A stretch of 34,901 nt of DNA from the IMG/VR virus record IMGVR_UViG_3300043313_001987, positions 1 to 34,901 of that record; one strand, given 5' to 3'. Source of the DNA: a virus. Below, piece by piece: positions 1-34,901 of this stretch. Numbering within the stretch: position 1 is the first letter of the stretch; each line of letters starts with the position of its first letter. The notes beneath the pieces are model-generated. The model was not told where the DNA came from. It did not search any database and worked only from the letters and a program-made list of their open reading frames with translations. Made by a program: the position numbers and the translations under genes.

Positions 1-65
1 GCGGACATGAAGTCGTCTCCTCGGTTGGTGATCCCCCAGGGGGAGGTCGAGTCGTAGGCGGCGGC
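1..65. repeat. Terminal direct repeat marking a circular genome (left copy)
   Basis: Bases 1-65 are identical to bases 34837-34901. The endolysin reading frame continues without a stop across the join, so this is the overlap of a circular or circularly permuted assembly and not a mobile-element repeat. The unique genome length is therefore about 34,836 bp. Confidence 0.95.
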
Positions 66-431
66 GGTGGTCCCGACCGAGCAGTGGCAGTGCTTGATGT
101 GCGGGTTGGTGCCGTTGTAGGTGACCCAGCGCCACCCGGACTTGGCTGAGCAGATCCGCCGGTTGTAGATGACGTAGCCGCCGCTGCGCAGGGCCGGGTG
201 GCCGGCGGCACCGAGGGTCCGGAGGTGTTCGGCGTACCAGGCGATGTCGATGCCGGCGGCGGTGATGTCGAGGGCGGTGACGACCCCTGCGGCGTTCGGG
301 TTGTGGCCGCTGCTGCGGTTCTGGTGGGCGAGGTCGCCGACGGTCCCGTCGCTGGCCTTGGACCGGTTCGGCCAGGTTCGGTTCACCTCGTCGCGGAGGC
401 CGGTGAGGGAACGGGCGAGACGCCAGGCCAT
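1..431 (-). CDS. Endolysin, N-terminal M15-like peptidase part (gene wraps round the ends)
   Basis: This is the first 143 codons of a 245-residue lysin whose remainder lies at 34530-34836 once the circle is closed. The start ATG (431-429) shares one base with the TGA of the membrane gene before it (TGATG). A D-Ala-D-Ala carboxypeptidase/M15-like metallopeptidase fold is suggested by SGHNPN (H43), GVVTALDI (D55) and a C-terminal HIKHCHCSV (H111, H114, H116), a zinc-ligand set found in phage peptidoglycan peptidases. It would cut cell-wall peptides at lysis. No signal peptide is seen, so release through the adjacent holin candidates is expected. An in-frame ATG at residue 142 has a strong ribosome-binding site (see 34530-34901). 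Confidence 0.8.
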   Translation of the reverse strand, partial: MAWRLARSLTGLRDEVNRTWPNRSKASDGTVGDLAHQNRSSGHNPNAAGVVTALDITAAGIDIAWYAEHLRTLGAAGHPALRSGGYVIYNRRICSAKSGWRWVTYNGTNPHIKHCHCSVGTTAAAYDSTSPWGITNRGDDFMS

Positions 432-781
432 CAGGTCGGGTGGTGGTCGACGACGGGCCGGGTGTCGACCAGGCGGGGGACGACGGCCGAGTCGGTCGAG
501 TCGATCGCCTGTTTGAAGTCGACGACACCGGAGGCGGTGGAGCCGATGCCGAGGGCGAACAGGACGACGGCGGCGAAGTCGAGCTCACCGAAGGTGGTGC
601 CGAGGATCTCGACCGCCTGGAACGGTTCCGCTTCCCGGGCGAGGAGCGCCACCGCCAGGGCGGACAGGTACACCGTCCCTTGGGTGACGAGCGCCGACCA
701 GTCCTTGTTGGCGGCGAACCGGAGGACGTCGACGACCTTCCAGATGATGGTGACGAGACCGGCGATGCCGATGAGTTCCAT
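431..781 (-). CDS. Membrane protein, holin candidate with three TM segments
   Basis: 116 residues with three hydrophobic stretches: about 3-22 (IGIAGLVTIIWKVVDVLRF), 31-50 (VTQGTVYLSALAVALLAR) and 67-88 (FAAVVLFALGIGSTASGVV), then a polar tail. A good Shine-Dalgarno (AAGGGAG, 6 nt spacing) precedes ATG 781. The stop overlaps the endolysin start by one base, so the two are translationally coupled. A small multi-span protein directly before the endolysin is the usual holin position, but the sequence itself is not diagnostic. The gene at 806-1048 is a second candidate, and one of the two could be an antiholin. Confidence 0.65.
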   Translation of the reverse strand: MELIGIAGLVTIIWKVVDVLRFAANKDWSALVTQGTVYLSALAVALLAREAEPFQAVEILGTTFGELDFAAVVLFALGIGSTASGVVDFKQAIDSTDSAVVPRLVDTRPVVDHHPT

Positions 782-805
782 GGGGTGCTCCCTTGGGGTG
801 GGCGG

Positions 806-1048
806 TCAGGAACGGGGGGTGGCGCTGGACCGGGCGGCCCAGCCGAGGACGGCGCCGAGGATGATGGAGATCTGGGTGTCGAGCATCTTCAGGAGCCCGG
901 AGATGTCGGCCTCGGGCCGGAACAGGGTGAGCACGCCGACGAGCACGACGGAGAGGACGAGGAGGATCCCGGCGATCCAGCCGAACAGGAGGAGGAGCTT
1001 GTCGGCGACCGGGGTCGACGGCCGGACCGGCTCCGGGGTGTCGGTCAT
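806..1048 (-). CDS. Small membrane protein, second holin candidate
   Basis: 80 residues. A proline-rich polar N-terminus is followed by a strong TM segment (about 18-42, LLLLFGWIAGILLVLSVVLV) and a second, weaker hydrophobic stretch (about 60-72, ISIILGAVLGWAA). The start ATG 1048 overlaps the TGA of the glycosyltransferase gene by 4 nt (ATGA). The arrangement resembles phage class II holins or the small membrane proteins that accompany actinophage lysins. It lies between the glycosyltransferase and the three-TM protein. Confidence 0.65.
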   Translation of the reverse strand: MTDTPEPVRPSTPVADKLLLLFGWIAGILLVLSVVLVGVLTLFRPEADISGLLKMLDTQISIILGAVLGWAARSSATPRS

Positions 1049-1608
1049 GGTCCGCTCCGGAGGTGTCGGGCGGCGCTGGTCGACCACAGGTGGACGGCCC
1101 ACCGGTCGGTGGTCGGCGCGGCTCGGCCGGCGGCGTCGAAGGGGAGCTGGTGGGCGGCGAGATCGGGCCAGTAGGTGGTGACCCGTTGCAGGAGCCGGTC
1201 GCCGGACACGTCGACGGGGTTGGCGGTGGCCGGGTAGTCGGTCGAGTCGATCACGTCGAGCATCACCGCCGGCAGGGTGTGCCCGGCCGGGAGCGAGATC
1301 GCGCAACCGGTGCGGGCACCCCCGAGGCTGGCGGTCCAGGCACCGGCCGGCAGGGGGCGCAGCGGGATCAGGTCGTGGTCGAGCCACACCCCGCCGTGGA
1401 GGTGCAGCAGCGACCAGCGAACGATGTTGGCCCGATGCCGCGGGTCGTCGCCGAGCCGGTCCCGGGCGAGCCGGTCGACCAGGTCGGCGGGGAGGGTGTC
1501 GTCGGTCCAGTCGGTGAGCGTGTCGGCCGGGTGCAGGTTGGCGATGACGTGGTGGAGCCACGGCTCGGCGGGTGGGGTGGCGGGTCCGGTCCAGTAGCGG
1601 TGGATCAC
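1045..1608 (-). CDS. GT32-type glycosyltransferase (DXD sugar-binding region)
   Basis: 187 residues from GTG 1608, chosen because that GTG overlaps the previous TGA by 4 nt (GTGA) and gives the family-typical beginning VIHRYWTGP. The core HRANIVRWSLLHLHGGVWLD then HDLIPL is the R...L...GG.(Y/W).D.D pattern of the Gly_transf_sug/OCH1-like family, in which the DxD pair binds the nucleotide-sugar metal. The protein is soluble, with no TM segment. Set between a virion protein gene and the holin candidates, it is expressed late. It could glycosylate a tail protein or a host surface glycan, but donor and acceptor cannot be read from the sequence. Glycosyltransferases are uncommon in a siphovirus this small. 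Confidence 0.75.
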   Translation of the reverse strand: MIHRYWTGPATPPAEPWLHHVIANLHPADTLTDWTDDTLPADLVDRLARDRLGDDPRHRANIVRWSLLHLHGGVWLDHDLIPLRPLPAGAWTASLGGARTGCAISLPAGHTLPAVMLDVIDSTDYPATANPVDVSGDRLLQRVTTYWPDLAAHQLPFDAAGRAAPTTDRWAVHLWSTSAARHLRSGP

Positions 1609-2216
1609 GACGAACTGGGTTGGGGGGGTGCGGTGCCGGTGGTGACGAACCGGCACCAGAACGAGTCGCAGCGCACGTTCACGTCGCCGCCGGCGGTGTG
1701 GGACACGGCGACATGCCAGCGGAGCACGACGGACTGGTCGACGTGGACGATCCTCGACCCGGTCATGATCGTCGACGTCCCGGGTGACCGGTCGACGCTG
1801 TGGATGTCGTAGAGCCCGGTGAGGTTCCCGTCGCCGGTGGTCGACGCGATGGCGAGCCGTCGGTACCCGCCGACGCTCGAGTCGAAGAACGTGACGGTCG
1901 CCCCGAACTCGTAGAACCCGGGGACCTTGATGACGAACCAGCCGTGGGTGGGGTCGTGGTGGTCGACGAAGATGTGCCCGGTCGGGTCCTCGACCGGGTA
2001 CGAGGTCGGGGTGAGCAGCGTCGGTGTGGAGCCGGGGACCGGGGGGGCGAAGACCGCGGCGAGCGACGCGAACGGGGTGTTGAAGTGGTTGGTAACGGCG
2101 TCGGTCGGCGGGGCGGGGCGCCGGATCCGGTCGAGCATCAGTTCGAGGTCGGTGACCCGACGCTTCAGGGCGGAGAGTTCGCGGCCGGTGTCGGGGGGGA
2201 GGTGTTTGGCGGTCAC
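1605..2216 (-). CDS. Minor tail or fibre protein with N-terminal coiled coil and beta-rich C-terminus
   Basis: 203 residues. Residues about 10-32 (RELSALKRRVTDLELMLDRI) form a short heptad-like helix that probably trimerises. The rest is rich in beta-prone segments (HIFVDHHD, GWFVIKVPGFYEFGATVTF, SVVLRWHVAVSH) and recalls C1q/TNF-like or head-fibre jelly-roll domains. It starts at ATG 2216, overlapping the stop of the 539-residue minor tail gene by 4 nt. The position at the distal end of the tail module suggests a receptor-contact protein. The fold is inferred, not identified. Confidence 0.6.
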   Translation of the reverse strand: MTAKHLPPDTGRELSALKRRVTDLELMLDRIRRPAPPTDAVTNHFNTPFASLAAVFAPPVPGSTPTLLTPTSYPVEDPTGHIFVDHHDPTHGWFVIKVPGFYEFGATVTFFDSSVGGYRRLAIASTTGDGNLTGLYDIHSVDRSPGTSTIMTGSRIVHVDQSVVLRWHVAVSHTAGGDVNVRCDSFWCRFVTTGTAPPQPSSS

Positions 2217-3832
2217 GGGTCGCGCCGGTTCAACGTGACCTCGACCCCGTCGGTCGGGGTGAGGGTCGCTTCGACGACCCGGTAGGTCGCGGCGAGGGTG
2301 AACACGCCGGCGACGAGCCGGACCGGGACCGTGTCGCCGACCTCGAGGACGGCCGGGTCGGGCTGTCCGGGTTGGGTCGGGGTGAGGGTGACCGACAGGA
2401 GGTCGGGTGCGGTGGTGACGGTGAGCGTCTCGTCGGCGAGCGGTTCCAATGAGTCGATCGGGGTACCGGGCGGGGCCGAGAAGATGGTCTCCAGCACGAG
2501 CCCGTCGGCGAACGCCGGCGGGTTCGTCGCCTCGGTCTCCTCGCGGTCGGACCCGTCGCCGGTGCCGAGCACGATGACCTGGTTGGCGGCGTTCTCACCG
2601 TCGAACGTCCAGGCGAAGTCGGCGACGTTACGGCCGAGCTCGAGGGCGAGGCCGGGCCGGTGGACACCGCGGGCGGGGTGGTGGGTGCGTACCGTCCGGG
2701 TCGTCGCCGTCACATCGACGGACAGGTCGAACCCGTCGTCGAGGGAGGTGAACTCGGTGATGGCGTCGAACCCGTTGAGGTGTTCGTGGTGCAGGTAGGT
2801 GCGGTCGCGGAGCACCCCGGTGGCCGGCATGTCGGTCCCCAGGTTCAGGTCCGATTTGCCGTAGGCGGGGTCCTGGAGGTGGTGCACGAGGGTGTCGGCG
2901 ATGACGGCCTGGTCGACACCGTGGAATCGGAGTCCCTCGTCGAGCGATAGGGCGACCCGGTCCCAGTAGATGCCCCCGTCGCCGACCGGGCAACCGAGCG
3001 TGATCTGGACGAACTCGGGTTGGCCGGTCACCGGGCTGCGCAGGGTGACCTCGAGGCGGTTCCAGACGTCGCGGGGGGTCGAGTCGTCGATGTCGGCCTG
3101 GACCGATTCGATCGGCTTGGGGAGGGTCTCGACGGGTCCTCCCCCTTCGGGTTGGGTGGAGATCGTCTCGGTGGTCGAGAACCGGTCGAGCCGGATCCCA
3201 CAGCCGTCCGGTGGCGGTCCGGCCCAGCCGTTCGACGGGATGAAACAGCGGGCCACCAGGGTCCACACGTCACCCTCGGGGGTCGACACGGCGTCGGCGG
3301 TCCACACGAAGAACTGGGATGCCTGGATCCCGTAGCGGGGTACCCCGCTGTCGGGTTGGGCGAGGCGCAGCGACCGGGTGCCGGTGACGGCCCGGTCGGT
3401 CGGGTTCGTCGCCGAGTACACCGAGTCGGTCCGGTTGGCGAGCGGTTCGAACGGGGACAGGGCCCCGATCCGCCAACCGGTCAGGCCGGTCTCGAAGTCA
3501 CCGTTGATCACATGATTGGTGCGTGACGCCTTCCCGATGTTGCGTCGGGTCAGGTACCAGAGCACGCCGCGGGCGGTGACCGCCAGGTGGGTCTTGGTGA
3601 CCGCCGGCCGCACCGCGACAGCCCAGGTGAGGAGCGTGTCGTCGCGCCACACCTGGATCTCACGGAACCGGTCGTCCAACAGGAGCCGGGCCTTCGGATC
3701 CGAGATCGGGAGGGTGAACGTGAACTCGTCGGGTTCCCCCAACCGGTAGGTGATGGCGCCGATGGTGGCGTTCTCGAGCTCACCGTACGGTTCGCCGTGA
3801 CGGTCGACGACGACGAGACGCCGGGCGGTCAC
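2213..3832 (-). CDS. Minor tail protein (baseplate hub-like) with carbohydrate-binding-like insert
   Basis: 539 residues. The N-terminus (RRLVVVDRHGEPYGELENATIG, then LGEPDEFTFTLP and FREIQVWRDDTLLTWAV) is the pattern of siphovirus hub/Gp37-like minor tail proteins. An insert at about 108-280 begins NGDFETGLTGWRIG and ends with a strand bearing ITLGCPVGDGGIYWDRV, a pattern of jelly-roll carbohydrate-binding modules (CBM4/9 type). The C-terminal part (about 300-539) returns to the hub pattern (VADFAWTFDGENAANQVIVLG). It follows the distal-tail-like gene by a 4-nt overlap. It probably lines the tail tip and may bind a cell-wall glycan. Confidence 0.7.
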   Translation of the reverse strand: MTARRLVVVDRHGEPYGELENATIGAITYRLGEPDEFTFTLPISDPKARLLLDDRFREIQVWRDDTLLTWAVAVRPAVTKTHLAVTARGVLWYLTRRNIGKASRTNHVINGDFETGLTGWRIGALSPFEPLANRTDSVYSATNPTDRAVTGTRSLRLAQPDSGVPRYGIQASQFFVWTADAVSTPEGDVWTLVARCFIPSNGWAGPPPDGCGIRLDRFSTTETISTQPEGGGPVETLPKPIESVQADIDDSTPRDVWNRLEVTLRSPVTGQPEFVQITLGCPVGDGGIYWDRVALSLDEGLRFHGVDQAVIADTLVHHLQDPAYGKSDLNLGTDMPATGVLRDRTYLHHEHLNGFDAITEFTSLDDGFDLSVDVTATTRTVRTHHPARGVHRPGLALELGRNVADFAWTFDGENAANQVIVLGTGDGSDREETEATNPPAFADGLVLETIFSAPPGTPIDSLEPLADETLTVTTAPDLLSVTLTPTQPGQPDPAVLEVGDTVPVRLVAGVFTLAATYRVVEATLTPTDGVEVTLNRRDP

Positions 3833-4590
3833 CGGTAGCCGGGCCGGTAGGTGAGCGTCCCGGACGCCCCGTCGAGCGTGAAACTATTGGTTCCGGGGGT
3901 GAGGGTCGGCCACCCGGATCCGGGGGCGAGGTGGCTGTACAGGTCGACCCCGGCGGCGGTGGTGATGGTCCGGGTCCGGCCGTCGAGGACGGCGCCGACC
4001 GGGATGTTGACGAGGGTGAGCGCCGGGCCCGGACCGGTGGTGTCGAGCGTGACGGTCGCCCCGGTCACCGCGGTGAGTTCGATCCGGTACCGGTCCGACG
4101 GCGCCGACCCCGGGTAGGCCACGACCGTGTCCCCGTCGACCAGGGCGACCGTCTGCTCCGGGCCGTACCCGTAGGGGTCGAGCGCCTCGAACGTGGCGAG
4201 CACGTCAATCCAGCCGGTGTGGAGCGAGGCCAACTCCACGTCCATCCCACGGGGCCGGCCGTAGAACCGGCGTGCCACCGAGGCGAACCCGGGAAGACGG
4301 ATGTCGAGCGCGACGTCGATCGGCGACGACGCCCACGCCCCCTTCAACACCTCGAACTCCGCCATCCCCGAGGCGGCGTCGGCCCCGTCGACACCGACCT
4401 GGATGGTCAGGACCCGCCGGGCGTCGACATCGACACCGGCCACATCACCCGGCGACATGCCACGCTCGCTGTCGGCGCTGCGGGGGACGGCGAGACCGAG
4501 CCCGGTGATCGGCCCGGTCAGGACGTAGCCGGTCCCGGCCCCGACCGTCACCCCGCCCAGCTCGACCTGCCAGTCCATGGTGACCGTCAC
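3829..4590 (-). CDS. Distal tail-like minor tail protein
   Basis: 253 residues, directly after the tape measure gene with a 4-nt ATGA overlap. This is the standard place of the distal tail (Dit) protein in siphoviruses. Features seen are an N-terminal beta domain (VELGGVTVGAGTGYVLTGP), the segment MSPGDVAGVDVDARRVLTIQV and a beta-sandwich C-terminal half. A phage distal tail domain typically reads RG...GD...R.(I/V)....I.V, and RGMSPGDVAGVDVDARRVLTI fits. A second ATG lies four codons in (4578), so the start could be 4590 or 4578. Confidence 0.7.
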   Translation of the reverse strand: MTVTMDWQVELGGVTVGAGTGYVLTGPITGLGLAVPRSADSERGMSPGDVAGVDVDARRVLTIQVGVDGADAASGMAEFEVLKGAWASSPIDVALDIRLPGFASVARRFYGRPRGMDVELASLHTGWIDVLATFEALDPYGYGPEQTVALVDGDTVVAYPGSAPSDRYRIELTAVTGATVTLDTTGPGPALTLVNIPVGAVLDGRTRTITTAAGVDLYSHLAPGSGWPTLTPGTNSFTLDGASGTLTYRPGYR

Positions 4591-7322
4591 CGGTCCCGCC
4601 TCGTCGTGTGCGCCCAGGACAGCTTGGCGTTGATGGCGTCGACCACCTCGTCGGCGGAGGCGTTGGCCACCGTCTTCACGTTGATCGTCTGCCCGCCGCC
4701 ACCGATGTCACCGCCGACCGGGAGGAGCGAGGCCGGTGGCCGGGCACCCGAACGGATGTTGGCGACCTCGTCACGGGACAGGACCCATTCGCCGGCCTCG
4801 AGGATCCTCACGACCTCCTGCCCCGACCGTCCGGCGATCGGACCGTGGGACCCGGCGTGCAGCTTGGGGATCTTGAAGTCGGTACCACCGCCGGGGATGC
4901 CAGGGATGTCCGGGATCGAGAACCCCTTCCCGCCGATCGTGTCGTTCCAGATGTCCTTGATCGCCTTCGCCATCGCCTTGAACGGGGCGCCGACGACGTC
5001 CGCCAGTTTCGAGAGCCCTTTGCCGAGCTTGTCGGGGAGGTCCTTGAAAAACGAGACGAGCCCGTCGAGGATCTCGACGGCCTTGTCCTTCGCCGCCAGC
5101 ACCGGGTCGACGATGAACGCCTTCACCAACGCGAACCCGGTTTGGACGGTCCGCTTCGCGCCATCGACCGCGCCGCCGATCGCTTCGCCGACCTTCGAAA
5201 ACACCCAGACCGCGGCGTCCTTAATCATGGAAAACGCCTTGTCGACGAACGCCCGGAACCAGTCGACCTTCGTGTAGGCCAGGACCAGGATGGCGATCAG
5301 CGCCACGATGGCCAGCACCACCAACAGCACCGGGTTCAGGGCCATCACGAAGTTGAAGGCGGCGGTCGCCCCGGTCGCGATCCCGGTGGCGACCGCGCTC
5401 GCGGCCAGGGCGATCTTCTGCGCGACGAGGGCGGCCTTGTTGGCGATGAACGCCGCGGTGGACTTGGCCACCCCGACCGCCGAGGTGACCATCGACTTGC
5501 CGAACTCGAGCGCCTTGGTGCCGGCCGTCTTCAGGGCGGTCCCGGCGGCGGTCGCCTTGTCGACGACCGCGGTCTTGACCTTCGACCCGAACGTCGCAGC
5601 GCTCGTCGCCGCGGCCTTCAGCTTGTCGCCGGCGTACATGGCCTTCAACCGGATCGTGTCGAGACCGCTCGACGCGGCGGACTTGCCGGCCCCACCGATC
5701 GATTTCGACTTCGCCAGGAACTGGTCGAAGTTCGTGTTCAGGTGCTTGACCTTGTCGGAGGCGCCGGTGACACCGTCCTTGAGCGCCGTCCACTTCGCGG
5801 CGCCGACTTCCGCCGTCTTGATCGCCAGGAGCGACACGGCGACCGCGGCGAGCGCCGGGCCGAGCACGGTGAAGTGGTCGGCGATGAACCCGATGGTCGT
5901 GGCGAACCCGGAGCCGAGCGTCTCGACGAGGGTCTTCACGGTCGGCAGGACCGCTTCGACCTTCGGCCACTGTTCGACGGCGAAGTCGGCGACGGCGACG
6001 GCGAGGTCGACGAACGCGGTGACGATCGGGCCGACGACGTCGGCGACGTCACCGAGGACCTTCGCCCAGTCGATGCCCTTGATGGTCTCGACGACGTCGC
6101 CGACGACCGGGCCGACCTTGTCGAAGACGTCGCGGAGCTTGACGCCGATCCCCTCGAGGGTCCCGGCCAGCCCCGACGAGGTGACCTCGTCGCCGCCGTC
6201 GGTGAAGGCGGCGAACGCGGCGAGGAACCCGCCGGCGATCTCGTCGGCGAGCGGTGCGACCCGTTCGACCGCGTCACCGATGGCGCCGAACACCCGGAGC
6301 GCGATCGGTTCCAGCTTGATCAGCACCTTGTTCTTCAGCATCTGGAGCTTCTCGCCGAAGTCGGCGGTGTCCTCGCCGGCCTGGCCGATCGTGTCCGATC
6401 CGTTGGCGATGGCGTCGAGCATCCCGCCGACCTCGAACTTGCCGCCGGCGATGGCGTCGGCGAGGTCGGGGCCGGCCCGCTGCCCGAACAGCTCGATGCT
6501 CTTGGCGGTCGCCTCGGTGCCGGGGCCGAGCTTGGTGATCTCGTCGACCACCCGCCGGAACGTGGCCGGGACGTCCTCGCCGGCCTTGGCCAGTTTCCCG
6601 ACCCCGGCCTTCATCCCGGCGAACACCGTCTCGGTGTTGACACCCTCCTTGGAGAACTTCGCCAGGAGGGCGACCGACTCGTCGAACCCGAACCCGAGGT
6701 TGCGCAACGGGGCGCCGAACTGGACGACGGACTGGCCGAGGGCGTCGATCCCGATCCCGGATTCCTGGGAGGCCCGGAACACCTTGTCGAGCGTCCCGGC
6801 CTGGTCCTCGACCGCGACGCCCCAGTCGCCGAACACCCGGGACAGGGTGTCGATGTTGGTGGTCAGGTCGGTGCCGGTGACCCGGGACAGGTCGAGGAAC
6901 TGGGCGGACAGGTCCTGCAGGGGGACACCGGTCAGGCCGAGCCGCTTATTCAGGTCCGTGATCGCCGTCGACGCGTCGTCGAACGACGTCGGCACCGCCG
7001 TGGCCACCGCCTTCAGGTCGTCCTGCAGACCGGTCAACGCCGCACCGGTCGACCCGGTCCCGGTGCGGATCTTGTCGTAGGCGTCGTCGAACGAGGCGCC
7101 CATGTCGAACAGGGCCTTGCCGATCCCGGCGGCGCCGACCAGGGCGACACCGAGCCCGGCGCCGGCAAGCTTGCCGATCCCGGCCATGCCCCCGGTGAAC
7201 TTCGCCCCGAACGACTTCGCCCCCGACGACCCGGCGGCACCGAGCTCGGCGTCGAGCGCCTTACCGATCCCCCGCCCGGAAGGCACGATCGACACGTAGG
7301 CCGTGGCCAGCTCGACTGCCAT
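4587..7322 (-). CDS. Tail tape measure protein
   Basis: 911 residues from ATG 7322. A strong Shine-Dalgarno (GAGGAGG) ends 5 nt upstream of this ATG and would overlap an alternative GTG at 7328. The protein has the family features: Ala/Gly-rich N-terminus, long helical Ala/Lys/Asp-rich stretches and hydrophobic segments near 480-505 and 650-675 (PVLLVVLAIVALIAILVLAY). The C-terminus carries HAGSHGPIAGRSGQEVV then LEAGEWVLSRDEV, a motif common at the end of actinophage tape measures. Using the general rule of about 1.5 angstroms per residue, the tail would be roughly 135-140 nm. It sits between the frameshifted chaperones and the distal tail gene, as expected. No lytic catalytic domain is evident. 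Confidence 0.93.
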   Translation of the reverse strand: MAVELATAYVSIVPSGRGIGKALDAELGAAGSSGAKSFGAKFTGGMAGIGKLAGAGLGVALVGAAGIGKALFDMGASFDDAYDKIRTGTGSTGAALTGLQDDLKAVATAVPTSFDDASTAITDLNKRLGLTGVPLQDLSAQFLDLSRVTGTDLTTNIDTLSRVFGDWGVAVEDQAGTLDKVFRASQESGIGIDALGQSVVQFGAPLRNLGFGFDESVALLAKFSKEGVNTETVFAGMKAGVGKLAKAGEDVPATFRRVVDEITKLGPGTEATAKSIELFGQRAGPDLADAIAGGKFEVGGMLDAIANGSDTIGQAGEDTADFGEKLQMLKNKVLIKLEPIALRVFGAIGDAVERVAPLADEIAGGFLAAFAAFTDGGDEVTSSGLAGTLEGIGVKLRDVFDKVGPVVGDVVETIKGIDWAKVLGDVADVVGPIVTAFVDLAVAVADFAVEQWPKVEAVLPTVKTLVETLGSGFATTIGFIADHFTVLGPALAAVAVSLLAIKTAEVGAAKWTALKDGVTGASDKVKHLNTNFDQFLAKSKSIGGAGKSAASSGLDTIRLKAMYAGDKLKAAATSAATFGSKVKTAVVDKATAAGTALKTAGTKALEFGKSMVTSAVGVAKSTAAFIANKAALVAQKIALAASAVATGIATGATAAFNFVMALNPVLLVVLAIVALIAILVLAYTKVDWFRAFVDKAFSMIKDAAVWVFSKVGEAIGGAVDGAKRTVQTGFALVKAFIVDPVLAAKDKAVEILDGLVSFFKDLPDKLGKGLSKLADVVGAPFKAMAKAIKDIWNDTIGGKGFSIPDIPGIPGGGTDFKIPKLHAGSHGPIAGRSGQEVVRILEAGEWVLSRDEVANIRSGARPPASLLPVGGDIGGGGQTINVKTVANASADEVVDAINAKLSWAHTTRRDR

Positions 7323-7340
7323 GGCCACCTCCTCGGCGGG

Positions 7341-8107
7341 TCAGATGGGTGGTCGGGGCTTGCGTGCGTCGAGCAGCCGTCGGGCCTGGGCCTGGGTCAC
7401 CTGGGAGGCGTCACCGGTCGTGACCGTGTCGGTCCCGACACCGGGCCGTGAGATCGGTTTCGGCCGGTCCTTCTTCTTGCCGCCACCGCGCTGCCAGTTC
7501 GCGATCCGCAGGGCGTCAATCGTGGCGGCGGCGAGCTGACGGTCAAGGGTCCAGGTGGTCCCCTCGGTGCCGTTCACCGACCGCCACGTGGCGGCGTCGG
7601 CGGGGAGCTGGCGCAGGAACCGGCCGAGCCGTTCCCACGACAGGTCCTCGGTGCCGAGGGTGCGCCACAGGTTCATGTTCCAGAACTGCTGGAGGTCGAA
7701 CTCGACGGCCTCCTCGTGCTCGGTCAGGAACTCGAGGAGGCCGGCCCTTCCCCCAGGGCCTCGGCGTCGAACACCGAGTCCCAGTAGGTCATCAACATCA
7801 TCGCCGTTCCGCCGGCGGCGGCGAACCCGTCGTAGTCGTCGATCACCGCCCGGGCCTTGCCGATCACCGACGGGTCCGTGTTGAGCCCCTCGACCTCCTC
7901 ATCGGACAGCAACGCCGGCCCCCGGAGGTGGAACGTCTTGTCGCCGATCGTGAACGGCTTGGTGTCCCGGCGTTTCACGTCCTCCATGAAGGCGAGGAAG
8001 TCACCGGAGGCGTCGACGAACTGCTTCGGTTTCACCGGCCGCGGTTTCGTCGTGCGAGCGTTGGCGGAGGTGCGGCTGTTGGTGGTGCGGGGCTTGGCGG
8101 CGGGCAT
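7341..8107 (-). CDS. Tail assembly chaperone GT (long form made by -1 frameshift)
   Basis: The short chaperone frame (from 8107) and a second frame ending at 7341 overlap. A slippery GGGGGAA (7752-7746) in the zero frame would shift ribosomes by -1. The junction reads ...AEALGE then RAGLLEFLTEHEEAVEF..., giving a product of about 255 residues. The second frame has no sensible start of its own near its beginning, and it contains the usual T-domain content (LQQFWNMNLWRTLG...SWERLGRFLRQLP, then a basic GGGKKKDRPKP tail). Equivalent frameshifts are nearly universal just before the tape measure gene in long-tailed phages. The G and GT proteins coat the tape measure during tail assembly. Confidence 0.85.
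7724..8107 (-). CDS. Tail assembly chaperone G (short form)
   Basis: 127 residues from ATG 8107, preceded by GAGGAG. The N-terminus is basic and Thr/Lys/Pro-rich, then comes a compact acidic-aromatic domain (KQFVDASGDFLAFMEDVKRRDTKPFTIGDKTFHL...LLSDEEVEGL). This matches the G-type chaperones of siphoviruses, which bind the tape measure and major tail proteins. Translation in this frame ends GEGPASSSS soon after the slippery site. It lies between the major tail protein and tape measure genes. Confidence 0.85.
   Translation of the reverse strand: MPAAKPRTTNSRTSANARTTKPRPVKPKQFVDASGDFLAFMEDVKRRDTKPFTIGDKTFHLRGPALLSDEEVEGLNTDPSVIGKARAVIDDYDGFAAAGGTAMMLMTYWDSVFDAEALGEGPASSSS
7746..7752 (-). other. 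Programmed -1 frameshift heptamer GGGGGAA
   Basis: In the zero frame the minus strand reads CTG GGG GAA GGG. A -1 slip re-pairs the Gly-GGG tRNA perfectly and gives GGG GGA AGG GCC GGC CTC, entering the second chaperone frame. The heptamer fits X-XXY-YYZ rules and GGGGGAA is a familiar actinophage slippery site. The zero-frame stop lies about 20 nt downstream. Confidence 0.85.
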
Positions 8108-8203
8108 GGGTGGGTCTCCTCGGGAGCGGGCGGGTGAGCGGGCACGGGTGGTTCACGGGGATGACCGGGTGCCCGCTCAGGGGCCGGCCACCCCCGCGAC
8201 CGG

Positions 8204-8767
8204 TCAGACGCCGGCGGGGAGCCCGTCGAGGCTGCTGAACATCTTCGTGGCGCACACCCCGTCACCGTCGGGGTAGGCGGTGACGGTCAGCTCGTAGCCG
8301 ACCGGCTCGTCGTTCTTGTAGACGATCTCGCCCCTCTCGGTGACCTGCCCGATGGCGATCGTGGTGCGGATCACCTGGAGCCCGTCGATCACGTCGAACC
8401 CGAACGTGCGGGGGTCCGGGGACGGGGTCCGGATCTCGACGGTCGCCGGCCCGTCGTCCTCACCGGTCACCGGGGTCCCCTTGTAGTACAGGCCGACACC
8501 GGCTGCTGTGGTCTCGATCAGCGTGAAGCTGAACGTCGCCTTCGAACCGGTGATATCGGTGCGGACGACGGCACCGTTCTGCCACGCCTTGTGCTCAGTG
8601 ACCTCGTCCTCGTGTGCTTCGGTGATCCCGTCCTCGGAGATGTAGCCGAGATCGACGAACCCGGTACCCCACATCGCCTCCGGGGTGGCCGGCAGGACAC
8701 TTGCCGGGGGTCCGACATAGGCGGCGCCGGTCAGGGCGACCAGGACGTTGGCTGCATTCAGGGTCAT
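8204..8767 (-). CDS. Major tail (tube) protein
   Basis: 187 residues with a strong Shine-Dalgarno (AGGAG, 5 nt spacing) at ATG 8767. The pattern FVDLGYISEDGITEAHEDEVTEHKAWQNGAVVRTDITGSKATFSFTL is the hallmark of actinophage major tail proteins. It is followed by a beta-rich middle (TFGFDVIDGLQVIRTTIAIGQVTERGEIVYKNDEPVGYELTVTAYPD). It is set off from the connector genes by a hairpin (8829-8855) and lies before the chaperones. Subunits stack as rings to form the tail tube. Confidence 0.92.
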   Translation of the reverse strand: MTLNAANVLVALTGAAYVGPPASVLPATPEAMWGTGFVDLGYISEDGITEAHEDEVTEHKAWQNGAVVRTDITGSKATFSFTLIETTAAGVGLYYKGTPVTGEDDGPATVEIRTPSPDPRTFGFDVIDGLQVIRTTIAIGQVTERGEIVYKNDEPVGYELTVTAYPDGDGVCATKMFSSLDGLPAGV

Positions 8768-8828
8768 GTCCGCTCCTACGCGGTCGGTGCCACCCGGGAC
8801 GGGTGACAGGTTGGGTACGGGGTGAAAA

Positions 8829-8855
8829 CCGAAAACCGGGATTTCCGGTTTTCGG
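8829..8855 (-). terminator. Perfect 11-bp hairpin before the major tail gene
   Basis: Arms CCGAAAACCGG (8829-8839) and CCGGTTTTCGG (8845-8855) pair perfectly around a 5-nt loop. On the minus strand the stem is followed by TTTTC, a short U-tract. It lies in a 134-bp gap between the tail terminator-like gene and the major tail gene. It may be a partial intrinsic terminator, or an mRNA end that stabilises the abundant tail message. A weaker 6-bp hairpin (CACCCG/CGGGTG) lies nearby at 8791-8805. Confidence 0.65.
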
Positions 8856-8901
8856 CGCGACTTTCTTCAGGGGGAGCCACCTACGAGTGGCCTACAACGG
8901 G

Positions 8902-9324
8902 TCAGCGGGGTGATCGGATCCGGACCCACAGCTCGACGGTGAACGTGACCCGGGGTTGGGCGGAGATCGGGTCGGGGAGCTCGACGGGGCCGCCGGCCTC
9001 GACGACCCGGTACACCTGGATGCCACGGTGGACGACACCCTGGGCGGCGTGGACGACGGCCCGGGCGTTCTGGGCCAGGTCGTGGGCGGCGGCGACCGTG
9101 CCGGCCCAGGCTTCGACGGCGACTATGGCCCGGTCGACGACGGGGAGGGCCGGGTCACGGCCGGCGCCTCCGAGGAGCCGGACGGTGATGAACTCCGGTG
9201 GCCGTGGGGTCTCGACGCCCCGGGTGACGGGGACCGCGTTCTGGTCGGGGAGGTTGGGGAGCTCGGTGCGGAGCCAGACGCAGATCAGGTCGACGGCGTC
9301 GGGGGCGACGAGCAGCTCGGCCAT
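8902..9324 (-). CDS. Tail terminator-like protein
   Basis: 140 residues, small and beta/alpha mixed: AELLVAPDAVDLICVWLRTELP, then FITVRLLGGAGRDPALPVVDRAIVAVEAWAGTVAAAHDLAQNARAVVHAAQ. This pattern of an N-terminal helix, RLLGG.R.....D.A.V.V..W and a helix beginning A..LA...R is typical of siphovirus tail terminators/minor tail completion proteins. ATG 9324 shares its last base with the previous TGA. It would cap the tail tube and join it to the neck. Confidence 0.75.
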   Translation of the reverse strand: MAELLVAPDAVDLICVWLRTELPNLPDQNAVPVTRGVETPRPPEFITVRLLGGAGRDPALPVVDRAIVAVEAWAGTVAAAHDLAQNARAVVHAAQGVVHRGIQVYRVVEAGGPVELPDPISAQPRVTFTVELWVRIRSPR

Positions 9325-9572
9325 CAGGCACCGGCCTGCAACGACGACGACAGGCGCCGGGTCTTCGCCTCGGCCAGCATCGCCTCCGGGGTGGCGGTGA
9401 TCACCGACGCCCTGGCCCGGGTCCGGCCGACCATCGACGACGCCTCCATGCCGGGCCCGGCCGCCGAGGCGATCCGACGGGCCCTCGCCAGCAGGTCGGC
9501 CTGGACCGCCGGTGACTTCAACAGCGCTGTCACCGCCTTGCGGTCGACGGTCACCTTCACGTTCTTGGCCAT
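9324..9572 (-). CDS. Small head-tail connector (HK97 gp10-like)
   Basis: 82 residues from ATG 9572, sharing one base with the preceding stop. The sequence is MAKNVKVTVDRKAVTALLKSP, then AVQADLLARARRIASAAGPGM, then SMVGRTRARASVITATPEAM and an Ala-rich tail. A beta strand, a helix beginning LLKSP..........A..IA..A and a strand reading GR.RA.V...T are features of HK97-gp10-like neck proteins. Short, but in the expected place between head-closure and tail terminator genes. Confidence 0.7.
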   Translation of the reverse strand: MAKNVKVTVDRKAVTALLKSPAVQADLLARARRIASAAGPGMEASSMVGRTRARASVITATPEAMLAEAKTRRLSSSLQAGA

Positions 9573-9898
9573 CAGCCGGTCACCTCCCGGAGCGGTGCGA
9601 CGACACCCTTGGTGGCACCGTCGTACGGGTTGACCCACACGGCCGGGACGCCGTCCACTTCGAAGGTGCGGCCCCGGAGAACGACCCGGTCGGCGGCGTG
9701 CAGGTCGGCGTTCGCCGGCAGATAGAGGGTCGGTTCGGTGACCACGGCCAGGCGCCCGTCGGCCACCTCCGAGGTGCCGCCGGGGTCGAAGGCGCACCGG
9801 CGGATCGAGTGCGTCACGGCGCCGTAGACGAGGGCGCTGTTCTGGTAGCGGTCGGCCTCGACGGTGGGTCGGATGACGCCGACGGTCTCGCCGATCAT
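9572..9898 (-). CDS. Head closure / head-tail adaptor protein
   Basis: 108 residues from ATG 9898, which overlaps the previous stop by 4 nt (ATGA). The sequence is mostly beta: IGETVGVIRPTVEADRYQNSAL, then LAVVTEPTLYLPANADLHAADRVVLRGRTFEVDGVPAVWVNP. LYLP......D.V...G..Y.V.G.P..W..P is the pattern of siphovirus head-closure proteins. It sits third in the connector series. Confidence 0.72.
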   Translation of the reverse strand: MIGETVGVIRPTVEADRYQNSALVYGAVTHSIRRCAFDPGGTSEVADGRLAVVTEPTLYLPANADLHAADRVVLRGRTFEVDGVPAVWVNPYDGATKGVVAPLREVTG

Positions 9899-10356
9899 GC
9901 GACCGGGTCGATGTCGTCGGCGTACCAGGGGAACGGGTTGAGCGACCCGGCCACCGGCACCCAGCCGGACACCTCGACCGGGTCGTCCCGGCTGGTGCGC
10001 AGCGACCACAACCCCCGGTTCGAGGTCCGGTAGCGGGCGACGATCGCCTTCTCCTGCGGGGTCAGGTACAGGCCGGCCGCCGTGGTGAACGACCGGGACT
10101 CGGTGAACGGCCCGGTCGTCTGGGACAGCTGAGACGCCGAGGTCGGGTTGCGGTACACGCGGGCGGCGACCTCGAGGGTGACGGTGTGGATCTCATCGGG
10201 GACCGGCACCCCGTCCCAGGTGACCCCGGCCACCGACCGGACAAGCGACGAGACCGCGGCGAGGACCGCCTCCGCCCGCGCCACGTCGGACCCGCAGAGC
10301 GGGGCACCGAGCCACACCTCGAGAGCCTCCAGTGGCGCGAGCGGGGCGGCGACCAT
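9895..10356 (-). CDS. Head-tail connector (gp6-like adaptor)
   Basis: 153 residues. The N-terminus LAPLEALEVWLGAPL, then VARAEAVLAAVSSLVRSVAG, and IHTVTLEVAARVYRNPTSASQLSQTTGPFTESRSF is typical of actinophage gp6-like connectors. These form a dodecameric ring under the portal. The C-terminal part (YLTPQEKAIVARYRTSNRGLWSLRTSR) is also typical. It directly follows the coat gene with a one-base stop/start overlap at 10356. Confidence 0.82.
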   Translation of the reverse strand: MVAAPLAPLEALEVWLGAPLCGSDVARAEAVLAAVSSLVRSVAGVTWDGVPVPDEIHTVTLEVAARVYRNPTSASQLSQTTGPFTESRSFTTAAGLYLTPQEKAIVARYRTSNRGLWSLRTSRDDPVEVSGWVPVAGSLNPFPWYADDIDPVA

Positions 10357-11240
10357 CAGGCGGTCATGTCGAACGACACGGCCCGGGTGGCGTCGAGGGT
10401 GGCGGCACCGACGAACGTGTCGACCACCGACTGGTCCTCGAGCTGCAGCGGGTTGTAGTGCTGCAGCCAGCGCAGGGCGAACCCGTCCTGGGAGACGGTC
10501 GCCGACTTCGCCGCACCCTCCGGGTTCCGTGACGGGCGGGTCACGTGGGCGAAGGCGTCACGGTGGTAGGCGACACCGGTGCCGTCGGTGATGTTCGGGT
10601 CCGAGATGATCGTGAACCCGAACAGCCGACCGATCGTCGCCTCACGCAGCACCCCGTCCGACCCGGACTCGTTCACCTTCTGGAGCAGCTCGTCGCTCAG
10701 AGCGGCGACCTCCGCAGCCGGTGAGAGCGCGACGAACCGGTCCGACATCGGGACCTTGCGCCGGTTGAGCTCACCCCGGGCGGCGATGAGGACCGCCCGG
10801 ATGTTCGTGTTGGTCAGCGTCGGGATACCGGCGGCCGAGGCGACCCCGTTCATCTCGGCGATCAGCGGGGCGGTGACCCCGTCGACGACCGATTCGGCCT
10901 GGGGGCGCAGCACCTGCTGCTCGAGGCTGACGAGCGTGAACGTGGCGAAGTCGTCGGGGAGCCGGACCGCCGAGTACACCTGGTCGTCGAGGGTCACCGG
11001 GACGGTGTCCTGGTCGAGCTCGTCGAACACGATCGCCGCCCGGGCGGCCCGGTTGGCGGCCGTGTACGTGCGTGCCGCGGCGGCGGTGATCGGCTTCGGG
11101 ACGTTGATCGTCTGACCCCGACCGGAGACGAACTCGGCGGAGAAGTCCTGGCGGACCGTCCGGGGCAGTGACGTCAGGTAGCGCAGGGCGGCCAGCGTGG
11201 AACGGGCGGCCTGCTCGGGGGTGTACAGGGTGTGAGCCAT
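10356..11240 (-). CDS. Major capsid protein (P22 coat type, HK97 fold)
   Basis: 294 residues with the strongest Shine-Dalgarno of the region (AGGAGG, 8 nt before ATG 11240). The N-terminal pattern EQAARSTLAALRYLTSLPRTVRQDFSAEF...G.TINVPKP, the central LNRRKVPMSDRFVALSP and IGRLFGFTIISDPNI are typical of the P22 gp5-like coat family of actinophages. The gene follows the scaffold gene. It assembles the icosahedral shell. Confidence 0.92.
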   Translation of the reverse strand: MAHTLYTPEQAARSTLAALRYLTSLPRTVRQDFSAEFVSGRGQTINVPKPITAAAARTYTAANRAARAAIVFDELDQDTVPVTLDDQVYSAVRLPDDFATFTLVSLEQQVLRPQAESVVDGVTAPLIAEMNGVASAAGIPTLTNTNIRAVLIAARGELNRRKVPMSDRFVALSPAAEVAALSDELLQKVNESGSDGVLREATIGRLFGFTIISDPNITDGTGVAYHRDAFAHVTRPSRNPEGAAKSATVSQDGFALRWLQHYNPLQLEDQSVVDTFVGAATLDATRAVSFDMTA

Positions 11241-11303
11241 GTCGGAGACCTCCTGAGGTCATGGGGTAGACCGCGGCGACCGACATGGGGTCGTGCGGGT
11301 GGT

Positions 11304-11822
11304 TCAGTGGCGGAACATCCGCTCACCGATCTTCTGGATGTCGGTCTCCTCGACGGGTGTGTCGGGGTCGCCGTTGCCCGGTTTCAGCTGTTCCCGGGGC
11401 CGGCCGCCGGGTGGCGGTGGTGGCTTGTCGTCGCCGGGCTTCGCGCCCAGCGATTCCTTGTAGGCGAGGAGCTCGTCGGCGTCGGCGAGGAGCTCCTCCT
11501 CGGTGTCGCCGACTAGACGCTTCAACAGGGCAGGGTCGAGGCCCTTGTCGATCGCCACCCGCAGCCGGGTCCCGGTCGCCGTCGCGGTGCCGAGCTCCTT
11601 GGTGAGGCGGGCGTTCTCCTCGGTGAGCCGTTCGGTCTCGGACTTGTCCTTGTCCTCGATCGCCTTCAGGCGGCCCTCGAGGTCGGTCGCCCGGCGTTCG
11701 GCTTCGCGCCGTGCCTTGCGTTCCGCGTCGAGGGCCTTCTTGCCGGCGTCGCCGAGGTCGGCCTTGTCGGGCTTGTCGGCGACCTTCGTGTCGCCGGTGG
11801 TGTCGGTGTCGTCGTCGGCCAT
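11304..11822 (-). CDS. Scaffolding protein
   Basis: 172 residues with SD AAGGAGG, 5 nt before ATG 11822. It is an acidic, highly charged protein. A long coiled coil spans about 25-90 (KKALDAERKARREAERRATDLEGRLKAI.., KSETERLTEENARL), followed by ALLKRLVGDTEEELLADADELLAY, a proline-rich linker (PPPPPGGRP) and a short basic helix at the C-terminus (IQKIGERMFRH) that would bind coat. Composition and position directly before the coat gene are typical of siphovirus scaffolds. Confidence 0.88.
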   Translation of the reverse strand: MADDDTDTTGDTKVADKPDKADLGDAGKKALDAERKARREAERRATDLEGRLKAIEDKDKSETERLTEENARLTKELGTATATGTRLRVAIDKGLDPALLKRLVGDTEEELLADADELLAYKESLGAKPGDDKPPPPPGGRPREQLKPGNGDPDTPVEETDIQKIGERMFRH

Positions 11823-11867
11823 CGCGGCCTCCTTGGGTTGGTGGGATCCGACGTCGCGTCGGGGTTG

Positions 11868-12455
11868 TCAGCGGTAGACGGGTTCGGCTGAGCAGCCGCA
11901 CCCGTCGTGTGCTTGGAAACTGGTGGAGCTCGGGTGGCCGGCCAGGTCGGCGCAGAACGGGCACGGGTTGCCGGAGGTGACCCGTTCCCACCCGGTGGCC
12001 CGGGGGTCCTTGGCCAGGCTGGAGGTGATGGTGTCGCGGCCACCGCCGAGGACGAGCCGGCTGATCGCCCCCGACGACAGGACGAAGGCGTTGGCCATGG
12101 CCTGGTCGGGTGACGTTCCCCGTTTCGCCGCCGACTTGGCGGAGTAGAGCGCGGTGACCTTCAGGACGGTGTCGAGCTGGCCGGCCGGGACGGGGTCGGC
12201 GAGCACGACGGTGGCGGTGCCGGGGATACCGGCGGCGGTCCGGAACGCCCGGAGGTAGGCGGCGGCCAGGTTGGTGGAGGTGACCCGGCGCCGGTCGATG
12301 ATGGCGCCGACGGCGGTGGCCCACGCCGGGTAGGTGCGGTCGAGGTTCGTCCAGTCCATCGCCGGCCACAGCGCCTTCAGTTCGAGCAGGACCTGGGCTC
12401 GCAGGGCCAGCTGGGCTCGACGGTGGGTTTGGGTGAGCGGGGCGCCGACGGCCAC
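11868..12455 (-). CDS. MuF-like minor head protein
   Basis: 195 residues from GTG 12455. It is helical throughout the first 130 residues. The C-terminal motif CPFCADLAGH...FQAHDGCGCSAEPVY is the cysteine/histidine signature of the phage Mu F-like head morphogenesis family in actinophages. It sits between portal and scaffold, the usual MuF place. It is probably packaged in small copy number on the portal. No fused toxin domain is present. Confidence 0.82.
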   Translation of the reverse strand: MAVGAPLTQTHRRAQLALRAQVLLELKALWPAMDWTNLDRTYPAWATAVGAIIDRRRVTSTNLAAAYLRAFRTAAGIPGTATVVLADPVPAGQLDTVLKVTALYSAKSAAKRGTSPDQAMANAFVLSSGAISRLVLGGGRDTITSSLAKDPRATGWERVTSGNPCPFCADLAGHPSSTSFQAHDGCGCSAEPVYR

Positions 12456-12461
12456 GCAGGA

Positions 12462-14000
12462 TCAGGCGTCCTCGAGGTCGGCGGCGTCGGCCTGCGGTAC
12501 CCGCAGGGTGGTCGGTACGGCACCGGTGAACCGGAGAGGTCCGAGCCCGGAACGGATGGCGGCGTCGACCGGTTCGACACCGGAACGGATGAGGACACCC
12601 ATGGCGTCGGCCTGCGCCTTCAGTTCGGCCGGGTCGACGGTGACGGCCGGGTCGGTGGCCTGATGTTGCAACATGTCGCCGAGCTGACCGAACGGGTCGC
12701 CGTCGGCCGCGAGGGCCTTCCATTCTTCGACGTCGGTCTTGGACACGCCGGGGATCCGGGACCACAGGGCGGCGGGGGGGACGCCGAGCATGGTGGCCAT
12801 CTTGCCGAGGGCGTCGGCGGCGGTGGCGAGGGACCGCACGGAGGTGTCGGCCCAGGTGACCTCGGCCATGACGTCGGCGGCAGCCTCGCGGTCACCGTCG
12901 ATGTGGGCGCCGAGCCGGAGCAGCTGCGCCCATGATTCGCCGGCGGACAGGCGCCGTTCGGCGACCTTGGCGTCGAGCTCGGCCCGGGCCGCGGCGAGCG
13001 CCTCGGCGGACAGGTTGATCATGTCGCCGGTGAGGGCGTGGACCGGGGTCTGGGTGGACGCTGCCAACGTCTTGATGTCGGTCTCATACGCCCGGATCAT
13101 CCCGTCGAGCGGGGTCTCGGGGAGGGTCCCGAACTTGGTGTCGGGGTCCTCGGCGACGAGGAGGTCGTCGTGGCGGAGCTTCAACTTGGCCCGGGTGGCG
13201 GCCTCGTCCCCGTCTGGTTCGGCCATCCCGGCGACGGTCCTCACCTTCCAGGAGTTGAAGTGCTGGATCATCAGCCGGTCGTAGGTCGTCTTGTTGATCC
13301 GCTTGGCCAGCGGGATGACCGGTTCGATCTCGCCGTCGGTGCGCCCGTCGAGGTCCAACATGTTGGTGAACCGGACGACCGGGCAGACGCCGGCGGTGTG
13401 CGGCCGGGTGTCGGTCACGGTCAGCCGGCCGAGCACACCTGGGGACAGGTCGGGTCCGGGGCGCAGCACGTAGGTCGCCTCGGCGTCGGTGAGCCACCAC
13501 TGGCCGGGCCCGGTGCTGCGCAGGGCGTAGACCGGCCAGTCGTCCTCGGCCGGGTCGGTGTAGAAGGCGAGCATCTTGCGTGGCGACACGCCCCGTAGGA
13601 CGGCCATCGGGTTCCCGGTCAGGTCGTCGACACCGGGGGCGGCGGTGGCGTAGGAGCAGCCGTAGGCGAGCATCGCCCGGTGCACGGCACCTTGGCGGCG
13701 GCCGAGCCCGTTGGCCTGCCACAGCCGCCACGACCTCGAGTCGTCACGGGACTCCGGGGTCCGGTACCCGTCGACCCGCATCGCCTGCGCCACGTTCGTC
13801 ACGACCAGGCTGAGCCATGGGGTCTTGGCCAGCTCGACGAGCGCCTTCAGTTCCTGGGTGGCGGCGTTCGGGGTGCGGACGTCCTCGTGCTGCCACCGGT
13901 ACCACACATCGATCACGGCCAGCCGGGCCCGTTCGGCCTCGAACGCCGGCACCAGATGGTCGGTGACGAGCTCGACGACATCAGCGGGGTTCATCGGCAT
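12462..14000 (-). CDS. Portal protein (SPP1 gp6-like)
   Basis: 512 residues. Family marks include an N-terminal helical clip (RARLAVIDVWYRWQHEDV), LVVTNVAQAMRVDGYR, the wing strand DPAEDDWPVYALR, and GVCPVVRFTNM...GRTDGEIEPVIPLAKRINKTTYDRLM. Next are TPLDGMIRAYETDIKTLAASTQTPVHAL and the long crown helix beginning INLSAEALAAARAELDAKV. The length is normal. A second possible ATG lies two codons in. It forms the dodecameric packaging ring at one capsid vertex and follows the terminase gene by 4 bases. Confidence 0.93.
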   Translation of the reverse strand: MPMNPADVVELVTDHLVPAFEAERARLAVIDVWYRWQHEDVRTPNAATQELKALVELAKTPWLSLVVTNVAQAMRVDGYRTPESRDDSRSWRLWQANGLGRRQGAVHRAMLAYGCSYATAAPGVDDLTGNPMAVLRGVSPRKMLAFYTDPAEDDWPVYALRSTGPGQWWLTDAEATYVLRPGPDLSPGVLGRLTVTDTRPHTAGVCPVVRFTNMLDLDGRTDGEIEPVIPLAKRINKTTYDRLMIQHFNSWKVRTVAGMAEPDGDEAATRAKLKLRHDDLLVAEDPDTKFGTLPETPLDGMIRAYETDIKTLAASTQTPVHALTGDMINLSAEALAAARAELDAKVAERRLSAGESWAQLLRLGAHIDGDREAAADVMAEVTWADTSVRSLATAADALGKMATMLGVPPAALWSRIPGVSKTDVEEWKALAADGDPFGQLGDMLQHQATDPAVTVDPAELKAQADAMGVLIRSGVEPVDAAIRSGLGPLRFTGAVPTTLRVPQADAADLEDA

Positions 14001-14004
14001 GTGC

Positions 14005-15441
14005 TCACCAGACCTTTCCCGTGCGTTTCGTCGGCTGGGAGACCAGACCGAACAGGGCGAACGTCGCCGCTTCGAGCGGCGCGATGTCGGTCGAGTCCTT
14101 CGGGGCCCATTCCCACAGGCGCCCGACGAACTTCTTCTTCGTCGCCGCCAACGCGATGGTCAGCACCGGCTGGTCGACGTGGTGGATCGTGGCGGCCTCG
14201 ACCTCGTCGACGAACATGCCGCACGCCTGGCCGACGTCACGGCCCGTCAGTGACATGACCGGCACCTTGCGCTGGCCGAGCTCGATGATCAGGGCACCGG
14301 CCGGGCTGGCCGGGTTGAGGGCAACGGTGACCGGGTTCCATTCCCGGACGAGCTCGTCGACCCGGGCCGGAACCCACGCCGACCCCCGGCCCGTTTGAAC
14401 GATCTGGATCTGGCGGTGACCGTCGCCCCGTTGGCCGGCCATGGCGATGGTCGACCACTTCCGGTCAGGGGAGACGGCGACGGCGAACGCCACCGGTGTC
14501 GGACGATCAGGCTCCCGGCCGGCGAGCACCGCCCACCGGGCCATCTTGATCACCGTCGAGCTCGTCGACCCGGGCCACACCGACAGACGCTCAGCAGCGA
14601 ACTGCTCGTCGCCGAGCGCACCCCGCTCCCGGGCGATCGTCTCGTCGGTCATCCGGTAGCCGAGCGCCGGGTTCCCCGCCGTCCAGTTGCGGCGGTCGTC
14701 CAGGTCGACCTTGTCGTAGGAATCGTCGGGCCCGGTCGGCTTCGGGGACCACTCGAGCCAGGCCAGCGTCGGGTCACCACCCCGGCGACCCCGGTCCCGG
14801 ACCGACTCGATGTGCTCGGAGTCGTTCTTCGGTGACGGGACGGTGAGGGCGTAGACGACCTGCGGGTTCGGGAGCGCCGACATCGTGGGGAGCAGGGCGC
14901 CCATCGCAGCCCGGGGCAGCTCCTGGGACTCGTCGCACATGAGCCGATCGACGGTGAATCCCCGGCCCGACGAGCGGGAGCGGGCCACGAAGCGGAGCCG
15001 TTGCCCGGTGACGAGCTCGATCCCCTCCTCACCGTGCGAGGTCCGGATCCGGGCGACCCGGCGGCGCAGGTCGTCGGACCCGTCGATCAGCGTCTTGATC
15101 CGGAGGAACGCCTCCTGGCTGGTCTTGAACTCATGGGCCGAGTGGAGGATGAGCCGCTCACCGAGGAGGAACAGGGCGGCGAGCTCGATCACCTCGAAGA
15201 TGGCGCCCTTGCCGTTCTGGCGGGCGACGAGGAGCGCAGCCTCGAACGCCGACCACCGACCGTCATTCCGTTCGGCGAGGATGACCCCGACGGCGTAGGA
15301 CTCCCAGGGGTCGAGGAGCAGACCGACCGAGGCGGCCAGCTCGACCGCTTCAGGACCCGATGACGTCACCGCCGGCGGGAAGGTCGCCACCCTGGGCTGC
15401 TGATCGCCGATCAGTTCGGCGGGCAGCGAGATCGTCGACAA
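14005..15441 (-). CDS. terL: Terminase large subunit (packaging ATPase and nuclease)
   Basis: 478 residues if it starts at TTG 15441, chosen because AAGGGGGG precedes it by 5 nt and the frame upstream does not look like protein. It overlaps the small-subunit gene by 92 nt. The ATPase domain shows a variant Walker A (LLVARQNGKGA), Walker B (VDRLMCDESQEL) and a coupling segment (YALTVPSP). The nuclease domain has acidic residues in AVSPDRKWSTIAMAG and near the C-terminus (PKDSTDIAPLEAATFALF). This is the HK97-like TerL of siphoviruses. It docks on the portal, pumps DNA and cuts it. Confidence 0.92.
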   Translation of the reverse strand: MSTISLPAELIGDQQPRVATFPPAVTSSGPEAVELAASVGLLLDPWESYAVGVILAERNDGRWSAFEAALLVARQNGKGAIFEVIELAALFLLGERLILHSAHEFKTSQEAFLRIKTLIDGSDDLRRRVARIRTSHGEEGIELVTGQRLRFVARSRSSGRGFTVDRLMCDESQELPRAAMGALLPTMSALPNPQVVYALTVPSPKNDSEHIESVRDRGRRGGDPTLAWLEWSPKPTGPDDSYDKVDLDDRRNWTAGNPALGYRMTDETIARERGALGDEQFAAERLSVWPGSTSSTVIKMARWAVLAGREPDRPTPVAFAVAVSPDRKWSTIAMAGQRGDGHRQIQIVQTGRGSAWVPARVDELVREWNPVTVALNPASPAGALIIELGQRKVPVMSLTGRDVGQACGMFVDEVEAATIHHVDQPVLTIALAATKKKFVGRLWEWAPKDSTDIAPLEAATFALFGLVSQPTKRTGKVW

Positions 15442-15622
15442 CGCTGCCCCCCTTCTTGGCCGGCATCTCGTCGAGGTCGGCGAGCACCGCCCGGAGCTGG
15501 TTGGCCAGCGGCGCCAGCACCGACAGGGATGCGTCGTTGTCGACAGCCCGGGCCAACCGGTCACGCAACGCCTCGAGGGTGGCCCTCCGGTCGCCGCTCT
15601 CAGACGCCTCGACCAGACCCAC
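15350..15622 (-). CDS. terS: Terminase small subunit
   Basis: 90 residues from GTG 15622, which has GGGAGG 5 nt upstream. An earlier GTG at 15709 would give 119 residues with a proline-rich extension. GLVEASESGDRRATLEALRDRLARAVDN and LAPLANQLRAVLADLDEMPA are typical of the short actinophage TerS, a helix pair that would build the DNA-recognition ring. The C-terminus (SVVDDLAARRTDRRSAAQGG) is basic. The gene directly overlaps terL. Confidence 0.75.
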   Translation of the reverse strand: MGLVEASESGDRRATLEALRDRLARAVDNDASLSVLAPLANQLRAVLADLDEMPAKKGGSVVDDLAARRTDRRSAAQGGDLPAGGDVIGS

Positions 15623-15742
15623 GGCGACCTCCCAGCGTGGTGGCGAAAATGCGTAGGGAGAGAAGGGAGCTACGCCGAGGACGCTCCGAGGGGGTGTGAC
15701 GGGGGTCACCCCCCAGGTCGGGTCGGTCCCCTCGGGTTCGTG

Positions 15743-16009
15743 TCACCAGGTCCAGGCGGTACTGCTGGTGCTGTGGTGGGTGAGCTCGGCCCGTACCACC
15801 TCGACGGGTCGCACGCCTCGGATCCGGTTGCAGGTGGTGTGGGCGGCGGCGAGGTTGGTCATGGCGTAGAGCGGCCCGCCGAGCGAGACGGGGGTTAGGT
15901 GGTCGGCGGTGTCGGCGCCGGTCCCTCCGCAGAGGTGGCAGATGCCACCGTCTCGTCGGATGACTCGGGCTTTGACCCGGGTCCATGGGCGGCCGGTGCG
16001 GGCCGGCAT
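15743..16009 (-). CDS. HNH endonuclease
   Basis: 88 residues from ATG 16009; the in-frame sequence upstream is low-complexity and overlaps another gene. Motifs are complete: RPWTRVKARVIRRDGGICHLCG (C24, C27), TADHLTPVSLGGP (D36-H37) and NLAAAHTTCNRIRG (H57, C60-N61). HNH proteins next to the terminase are known in many siphoviruses to support cutting at cos or pac. It is encoded immediately before terS in transcription order, which fits that role. Confidence 0.9.
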   Translation of the reverse strand: MPARTGRPWTRVKARVIRRDGGICHLCGGTGADTADHLTPVSLGGPLYAMTNLAAAHTTCNRIRGVRPVEVVRAELTHHSTSSTAWTW

Positions 16010-16016
16010 GGCCGGG

Positions 16017-16220
16017 TCAGGTCTTGCGCTTGCGGCGTGGCTTCGACTCGGCCTTCGACCCGGCCTTCGACGGGGCGGTGTCCTCGTCCTCGTCGGGGGT
16101 GGTGTCGTCGTCGTCTCCGGCGGGTCGGGGGTCTCCTGCGGGCCCGTCCTCTCCGGGGTCACGAGGGTCGCCGGCTGGGCCTTCTTGGCCGGCTGGGCGT
16201 GGGTCACCGATCACGGGCAT
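16017..16220 (-). CDS. Small low-complexity protein with collagen-like N-terminus and acidic/basic tail
   Basis: 67 residues behind a strong SD (AGGAGG, 5 nt spacing) at ATG 16220. Residues 9-35 read as Gly-Pro-rich triplets (GPAGDPRDPGEDGPAGDP). An acidic patch (DDDDTTPDEDED) and a very basic end (KPRRKRKT) follow. Function not recognised. The collagen-like part recalls the fibre encoded just upstream (16542-17804), and the good ribosome site argues that it is translated. It overlaps neither the HNH gene nor the 98-residue gene. Confidence 0.6.
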   Translation of the reverse strand: MPVIGDPRPAGQEGPAGDPRDPGEDGPAGDPRPAGDDDDTTPDEDEDTAPSKAGSKAESKPRRKRKT

Positions 16221-16245
16221 GGGTTCCTCCTGGGGTGGTGTGGGG

Positions 16246-16542
16246 TCAGTCGGTGTCGTCGAGCTGGTTGAGCAGCATCCGGATGATCCCGTTGACCTGT
16301 CGGGACAGGGCCCGGGTCTGGGCGAGGACCTGGGCGTTAGTCGGGGTGGCCAGGGCGACGAACGTCCGGTTGTTGACGAGCGCCTGCCGTGCCTGGTCTT
16401 CGATCGTCAGCCGGTTCGCCTCGGTGGTGCCGGGCTTGTGTTCGGTGCGTCGGTCGACGGCGTAGTCGGATTCACCGGGCGTGCCGCGGACGGTCTCCCA
16501 CACGATCAGCTCGTCGTCTTCGTAGACGTTGGTCTCGGCCAT
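16246..16542 (-). CDS. Conserved-type hypothetical phage protein after the fibre gene
   Basis: 98 residues from ATG 16542, sharing one base with the fibre gene stop (TGATG). The N-terminus is acidic (ETNVYEDDELIVWETVRG). A helical C-terminal half follows (TIEDQARQALVNNRTFVALATPTNAQVLAQTRALSRQVNGIIRMLLNQL). The last part, ending VLAQTRALSRQVNGIIRLL, resembles the small helical proteins encoded near actinophage fibre genes. Role unknown; a fibre assembly or attachment factor is a guess from position. Confidence 0.7.
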   Translation of the reverse strand: MAETNVYEDDELIVWETVRGTPGESDYAVDRRTEHKPGTTEANRLTIEDQARQALVNNRTFVALATPTNAQVLAQTRALSRQVNGIIRMLLNQLDDTD

Positions 16543-17804
16543 CAGGGGACCAGCCTTGTGACCGCAAGAACTCGGAACCCGGTAATGGCAGCGTCGGTGA
16601 AGGACCCCGGGAGATCGGCCTGTCCCGCCCACATCCCGCCGATCCGAGGTGACCTACCGAGAACGGTGTCGGATACGGCGGCGCCACCCTGTGTCGCGGA
16701 GTAGATGCCGGGGACGGCGGCGGCGCTCACGCACAGAACGGCGACCGCGTAACGTTGCCCTCGAACTTTGGCGAGCGACGGCGTCAGGGTGCGCAGGTAG
16801 GCGGTGTAGGTCGTCGCGTAGAGCGTCAGGTCGTTCGGTGTCGAGGCGACGAGGGTGCCGTTGCCGGCGGCGTCGATCCGGTAGATGCCGACCCGGATGA
16901 GTGTCGGGGTCGCAGCGGCGGCCGTTCCGCCGGTGTAGGTCTCGATGCCGGTGACCGTCTCGGTCTTCTCGGCGGTGAAGTAGTGCAGCATGAGACGGCC
17001 GGAGAGGAGCGGCTGAGCGAGGGAGCCGGAGAGCGCGAGTACCCGTGAGCACGGCACCATCTCGCCGACGTCGAGCGGGTCGATCCGACGGCCGACGAGC
17101 CCGAGCGTCTCGTTGATCCGGACGTCTTCGTCGTAGCGGTAGACGCCTTCCTGGGTGAGGTCGGTTCGGAGTGCGTTGGTGATCGCGGGGTCGGCGTCGG
17201 CGCCGGCCGGGCCGGTCGCTCCGGTGTCGCCTTTGAGCCCGACGGGCCCGGCTGGGCCGATCGGGCCGGTTGGACCCGTGGGTCCGGTGGGACCCGGCAC
17301 GGTCGAGTCGGCGCCGGCCAGGCCGGGGTTACCGATCGGGCCGGCTGGTCCGACGGGCCCGGCTGGGCCGATCGGGCCGGTTGGACCCGGGATCGTGGAC
17401 GCCGCACCGACGGGCCCTCGAGGTCCGGCAGGTCCGGTGGGACCGGGGATCGTGGACGGGTCGCCGGTGGGACCGGTCGCACCGATGTCACCTTTGGGTC
17501 CGGTGGGTCCCCGTGCACCGGCCGGCCCGACCGGTCCGGTCGCACCCTGATCGCCGGCGGGTCCTGCGTCACCCGGTTCGCCCGGTTCGCCTCGGGGCCC
17601 GGCCGGGCCCGGGTCACCCTTCGGGCCTGGCACGCTGGAGTCGGCACCGGCCGGGCCTGCCGGGCCCTGTTCACCGACCGGGCCGACCGGACCCGGCACG
17701 GTCGAGTCGGCGCCGGCCGGGCCGGGGTTACCGATGGCGGCGGTGCCGTCGACGACGATGTTGACCGGGTCGACATGGACCGTGAACCCGACGGTGTCGG
17801 TCAT
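16542..17804 (-). CDS. Collagen-like tail fibre or virion fibre protein
   Basis: 420 residues. A short N-terminal beta segment ([20 protein letters not shown]) leads into about 190 residues of Gly-X-Y triplets (27 to about 215). These are broken at intervals by [23 protein letters not shown] and ASTIPGP. The C-terminal 200 residues are a globular beta domain ([43 protein letters not shown]) that probably trimerises and binds a receptor. It is coupled to the 110-residue gene before it. Its place upstream of the terminase, away from the other tail genes, is unusual. Confidence 0.88.
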
Positions 17805-18136
17805 CAGCAGTCGTCCGTGCGGAGCAGGAGCCGGCCGCCGAGGGGAAGCCGGACCGTGTCGGGTCCCCAGGCGATGCGCATGGCCCAGCTGGTCTGGTCC
17901 GGGAGGGTCGCCGTGACCGTGTCGTCGAGCGTGAACACCACGTCGGTACCGACGACGGTGACGTCGAACTCGGCGAGCGGTTCGGTCAGCGTGGAACGCC
18001 AGACAGGACAGGTGATGTCCCAGCCGGCCACGGTGGCCTCGGCGACCCCGGTGAACGACACCCGCAGGCTCGGCGTCTCACCCCGGCTGAACACGAGGTC
18101 GAGTGGCTGCCAGTCGGTCAGCTCGAGGACAGCCAT
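17804..18136 (-). CDS. Beta-sandwich virion protein (BppU N-terminal-like)
   Basis: 110 residues: [25 protein letters not shown], then [34 protein letters not shown] and [24 protein letters not shown]. The pattern of G....ATV..W.I...V....P, a D....G..V.FTL segment and a final LL.G.L.L is that of BppU-like N-terminal domains. These anchor receptor-binding proteins to a baseplate. The stop overlaps the fibre start by one base. It probably connects the fibre to the tail. Confidence 0.65.
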
Positions 18137-18164
18137 CGCATGCTCCTCTCCGGCGTCGACGGGT

Positions 18165-18218
18165 GTTCGGGTCTTACAGGACCGGGCAGAGGCGACCTGT
18201 CCGGCACCATGCCCGAAC
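18165..18218 (-). other. Imperfect nested hairpin in the gap before the BppU-like gene
   Basis: Outer arms GTTCGGG (18165-18171) and CCCGAAC (18212-18218) and inner arms ACAGG (18176-18180) and CCTGT (18196-18200) can pair. There is no U-tract. It lies just after the coiled-coil gene on the minus transcript and may be an attenuator or mRNA-stability element. Confidence 0.35.
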
Positions 18219-18223
18219 GGCTT

Positions 18224-18529
18224 CTACGGTTCGACGGGAGCCTCGCCGCCCGGGTCGAACGGGGCGTCCGGGGTCTCGGGGTCGGTGCCGAGGCTGTCGA
18301 GCTGCGTCCCGAACGAACGGAGCTGGTCGATCTCGGCGGTCAGGTCGACGTCGGCGTCGGCGTTGGCCAGCTTCGTCTCGATACGTTCGACCGCCTCGGT
18401 GAGGTCGGTGCCGAGATCGGCGATCGCGCTGCGGAGGTCATCGGTCTGGGACATGAGCTTCTCCAGTTGGTGGCAGAGGTGGACGGCGGGGAACAGGATC
18501 GTGGCCAGGCTGTGACGGTGTCGGCTCAT
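18224..18529 (-). CDS. Coiled-coil phage protein, first gene of the late cluster
   Basis: 101 residues from ATG 18529 (GGGAGG about 10 nt upstream). An internal ATG at 18454 also has a GGAG site and would give 76 residues. The longer form has a basic-hydrophobic N-terminus (SRHRHSLATILFPAVHL). The rest is a coiled coil (DDLRSAIADLGTDLTEAVERIETKLAN...DLTAEIDQLRSFGTQLDSLG) and a proline/acidic tail. Similar short coiled-coil proteins accompany phage fibre genes. The 172-bp stretch upstream (18530-18701) shows no gene and no clear promoter. Confidence 0.65.
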   Translation of the reverse strand: MSRHRHSLATILFPAVHLCHQLEKLMSQTDDLRSAIADLGTDLTEAVERIETKLANADADVDLTAEIDQLRSFGTQLDSLGTDPETPDAPFDPGGEAPVEP

Positions 18530-18701
18530 CCGATGGAGCCTCCCGGGTGCGCAGGTTGCACCGTCGACGACGGACGGGTGACCGGCGCCCGGTCCGGCTC
18601 AGCCCTGTCGGCGAGCCCGGATCCGGCCGCACGGTGGCCATCCAACTGCTGAGGGTACATGAAGCAACACATGGCCTGGTGGGAGCCTGCCGGGGTCGAC
18701 G

Positions 18702-19361
18702 TCAGCCACGGCGTCCGGCCGGCTTGTACCGGGCGATGTCACGGTCGTAGACCCGGGGGCTCGCCGAGTGGTGGATCCGGACCAGTTCGACCGGCGGCAG
18801 GTACTTGTGGACCGCCCGGAACCGGCCACACCACTCGCACAGCCCGGCGTAGTACGGCGCCGTCCCACCGGGCCGGACCCCGACCGGTTCATGCCGGTGG
18901 TCGTCACGCCAACAGTTCGAACACCACCCGTCGGGGGCGACCGCTGCGGTCGGGTCCGGTCGCTCGGTCGCCGACGTGTACGGCGACCACGCGGTCACCT
19001 CGACGGCGAGGAGCCGGGCCATCAACGCCGCGCCGGCCACCGCGACGTCGACCGTACGCAACGCCGCCGCCGCGACGTCGGGGGTGGTGGCGGCGTCACC
19101 GGTCGGGTCGGTGACCGTCACCGGTGTCCCGCCACAGGTGAGCCCGTCGTGTTCGCAACGCCGATGGTCCCGCTCGTGGGTGAAGCACCACAACCTCGGT
19201 ACCGCTTCGACGTGACCGTCGTACCGGGCCGCCTTGGGGTGACCGGCCAGGCTGTCACCGATCAGGGTGAGCGCCTGGTCGTGCAGGGTCCGGGCCCGGA
19301 GCAGGTCGGCGATCGCCTCGTCGAGGAGCCGGCGTCGGGTGTGCGCAGCCAACGCCCTCAC
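18702..19361 (-). CDS. Hypothetical protein with zinc-binding-like Cys/His pairs
   Basis: 219 residues, ATG 19361 overlapping the previous stop by 4 nt. A helical N-terminal region (LLDEAIADLLRARTLHDQALTLIGDSL) precedes a Cys/His group (LWCFTHERDHRRCEHDGLTCGG) and a later treble-clef-like set (WCSNCWRDDHRHEP...LCEWCGRF). An Ala-rich hydrophobic helix lies in the middle (VAAAALRTVDVAVAGAALMARLL). No family is recognised. It is the last gene of the early operon and lies downstream of the putative origin. Confidence 0.7.
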   Translation of the reverse strand: MRALAAHTRRRLLDEAIADLLRARTLHDQALTLIGDSLAGHPKAARYDGHVEAVPRLWCFTHERDHRRCEHDGLTCGGTPVTVTDPTGDAATTPDVAAAALRTVDVAVAGAALMARLLAVEVTAWSPYTSATERPDPTAAVAPDGWCSNCWRDDHRHEPVGVRPGGTAPYYAGLCEWCGRFRAVHKYLPPVELVRIHHSASPRVYDRDIARYKPAGRRG

Positions 19362-19837
19362 GCCGTCCCCCCGTCCGCGGGGTCCGGTGTCTCGTCCACC
19401 GCGGCAGCCTCGGCGTCGGGGTCGACGTGGACGGCCTTCGCCGCGGCGAGCGCAGCCCGTGCGTCGGCGACGCAGCGGCCCTGAACGTCCTCGGGCAGCC
19501 AGTCGGTCGGTGCGTCGACGTTGCGTTCACGACGCCGGGTCTCGGCACGCTCGTACACGTTCGGCTCGAGCTTGGCCGGCACCGCGGGTGACTCGGGTTC
19601 GGGCGCCAGCAGGTTCGCCAGGGTCTTCGCGGTGACGGTGACCGTACCGGAGTGCTCGAGGTCGGCGGTGAGCAGCTGGTGCGCCGCGGCGTCGTGGGTG
19701 GCGTGAAGGTGCCGTCGGGTCCGGTGCCTCCACGCACCCACGTTCGACGGGGTGGCGATCGCTGTGAGGGCACGGTCGAGGAGGATCTCGATCGCGTCGT
19801 CGACGAGCCCGTCGAACGTGAGGTCGGTGGCGTTCAC
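19358..19837 (-). CDS. Hypothetical protein
   Basis: 159 residues from GTG 19837, with GGAG 5 nt upstream. It is helical at the N-terminus (LVDDAIEILLDRALTAI, then WRHRTRRHLHATHDAAAHQLLTADL). A short segment TVTAKTLANLLAPEP follows, then a charged linker, a helix and an acidic tail. No recognised motif. It is encoded directly after the putative replication origin, and its stop overlaps the next start by 4 nt. Confidence 0.7.
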   Translation of the reverse strand: MNATDLTFDGLVDDAIEILLDRALTAIATPSNVGAWRHRTRRHLHATHDAAAHQLLTADLEHSGTVTVTAKTLANLLAPEPESPAVPAKLEPNVYERAETRRRERNVDAPTDWLPEDVQGRCVADARAALAAAKAVHVDPDAEAAAVDETPDPADGGTA

Positions 19838-19868
19838 ACGGCAACTCCGGACGGCTCGCCGAATGCCC

Positions 19869-19877
19869 TGTGGACAA
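19869..19877 (-). promoter_or_regulatory. DnaA box (TTGTCCACA)
   Basis: The minus strand reads TTGTCCACA, an exact match to the GC-preferred DnaA box of Streptomyces and relatives (one base from E. coli TTATCCACA). It lies 66 bp from a tandem iteron array next to the replication initiator gene. This supports an origin that recruits host DnaA. Confidence 0.7.
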
Positions 19878-19894
19878 CCTCCTGGGTCACGCGG

Positions 19895-19906
19895 AAAACC
19901 GGTTTT
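19895..19906. promoter_or_regulatory. AT-flanked palindrome AAAACCGGTTTT beside the iterons
   Basis: A perfect 12-bp palindrome with four-base A and T ends, rare in this GC-rich genome, is followed by GC palindromes (CCGGGCCCGG, 19913-19922 and again near 19928-19938). It may be an operator or part of the origin. The GC palindromes could also act as a terminator for the initiator transcript. Confidence 0.45.
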
Positions 19907-19942
19907 GATCTACCGGGCCCGGTTCCCGGGCCCGGGGAAGCC

Positions 19943-20060
19943 GTTACTACGCCGTTGGTCACAGCGTTACTCACAGCGTTACTCACGGCGCTGTCACTCC
20001 ATCAGTAGCGCCGTCTGTCACGCCGTCAGTCACGCCGTTACGGGCACCGTTACCTGATCC
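19943..20060. repeat. Tandem 12-bp iterons, putative replication origin
   Basis: About ten tandem units of 11-12 bp: GTTGGTCACAGC, GTTACTCACAGC, GTTACTCACGGC, GTCTGTCACGCC, GTCAGTCACGCC and degenerate relatives at both ends. The consensus is GTYNSTCACNSC. The array starts inside the C-terminal codons of the initiator-like gene, where it encodes GVTD repeats, and continues about 40 bp past that gene's stop (19983). Repeat conservation beyond the coding part argues for a DNA function. With the DnaA box this looks like an iteron origin. Confidence 0.75.
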
Positions 20061-20396
20061 GTGACCGGAACCGTTCCGGAACCGGGCCTGACGTTCCGCG
20101 GCGGCCTTGCGATCGCGCAGGATCTTCTCCCGGGACGGCTGGTACTGGTCGTAGTCATGGATCCGGTAGCCGGCGCCGTCGCGCTCCCACAACCCGACGG
20201 CCACGAGCTCAGCGATCGCCTTGCCGGGCTGTGGCATGAACCCGACCGATTCCGCTGCGCCCCGGGACAGACGGCCGTCGGTGGCGTTCTGGTTCGAGTA
20301 GCAGATCGACGCGATGAGCAGCCACCGCGCCGGCGCCGACACCTCGCCGATCTTCGGGTGCGTGTACATGCCGTCGTCGAGTCGGACCCATGGCAT
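19983..20396 (-). CDS. Replication initiator-like winged-helix protein
   Basis: 137 residues from ATG 20396. MPWVRLDDGMYTHPKIGEV, then RWLLIASICYSNQNATDGRLSRGAAESVGFMP...AIAELVAVGLWERDGAGYRIHDYDQYQPSREKILRDRKAAAERQARFR is the N-terminal winged-helix pattern of phage replisome organiser proteins (DnaD/Rep-like). A basic helix follows, then a repetitive tail (NGVTDGVTDGATDGVTAP) encoded by the iterons. No helicase-loader domain is left, so the protein is short for the family. It probably binds the adjacent iterons and brings in host replication proteins. Confidence 0.75.
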   Translation of the reverse strand: MPWVRLDDGMYTHPKIGEVSAPARWLLIASICYSNQNATDGRLSRGAAESVGFMPQPGKAIAELVAVGLWERDGAGYRIHDYDQYQPSREKILRDRKAAAERQARFRNGSGHGSGNGARNGVTDGVTDGATDGVTAP

Positions 20397-20397
20397 C

Positions 20398-20703
20398 TCA
20401 GTTCTCCTCGGACCGCTCGGGGCGGGTGTCGTCGGTCTCGTCCTGGTCATAGACACGGGCGGCGCTCGTGGCGGTGGCGACCCGTCGGGCCATCCGGTGG
20501 GCGCCGAGGTGCCACCCGGCGAACATCCCGGCTGTGAACGCGACGACCGGCCAGCCGAGGAGCACCGCGGCGACCGCGACGGCGATCCCGATGGCCCCGA
20601 GGTCGACGTGGGCCGGTGGGTCACCGCGGGCGCCGTCGGCGACGATGAGGAGCAGACCGAGCCAGGCCAGCACCCAGCAGCCGAGCATCAACACATCAGC
20701 CAC
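20398..20703 (-). CDS. Hypothetical membrane protein (2-3 TM)
   Basis: 101 residues. Hydrophobic segments lie at about 3-22 (VLMLGCWVLAWLGLLLIVAD), 35-50 (GAIGIAVAVAAVLLGW) and 51-66 (PVVAFTAGMFAGWHLG), then a polar acidic tail (YDQDETDDTRPERSEEN). No family recognised. It overlaps the 93-residue membrane gene before it by 8 nt, so the two probably act together. The stop lies 2 nt from the initiator start. Confidence 0.72.
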   Translation of the reverse strand: MADVLMLGCWVLAWLGLLLIVADGARGDPPAHVDLGAIGIAVAVAAVLLGWPVVAFTAGMFAGWHLGAHRMARRVATATSAARVYDQDETDDTRPERSEEN

Positions 20704-20977
20704 CGTCGTCGCCCAGCTCGACGGTGAAGAACGCCGCGGCGGTACCGAGGCCGAGCCCGACGATGATCATGACCTGGAACGCGGAGAGGTACTCGTGGGC
20801 GGCGAACCCGGTCAGGATCCCGGCGGCGGCGGTGACGACGACGGTGAGGACGGTGACGGGCCAGCGGCGCCTCTCCGGCGCTTCGATGAGCGTCGGTTCG
20901 GTGCCGGCGGTGAACGCCTCGATCGCCTCGTCGGTGACGACCTGGTCGAGACCGGGATGGGTTTTCTTGTAGGCCAC
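20696..20977 (-). CDS. Hypothetical membrane protein (2 TM)
   Basis: 93 residues from GTG 20977, with GAAAGGG 8 nt upstream. The cytosolic N-terminus is polar (YKKTHPGLDQVVTDEAIEAFTAG). Two TM segments follow: about 40-60 (WPVTVLTVVVTAAAGILTGFAA) and 64-86 (LSAFQVMIIVGLGLGTAAAFFTV). Function unknown. Paired membrane proteins in an early phage operon could be superinfection-exclusion proteins, but nothing in the sequence proves this. Confidence 0.68.
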   Translation of the reverse strand: MAYKKTHPGLDQVVTDEAIEAFTAGTEPTLIEAPERRRWPVTVLTVVVTAAAGILTGFAAHEYLSAFQVMIIVGLGLGTAAAFFTVELGDDGG

Positions 20978-21017
20978 GGGGGAAGCCCTTTCGATAGGTG
21001 GACGGGTTGGGTTGGGG

Positions 21018-21821
21018 TTAGACGGTGAGTCGGTCGGGCCACGGTCGGGCCCGACCGATCGCGGTGGCGTAGTCGTCACGGCGCCGTGCGGCACGACCGG
21101 ACGGTGGTGTGGTGGGCCGGTCCCGGTACTGGGCGGTGATCCCGTCACGGAGCATCCGGCACGCCTCCGAACGAAGCTGGGACACCCTCGAGATGGTCAC
21201 CCCCAACTGGTCGGCGAGGGACCTCGACGACCGGCCCTGGACGAAGTAGCCGACCGCGACGGTGCGCTGCAGGACCGGGAGCAACCGGACCGCGTCGGCC
21301 AGGTACACGGCGAGCTCGGCGTCCTCAAGGACACTGCCCGGCCCCGGTCCGGCGTCCGCGACCAGATCGCCCACCGTCGCCGGCCCGTCCTCACCGGCGG
21401 GCACCTCGAGGTGCAGGACGACCGCCCGGTCCGACCGTTCCCTGATCCGGGCCAGCGCGGTCACGGTCACCTGCAACGCCTCGGCGAGCTCAGCCGGCGA
21501 CGGCCGTCGACCACGGTCGGCGATGAACCGGCGCTCGACGTCGACGACCCGACGGTCCGCCAGGCGCACCGACCGGGGCGCCCAATCCGTCGCCCGGACC
21601 GCGTCGAGGATTGCGCCACGGATCCGGACCGAAGCGAACCGACCGAACGGCACGCCCCGGGCCGGGTCGAACCGGGCCGCGGCCTCGACCAGACCGAGGT
21701 TCCCGGCGGCGGCGAGCTCGTCACGGTCGACATGGGGTGGGAACCCGGGCGCCACCTGACACACCACGATCCGGACCAGGCCCAGGTGCGCTTCGATCAG
21801 ATCCGAGGCGGTGCCGGTCAC
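21018..21821 (-). CDS. RNA polymerase sigma factor, FliA/WhiG-like
   Basis: 267 residues from GTG 21821 (GTGA overlap with the SWIM gene). Region 2 is clear at about 5-85: HLGLVRIVV...DRDELAAAGNLGLVEAAARFDPARGVPFGRFASVRIRGAILDAVRATDWAPRSVR, the pattern of the FliA/WhiG/SigB-type sigma70 group. Region 3 is RRPSPAELAEALQVT. Region 4 at about 190-235 has the promoter -35 helix-turn-helix SRSLADQLGVTISRVSQLRSEACRML. There is no region 1.1. It would redirect host core polymerase, most simply to the phage late genes. Full-length sigma factors are uncommon in phages of this size. Confidence 0.9.
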   Translation of the reverse strand: MTGTASDLIEAHLGLVRIVVCQVAPGFPPHVDRDELAAAGNLGLVEAAARFDPARGVPFGRFASVRIRGAILDAVRATDWAPRSVRLADRRVVDVERRFIADRGRRPSPAELAEALQVTVTALARIRERSDRAVVLHLEVPAGEDGPATVGDLVADAGPGPGSVLEDAELAVYLADAVRLLPVLQRTVAVGYFVQGRSSRSLADQLGVTISRVSQLRSEACRMLRDGITAQYRDRPTTPPSGRAARRRDDYATAIGRARPWPDRLTV

Positions 21822-22063
21822 CTGACGGCCTCGGCGGTCACGTCGACGACGACGACCAGGCGGACCGCCAACAGGTGGGCGCACTGGTCGGTGCGGGCCG
21901 GGCAGTCACACGACCAGACCCGCCGCCAGTAGGCGACCCGGTAGACGGTCCCGTCACCGCGGCATGACCCGACCACCCGGTCGTGGTCGACACGCTGCAA
22001 CGTCACCCGCCCCTCACACAGGTACCGGCGGGCCTTCTGCGCGGCGTTCTCCCGGGTCGCCAT
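21818..22063 (-). CDS. SWIM zinc-finger protein
   Basis: 81 residues from ATG 22063, sharing one base with the previous stop. The SWIM motif is complete: W-SCDCPARTDQCAHLLAV with C52, C54, C61 and H63 (CxCx6CxH). The helix NAAQKARRYLCEGRVTLQRVD precedes it. SWIM modules bind DNA or proteins and are encoded in many actinophages near recombination or regulatory genes. The stop overlaps the sigma factor start by 4 nt, so they are translated together. Confidence 0.85.
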   Translation of the reverse strand: MATRENAAQKARRYLCEGRVTLQRVDHDRVVGSCRGDGTVYRVAYWRRVWSCDCPARTDQCAHLLAVRLVVVVDVTAEAVR

Positions 22064-22263
22064 CACGCCGCACCCCGGGGCCCGGGCAGGTCGGCGAGGT
22101 GTTCCTCGACGAACTGGACCGGTACCCACTCGAGCCCGACCCGGACATGGACCGTCGGCGTGACCTCGACCCCGTCAGCCGGCCACCGGACCAGCAACGC
22201 CGCCCCCAGCAACGGGTGACCCGGCTCGGTCACCCGGGCCGCCAGCTCGAACCCGATGTTCAT
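22063..22263 (-). CDS. Hypothetical protein
   Basis: 66 residues, beta-rich (IGFELAARVTEPGHPLLGAALLVRW, VHVRVGLEWVPVQFV). No recognised motif. It is coupled at both ends, with ATG 22263 overlapping the WhiB-like stop by 4 nt and its own stop sharing a base with the SWIM start. Confidence 0.7.
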   Translation of the reverse strand: MNIGFELAARVTEPGHPLLGAALLVRWPADGVEVTPTVHVRVGLEWVPVQFVEEHLADLPGPRGAA

Positions 22264-22670
22264 GACGCCACCCGCTGCGAAACCTCGACCCGCAACGGTC
22301 GACCGTTGCTGCGCGACACGACGACCAGCCCGTCACGTTCGAGCCGGCCAAGATGGCGGCGGGCGGTCACGTCGTCGATCCCGACCCGGTCCATCAGGTC
22401 ACGGACCGACGACGCACCCCGCCCGACCTCCGCGAGGACCAGGAGCCGTTCCTGTTCGGTCGCCGAGTAGCGGCGCACGTTCCGCTCGAGCGCCGTCAGG
22501 CCACCCCACACGCCGTACGGTTCCACCGCGGCGACCGCCTCGGCCAGGCACACGTCGCGGACCGGGCAACGCCGACACACCGACTTGGCGTAGCCGATCG
22601 TGGCCGGCGAGTGCCACAGGTCCGGGTTCTTCCCACGACACGAGGCGTCGTCACGCCACCCCCCCGTCAC
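22260..22670 (-). CDS. WhiB-family regulator fused to a winged-helix domain
   Basis: 136 residues. The WhiB domain (1-65) has all four cluster cysteines, C11, C32, C35 and C41 (C-x20-CxxCx5C), plus the GVWGG turn (53-57) and a basic stretch (ERNVRR). It should therefore bind a 4Fe-4S cluster and contact the main sigma factor. An additional winged helix-turn-helix spans about 70-128 (RLLVLAEVGRGASSVRDLMDRVGIDDVTARRHLGRLERDGLVVVS). Stand-alone WhiB proteins usually end soon after the basic stretch, so the fusion is unusual. Neighbouring regulators (SWIM, sigma) suggest control of the early-to-late switch or of host transcription. Confidence 0.88.
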   Translation of the reverse strand: MTGGWRDDASCRGKNPDLWHSPATIGYAKSVCRRCPVRDVCLAEAVAAVEPYGVWGGLTALERNVRRYSATEQERLLVLAEVGRGASSVRDLMDRVGIDDVTARRHLGRLERDGLVVVSRSNGRPLRVEVSQRVAS

Positions 22671-23077
22671 GTCTCGACCCCGGCCTTCTCACCGGCCAGG
22701 AACAACGCCATGGCGGCCACGTACCGGCCGACGCTGTACCCGGCCTCGTACTCCCGACCGGACTTCGGCGGGACCCGGGTCTCGACCCCGCCAGGGACGG
22801 AGGCGTCACCGATCGTGCGGGTGACCCCCCGGTAGCCGTCGAGCCAACCCTCGGCCAGATCCAGGGACGGCTTCGCCTTCAGGTCGGCGAGGACGGCGTC
22901 GAGGTCCTCGAGGCGTTCCAGGATCCGGTCGGCGACCCGGTGCAGGGTCAGGTCAGCGGCGAGCGTGTCGCGGGAGTCGACGATCCCGACCGCGACCTCG
23001 GCGCACAACACCCCGTTCACGGTCACCTTCCCGCCGGCGGTGACCACCACCGTCACGTCGTCCCCGGGCTGCCTCAC
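22667..23077 (-). CDS. Hypothetical protein
   Basis: 136 residues from GTG 23077, 4-nt overlaps at both ends. A beta hairpin (DVTVVVTAGGKVTVNGVLCAEVAVGIV) is followed by a helix (RVADRILERLEDLDAVLADLKAKPSLDLAEGWLDGY) and a polar section. A short hydrophobic stretch (YSVGRYVAAMALFLAGE) closes the protein. No family recognised. Confidence 0.7.
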   Translation of the reverse strand: MRQPGDDVTVVVTAGGKVTVNGVLCAEVAVGIVDSRDTLAADLTLHRVADRILERLEDLDAVLADLKAKPSLDLAEGWLDGYRGVTRTIGDASVPGGVETRVPPKSGREYEAGYSVGRYVAAMALFLAGEKAGVET

Positions 23078-23502
23078 GACGCCTCCCTCTGCGCCTCGGC
23101 CTGGGCGGCGAGCTGGTCGACGTCGTCCTCCCAGCCGGCCCCGGGCGGGGTGCCCTCACCCGGCGGGCCGTACTCCCAGTGCCGACCGAACATGCGCACA
23201 CCGCCGGGCTGGAACGACCCGAGCGCGATCCCCTCGGCCAACCGGTTGAACACGTCACCGACCCTGCCGTCGTTCTTGCGGCCACCACCCGGGATGCCGT
23301 ATTGCAAGATGTCGCCACGACAGGCGAGCGCATCGACGCACACCCGGGACCGGATCCGGCGGCCACCCTCCCCGTAGTCGAGGAGACGTTCCTGCCACAG
23401 CGGCACCGCCACCTCGAGGCTGGCCATCATCAGCGTGTACTGCGGGGACAGGTCGGCCGCCGGCCACGGCGCCCACCCGTCCACCGTGCTCGGCCCCATC
23501 AC
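23074..23502 (-). CDS. Hypothetical protein
   Basis: 142 residues from GTG 23502 (the second codon is ATG). It is Trp/Pro-rich at the N-terminus (DGWAPWPAADLSPQYTLMM). The middle contains RIRSRVCVDALACRGDILQYGIPGGGRKNDGRVGDVFNRLAEG. The C-terminus is Gly/Pro-rich and acidic. No known motif is seen. It lies in the run of coupled genes after the recombination genes. Confidence 0.68.
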   Translation of the reverse strand: MMGPSTVDGWAPWPAADLSPQYTLMMASLEVAVPLWQERLLDYGEGGRRIRSRVCVDALACRGDILQYGIPGGGRKNDGRVGDVFNRLAEGIALGSFQPGGVRMFGRHWEYGPPGEGTPPGAGWEDDVDQLAAQAEAQREAS

Positions 23503-23798
23503 GTCGTCTTCCCCGACCGGTGGAGGTCGAGGAGCCGGTCGACGGCCGGACCATGGTCGACCTCAACACCCGGCGCCGGCAGAGCCCGACCGGTGTCACG
23601 GAACGCCTCGACGAGCCGGGCCCGCTCCGCGACGGCACGGTCCAGGCGGTGGTCGTCGACCAACGCACGCAACCAGCGTGCCCTCGACGGCACCCTCACC
23701 GCGACCCACAGGAGCATCCGGTCACCGGCCGGGTCATGGTCGTCGGTGACCAGAAGACGGTCCAGGACACCGGCACGGAAACGACGGCGACGGCTCAA
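23499..23798 (-). CDS. Hypothetical protein starting at TTG
   Basis: 99 residues. TTG 23798 is chosen because it overlaps the ERF stop by 4 nt (TTGA) and has GGGAGG 6 nt upstream. The N-terminus is basic (SRRRRFRAGVLDRLL). Helices follow (RARWLRALVDDHRLDRAVAERARLVEAFRDTG, PAVDRLLDLHRSGKTT). No family recognised. Basic character and linkage to ERF could mean a nucleic-acid-binding partner, by position only. Confidence 0.62.
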   Translation of the reverse strand: MSRRRRFRAGVLDRLLVTDDHDPAGDRMLLWVAVRVPSRARWLRALVDDHRLDRAVAERARLVEAFRDTGRALPAPGVEVDHGPAVDRLLDLHRSGKTT

Positions 23799-24454
23799 AA
23801 CGGGTCCTCCCCGGACGGGACCGCCATCGGTGTCTTCGCCGCCTCCTCGATCCGCCGGGCCCACTCGTCGGCGACCTCGTCGGTGAGCGTGCGACGGGTG
23901 ATCCCCTCGGCCTTCACCCAGTCGACGACCGGCGCCGGGTCGGTCAGGGCGTTCGTCGCCACCTTCAGGTCGACGAACCGGTCCGGTGCAGGCTCCGGAC
24001 CCGGGCCGGCGTCGTGCGCCGGGGCACGCTCGTACAGCACCGAGTCCGGGTCCGGTTCGTTCGTCGGCAGGGTCAGCGACTGGATCAACGCGGTCCGGAA
24101 CGCCACCGACATCGCCTTCGACACGGCCTTGTCGCCTGAGTCGAACGCCTCGGCCGGGACGACCGCGTCGACCGACGACCCGTCGGTGGCGAGGAACCGG
24201 TACCGGACCCGCAGCGACACGTGCGCCATCGGCGTCCGGTTCTTGCCGACCTCGACCGTCGACACGTCGACCTGTTCGACCATCGGCACGACCACGACCC
24301 GGTGGGTGCGCAGGGCTGGGCCGACCGCGTTCAACACACCGTCGATCCCGCGGAACCTGAAGTTCTGAGCACTGTTGACGTCGTCCTTGCCGACGGCCTT
24401 CACGTCGGCCATGACGGCGGCCATCGCGGCGAAGATCTCGGGTGCGTCGGTCAC
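23795..24454 (-). CDS. erf: ERF-family single-strand annealing recombinase
   Basis: 219 residues. The ERF domain (5 to about 130) is clear: IFAAMAAVMADVKAVGKDDVNSAQNFRFRGIDGVLNAVGPALRTHRVVVVP, then the VRYRFLATDGSSV strand and the GDKAVSKAMSVAFRTALIQSLTLPT motif. ERF proteins anneal complementary single strands, for phage genome circularisation and recombination. The C-terminal third is variable (DRFVDLKVATNALTDPAPVVDWVKAEGITRRTLTDEVADEWARRIE), ending in an acidic DPF tail that could bind SSB. It forms a module with the Gam-like gene at 24827. Confidence 0.9.
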   Translation of the reverse strand: MTDAPEIFAAMAAVMADVKAVGKDDVNSAQNFRFRGIDGVLNAVGPALRTHRVVVVPMVEQVDVSTVEVGKNRTPMAHVSLRVRYRFLATDGSSVDAVVPAEAFDSGDKAVSKAMSVAFRTALIQSLTLPTNEPDPDSVLYERAPAHDAGPGPEPAPDRFVDLKVATNALTDPAPVVDWVKAEGITRRTLTDEVADEWARRIEEAAKTPMAVPSGEDPF

Positions 24455-24654
24455 GGCGCCTCCCCGTCATGGCAGGCGCAACCGCACGGCTGGTCACAGA
24501 ACTTGCACACCCGCCGGCACCGCTCGTGCAGGTCGTGGTGACACGCCGTCGACGTGTACACGTGCATCTCGTCGGGCTCCGGGTCGGTGTCGGCCATGAC
24601 GTCGCGCAGCCTCGTCTCGCGGTACTCCGGGAACAGCGGCTCGTCCTCGATCAC
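24451..24654 (-). CDS. Small cysteine-rich, zinc-finger-like protein
   Basis: 67 residues from GTG 24654 (GTGA overlap). The C-terminal half is a Cys/His cluster: ACHHDLHERCRRVCKFCDQPCGCACHD. This could hold one or two zinc ions. The N-terminus is acidic (EDEPLFPEYRETRLRDVMADTDPEPDE). It is encoded between a 59-residue gene and ERF. Function unknown. Confidence 0.72.
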   Translation of the reverse strand: MIEDEPLFPEYRETRLRDVMADTDPEPDEMHVYTSTACHHDLHERCRRVCKFCDQPCGCACHDGEAP

Positions 24655-24830
24655 CGGGCCCCCACCTCGTAGTCGGCCTCCCGCTCGAACACCACGAACG
24701 TCTCCCCGGGGACACCGGAAGGGCAGATCACCTTGACCTCCCAGCCGGAGTCCTCCCAGGCGTTGCAGACGTCCACGACGTCGGCGGGCCGGCCCATGGC
24801 CAGCAGTGTCTGCGTCACGAACTCGGTCAC
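24651..24830 (-). CDS. Short hypothetical protein between Gam-like and Cys-rich genes
   Basis: 59 residues from GTG 24830. Start and stop overlap the neighbouring genes by 4 nt each (GTGA at both ends), which supports translation. It reads as one helix (TEFVTQTLLAMGRPADVVDVCNAWEDSGW) followed by two strands (EVKVICPSGVPGETFVVFERE), a compact alpha/beta fold. A similar small fold occurs in many phage DUF proteins but no family is assigned. Confidence 0.7.
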   Translation of the reverse strand: MTEFVTQTLLAMGRPADVVDVCNAWEDSGWEVKVICPSGVPGETFVVFEREADYEVGAR

Positions 24831-25420
24831 CGGACCTTCACCCCGTACCGCTCCGGCTCGAACACCTGACGGACACCCGGCACGACCTCCCCCGACCCGG
24901 ACACGATCGACGTCACCCGCTCGACCGTCTCGTCCCCATCAGGTGGCACCGGCCGGTACCCGTCCTTCAACCGCGACACCAACGGCTTGCGCGACAGCAG
25001 CTCCGGGTCGTTCACCTCAGCCCACGCGACGAACGCCTCCTCGTCGGTCACCTCCACCCGGGACGGACCCTTCCGGACCGTCAGGTCACCGGCCGGCAAC
25101 TTGTAGGTCTTCGGCAGCTTCGGGTCGGCGTCCTCGAGCCGGCGCCGGTAGTCGACCAGGTGCGCCTTGAAAAATCCGATGTCATCGACCGGACCCCGGC
25201 AGGCGTCAGCCTTCCACTGGTTGATCCGGGCGATCTCACCGTTCGCCACCGCAAGGACCCGGGCCACCTCAGCCTCAGCCCGGGCCACCTTGCGCAACGC
25301 CCACGTCGCCGCCGAATCGTCGGTGATGGCGAACGCCTCCTCCACCCGCTCAGCCTCGAACCCGGCCGTGCGGTCGCGGTCCGACTCCCAGTCATCCACC
25401 CACTCCGGCTCGACGCTCAC
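24827..25420 (-). CDS. gam: Mu Gam-like host nuclease inhibitor
   Basis: 197 residues from GTG 25420. Family pattern: AATWALRKVARAEAEVARVLAVANGEIARINQWK as the long helix, then IGFFKAHLVDYRRRLEDADPKLPKTYKLPAGDLTVRKGPSRVEVTDEEAFVAWAE and a closing GEVVPGVRQVFEP. Mu Gam is a Ku-like dimer that binds DNA ends and blocks exonucleases such as RecBCD/AddAB. In phages it often pairs with an annealase, and here ERF lies three genes downstream. It is coupled at both ends. Confidence 0.85.
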   Translation of the reverse strand: MSVEPEWVDDWESDRDRTAGFEAERVEEAFAITDDSAATWALRKVARAEAEVARVLAVANGEIARINQWKADACRGPVDDIGFFKAHLVDYRRRLEDADPKLPKTYKLPAGDLTVRKGPSRVEVTDEEAFVAWAEVNDPELLSRKPLVSRLKDGYRPVPPDGDETVERVTSIVSGSGEVVPGVRQVFEPERYGVKVR

Positions 25421-25779
25421 GACGACACCTCCCCGACCGGGACCGCACCGACCGTGGCGTCGGCGACCGGCGGGTGGCCACCCGGGAAGTAGTACAGCTG
25501 CAGCTCGGCCCGACCGAACCGGCGGCGCACCAACCGGAACGTCACATGCGACTCGTGCTCCACCACACCGTCAGCGGCCAACACGTCGGACAGACGGTCA
25601 AACTGGTCCTCCGAACCGGCGTCGACCGAGTAGGTCACCGGAGCGAACTCATGCAAGGTCGGGACCGGGAACGCCGGGTGATCCCACACGAACCGGCACA
25701 ACGCCCCCAGGTCCTGGACCAGGGCGAGCACGTCCTCCCGGAACTGCTTGCGGCTCGCAACCTCAGCGGTCTCGGTCAT
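25417..25779 (-). CDS. Hypothetical protein after the single-block GGCNN repeat
   Basis: 120 residues from ATG 25779 (GGAGG 5 nt upstream). Another in-frame ATG at 25803 lies within the repeat. A helical segment (SRKQFREDVLALVQDLGALCRFVWDHPAFPVPTL) is followed by beta strands (TYSVDAGSEDQFDRLSDVLAAD, HESHVTFRLVRRRFGRAELQLYYFPG). The overall shape is that of a small alpha/beta phage protein of unknown role. A 22-bp stretch encoding PVTYSVD is shared exactly with the gene at 25889-26578. Confidence 0.72.
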   Translation of the reverse strand: MTETAEVASRKQFREDVLALVQDLGALCRFVWDHPAFPVPTLHEFAPVTYSVDAGSEDQFDRLSDVLAADGVVEHESHVTFRLVRRRFGRAELQLYYFPGGHPPVADATVGAVPVGEVSS

Positions 25780-25892
25780 CCGACCCTCCATCTCGATCTC
25801 CATGCCTGCCGTGCCCTGCCTGGCCCGGCCTTGCCGTGCCATGACGAACCCGACCCCGCCGTGCCCTGCCCCTCCATGCCTGCCGCGGTCAT
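25776..25892 (-). CDS. Possible 38-residue ORF across the single-block repeat
   Basis: ATG 25892 overlaps the previous gene's TGA (ATGA), and its own TGA overlaps the next ATG (25779) by 4 nt, the same coupling style as most junctions here. The product begins MTAAGMEGQG and then is Gly/Ala/Ser/Arg-rich (AGSGSSWHGKAGPGRARQAW). The first codons MTAAGxEG are shared with the long-array ORF at 26994-27743. It may be a real short peptide, or only a frame kept open so that ribosomes can cross to the next gene. Confidence 0.4.
   Translation of the reverse strand: MTAAGMEGQGTAGSGSSWHGKAGPGRARQAWRSRWRVG
25802..25884 (-). repeat. Single-block GGCNN pentanucleotide repeat
   Basis: On the plus strand this is one pentamer (ATGCC), a 4-base TGCC, fourteen pentamers of form NNGCC (with ATGAC, GAACC, CGACC and CCTCC as variants) and a closing TGCC. 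It is one block of the long array at 27023-27735, with the same punctuation and the same flanking leader (minus strand CGATGACCGCGGCAGGC), and it likewise begins at a stop codon. Confidence 0.88.
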
Positions 25893-26578
25893 CGCCGGGC
25901 CTCGAACCGTCGACCCGAACCCGGCGTCCCACCCACAGCGTCAGCGGCACGGTCACGCATCCGCTGCTGATGATCCGCACCACCATCAGCGACCGCCGAC
26001 AACGGCGCCGACCGGCCGGCCGCCTCCCACCCCGACAGGGTGAGCGTCGCCCTCGTCGTACGTCTCGCCGACGTCACCGCGATCACCAACCGGTCCGCCT
26101 TCAACCGGTACAGGGTGTTCGACACCACCGACGGCTTCAGGCCCGTCAGGTCAGCGATCTTGCCGGACACGCCACCGGCCGGGTCGGACAGCTCACCACC
26201 GGCCTCAGCCAACAACGCCAGCACCTCAGCCATCGGACCACCCGGCGTCACCGCCACCCGCTCCGGCTCCGGCTCCGGGTCCGGGTCCGGGTCCGGGTCC
26301 GGGTCGGGCTCCGGATACGGGCCGACGTCGACCGAGTAGGTCACCGGCTCCGACACCGGTACCGGTTCCGGCACCTCCGGTGACGGCTCAGGTGGATCCT
26401 CGACGACCGGCGCCGGGGCCTCGACCGGCGGCGGAGTGGATCCGTCCAGACCAGTAACCGCCAGGGTCACCAGCTGCAGGAACCCTGAGTAGAGATGGGG
26501 CGGTCCACCGAGATCCAACTCGAGGCGGAGGTTGCAATCGGTGTCGTTTATCTCGAAGGACACTGTGCCGGGGGTCAT
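25889..26578 (-). CDS. Hypothetical protein with Pro-Asp repeat linker and C-terminal winged helix
   Basis: 229 residues. A beta-rich N-terminus (TVSFEINDTDCNLRLELDLGGPPHLYSGFLQLVTLAV) is followed by a long Pro/Glu/Val linker with PDPDPDPDPDPEPEPE, encoded by a CCGGGT hexanucleotide microsatellite (about 26270-26310). A winged-helix domain follows (about 118-175): MAEVLALLAEAGGELSDPAGGVSGKIADLTGLKPSVVSNTLYRLKADRLVIAV. The architecture suggests a DNA-binding regulator with a tethered partner-binding head. Its stop codon is the first base triplet of the single-block repeat leader. Confidence 0.75.
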   Translation of the reverse strand: MTPGTVSFEINDTDCNLRLELDLGGPPHLYSGFLQLVTLAVTGLDGSTPPPVEAPAPVVEDPPEPSPEVPEPVPVSEPVTYSVDVGPYPEPDPDPDPDPDPEPEPERVAVTPGGPMAEVLALLAEAGGELSDPAGGVSGKIADLTGLKPSVVSNTLYRLKADRLVIAVTSARRTTRATLTLSGWEAAGRSAPLSAVADGGADHQQRMRDRAADAVGGTPGSGRRFEARR

Positions 26579-26997
26579 GACGCCTCCTTACCGAGGTCGC
26601 CCCGGACCAGGTCGACGAACTCGACGAAGTGACCGAAGCGCCGGTGCAGCTGCTTCCACTCCCGCTCCATGTCCTTCAGGACGATGCGCGACAGGAGCTC
26701 GTCGCCGGCCACCTTCTCGGCCGGCTCGTACACATGCCCCGACGGCTGCCGGACCGCATGCCACGCCCGCACCGACTCACCCGGATCGGTCTCCGTCGGC
26801 TCCCGGTACACCACCCGGACCGACCGGATCAGCTGCTGGGCCTGGACACGCCGCCACGCCTCACCAGCCGTCTCGTTGTCCCAGTCGAACCGCTCATGCA
26901 GCGGATGGTCAGCCGGGCGGGCCTGGTCGACGACGACCGACGGCGTCAACCGGCCGTGCTCGTCGTAGATGGCCTGGAGGTGATCGCGCAAACTCAC
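26575..26997 (-). CDS. Hypothetical phage protein downstream of the long repeat array
   Basis: 140 residues from GTG 26997, which overlaps the array ORF stop by 4 nt and has GAGGGGG upstream. DHLQAIYDEHGRLTPSVVVDQARPADHPLHERFDWDNETAGEAWRRVQAQQLIRSVRVVY, then AWHAVRQPSGHVYEPAEKVAGDELLSRIVLKDMEREWKQLHRRFGHFVEFVDLV, is a pattern I associate with a hypothetical family common in phage recombination/early regions. It has no known function. The C-terminal part is helical and charged. Confidence 0.78.
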   Translation of the reverse strand: MSLRDHLQAIYDEHGRLTPSVVVDQARPADHPLHERFDWDNETAGEAWRRVQAQQLIRSVRVVYREPTETDPGESVRAWHAVRQPSGHVYEPAEKVAGDELLSRIVLKDMEREWKQLHRRFGHFVEFVDLVRGDLGKEAS

Positions 26998-27743
26998 ACG
27001 ACCACCCCCTCAGCCCCACGACATGCCGCACCCAGCCGAACCCTGCCGGGACCAGCACTGCCGTGCCTTGCCCAGCCTGCCGAGTCATGCCCTGCCGTAC
27101 CATGCCGCGACCGGCCAAACCCAGGCCCGCCGTGCCCGGCCATGCCTGCCTTACCTCGCCAAGCCGTGCCCGACCCCGCCACGCCGAACCCCGCCGAGCC
27201 ACGCCTTGCCTGCCAAGCCTTGCCGCACCGTGCCCCGACTAGCCCTGCCATGCCTGCCGGGCCAAGCCTCGACACGCCTTGCGCTGCCCGACCGTGCCCT
27301 GCCTCGCCTGCCACGCCTTGCCGAACCGCACCGCGACTTGCCGCGCCGCGCCTTGCCTGCCGTGCCACGCCACACCAAGCCGGACCATGCCCGGCCGGAC
27401 CATGCGCCGCCGTGCCTGCCCAGCCCTGACGAGCCGTACCCCGACCTGCCCCACCACGCCGTGCCAAGCCAAGCCTGGCCTGCCACGACCAGCCCGGCCA
27501 TGCCTCGCCAGGCCTCGCCATGCCGCACCTCGACGGGCCTGCCGAACCCTGACCAGCCATACCGAGGTGTGCCCTGACCCACCGCACCATGCCAGCCCTG
27601 CCGGGCCCTGCCTCGCCTCGCCGAGACGTGCCTCGCCATACTGAGCCGAGCCCTGCCTGCCGAGCCAAGCCCCGCCGGGACGAGCCTTGCCGGGACACGC
27701 CTAGCCAAGCCATGCCGAACCCCTCCACGCCTGCCGCGGTCAT
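26994..27743 (-). CDS. Possible 249-residue ORF spanning the whole GGCNN array
   Basis: ATG 27743 overlaps the previous TGA (ATGA). The frame stays open through all 713 bp of repeats and ends in a TGA that overlaps the next GTG start by 4 nt. The product begins MTAAGVEGFGMAWLG and then repeats a five-residue theme, Gly-x-Ala/Ser-Arg/Trp/Gly-x (GLARQ, GMARP, GEAWP). It is very basic and Gly-rich. GGCNN repeats contain few stops in any frame, so openness alone is weak evidence. The exact joins at both ends, repeated in the short version, are the better argument. It could be a real repeat protein, or only a readable spacer. Confidence 0.4.
   Translation of the reverse strand: MTAAGVEGFGMAWLGVSRQGSSRRGLARQAGLGSVWRGTSRRGEAGPGRAGMVRWVRAHLGMAGQGSAGPSRCGMARPGEAWPGWSWQARLGLARRGGAGRGTARQGWAGTAAHGPAGHGPAWCGVARQARRGAASRGAVRQGVAGEAGHGRAAQGVSRLGPAGMAGLVGARCGKAWQARRGSAGFGVAGSGTAWRGKAGMAGHGGPGFGRSRHGTAGHDSAGWARHGSAGPGRVRLGAACRGAEGVVV
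27023..27735 (-). repeat. Long degenerate pentanucleotide array (GGCNN) with regular one-base register shifts
   Basis: Read on the minus strand, all 713 bp divide without remainder into 133 five-base units and 12 four-base units. About two thirds of the five-base units are GGCNN, 22 are GGTNN and 14 are GTCNN. The four-base units (GGCA, once GGCT) stand at 27078, 27147, 27211, 27255, 27309, 27358, 27417, 27481, 27540, 27594, 27658 and 27732 (plus-strand start of each). Blocks between them hold 8-14 pentamers, average about 60 bp. The two N positions vary freely. The array fills the gap between two minus-strand genes in the recombination module. Confidence 0.95.
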
Positions 27744-28360
27744 CGTTCGATCACCTCGATGTCGCGCGTGCCGTCGACGCAATAGGTGCCGAATTCGCCG
27801 CGCCGCTCCGGCCGCCATTCGCCGACACCGATGCCGAGCCCGCCGGCGTCGATCAACGACAGGACGCTCGCCCTCGACAACGAACTCATCACGTAGGTGA
27901 CGAGGAGGTTCGTCCGCCACTCGGTGAACATCGGCCGGTAGCGGAGGTCCGCCGACCGGGAGGCGCCACCGAGACGGACGATGTCCTCCCGCATGATCGG
28001 CTCACCGATGATCGGCACCAGCGCCTGCGCATCCTTCTCGGACAGCTCACCGTGCATGAACAGGAACTGGCGGAGCGACGTCATGTTGATGTCCTTGCCG
28101 TAGAAGCGGGCGGCTCCGACGGTCGCCGCCTTGAACGCGGTGACCGGGAAGCCGTAGCCGTCTTTCGTCCGGTAGAACGCGGCCTCGTACTCGGCCTGCG
28201 GGTCACGGGTCTCCTTCGGCTTCTTCCGGCCCTGCTGGGCGTCGAGCATCTGACGCTTCGACTTGTCGGAGAAGTTGTGGACGATCAGCGGCATGGTGCC
28301 GACGATCGGGACCTGGATGGTTTCCGAGGCGATGCGGTCGATCTGGATCTGAGCGGTCAT
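27740..28360 (-). CDS. Conserved-type phage protein directly upstream of the array
   Basis: 206 residues with SD GAGAAGGA before ATG 28360. The sequence reads ETIQVPIVGTMPLIVHNFSDKSKRQMLDAQQGRKK, then DPQAEYEAAFYRTKDGYGFPVTAFKAATVGAARF, then PIIGEPIMREDIVRLGGASRSADLRYRPMFTEWRTNLLVTYV and ends AGGLGIGVGEWRPERRGEFGTY. I recognise it as a phage family of unknown function with this conserved order. The glycine-rich G.G.GEWRPE..G.FG end recalls the glycine-rich loop of RAMP/Cas7-type RNA-binding folds, but that is only an impression. Its stop codon lies inside the leader that starts the array, so array and gene are physically tied. Confidence 0.78.
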   Translation of the reverse strand: MTAQIQIDRIASETIQVPIVGTMPLIVHNFSDKSKRQMLDAQQGRKKPKETRDPQAEYEAAFYRTKDGYGFPVTAFKAATVGAARFYGKDINMTSLRQFLFMHGELSEKDAQALVPIIGEPIMREDIVRLGGASRSADLRYRPMFTEWRTNLLVTYVMSSLSRASVLSLIDAGGLGIGVGEWRPERRGEFGTYCVDGTRDIEVIER

Positions 28361-28383
28361 CTATCCTTCTCTCTGGTTCGGGT

Positions 28384-28420
28384 GCAGCTCCGGTATCCGG
28401 GAAGGGGTGGCCGGAGCTGC
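28384..28420 (-). promoter_or_regulatory. 10-bp hairpin in the leader of the array-proximal gene
   Basis: Arms GCAGCTCCGG (28384-28393) and CCGGAGCTGC (28411-28420) are perfectly complementary with a 17-nt loop, in the 73-bp gap between two minus-strand genes. The T-rich flank (TTCTGTTTT) is on the plus-strand side, so as a terminator it would act on plus-strand RNA. On the minus transcript it is a leader structure 23 nt before the start codon. Confidence 0.55.
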
Positions 28421-28433
28421 TTCTGTTTTGGGA

Positions 28434-28799
28434 TCAGGTGTGGCCGGCCGGGGCCACCGGTGGGTGGCACGGTTCGAGGACGCGCACCTCGTTCCGTTCG
28501 GTCCCGGCCGGCCGGTTCTCGATGGCCCACACGACGCACATGAGCCCGTCGGGACTTGGGCGTCGCCGGCCGGTGTCCACGGCGCCGAGCTCCTGTCGCC
28601 GCTTCGCCACGGAGGGCTTGCGCCGCTCGGCCAGGCCGAGGAGCTGGGTCGCCTCCCAGTCGGTCACGCCACCCGGGTGGAGTCGCAGGACGTCCTCGAC
28701 CCGCTGGCGGAGCGTGACCCGGTTGTGGCCGGCGGCCCGATGCGATGTGCCCGGATCGCCTGGGCGGACAGCCGGGGGGAACAGCGACGGCTGGTCCAT
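28434..28799 (-). CDS. Winged-helix DNA-binding protein
   Basis: 121 residues from ATG 28799, sharing one base with the preceding stop. RPGDPGTSHRAAGHNRVTLRQRVEDVLRLHPGGVTDWEATQLLGLAERRKPSVAKRRQELGAVDTGRRRPSPDGLMCVVWAI is the familiar phage pattern: a DP.TSH.AA lead, a helix-turn-helix (VTDWEATQLLG...PSVAKRRQEL) and a beta wing (GRRRPSPDGLMCVVWAI). Such proteins are common in early phage operons and are thought to be regulators. The C-terminus (PAGTERNEVRVLEPCHPP) is variable. Confidence 0.75.
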   Translation of the reverse strand: MDQPSLFPPAVRPGDPGTSHRAAGHNRVTLRQRVEDVLRLHPGGVTDWEATQLLGLAERRKPSVAKRRQELGAVDTGRRRPSPDGLMCVVWAIENRPAGTERNEVRVLEPCHPPVAPAGHT

Positions 28800-29089
28800 C
28801 AGGACACCCGCCGATCCGGTGCAGCGGCCGAGGCGGTGGGAGAAGCGAAGGTGTGGTGCGCGATCGACAGGCAGACATGCCCGAGGTCGGCCCACGCCAC
28901 CGCGTCGTGCAGCGTGTCGAACGTGTGGACGGTGCCGTCCGGGCAGGTGACCGTCGTGCGCTGTCGCGACCCGCCTAGTGGAGAAGCGTTCTCACTGGGG
29001 GGGGGGGGGGCTTGCCTTAGCGGGTTGCGGGGCGCGTCACGGTCTCCCGATCCTGGATCGGGAGGCCCGACGTGGTGCACGTCGGCCAT
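28799..29089 (-). CDS. Hypothetical protein containing a 14-base homopolymer
   Basis: 96 residues from ATG 29089 (AGAAGGTGA 7 nt upstream). The C-terminal half looks like real protein (TTVTCPDGTVHTFDTLHDAVAWADLGHVCLSIAHHTF). The N-terminal half is Pro/Gly/Arg-rich. It contains a run of 14 C on the coding strand (28997-29010) encoding APPPP, and a 10-bp inverted repeat at 29044-29064. No start codon exists after the homopolymer in this frame. The homopolymer therefore decides whether the gene is in frame, so it could be phase-variable or miscounted by sequencing. Confidence 0.5.
   Translation of the reverse strand: MADVHHVGPPDPGSGDRDAPRNPLRQAPPPPSENASPLGGSRQRTTVTCPDGTVHTFDTLHDAVAWADLGHVCLSIAHHTFASPTASAAAPDRRVS
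28997..29010 (-). repeat. 14-base homopolymer (G on plus strand, C on coding strand)
   Basis: Fourteen consecutive G lie inside the gene at 28799-29089. At exactly 14 the ATG at 29089 is joined in frame to the conserved-looking C-terminal half. Any change not divisible by three would separate them. Confidence 0.9.
29044..29064. other. 10-bp inverted repeat near the start of the homopolymer gene
   Basis: CTCCCGATCC (29044-29053) and GGATCGGGAG (29055-29064) are exact reverse complements separated by one base. Such a nearly perfect 21-bp dyad could be an operator or a hairpin. It lies 25 bp inside the called gene, which makes the true start of that gene less certain. Confidence 0.55.
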
Positions 29090-29216
29090 CGGAGGGTCAC
29101 CTTCTCGTTCCGCTCGTTGTTCGACGGAACGTGGTTGAGCGTCCACTTTGTGCCGATTCAGGCTGAGCCACAAGGTGGAGGGCGGGAATTGTCAGGACGA
29201 TTCGCGTTGTCCCTGG

Positions 29217-29390
29217 TCACACCGTCTGCTGCGCGTCGAGCCATTCGACCAGCTGGGCTCGTGAGTACAGCAGCTTGCGTCCGACCTTGACCGCCGGAGG
29301 TCCGGTGCCCTCGACCCGCCACTTGTACAACGTGGGCTTCGGGGTGCGGAGGAGGTCGGATACTTCCTCGCTGGTCAGGTAGTCGGGCAC
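29217..29390 (-). CDS. xis: Excisionase/MerR-type helix-turn-helix protein
   Basis: 57 residues from GTG 29390 (GGAGA upstream). PDYLTSEEVSDLLRTPKPTLYKWRVEGTGPPAVKVGRKLLYSRAQLVEWLDAQ is the HTH_17/excisionase domain, with the YL(T)..EVS.LL.....TLYKWR..G.GP...KVG....Y...L..WL pattern. It is the first gene of the early minus operon, next to the switch region. It is either the excisionase for the integrase at 29972 or a Cro-like regulator of the switch. Confidence 0.85.
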   Translation of the reverse strand: MPDYLTSEEVSDLLRTPKPTLYKWRVEGTGPPAVKVGRKLLYSRAQLVEWLDAQQTV

Positions 29391-29431
29391 GGTGCTCTCC
29401 GGTTCGGGGAACTGGTTGTGCGTGGTTCTGC

Positions 29432-29463
29432 GATGTCGAAAACGTACGTTTGCTATCGACATC
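29432..29463. promoter_or_regulatory. Operator palindrome in the lysogeny switch
   Basis: GATGTCGA (29432-29439) and TCGACATC (29456-29463) are exact reverse complements 16 bp apart, and a perfect palindrome AAACGTACGTTT (29440-29451) lies between them. The site overlaps the -10 of the minus promoter and the -35 of the plus promoter. One protein, most likely the XRE repressor at 29493, could therefore control both. Confidence 0.7.
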
Positions 29464-29469
29464 GTGCAA
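29441..29469 (-). promoter_or_regulatory. Early lytic promoter (minus strand)
   Basis: The minus strand reads TTGCAC (29469-29464), a 17-bp spacer, then TACGTT (29446-29441), a fair sigma70-type promoter. It would start transcription about 45 bp before the excisionase-like gene and drive the long early operon. It is overlapped by the operator palindromes. Confidence 0.65.
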
Positions 29470-29485
29470 GCCATTCCTGTAGATT
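29456..29485 (+). promoter_or_regulatory. Repressor-integrase promoter (plus strand), probably leaderless
   Basis: TCGACA (29456-29461), an 18-bp spacer and TAGATT (29480-29485). The repressor ATG lies 7 bp past the -10, where transcription would begin, and no Shine-Dalgarno is present. This implies a leaderless mRNA, common in actinobacteria. A CCATTC/GAATGG inverted repeat (29471-29476, 29491-29496) flanks the -10. Confidence 0.6.
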
Positions 29486-29492
29486 CCCTAGA

Positions 29493-29972
29493 ATGGAAAC
29501 AGGCGCACCGATAGCCGAGCGGGTGGCGACGAACCTGCGCTACCTCAGACAGGCCAGAGAGATCACCCTGGCGAAGCTCAGCGAGCAGCTCGCCAAGCAG
29601 GGCCGACCGATGGGGATCAGCGCCCTGTCCAAGGTCGAGCTGGGCCAGCGTGGGATAGACGTCGACGACCTCGTCGCGTTCGCCGATGCGCTCGGGACGT
29701 CGGTCAGCGACCTGCTTGGCGATCCGGCAGCCCGCGGTCACGAGTTGGCGTACGACCTCGTCGCCGATCTGCGTACTCGGCTGTCGCTGAACGAGCGCGT
29801 TCGCCGGCAGCACGAAATCGCCGAAGCGGAGAAGTGGTCGGCGATCGTCGACTTCGCCGCTGAGGGCCCGGCGGAGCTCGAGGCCGTCTGCCTCAGCTTG
29901 CGGGAGCAGTTCAAGGACGAGGCGGCCCGGCTTATCGAGCAGCTCCGGGCCGACATGAAGGAGCAGAACTGA
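29493..29972 (+). CDS. XRE-family immunity repressor
   Basis: 159 residues from ATG 29493. The helix-turn-helix is at about 8-65: IAERVATNLRYLRQAREITLAKLSEQLAKQGRPMGISALSKVELGQRGIDVDDLVAFADALGTSVSDLLG, a typical XRE/Cro-CI fold. A charged helical C-terminal half (ADLRTRLSLNERVRRQHEIAEAEKW...LSLREQFKDEAARLIEQLRADMK) could mediate dimerisation. There is no LexA-like peptidase part, so induction would not follow RecA-triggered self-cleavage. The stop shares a base with the integrase start, so repressor and integrase are made from one message. Confidence 0.85.
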   Translation: METGAPIAERVATNLRYLRQAREITLAKLSEQLAKQGRPMGISALSKVELGQRGIDVDDLVAFADALGTSVSDLLGDPAARGHELAYDLVADLRTRLSLNERVRRQHEIAEAEKWSAIVDFAAEGPAELEAVCLSLREQFKDEAARLIEQLRADMKEQN

Positions 29973-31096
29973 TGGCCAGCATCGACAAGCGACCCAACGG
30001 CATGTTCCGAGCGCGGTGGCGGGAGTACCCGAACGGTCCGCAGCACACCAAGCAGTTCCGGCTGAAGAAGGACGCCACGGCGTTCCTGGTGCATGTCGAG
30101 CACCGGCTCATGAGCGGCACCTACACGACGCCGTCGGCCGGCCAGATGACGGTCGAGGCGTACTCGGAGGAGTGGACCAGGCGGAGGAGCTGGTCGCCGG
30201 CGACGCACGACAGGGTCGCCCGGGAACTGCGTCTGCACATCCTGCCCCGCCTGGGCGACCGACCACTCGCTAGCCTGCGCCGGCCGCACATCGAGGAGTG
30301 GGCCAAGGGCCTCCCGCTGGCGCCGTCGAGTGCACGGATGGTCTACGAGACGTTGTCGTCGATGCTGGCCTGTGCCGTGGATGACGAGCGCATCCCGCGG
30401 AACCCGGCCAAGGACGCCCGGCTGGCGCAGGCCGAGGTCGTGCCGTTCGTCCCGCTGGCTGTCGACCAGGTCCTCGGCGTCGCCCACACTGCGCCGGAGC
30501 ACATCCGAGCAGCGGTGGTGCTCGGAGCCGGCACCGGCCTGCGCCAGGGCGAGCTGTTCGGCTTGACCGTGGATCGGATCGACTTCATGCGGCGTGAGCT
30601 CCGGGTCGACCGTCAGCTCTGGTCGCCGGCAACGGGTCGGCCGTTCCTGAAGTCGCCGAAGTCGAAGAACAGCTACCGGACCATCGCCCTCAGCTCGCTC
30701 GTGGTCGACACGCTCGCCGCTCATCTGGCCAACTTCGGGACGGGCGACGAGGAGCTGTGGGACGAGGCCACGAAGTCCACCGGGCCGGTCGCCCTCGTCT
30801 TCCACATCGGCGGCCGGGCCGTGGTGCGGGCGATGGCGACGAAGTACATGAGGACATCGACCCAGCGGGCCGGCGTGGCCGGGACATGGCACGACCTGCG
30901 CCACCACCACGCCTCCGTTCTGCTCGCCGCCGGCGTGAACCCGGCCAAGGTGGCGGAGCGGCTCGGGCACGACCTGAAGACGCTCCTGACGACCTACGCC
31001 CACGTCATGCCGAAGGACGACGACCGGGTCCGGAGCATCGTTGACGAGACCCTCGGCGTTTCAGCTGAGGACTGGTTGAGGACTAGGACGGTTTGA
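29972..31096 (+). CDS. int: Tyrosine site-specific integrase
   Basis: 374 residues. The N-terminus (SIDKRPNGMFRARWREYPNGPQHTKQFRLKKDATAFL) is an arm-binding AP2-like domain. A SAM-like core-binding domain spans about 60-150 (TVEAYSEEWTRRRSWSPATHD...). Catalytic residues are present: R191 in GAGTGLRQGELFGL, the KSPKSKNSYR lysine region (about 230), H307 and R310 in HDLRHHH, H333 in LGHD and nucleophile Y342 in TYAHV. attP follows immediately at 31064-31320. The 3' end of the gene itself carries two arm repeats. Confidence 0.95.
   Translation: MASIDKRPNGMFRARWREYPNGPQHTKQFRLKKDATAFLVHVEHRLMSGTYTTPSAGQMTVEAYSEEWTRRRSWSPATHDRVARELRLHILPRLGDRPLASLRRPHIEEWAKGLPLAPSSARMVYETLSSMLACAVDDERIPRNPAKDARLAQAEVVPFVPLAVDQVLGVAHTAPEHIRAAVVLGAGTGLRQGELFGLTVDRIDFMRRELRVDRQLWSPATGRPFLKSPKSKNSYRTIALSSLVVDTLAAHLANFGTGDEELWDEATKSTGPVALVFHIGGRAVVRAMATKYMRTSTQRAGVAGTWHDLRHHHASVLLAAGVNPAKVAERLGHDLKTLLTTYAHVMPKDDDRVRSIVDETLGVSAEDWLRTRTV
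31064..31086 (+). repeat. attP left arm repeats (two 11-bp tandem copies)
   Basis: GCTGAGGACTG then GTTGAGGACTA in tandem with an 11-bp period, inside the last codons of integrase. The same pair occurs in the same orientation at 31298-31320. This is the layout of integrase arm-type sites. Confidence 0.75.
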
Positions 31097-31100
31097 ACCG

Positions 31101-31190
31101 ATGAACGAGCAGAGCGTTTCCGCAGGTCAGAGCCGCAGAAGGGTCGTGCACATCGTCCCGCACACCCACTGGGATCGGGAGTGGTGGCCG
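31101..31190 (+). pseudogene. 5' fragment of a GH38 alpha-mannosidase gene (attP core region)
   Basis: ATG 31101, 4 bp after the integrase stop, begins MNEQSVSAGQSRRR and continues VVHIVPHTHWDREWW. HIVPHTHWDREW is the diagnostic N-terminal motif of glycoside hydrolase family 38 (His and Asp bind the active-site zinc). Similarity then stops and the frame runs on as unrelated sequence to 31313. The phage thus carries the first 30 or so codons of a host gene. On integration these would be joined to the rest of it. Confidence 0.75.
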
Positions 31191-31297
31191 CCACTAAGCA
31201 GCCTGGACTTTTCGCCCGGTATGGTCGGTTTGTCCAGCACATTCACCTGTCGTCGTCTCGCATTCGCTCTTGTCGTCAATCATCAGTTTGCGACATT

Positions 31298-31320
31298 GCT
31301 GAGGACTGGCTGAGGACTGG
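31298..31320 (+). repeat. attP right arm repeats (two 11-bp tandem copies)
   Basis: GCTGAGGACTG occurs twice in tandem (31298-31308, 31309-31319), matching the pair at 31064-31086 in sequence, spacing and orientation. It lies 4 bp before the probable -10 of the next gene, so integrase binding could also repress that gene. Confidence 0.75.
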
Positions 31321-31337
31321 ATCTACGATCTGCGCCT

Positions 31338-31586
31338 ATGCCTCATGAGGAGCGGATTGGTCCGGGTGTGGCGCCGGGTGGGTTGGTGTTCCGGGTGTCG
31401 TCGTTCGATGGGTCGGTGTTGGCCGAGGAGCGGGTGACGGTGGCGAACGCCGGCCGGGTGGAGGAGATCGCCGGCCGGCACGGCGACCTCGCCGCCGCTC
31501 ATGCCCGGCCGGGTCGGCCGACGTACACGCACATCTACGACGGCGATTCGGGGGTGTGCGTGAAGACGGTGGTCGTCGGAGGATGA
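31338..31586 (+). CDS. Small hypothetical protein, lysogeny-side accessory gene
   Basis: 82 residues from ATG 31338. There is no Shine-Dalgarno. A TACGAT box (31324-31329) ends 8 bp before the ATG, so a leaderless transcript is likely. The protein is beta-rich: GGLVFRVSSFDGSVLAEERVTVANAGRVEEIAGRHGDLAAAHARPGRPTYTHIYDGDSGVCVKTVVV. This looks like a small alpha/beta fold with a helix between strands. Function unknown. After integration it would lie at one prophage end and may be expressed from the lysogen. Confidence 0.65.
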   Translation: MPHEERIGPGVAPGGLVFRVSSFDGSVLAEERVTVANAGRVEEIAGRHGDLAAAHARPGRPTYTHIYDGDSGVCVKTVVVGG

Positions 31587-31649
31587 GTGCAGCGCCGGGC
31601 CCGCTGAGGTGTAGACGGGTCCGTGTACGGGTTGGGGAGGATGCATGTG

Positions 31650-31685
31650 CGGACGGGCCGCTCGTGCGGGGGCGGCCCGTCCGCG
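31650..31685 (+). terminator. Perfect 13-bp GC hairpin between accessory genes
   Basis: GCGGACGGGCCGC (31650-31662) and GCGGCCCGTCCGC (31673-31685) pair perfectly around 10 nt. No U-tract follows, but high-GC actinobacterial terminators often lack one. It lies in the 184-bp gap after the 82-residue gene. Confidence 0.6.
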
Positions 31686-31770
31686 GATGTTCGCGACGTT
31701 CCGGCCGGGACCGTCCCTACAAAGGGGGGTCGGTCGGGCGGACAATCTCAGTGGTGGTTACGCTCGGCGT

Positions 31771-31965
31771 ATGAGGCGATCGACGTTCCTGTTCGCGATG
31801 CCGAGGTGGTTCGAGGGTCTGGCCCGGATCGTTGATCTGGGTTCGACGTTCGATCAGTACAACGTGGCGTCGTCGCCGGGGGAGGCTGATGCCCGGGCGC
31901 TTGCTCAGGATTGGGCGGCGGTCGGGGATGATCTGCGGGTGGCGATGCGCCGCTTCGGGGCGTAG
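31771..31965 (+). CDS. Small hypothetical protein
   Basis: 64 residues: RRSTFLFAMPRWFEGLARIVDLGSTFDQYNVASSPGEADARALAQDWAAVGDDLRVAMRRF. TACGCT (31759-31764) ends 6 bp before the ATG and no Shine-Dalgarno is visible, again pointing to a leaderless message. ARIVDLGSTFDQYN..SP.EAD..AL..DW..VG.DL..A is a pattern of small phage/prophage proteins of unknown role. Confidence 0.7.
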   Translation: MRRSTFLFAMPRWFEGLARIVDLGSTFDQYNVASSPGEADARALAQDWAAVGDDLRVAMRRFGA

Positions 31966-32042
31966 CCCTGGCCGAGGACGGGTCGGGCGAATCAGGCGGA
32001 GACGAGATCGAAGCGCACGGTGGACCGCGCGACGGGGCGGCC

Positions 32043-32465
32043 ATGGACGGGTTCTCGGCTGCGTTCATCGAGGCGGCGAGTTGGGAGGGTCCGCTTCCTC
32101 ATCCGGCGCACTTGGCGCAGTACGAGGCGGCGTGCCCGGGGGCGGCGCAGGAGATCATCGACTTGTTGAAGCGTCAGGCGGCGCATCGGCAGGAGCTCGA
32201 GCTGATGGTGGTTCGGGGGAACGATCGCCGGGCGTCGCATGGTCTGTACATCGCCGGGTTTCTGGCGACGCTGGTTGTGGTCGCCGGGGTCTGGTTGATC
32301 TCGACCGGTCGGGGCGTCGCGGGGTTGGCGTTGCTGTTGAGCGAGATGGCGGTGTTGGCGGGGGTGTTCGTGTACGGCAAGTCGGATCAGCGTCGGGAGC
32401 GGTTGGAGAAGGCGAAGCTGATGGCCGGTCCTTCGCAGCCCGAGCTCCCGTTCCCGCCGAGCTGA
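32043..32465 (+). CDS. DUF2335-type membrane protein
   Basis: 140 residues. LPHPAHLAQYEAACPGAAQEIIDLLKRQAAHRQELELMVVRGNDRRASHGLYIAGFLATLVVVAGVWLISTGRGVAGLALLLSEMAVLAGVFVYGKSDQRRE matches the DUF2335 pattern. That pattern is an L..Y....PG....I..M...Q..HR..LE helix followed by two TM segments (about 66-85 and 90-110) and a GK....R.. end. The family is frequent in prophages and membrane-associated accessory loci. No function is established. Position beside attP suggests expression in lysogens. Confidence 0.85.
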   Translation: MDGFSAAFIEAASWEGPLPHPAHLAQYEAACPGAAQEIIDLLKRQAAHRQELELMVVRGNDRRASHGLYIAGFLATLVVVAGVWLISTGRGVAGLALLLSEMAVLAGVFVYGKSDQRRERLEKAKLMAGPSQPELPFPPS

Positions 32466-32710
32466 TGCCGCTGCCGGATGATTGGCTTGGCCGGCCGGGG
32501 ATCAATGACGTGTCGGACATGGCGGACGGCGACCCCGCGCGATGTGTCGCGCGGCGTGGCGAGCTCGTCTGCAACCGGCCGGCTGGCCATGACGCGGTCG
32601 GCTTCGGTCACTACGACGCGGCGACTCGGTCGGTGTGGTGGCCGGAGTCGGGGGTGCGGGGGTCGAGCTTCCACGAGGGCCTGGTCGACGAGTCCGGGCC
32701 CGGTTCATGA
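32465..32710 (+). CDS. Hypothetical protein coupled to the DUF2335 gene
   Basis: 81 residues from ATG 32465, sharing one base with the DUF2335 stop (TGATG). ARCVARRGELVCNRPAGHDAVGFGHYDAATRSVWWPE resembles a short C...G..C..P.GH...H.D zinc-like motif common in actinophage small proteins. No known function. A weak dyad (ATTCGC/GCGAAT, 32710-32733) follows in the 56-bp gap between the two converging gene runs. Confidence 0.65.
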   Translation: MPLPDDWLGRPGINDVSDMADGDPARCVARRGELVCNRPAGHDAVGFGHYDAATRSVWWPESGVRGSSFHEGLVDESGPGS

Positions 32711-32766
32711 TTCGCAAATCTTGAACCGCGAATGAGGTCGCGATGATCCCTTGACGGAACGCTGCT

Positions 32767-33081
32767 TTATCGGCTGCAAGCATCTCGGTCAGCGACGGCG
32801 TCGGCGACCTCGGACACTGTGCCGTGGCGCTGCACCCAGGCCATCACTTCCCGAGCCGACTCCCGGTAGGTGCGGCCGCCGTCCGGGTCGCCCATCTGCC
32901 CACACCAGTGGGCGTGGTCCTCAAGGTGTCCGATCCCACCGAGCGCCTCGCGAACCATGCACTCGTTGTGTGCCGGTCGGCCGTTGCACCGCGCCTGGTC
33001 GGCGCCGTTCGGCGGGACGTAATCGGGTTCGACGGGCTCACCGCACAGGGCACATCCGTCATGGCTCATCGGGTCGATCAT
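32767..33081 (-). CDS. Hypothetical Cys/His-rich phage protein
   Basis: 104 residues from ATG 33081 (AAGGGAG 6 nt upstream). SHDGCALCGEPVEPDYVPPNGADQARCNGRPAHNECMVREALGGIGHLEDHAHWCG has CxxC, then C, HxxC and a later HxHxxC, likely a zinc site. A helix (ESAREVMAWVQRHGTVSEVADAVAD) closes it. The RP.H..CM.R...GG..H......C pattern is common in actinophage late regions, with unknown function. It is the last gene of the late minus run. Confidence 0.72.
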   Translation of the reverse strand: MIDPMSHDGCALCGEPVEPDYVPPNGADQARCNGRPAHNECMVREALGGIGHLEDHAHWCGQMGDPDGGRTYRESAREVMAWVQRHGTVSEVADAVADRDACSR

Positions 33082-33112
33082 CGGCGGCTCCCTTCGGTTG
33101 ACATAAGCCTGA

Positions 33113-33481
33113 TTACCGGCCGAGGTCCGGGTCGTCGATCTCGTGGAGGTGGAAGGTCGTGTCGTGCAGCGCGACGTACTCATCGGGGGGCGGTAGGAGC
33201 ATGGCGACGGTGATGTCGTCGGGGAGCAGCTCGTAGCGGGCGTGGGCGATCTCGTCCCAGGCGGGGTAGCGGCCGGCGGAGCGGAAGCTGTTCGGCCGGT
33301 GCGAGATCGACAGGTGCCAGCCGGGCGGCTCCTGGGCCACGAACGCGCTGAGGGTCCCGTCGTGGACCCGACGTCGGAAGGCGACGGCCACGATGTCGCC
33401 CATGGTCAGGTCATGGTCGGGGTCGCGTTCCCACGGCGAACGCTGGTTGGTGAGCGGCCTGGGACCGGACGACTGGCTCAC
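33113..33481 (-). CDS. Hypothetical protein
   Basis: 122 residues from GTG 33481, chosen because it overlaps the previous TGA by 4 nt. ATG 33403 would give 96 residues and fits the better-conserved-looking part. The sequence TMGDIVAVAFRRRVHDGTLSAFVAQEPPGWHLSISHRP is followed by RYPAWDEIAHARYELLPDDITVAMLLPPPDEYVALHDTTFHLHEI. HLSISHR.....RYP.WDEI..ARY.L.P.D..MA..LPPP..YVN.H...FHL.EI is a recurrent actinophage pattern of unknown function. Confidence 0.7.
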   Translation of the reverse strand: MSQSSGPRPLTNQRSPWERDPDHDLTMGDIVAVAFRRRVHDGTLSAFVAQEPPGWHLSISHRPNSFRSAGRYPAWDEIAHARYELLPDDITVAMLLPPPDEYVALHDTTFHLHEIDDPDLGR

Positions 33482-33771
33482 CACTGGATGTACTCCTGGG
33501 TGGGGTCGCCGTCGCGGCGTCGGCGGCCGGTGCCGTCGTGGGCGCGGTGCCAGCCGGTCGGTTCGATCACGTCGTCGTAGACCTCGAGCCACTGGGCGAG
33601 CGCCTTGTACACGGCGTCGTGGCCGGCGTAGTGCCAGGACCGGTCGTAGAAGCCGGCGCCGACCCGGCCGATGCTCAGCTGGTAGCAGCCCCACAGGAGG
33701 GGTTGGACGGTCCATTGCTGGCCGTCGGGGAGCAGCCCGGACAGGACGCCGATGTCAGGGTCGGTGGTCAT
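33478..33771 (-). CDS. Hypothetical protein
   Basis: 97 residues: SGLLPDGQQWTVQPLLWGCYQLSIGRVGAGFYDRSWHYAGHDAVYKALAQWLEVYDDVIEPTGWHRAHDGTGRRRRDGDPTQEYIQW. Trp/Tyr-rich N-terminal strands, a central helix and an R/D-rich tail with a P.GW.R....RRR.DGDP..E....  pattern. It overlaps the previous gene by 17 bp and the next by 4. No known function. Confidence 0.68.
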   Translation of the reverse strand: MTTDPDIGVLSGLLPDGQQWTVQPLLWGCYQLSIGRVGAGFYDRSWHYAGHDAVYKALAQWLEVYDDVIEPTGWHRAHDGTGRRRRDGDPTQEYIQW

Positions 33772-34117
33772 GGCGGGGCAAAGTACCCGAACGGTCCGGG
33801 CTGTGCGTCGGGTACCGCGGCCGGTGGCGGTCCGGTTGCGTGGTGAGGTCGGCGACGATCTGGTGGTGGCCGGCGGTGGCCTGGTCGCGGGTGGCGTAGC
33901 GTTCGGTGTGGCCGTGCCAGGCGCCGGGCCCGGTGACGAGGGTCTCGTAGATGAGTGGCGGCCCGGTCGGGGTGAGCCGGTCGTCGATCCCGACCCACAG
34001 GGTGGCGACGTGGTGACCGGTGGGGGTGTCGGTGTCGGCGACGACGCCTTCGGTCGGGTAGCGGGCGACGTACTCGGCCATGGTGATGTCTCGGCCGTCG
34101 GGGTCGTAGATGATCAC
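33755..34117 (-). CDS. Hypothetical protein
   Basis: 120 residues from GTG 34117, preceded by GGGAGG 4 nt upstream. A GTG four codons earlier is less likely. IIYDPDGRDITMAEYVARYPTEGVVADTDTPTGHHVATLWVGIDDRLTPTGPPLIYETLVTGPGAWHGHTERYATRDQATAGHHQIVADL has the W.G.D....GPP.I.ET.V......W....Y.T...A..GH...V pattern seen in small phage proteins of unknown role. The C-terminal tail is basic and Pro-rich. The 163 bp upstream hold a hairpin (34248-34278) and no gene I can support. Confidence 0.7.
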   Translation of the reverse strand: MIIYDPDGRDITMAEYVARYPTEGVVADTDTPTGHHVATLWVGIDDRLTPTGPPLIYETLVTGPGAWHGHTERYATRDQATAGHHQIVADLTTQPDRHRPRYPTHSPDRSGTLPRHDHRP

Positions 34118-34247
34118 GGTGCCTCCCACTGTCGGGGTACGGCCGGCCCGTGACCTCCCGGCTGTTGGCGTCGGTTGGGCGGGAACCGTTGGTTAGGCCG
34201 GCCGGTGCGCAAAGTTGCTTGCATGTCCGGGTCGGGGCGCGACGAAC

Positions 34248-34278
34248 GGACCGCCCCAGCACATGAGCGGGGCGGTCC
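34248..34278 (-). terminator. 10-bp hairpin after the lysis-region membrane gene
   Basis: GGACCGCCCC (34248-34257) and GGGGCGGTCC (34269-34278) pair perfectly with an 11-nt loop, beginning 3 bases past the stop of the 47-residue gene on the minus strand. No U-tract. Position and stem strength fit a terminator for the lysis transcript. Confidence 0.6.
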
Positions 34279-34280
34279 AT

Positions 34281-34424
34281 TCACCCTTCCGACCGTCGGC
34301 TGGCCTGGCGAGAGGCTCGACGCCGGCGGCGGTCCCGGACCAGTCTGGCACCGGTGACCGCGACGAGGGTCCATCCGGCGACGGTGCAGGCCAGCGCCGC
34401 GACGGTCACCTGCAGGTCGGTCAC
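34281..34424 (-). CDS. Very small membrane protein in the lysis region
   Basis: 47 residues from GTG 34424, overlapping the previous TGA by 4 nt (GTGA). A short N-terminal tail, one TM segment (about 6-28, VTVAALACTVAGWTLVAVTGARL) and a strongly basic C-terminus (RDRRRRRASRQASRRSEG). The positive-inside rule would place the tail in the cytoplasm. One-TM proteins with basic tails next to endolysin genes can be holins or pinholins, or Rz-like in other hosts. This one is unassigned. Confidence 0.5.
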   Translation of the reverse strand: MTDLQVTVAALACTVAGWTLVAVTGARLVRDRRRRRASRQASRRSEG

Positions 34425-34507
34425 CGGTCGGGTGGCCGGGTGATCCAGGCGTAGGCGAACACCACGGCGGCGGCGGCGATCACGACCGCGGCGATGACGT
34501 CGTTCAT
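34421..34507 (-). CDS. Putative 28-residue membrane peptide
   Basis: MNDVIAAVVIAAAAVVFAYA then WITRPPDR: one hydrophobic helix and a short basic end. ATG 34507 follows the endolysin stop by 22 bp, and its TGA overlaps the next start by 4 nt. The ribosome site is weak. Reality rests on the coupling and the hydrophobic profile only. Confidence 0.4.
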   Translation of the reverse strand: MNDVIAAVVIAAAAVVFAYAWITRPPDR

Positions 34508-34529
34508 CCGGCCGCCGTCCGGATGGTTG

Positions 34530-34901
34530 CTACTGGTCGCCCGGGTTCGCTTCGGCGTCGACCTTGCGGATCGCCGCCTGGACGTCGGGGTGACCGTAGA
34601 GGGCGAGGATCTGTCGGAGCTTCAGGTTGTTGCCGGAATCGAGGAGTTCACTGAACAGATACTTGACCCGGAAGAAGATGCTTCGGTTCCGGGTGTCGTC
34701 GTCGACGCCGTGGATGGACGTCTCGAGGCGTATGCACCGCTTGTGGGTGTCCTCGGCCATCATCTTGGCGGAGGCGGCGTACTCCTCGGCCTTCCGCATC
34801 CGGGTGAGGAGCTCTCGTTGTTCGGCGTCGGTCAGTGCGGACATGAAGTCGTCTCCTCGGTTGGTGATCCCCCAGGGGGAGGTCGAGTCGTAGGCGGCGG
34901 C
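34530..34901 (-). CDS. Endolysin C-terminal part, with internal start at 34844
   Basis: Continues the frame that begins at 431 (34837-34901 repeats 1-65). The last 104 residues (MSALTDAEQRELLTRMRKAEEYAASAKMMAEDTHKRC...) are helical, with RSIFFRVKYLFSELLDSGNNLKLRQILALYGHPDVQAAIRK. They probably form a wall-binding or oligomerising domain. ATG 34844 is preceded by GAGGAG with about 8 nt spacing, an excellent ribosome site for an in-frame codon. A separate 104-residue product may therefore be made. No peptidase residues are in this part. Confidence 0.75.
   Translation of the reverse strand, partial: AAAYDSTSPWGITNRGDDFMSALTDAEQRELLTRMRKAEEYAASAKMMAEDTHKRCIRLETSIHGVDDDTRNRSIFFRVKYLFSELLDSGNNLKLRQILALYGHPDVQAAIRKVDAEANPGDQ
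34837..34901. repeat. Terminal direct repeat marking a circular genome (right copy)
   Basis: Identical to bases 1-65; see that entry. The unique sequence ends at 34836. Confidence 0.95.

What the first reader, a model, noticed from the sequence alone, without database searches (positions are those of the whole stretch)
27023..27735. A 713-bp array of GGCNN pentanucleotides with a one-base register shift about every 60 bp
The stretch divides without remainder into 133 five-base and 12 four-base units (133x5 + 12x4 = 713). Three of every five positions are held (GGC, less often GGT or GTC) while two vary freely, so neither simple slippage nor codon use explains it. The four-base units recur after 13, 12, 8, 10, 9, 11, 12, 11, 10, 12 and 14 pentamers, so there is a second level of order. 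On the coding strand each gives the heptamer GGCAGGC, except one GGCTGGC. This is not a CRISPR, iteron or ordinary satellite design. It lies in an operon with an ERF annealase, a Gam-like protein and a conserved protein of unknown function. Possible roles, all inference: a binding platform for a protein that contacts one unit per half helical turn, a structured RNA, a recombination platform, or a coding repeat.
Basis: seen in the sequence. Interest (0 to 1): 0.93.

Follow-up and report, generated by a model that had tools for sequence, protein, structure and literature searches.

The report
Guide-RNA array of a phage VIPR system
The odd GGCNN repeat is a string of twelve guide RNAs belonging to VIPR, a CRISPR-like phage weapon first described in a 2026 preprint; the guides read out as genes of rival phages, and guides at the edges of such arrays often match other versions of the very gene they sit next to.

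Summary
The repeat is the guide array of a VIPR system (Viral Interference Programmable Repeat; PMC13142463). The 'conserved protein of unknown function' at 27740-28360 is its RAMP protein Vipr: a family profile hits the solved SUSP1 Vipr (E=7e-13), and the model resembles CRISPR Csm3. The 140-aa protein at 26575-26997 is the likely accessory (Vap), beside vipr in 107 of 118 loci. The four-base units (GGCA) separate twelve guides of 8-14 pentamers. A second, one-guide array lies at 25802-25884. Read with the published rule (keep NN, skip one target base), guides match genes far above controls: 10 hits at E<1e-3 against 0, 0 and 3 for other skips and 1 for shuffles. Window guide 1 reads as a non-self vipr gene (25/28 against L033/L043, 20/28 against its own). 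Guide 12 reads as the HExxH active site of ImmA/IrrE-type peptidases, a target shared by guides in about ten other loci. Apparently new: edge guides target diverged alleles of the gene they abut (first guide against upstream flank 10/127, other guides 1/758). No expression or binding was tested.

The parts
27740..28360 (-). vipr: RAMP protein of 206 aa, partner of the guides
   Evidence: Family profile hits PDB 36pp_D 'SUSP1 Vipr protein', E=7.2e-13; single sequence E=5e-4; AF2 model (pLDDT 86.5) matches Csm3/Cas7-like RAMPs, VIA Z 11.5; glycine-rich loop GGLGIGVGEWRP..G.FG with near-invariant residues
27018..27735 (-). main guide array: 12 guides of 8-14 GGYNN units separated by 4-base units (11 GGCA, 1 GGCT)
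27662..27731 (-). guide 1 (14 units); decodes antisense to [DE][NK]PG[DE][FL]GTY[NK][IM][DE]PT, the C-terminus of a non-self Vipr
   Evidence: 25/28 to vipr of L033/L043 (E=2.6e-7 within vipr genes), own vipr 20/28
27658..27661 (-). example of a 4-base separator (GGCA); others at 27732-27735, 27594-27597 (GGCT), 27540-27543, 27481-27484, 27417-27420, 27358-27361, 27309-27312, 27255-27258, 27211-27214, 27147-27150, 27078-27081
   Evidence: separator GGCA in 547 of 610 clean junctions across relatives
27598..27657 (-). guide 2 (12 units), target not found
   Evidence: no exact target in IMG/VR
27544..27593 (-). guide 3 (10 units), target not found
27485..27539 (-). guide 4 (11 units), target not found; the one guide here that clearly favours sense codons
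27421..27480 (-). guide 5 (12 units); shared with sister phage (17 of 18 NN letters over 9 units); antisense decode [HQ]L[DE]VPLPTV[NK][NK][CW], perhaps an excisionase-type HTH (inference)
27362..27416 (-). guide 6 (11 units), target not found
27313..27357 (-). guide 7 (9 units); identical in the sister phage L001/L024
27259..27308 (-). guide 8 (10 units); antisense decode G[NK]ST[FL]LRVLS, Walker-A-like (inference only)
   Evidence: sequence shown; decoded by hand
27215..27254 (-). guide 9 (8 units), target not found
27151..27210 (-). guide 10 (12 units), target not found
27082..27146 (-). guide 11 (13 units), target not found
27018..27077 (-). guide 12 (12 units incl. terminal GTCGT); antisense decode T[IM]A[HQ][DE]LG[HQ]LV[FL][HQ] = HExxH site of ImmA/IrrE-type (Peptidase_M78) proteins
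   Evidence: largest cluster of shared guides (10 guides, 11 loci); 3 exact 20/20 targets in IMG/VR, all in frame TIAHELGHLV, two of them PF06114; 5 matches and 0 control matches in 60 genomes
26575..26997 (-). vap candidate, 140 aa accessory protein (phrog_15946)
   Evidence: found in 107 of 118 vipr loci, almost always within about 1 kb of vipr; model pLDDT 92, no significant PDB fold match
25802..25884 (-). second array: one guide of 14 units (25811-25880) between two GGCA separators, plus one trailing unit
   Evidence: in the sister phage the same guide differs at 5 of 28 NN positions and 1 of 42 GGY positions (counted by eye on the sequences)
25417..25779 (-). gene just downstream of the second array; a diverged allele of it (ALCRFVWDHPAFPV region) is what that guide decodes to
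   Evidence: 20/28 in the own gene, E=7e-4; homologue in sister phage
29972..31096 (+). tyrosine integrase (context: temperate phage)
   Evidence: PF00589, phrog_1

Best explanation
The array is the guide-RNA (vrRNA) array of a phage-borne VIPR system. SHOWN here by sequence: a Vipr protein, a conserved accessory gene, and guides built of GGYNN units whose NN pairs, read with one skipped target base, spell codons of other genes. INFERRED, from the published SUSP1 system: the operon is transcribed from vipr through the array into vap, so guides are cut out of the mRNA; the 4-base GGCA units mark guide boundaries; Vipr subunits coat each guide, keep GGY out of pairing and present NN to the target; the complex binds the matching DNA and silences the gene. 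The targets read here are rival-phage genes (vipr alleles, ImmA/IrrE-type peptidases), so the phage probably uses it against competing phages and their VIPR systems. Edge guides attack other alleles of the gene beside them; linkage to a resistant allele would protect self.
For: Membership: profile of 74 homologues hits SUSP1 Vipr in the PDB, E=7.2e-13; RAMP fold; the published system has the same parts. Association: nearly every relative not cut by a contig end has a same-strand GGYNN array with 4-mers beside vipr, and 107/118 have the vap. Code: 823 guides against 2 Mb of relatives' DNA, arrays masked: one-base skip 10 hits at E<1e-3; skips 0, 2, 3 give 0, 0, 3; NN-shuffled 1. Within vipr genes 9 hits at E<1e-3 against 0 in all other skips and three shuffles, all in frame with the skip at the wobble base. 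Edge rule: first guide against own upstream 500 b, E<0.01, 10/127; other guides 1/758; shuffled 4/635; skips 0, 2, 3 all 0; last guide against downstream 10/126 against 6/757. Self-avoidance: in 8 of 8 vipr-targeting edge guides another allele scores above the own one, e.g. 25 v 20 of 28 (window); L062's own Vipr has the same residues but other codons, 16 v 19 of 20. ImmA/IrrE.
Against: No transcript, processing, binding or silencing was measured. Targets were identified for 2 of 12 main-array guides (plus the mini-array guide by partial match); exact or near-exact searches for guides 2 and 11 found nothing. No invariant 3' tail as in the SUSP1 clade was seen, so how single guides are released is unknown. 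The last NN before the 4-mer matches targets at only 62% of positions, so the exact 3' end of the guide is unsure. Most edge guides show no significant match to their neighbour.
Confidence: 0.93

Rival explanations
1. Edge guides do not attack rival alleles but tune the phage's own adjacent gene through imperfect pairing (self-regulation).
For: They match the own adjacent gene above chance; for three vap-adjacent guides (L074, L058, L030) the own allele is the best match in the set.
Against: For all 8 vipr-targeting edge guides another phage's allele matches better and the own gene has at least 4 mismatches; L024 guide 1 matches the window's vipr 18/20 but its own only 11/20; L062's own gene differs by synonymous recoding.
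Confidence: 0.15
2. The array is a DNA platform bound by ERF, Gam or another protein for recombination or packaging.
For: ERF and Gam genes lie in the same operon.
Against: What recurs beside the arrays across phyla is vipr and vap; NN pairs carry target information.
Confidence: 0.02
3. A coding repeat (open frames run through the array on both strands).
For: ORFs of 185-308 aa overlap it.
Against: Each 4-mer shifts the frame; the nucleotides GGY are held whatever the frame, in every relative; NN pairs spell codons of other genes with a one-base skip.
Confidence: 0.01
4. A VIPR array, but the complex acts on target mRNA rather than DNA.
For: Guide 12 and its whole cluster, guide 1, and most window guides are antisense to the coding strand, so they would pair with the mRNA.
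Against: Several vipr-targeting guides in relatives are sense and could pair only with the template DNA strand; the published system binds double-stranded DNA.
Confidence: 0.08

Closest known systems
VIPR, type II (Escherichia phage SUSP1 and Pseudomonas fulva prophage; PMC13142463)
   Same: Vipr homologue, GGYNN guides of similar unit number, one-base-skip code, accessory gene, phage-borne, targets in rival phages including other VIPRs
   Different: Here the guides are head-to-tail, separated only by a 4-base unit, inside one operon, without an invariant 3' tail; the accessory protein is of unknown fold
[quoted passage not shown] S18 of the same preprint, not readable here)
   Same: Continuous arrays with a repeated register shift would fit the name
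   Different: Could not be compared; the supplement was out of reach
Class 1 CRISPR (Csm3/Cas7 RAMPs)
   Same: RAMP fold, RNA-guided
   Different: No CRISPR repeats and spacers and no cas gene among the neighbours examined; periodic gapped code instead of contiguous pairing

Membership tests
VIPR | Vipr protein of the RAMP superfamily | tested here: met
   SUSP1 Vipr hit E=7.2e-13; Csm3-like fold Z 11.5
VIPR | Guides of about 9-16 YNNGG units | tested here: met
   Guides of 8-14 units here
VIPR | GGY held, NN hypervariable | tested here: met
   Unit profile; sister mini-array 5/28 NN against 1/42 GGY changes
VIPR | One-nucleotide-skip target code | tested here: met
   Only skip 1 exceeds controls within vipr genes and at array edges; computational only
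VIPR | Phage or provirus encoded, targets competing elements | tested here: met
   Window is a 34,901-base virus record with integrase; targets vipr alleles and M78 peptidases
VIPR | vap accessory gene | tested here: met
   By synteny in 107/118 loci; DNA-binding fold not shown
VIPR | Guide RNA expressed and bound by Vipr | not testable with these tools
   Needs RNA-seq and pull-down
VIPR type II (SUSP1 clade) | Separate guides, each with an invariant 3' tail | tested here: not met
   Guides abut; no common tail at array ends
VIPR 'staggered' type | Overlapping guides in a staggered array | not testable with these tools
CRISPR-Cas | Identical repeats with unique spacers, cas genes | tested here: not met
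   Pentamer array; no Cas family among the neighbouring proteins scanned against Pfam and PHROGs

The most novel reading that the evidence does not exclude
Guides at the edges of VIPR arrays are genetically tied to a resistant version of the gene they attack: each such edge guide recognises other phages' alleles of the gene it abuts, while the resident allele escapes through amino-acid or synonymous-codon changes. This would make guide plus neighbour a poison-antidote-like, linkage-selected unit.
Probability: 0.7. Interest if true: 0.85.

Novelty: new member of a known kind. Interest (0 to 1): 0.75.

Why it matters
It confirms the newly reported VIPR code in a different array layout and in phages across several phyla, using natural targets. 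It also gives two testable leads not stated in the main text of the preprint: edge guides aimed at alleles of the neighbouring gene, and a recurrent 'public' guide against the catalytic codons of ImmA/IrrE-type peptidases, a site that can hardly mutate. Laboratory mycobacteriophages and Gordonia phages carry the same cassette, so it can be tested now.

Tried and rejected
Exact target scans of IMG/VR for guides 2, 11 and a guide-5 consensus: none, none, and one chance hit. Guide 11 in 297 genomes of an actinobacterial class with 3 mismatches: none. Kin of the host genome could not be drawn because the window is a virus record. Vap fold search: nothing significant, only weak winged-helix-like rows. 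Rfam: no family. The global codon test is only suggestive because NN composition is biased. The comparison of homologous guides by position is confounded by selecting pairs on NN identity, so it is not used as evidence. IMG/VR homologues of the gene after the mini-array: only the sister phage, so the rival allele for that guide was not found.

Full report
OBSERVATION. It is far from chance: 104 pattern matches against 1.0 expected, and array score 235 against at most 14 in resamples of the same sequence. The array runs one pentamer further, to 27018, and a second array with one guide lies at 25802-25884.

IDENTITY. A literature search on the repeat led to PMC13142463, which describes VIPR: a small RAMP protein, Vipr, and guide RNAs of alternating GGY and NN, where NN pairs with the target and one target base is skipped per unit. 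I tested this rather than assumed it. The neighbour at 27740-28360 has homologues in many phages. A profile of 74 of them finds the solved SUSP1 Vipr at E=7.2e-13, with no other convincing hit. The window protein alone finds it at 5e-4. Its model (pLDDT 86.5) aligns best to Csm3 and other CRISPR RAMPs.

CONSERVED CASSETTE. Nearly all relatives carry a same-strand GGYNN array with 4-base units next to vipr; most of the few without one are cut by a contig end. 107 of 118 loci also have a homologue of the 140-aa protein at 26575-26997, the probable Vap. Relatives include mycobacteriophages, Gordonia phages, rhizobial, clostridial and bacteroidetes contigs and a cyanophage. Pseudomonas phage LESphi2, whose Vipr resembles those of Felixounavirus coliphages, instead has separate arrays without 4-mers, as in the published type.

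THE FOUR-BASE UNIT. It is GGCA in 547 of 610 clean junctions. It divides arrays into guides mostly of about 7-15 units, the size of published vrRNAs. Arrays usually begin with GGCA and often end near GGCAGGC, and no common tail follows. In confident targets every NN of a guide tends to match except the last before the 4-mer (62%). The simplest reading is that the 4-mer separates guides. In this window vipr ends 4 bases before the array and vap starts 20 bases after it, so guides must be cut from the operon mRNA (inference).

CODE. I scanned 823 guides against 2 Mb of relatives' DNA with arrays masked. At E<1e-3 a one-base skip gives 10 hits, no skip 0, two-base skip 0, three-base skip 3 (two of them below 1e-6; not examined one by one), and shuffled guides 1. 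Restricted to vipr genes, there are 9 hits at E<1e-3 against 0 for every other skip and for three shuffles, all with the skipped base at the codon wobble position.

TARGETS OF THE WINDOW'S GUIDES. Guide 1 is antisense to the C-terminal codons of a Vipr gene: 25/28 in L033 and L043 but 20/28 in its own vipr. The sister phage L024 (Vipr 93% identical) carries a first guide that matches the window's vipr 18/20 and its own 11/20. Guide 12 belongs to the largest cluster of shared guides (10 guides in 11 loci), which decodes antisense to the motif T-x-A-H-E-L-G-H-L-V. Exact 20-base targets in IMG/VR are three, all in frame TIAHELGHLV. Two are Peptidase_M78 (ImmA/IrrE) proteins, one with an XRE-type HTH domain; the third is in another protein. 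In 60 genomes the pattern has 5 matches and its reversed control none. The mini-array guide decodes to a diverged version of the gene just downstream of it (20/28 in the own gene). The other guides have no confident target.

EDGE RULE. First guides match the 500 bases upstream of their own array at E<0.01 in 10/127 cases, other guides in 1/758, shuffled in 4/635. Last guides match downstream in 10/126, others 6/757, shuffled 1/630. Other skips give 0 for first guides and 0-1 for last guides. The second and third guides do not show it, nor does permuting guides among arrays (mean 1.0). The match is partial, and for all 8 vipr-targeting edge guides another phage's allele matches better; for three vap-adjacent guides the own allele is the best in this set. 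L062 shows escape by codon choice alone. I read this as guides aimed at rival alleles and selected to stay linked to a resistant allele. Self-regulation is the main rival reading. The main text of the preprint says only that some guides target other VIPR systems; its supplement could not be read.

VERDICT. A new member of the VIPR kind, in a tail-less, GGCA-separated layout that may be the preprint's 'staggered' type (not checkable here). Expression, processing and silencing are inferred from the published system, not shown.

Noticed in passing
window 25802-25884 (-): Second, one-guide array between GGCA units, overlapping an apparent ORF; the real start of the downstream gene is probably ATG at 25779.
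   Followed up: yes
window 27259-27308 and 27421-27480 (-): Guide 8 decodes antisense to a Walker-A-like G[NK]ST[FL]LRVLS and guide 5 to an HTH-like [HQ]L[DE]VPLPTV[NK][NK]W; targets not identified.
   Followed up: partly
window 28997-29010: Run of 14 G upstream of the operon; possible slippage or assembly weak point.
   Followed up: no
window 17300-17480 (+): Collagen-like [15 protein letters not shown] repeats, probably a tail-fibre-type protein.
   Followed up: no
window 26262-26314: Hexamer repeat coding for a Pro/Glu/Asp-rich linker in the gene at 25889-26578 (-), which ends in a weak winged-helix-like region.
   Followed up: no
L076 12423-15279: A VIPR array of 585 units with 68 non-pentamer units, by far the longest seen here.
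   Followed up: no
L016/L019/L020/L023 and phage records: Named laboratory phages (Gordonia phages UmaThurman, Pipp, ODay; Mycobacterium phages Saal and others) carry the same cassette annotated only as hypothetical proteins.
   Followed up: partly

Follow-up and report, generated by a model that had tools for sequence, protein, structure and literature searches.

The window, by which we mean the whole stretch of 34,901 nucleotides of viral DNA analyzed here, begins and ends with the same 65 bases. When the two ends are joined, a coherent open reading frame of 245 residues crosses the join, and residues 20-133 of its product match a phage protein family; the contig is most likely the closed circle of a soil phage of about 34,836 bp (about 34.8 kb). 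Genes for terminase, portal, capsid, and tail proteins lie on the minus strand within 0-15.6 kb. Elsewhere in the circle a candidate excisionase gene on the minus strand faces genes for an XRE repressor and a tyrosine integrase (int) on the plus strand, and the region of interest lies at and just beyond the end of int. No tRNA or other known RNA was found in the window. The window is an IMG/VR virus record, and a contig identical to it is present in IMG metagenome 3300028754. The features to which we refer are the following:

1..65, no strand, left copy of the 65-bp terminal overlap, identical to 34837-34901
29217..29462, minus strand, candidate excisionase, a small DNA-binding protein of the HTH_17/AlpA type, divergent from the repressor (PF12728, E 1.2e-13)
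29456..29485, plus strand, promoter-like hexamers TCGACA-18-TAGATT just before the repressor ATG at 29493 (a consensus match only; 1 found, 0.2 expected)
29493..29972, plus strand, HTH_3/XRE repressor-like gene, its stop overlapping the int start (TGATG)
29972..31096, plus strand, tyrosine integrase gene int (PF00589, E 6.9e-16; catalytic residues conserved)
31064..31318, no strand, predicted attP, judged from the repeats and the layout of relatives: arm pair, repeat, GH38 core, arm pair
31064..31084, plus strand, P arm-type pair within the 3' end of int, made of two TGAGGACT units at a distance of 11 bp (GCTGAGGACTGGTTGAGGACT)
31101..31313, plus strand, open frame of 70 amino acids (MNEQSVSAGQSRRRVVHIVPHTHWDREWWPPLSS...) whose ATG lies 4 bp after the int stop; its first 28 codons would supply a rebuilt host GH38 gene with its 5' end
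31115..31134, plus strand, GCGTTTCCGCAGGTCAGAGC, a 20-bp non-coding repeat scattered through actinophages and plasmids of actinobacteria, which this frame reads as leader codons (S)VSAGQS
31135..31185, plus strand, GH38-homologous part, RRRVVHIVPHTHWDREW, the presumed common core of attP (profile, structure, and blast matches)
31298..31318, plus strand, P' arm-type pair, again made of two TGAGGACT units at a distance of 11 bp (GCTGAGGACTGGCTGAGGACT)
34837..34901, no strand, right copy of the terminal overlap, identical to 1-65

Two other features of the window may be recorded here. Between attP and the tail genes, in a block on the plus strand, a gene at 32043-32465 encodes a DUF2335 / PHROG 3996 membrane protein, in a position typical of lysogenic conversion genes; and a run of 14 G residues at 28997-29010 could reflect either uncertainty in the assembly or a phase-variable tract.

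Residues R191, K230, H307, R310, H333, and Y342 of the integrase are invariant in the integrase alignment. The two pairs of 11-bp repeats reported by the initial annotation are real: they form two 21-bp pairs of 11-bp units that bracket the GH38 core, and none of 100 dinucleotide shuffles of the 701-bp region produced such a repeat pair. The P pair recurs at the same place and with the same motif in two IMG/VR loci (L071 and L072), which have the arm motif TGAGGAC in common with the window. No clear inverted repeat was found in the core, the best candidate (6/9) having many equal alternatives and being uninformative. Loci L003-L005 have the arm-like 19-mer in common with the window, but they lack a related integrase and were rejected.

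The ATG at 31101 opens the sequence MNEQSVSAGQSRRRVVHIVPHTHWDREWW..., and the GH38 signature HIVPHTHWDREW follows in frame at 31149-31184 without an intervening stop. The nearest upstream in-frame stop is the TGA at 31077, and no start codon lies between the two; 31101 is thus the first possible start. A candidate Shine-Dalgarno sequence, AGGA (31085-31088), is weak and 12 bp away, which counts against the view that the frame serves a rebuilt gene. The motif HTHWDREW occurs once in the window, with none expected from 100 shuffles. Positions 2-19 of the 270 positions of PF01074 align to the signature (14.2 bits, E 5.6e-4 in a one-genome search), a score that falls under the family cut-off because only 18 residues match, and with no more of the catalytic domain matched the phage carries it incomplete. 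The NCBIfam model for mannosylglycerate hydrolase matches residues 14-29 of the open frame (E 1.5e-4), three GH38 chains of known structure align to it within residues 13-31 (E about 0.004), and no phage protein family matches the frame. On these comparisons the resemblance to GH38 is beyond chance, and the ATG-opened frame with its signature just behind the integrase is confirmed.

The GH38 match is shorter than first described. A similarity over some 30 codons from the ATG had been claimed; the match is real, but it covers at most 31135-31185, about 17 codons (approximately codons 12-28). At the right edge, GH38 genes carry a Tyr codon (TAY) after DREW where the phage has TGG; a Trp at this place, as in the phage, occurs in two GH38 genes of the Chloroflexota sample described below. 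On the left, codons 6-11 are not GH38 sequence; they are the repeat GCGTTTCCGCAGGTCAGAGC, an unrelated actinophage element. This repeat or a near copy of it is present in 140 phage records, nearly all of actinophages (109 with at least 99% identity across the part that matched), and, among the records listed, mostly outside annotated genes. It is found exactly in 27 further IMG/VR stretches and is also present in Streptomyces and Amycolatopsis plasmids. The only trace of its core in a literature text search was a primer in the phiJoe int-attP paper (PMC5311408). In mycobacteriophage Adephagia a copy lies beside the tmRNA core, and in Squirty inverted copies flank the core. A shorter version, GCAGGTCAGAGC, precedes a glnA core in loci L083 and L079 (see below), and the order arm, GCAGGTCAGAGC repeat, core is common to the window and these two loci. 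As to its distribution, carriers include phages of Mycobacterium, Gordonia, Streptomyces, and Nocardia; the repeat often lies near attP, integrase genes, or a genome end by terminase or HNH genes, and it is sometimes present in two or three copies 34-160 bp apart.

Given that GCGTTTCCGCAGGTCAGAGC is a phage repeat, both the start codon and a leader of about 12 codons are most likely phage sequence. This sharpens the earlier statement that the start and first codons are phage-borne and strengthens the reading in which the host start would be replaced upon integration. In sampled Chloroflexota genomes the leaders that precede HIVPH in GH38 proteins are short and variable in length and sequence; a foreign leader should therefore be tolerated and the replacement should be harmless.

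The arrangement of the region is that of its relatives. Paired direct repeats at the 3' end of int, with a second pair 140-310 bp further, are found in Arthrobacter phages Kukla and TripleJ, Gordonia phage Schmidt, Rhodococcus phage Sleepyhead, and IMG/VR loci L071, L072, and L083; the closest phage records have only the integrase in common with the window, at 35-37% identity. In Schmidt the core between the arms contains a tRNA T-arm. The attP of Sleepyhead (L068, 2660-2939) holds what its translation indicates is the C-terminus of an acyl-CoA dehydrogenase, ...ILDIFEGTQQIQQLIVARRLLGKSSAELK*, and its attB is probably the 3' end of that gene. Likewise, 24 bp between the arms of L083 (3151-3174) read as the 3' end of glnA, by translation, and L079 (3402-3603) has the identical 24 bp; beyond them L083 continues into unrelated DNA and L079 into the body of glnA. 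The two look like an attP-like and attL-like pair with the 3' end of the glutamine synthetase gene as target. Finally, in a Chloroflexota genome (G265; L045, 1005-2626) about 115 bp separate the end of a 40%-identical integrase gene from the 3' end of rnpB (RNase P RNA, RF00010), which suggests that rnpB is the target of that integrase. No target gene was recognized between the arms of Kukla, TripleJ, L071, or L072. The recognized targets (tRNA, rnpB, glnA, and acyl-CoA dehydrogenase) are all 3' ends, and in each case the gene points toward int and its 3' end is what the phage supplies; with these related integrases the gene end is joined to the body of the host gene on the int side. The window differs in that GH38 is read away from int, in the same direction as int itself, and a 5' end is supplied. 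The geometry is that of the relatives with the target gene reversed. No other phage with a GH38 motif in attP was found in IMG/VR.

We also searched for the host gene. A semi-strict pattern scan of 84,980 genomes, in which several synonymous positions were fixed so that hosts with other codons escape it, returned a single match, to a GH38 gene of the Thermoflexales (Chloroflexota; 35/37 bp). The identity is confined to the signature, and we rejected this gene as the host. When the attP DNA was compared with Chloroflexota genomes (searches of 301 and 110 genomes), 28 of the 301 matched the signature DNA, over conserved codons only; nearly all GH38 matches ended at 31185, and the best DNA matches of the core (97% over 35 bp) ended at the motif. 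We take these matches to be codon-level conservation rather than attB identity, and the 40%-identical integrase of this phylum sits at rnpB; Chloroflexota was accordingly set aside as host phylum. The GCGTTTCCGCAGGTCAGAGC repeat and the phage relatives point to Actinomycetota. No GH38 gene with nucleotide identity beyond the signature was found in the pattern scan of 84,980 genomes or in the Chloroflexota genomes; these searches yielded no lysogen either, and a search of the literature for prophage, attB, and alpha-mannosidase in combination found nothing.

Taking these observations together, we consider it probable that a temperate, actinophage-like virus has its attP at 31064-31318, inserts into the 5' end of a host gene for a GH38 alpha-mannosidase, and rebuilds that gene. 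Since the genome is most likely a closed circle, the site would be attP rather than attL or attR; the lack of a GH38 continuation to the right of the core is consistent with this. The integrase would bind the 11-bp arm sites of both pairs and recombine the core (31135-31185, at most about 51 bp) with the same sequence at the host GH38 5' end. Such a core is of the same order as published att cores of 24, 35, and 47 bp (PMC3203893, PMC6109161). At the int-side junction the order would be repressor, int, phage ATG and about 12 phage leader codons, HIVPHTHWDREW, and the remainder of the host gene; the phage ATG is in frame with that remainder, as judged from GH38 proteins rather than the actual host gene. 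The rebuilt gene would still encode the zinc-binding motif of the enzyme; its start codon and leader, and probably its transcription, would come from the phage, with MNEQSVSAGQSR as the predicted N-terminal peptide of the hybrid protein in a lysogen. At the other junction the host promoter and start would run into a dead-end frame that stops at 31313. The identity of attB, the crossover point, translation from 31101, and transcription from the repressor-int promoter are all points that we infer. The earlier claim of integration into GH38 thus stands in that the site lies beside an intact tyrosine integrase and its core is a GH38 5' part in frame with the phage ATG, but not in any GH38 DNA identity beyond the signature, the Chloroflexota matches (28/301) being over conserved codons only.

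As to transcription, the promoter-like site before the repressor gene and the absence of terminator-like sites up to 32100 make co-transcription of repressor, int, and mannosidase possible. Transcription of the mannosidase from the repressor-int promoter is plausible, and a promoter inside attP instead, as in HK022 (PMC6814406), is equally open. We offer only tentatively, as a possibility with somewhat less than an even chance, the further reading that the reversed target puts a host carbohydrate gene behind the repressor and int in an operon, which would make the mannosidase dependent on lysogeny and supply its N-terminus from an att-flanking repeat.

Might the GH38 signature be targeted but the gene simply interrupted, the phage ATG opening a chance frame and the lysogen making no full mannosidase? 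An open frame of 28 codons is common at high GC content, the ribosome-binding site before 31101 is weak, and some prophages enter genes and probably inactivate them (PMC9934374). Yet the frame opened by the first ATG after int contains the signature intact, and the relatives bring the end of their target gene in such a way that the gene is regenerated, and we regard simple interruption as unlikely. The smallness of the GH38 piece would also suit a relic of host DNA captured by imprecise excision at a neighboring site, outside any recombination core. Against this, the fragment lies between the arm sites, where the relatives have their target-gene end, and it is a conserved signature rather than a random piece of a gene; an origin of this kind seems quite improbable. 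Least credible of all is that the resemblance arose by chance, or that the frame is a small phage gene in its own right that has a zinc-binding motif. A Pfam score under the curated cut-off speaks for this; against it, sixteen residues match the N-termini of GH38 proteins, the motif HTHWDREW was expected 0 times in shuffles, and the frame has no match to any phage family.

The preferred reading, rebuilding of the host gene from a phage-borne start, would add a tyrosine-integrase case to the few known phages that replace the start of a host protein gene, and it would do so in a group of integrases that otherwise bring 3' ends. On this reading, the host enzyme in a lysogen would be expressed from phage signals and carry a leader encoded by the phage. 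The GH38 zinc-site motif is strongly conserved among bacteria, so that a single attP could suit many hosts.

Coliphage HK022 recombines by means of a tyrosine integrase. Its insertion at torS resembles the proposed case in that int is nearest the host gene and phage DNA replaces the host promoter, but HK022 supplies a promoter and torS keeps its own start codon (PMC6814406). Closer in outcome is Burkholderia phage JC1, which enters the 5' end of rimO; the frame is preserved by an ATG in the phage, 15 bp upstream of the overlap at the att site, and only the first residues of the rimO product are changed (PMC9144972). JC1 and the window thus have in common the 5' end of a protein gene and an in-frame phage ATG, whereas JC1 uses a serine recombinase and an 18-bp overlap, with attP upstream of the recombinase gene (PMC9144972), and the window combines a tyrosine integrase with arm sites, its core, at most 51 bp long, lying downstream of int. 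The SpyCI elements likewise attach at a 5' end, that of mutL, and a promoter located in the element's int region can restore mutL expression; however, mutL is usually silenced, and in the portion of that report drawn on here start-codon replacement is not described (PMC3430984). A vector of M. abscessus is predicted to enter at the sixth codon of a methyltransferase gene (PMC10654092). Among actinobacterial systems, Bifidobacterium prophages in dnaJ2 also use a tyrosine integrase and rebuild a protein gene, with a 35-bp core, but at its 3' end (PMC6109161). The attP of cluster K mycobacteriophages, like that of the window, has two pairs of 11-bp arm sites around the core and, in Adephagia, the same GCGTTTCCGCAGGTCAGAGC repeat beside it; it differs in its tmRNA 3' end target, its position 5' of int, and the inversion of P3/P4 (PMC3203893). 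The initial annotation was fair in holding 5' targets with start-codon replacement to be much rarer than tRNA 3' ends, but the strategy has already been published (PMC9144972, PMC6814406). The window would be an uncommon case of a known strategy, with GH38 as a new target gene and with a tyrosine integrase.
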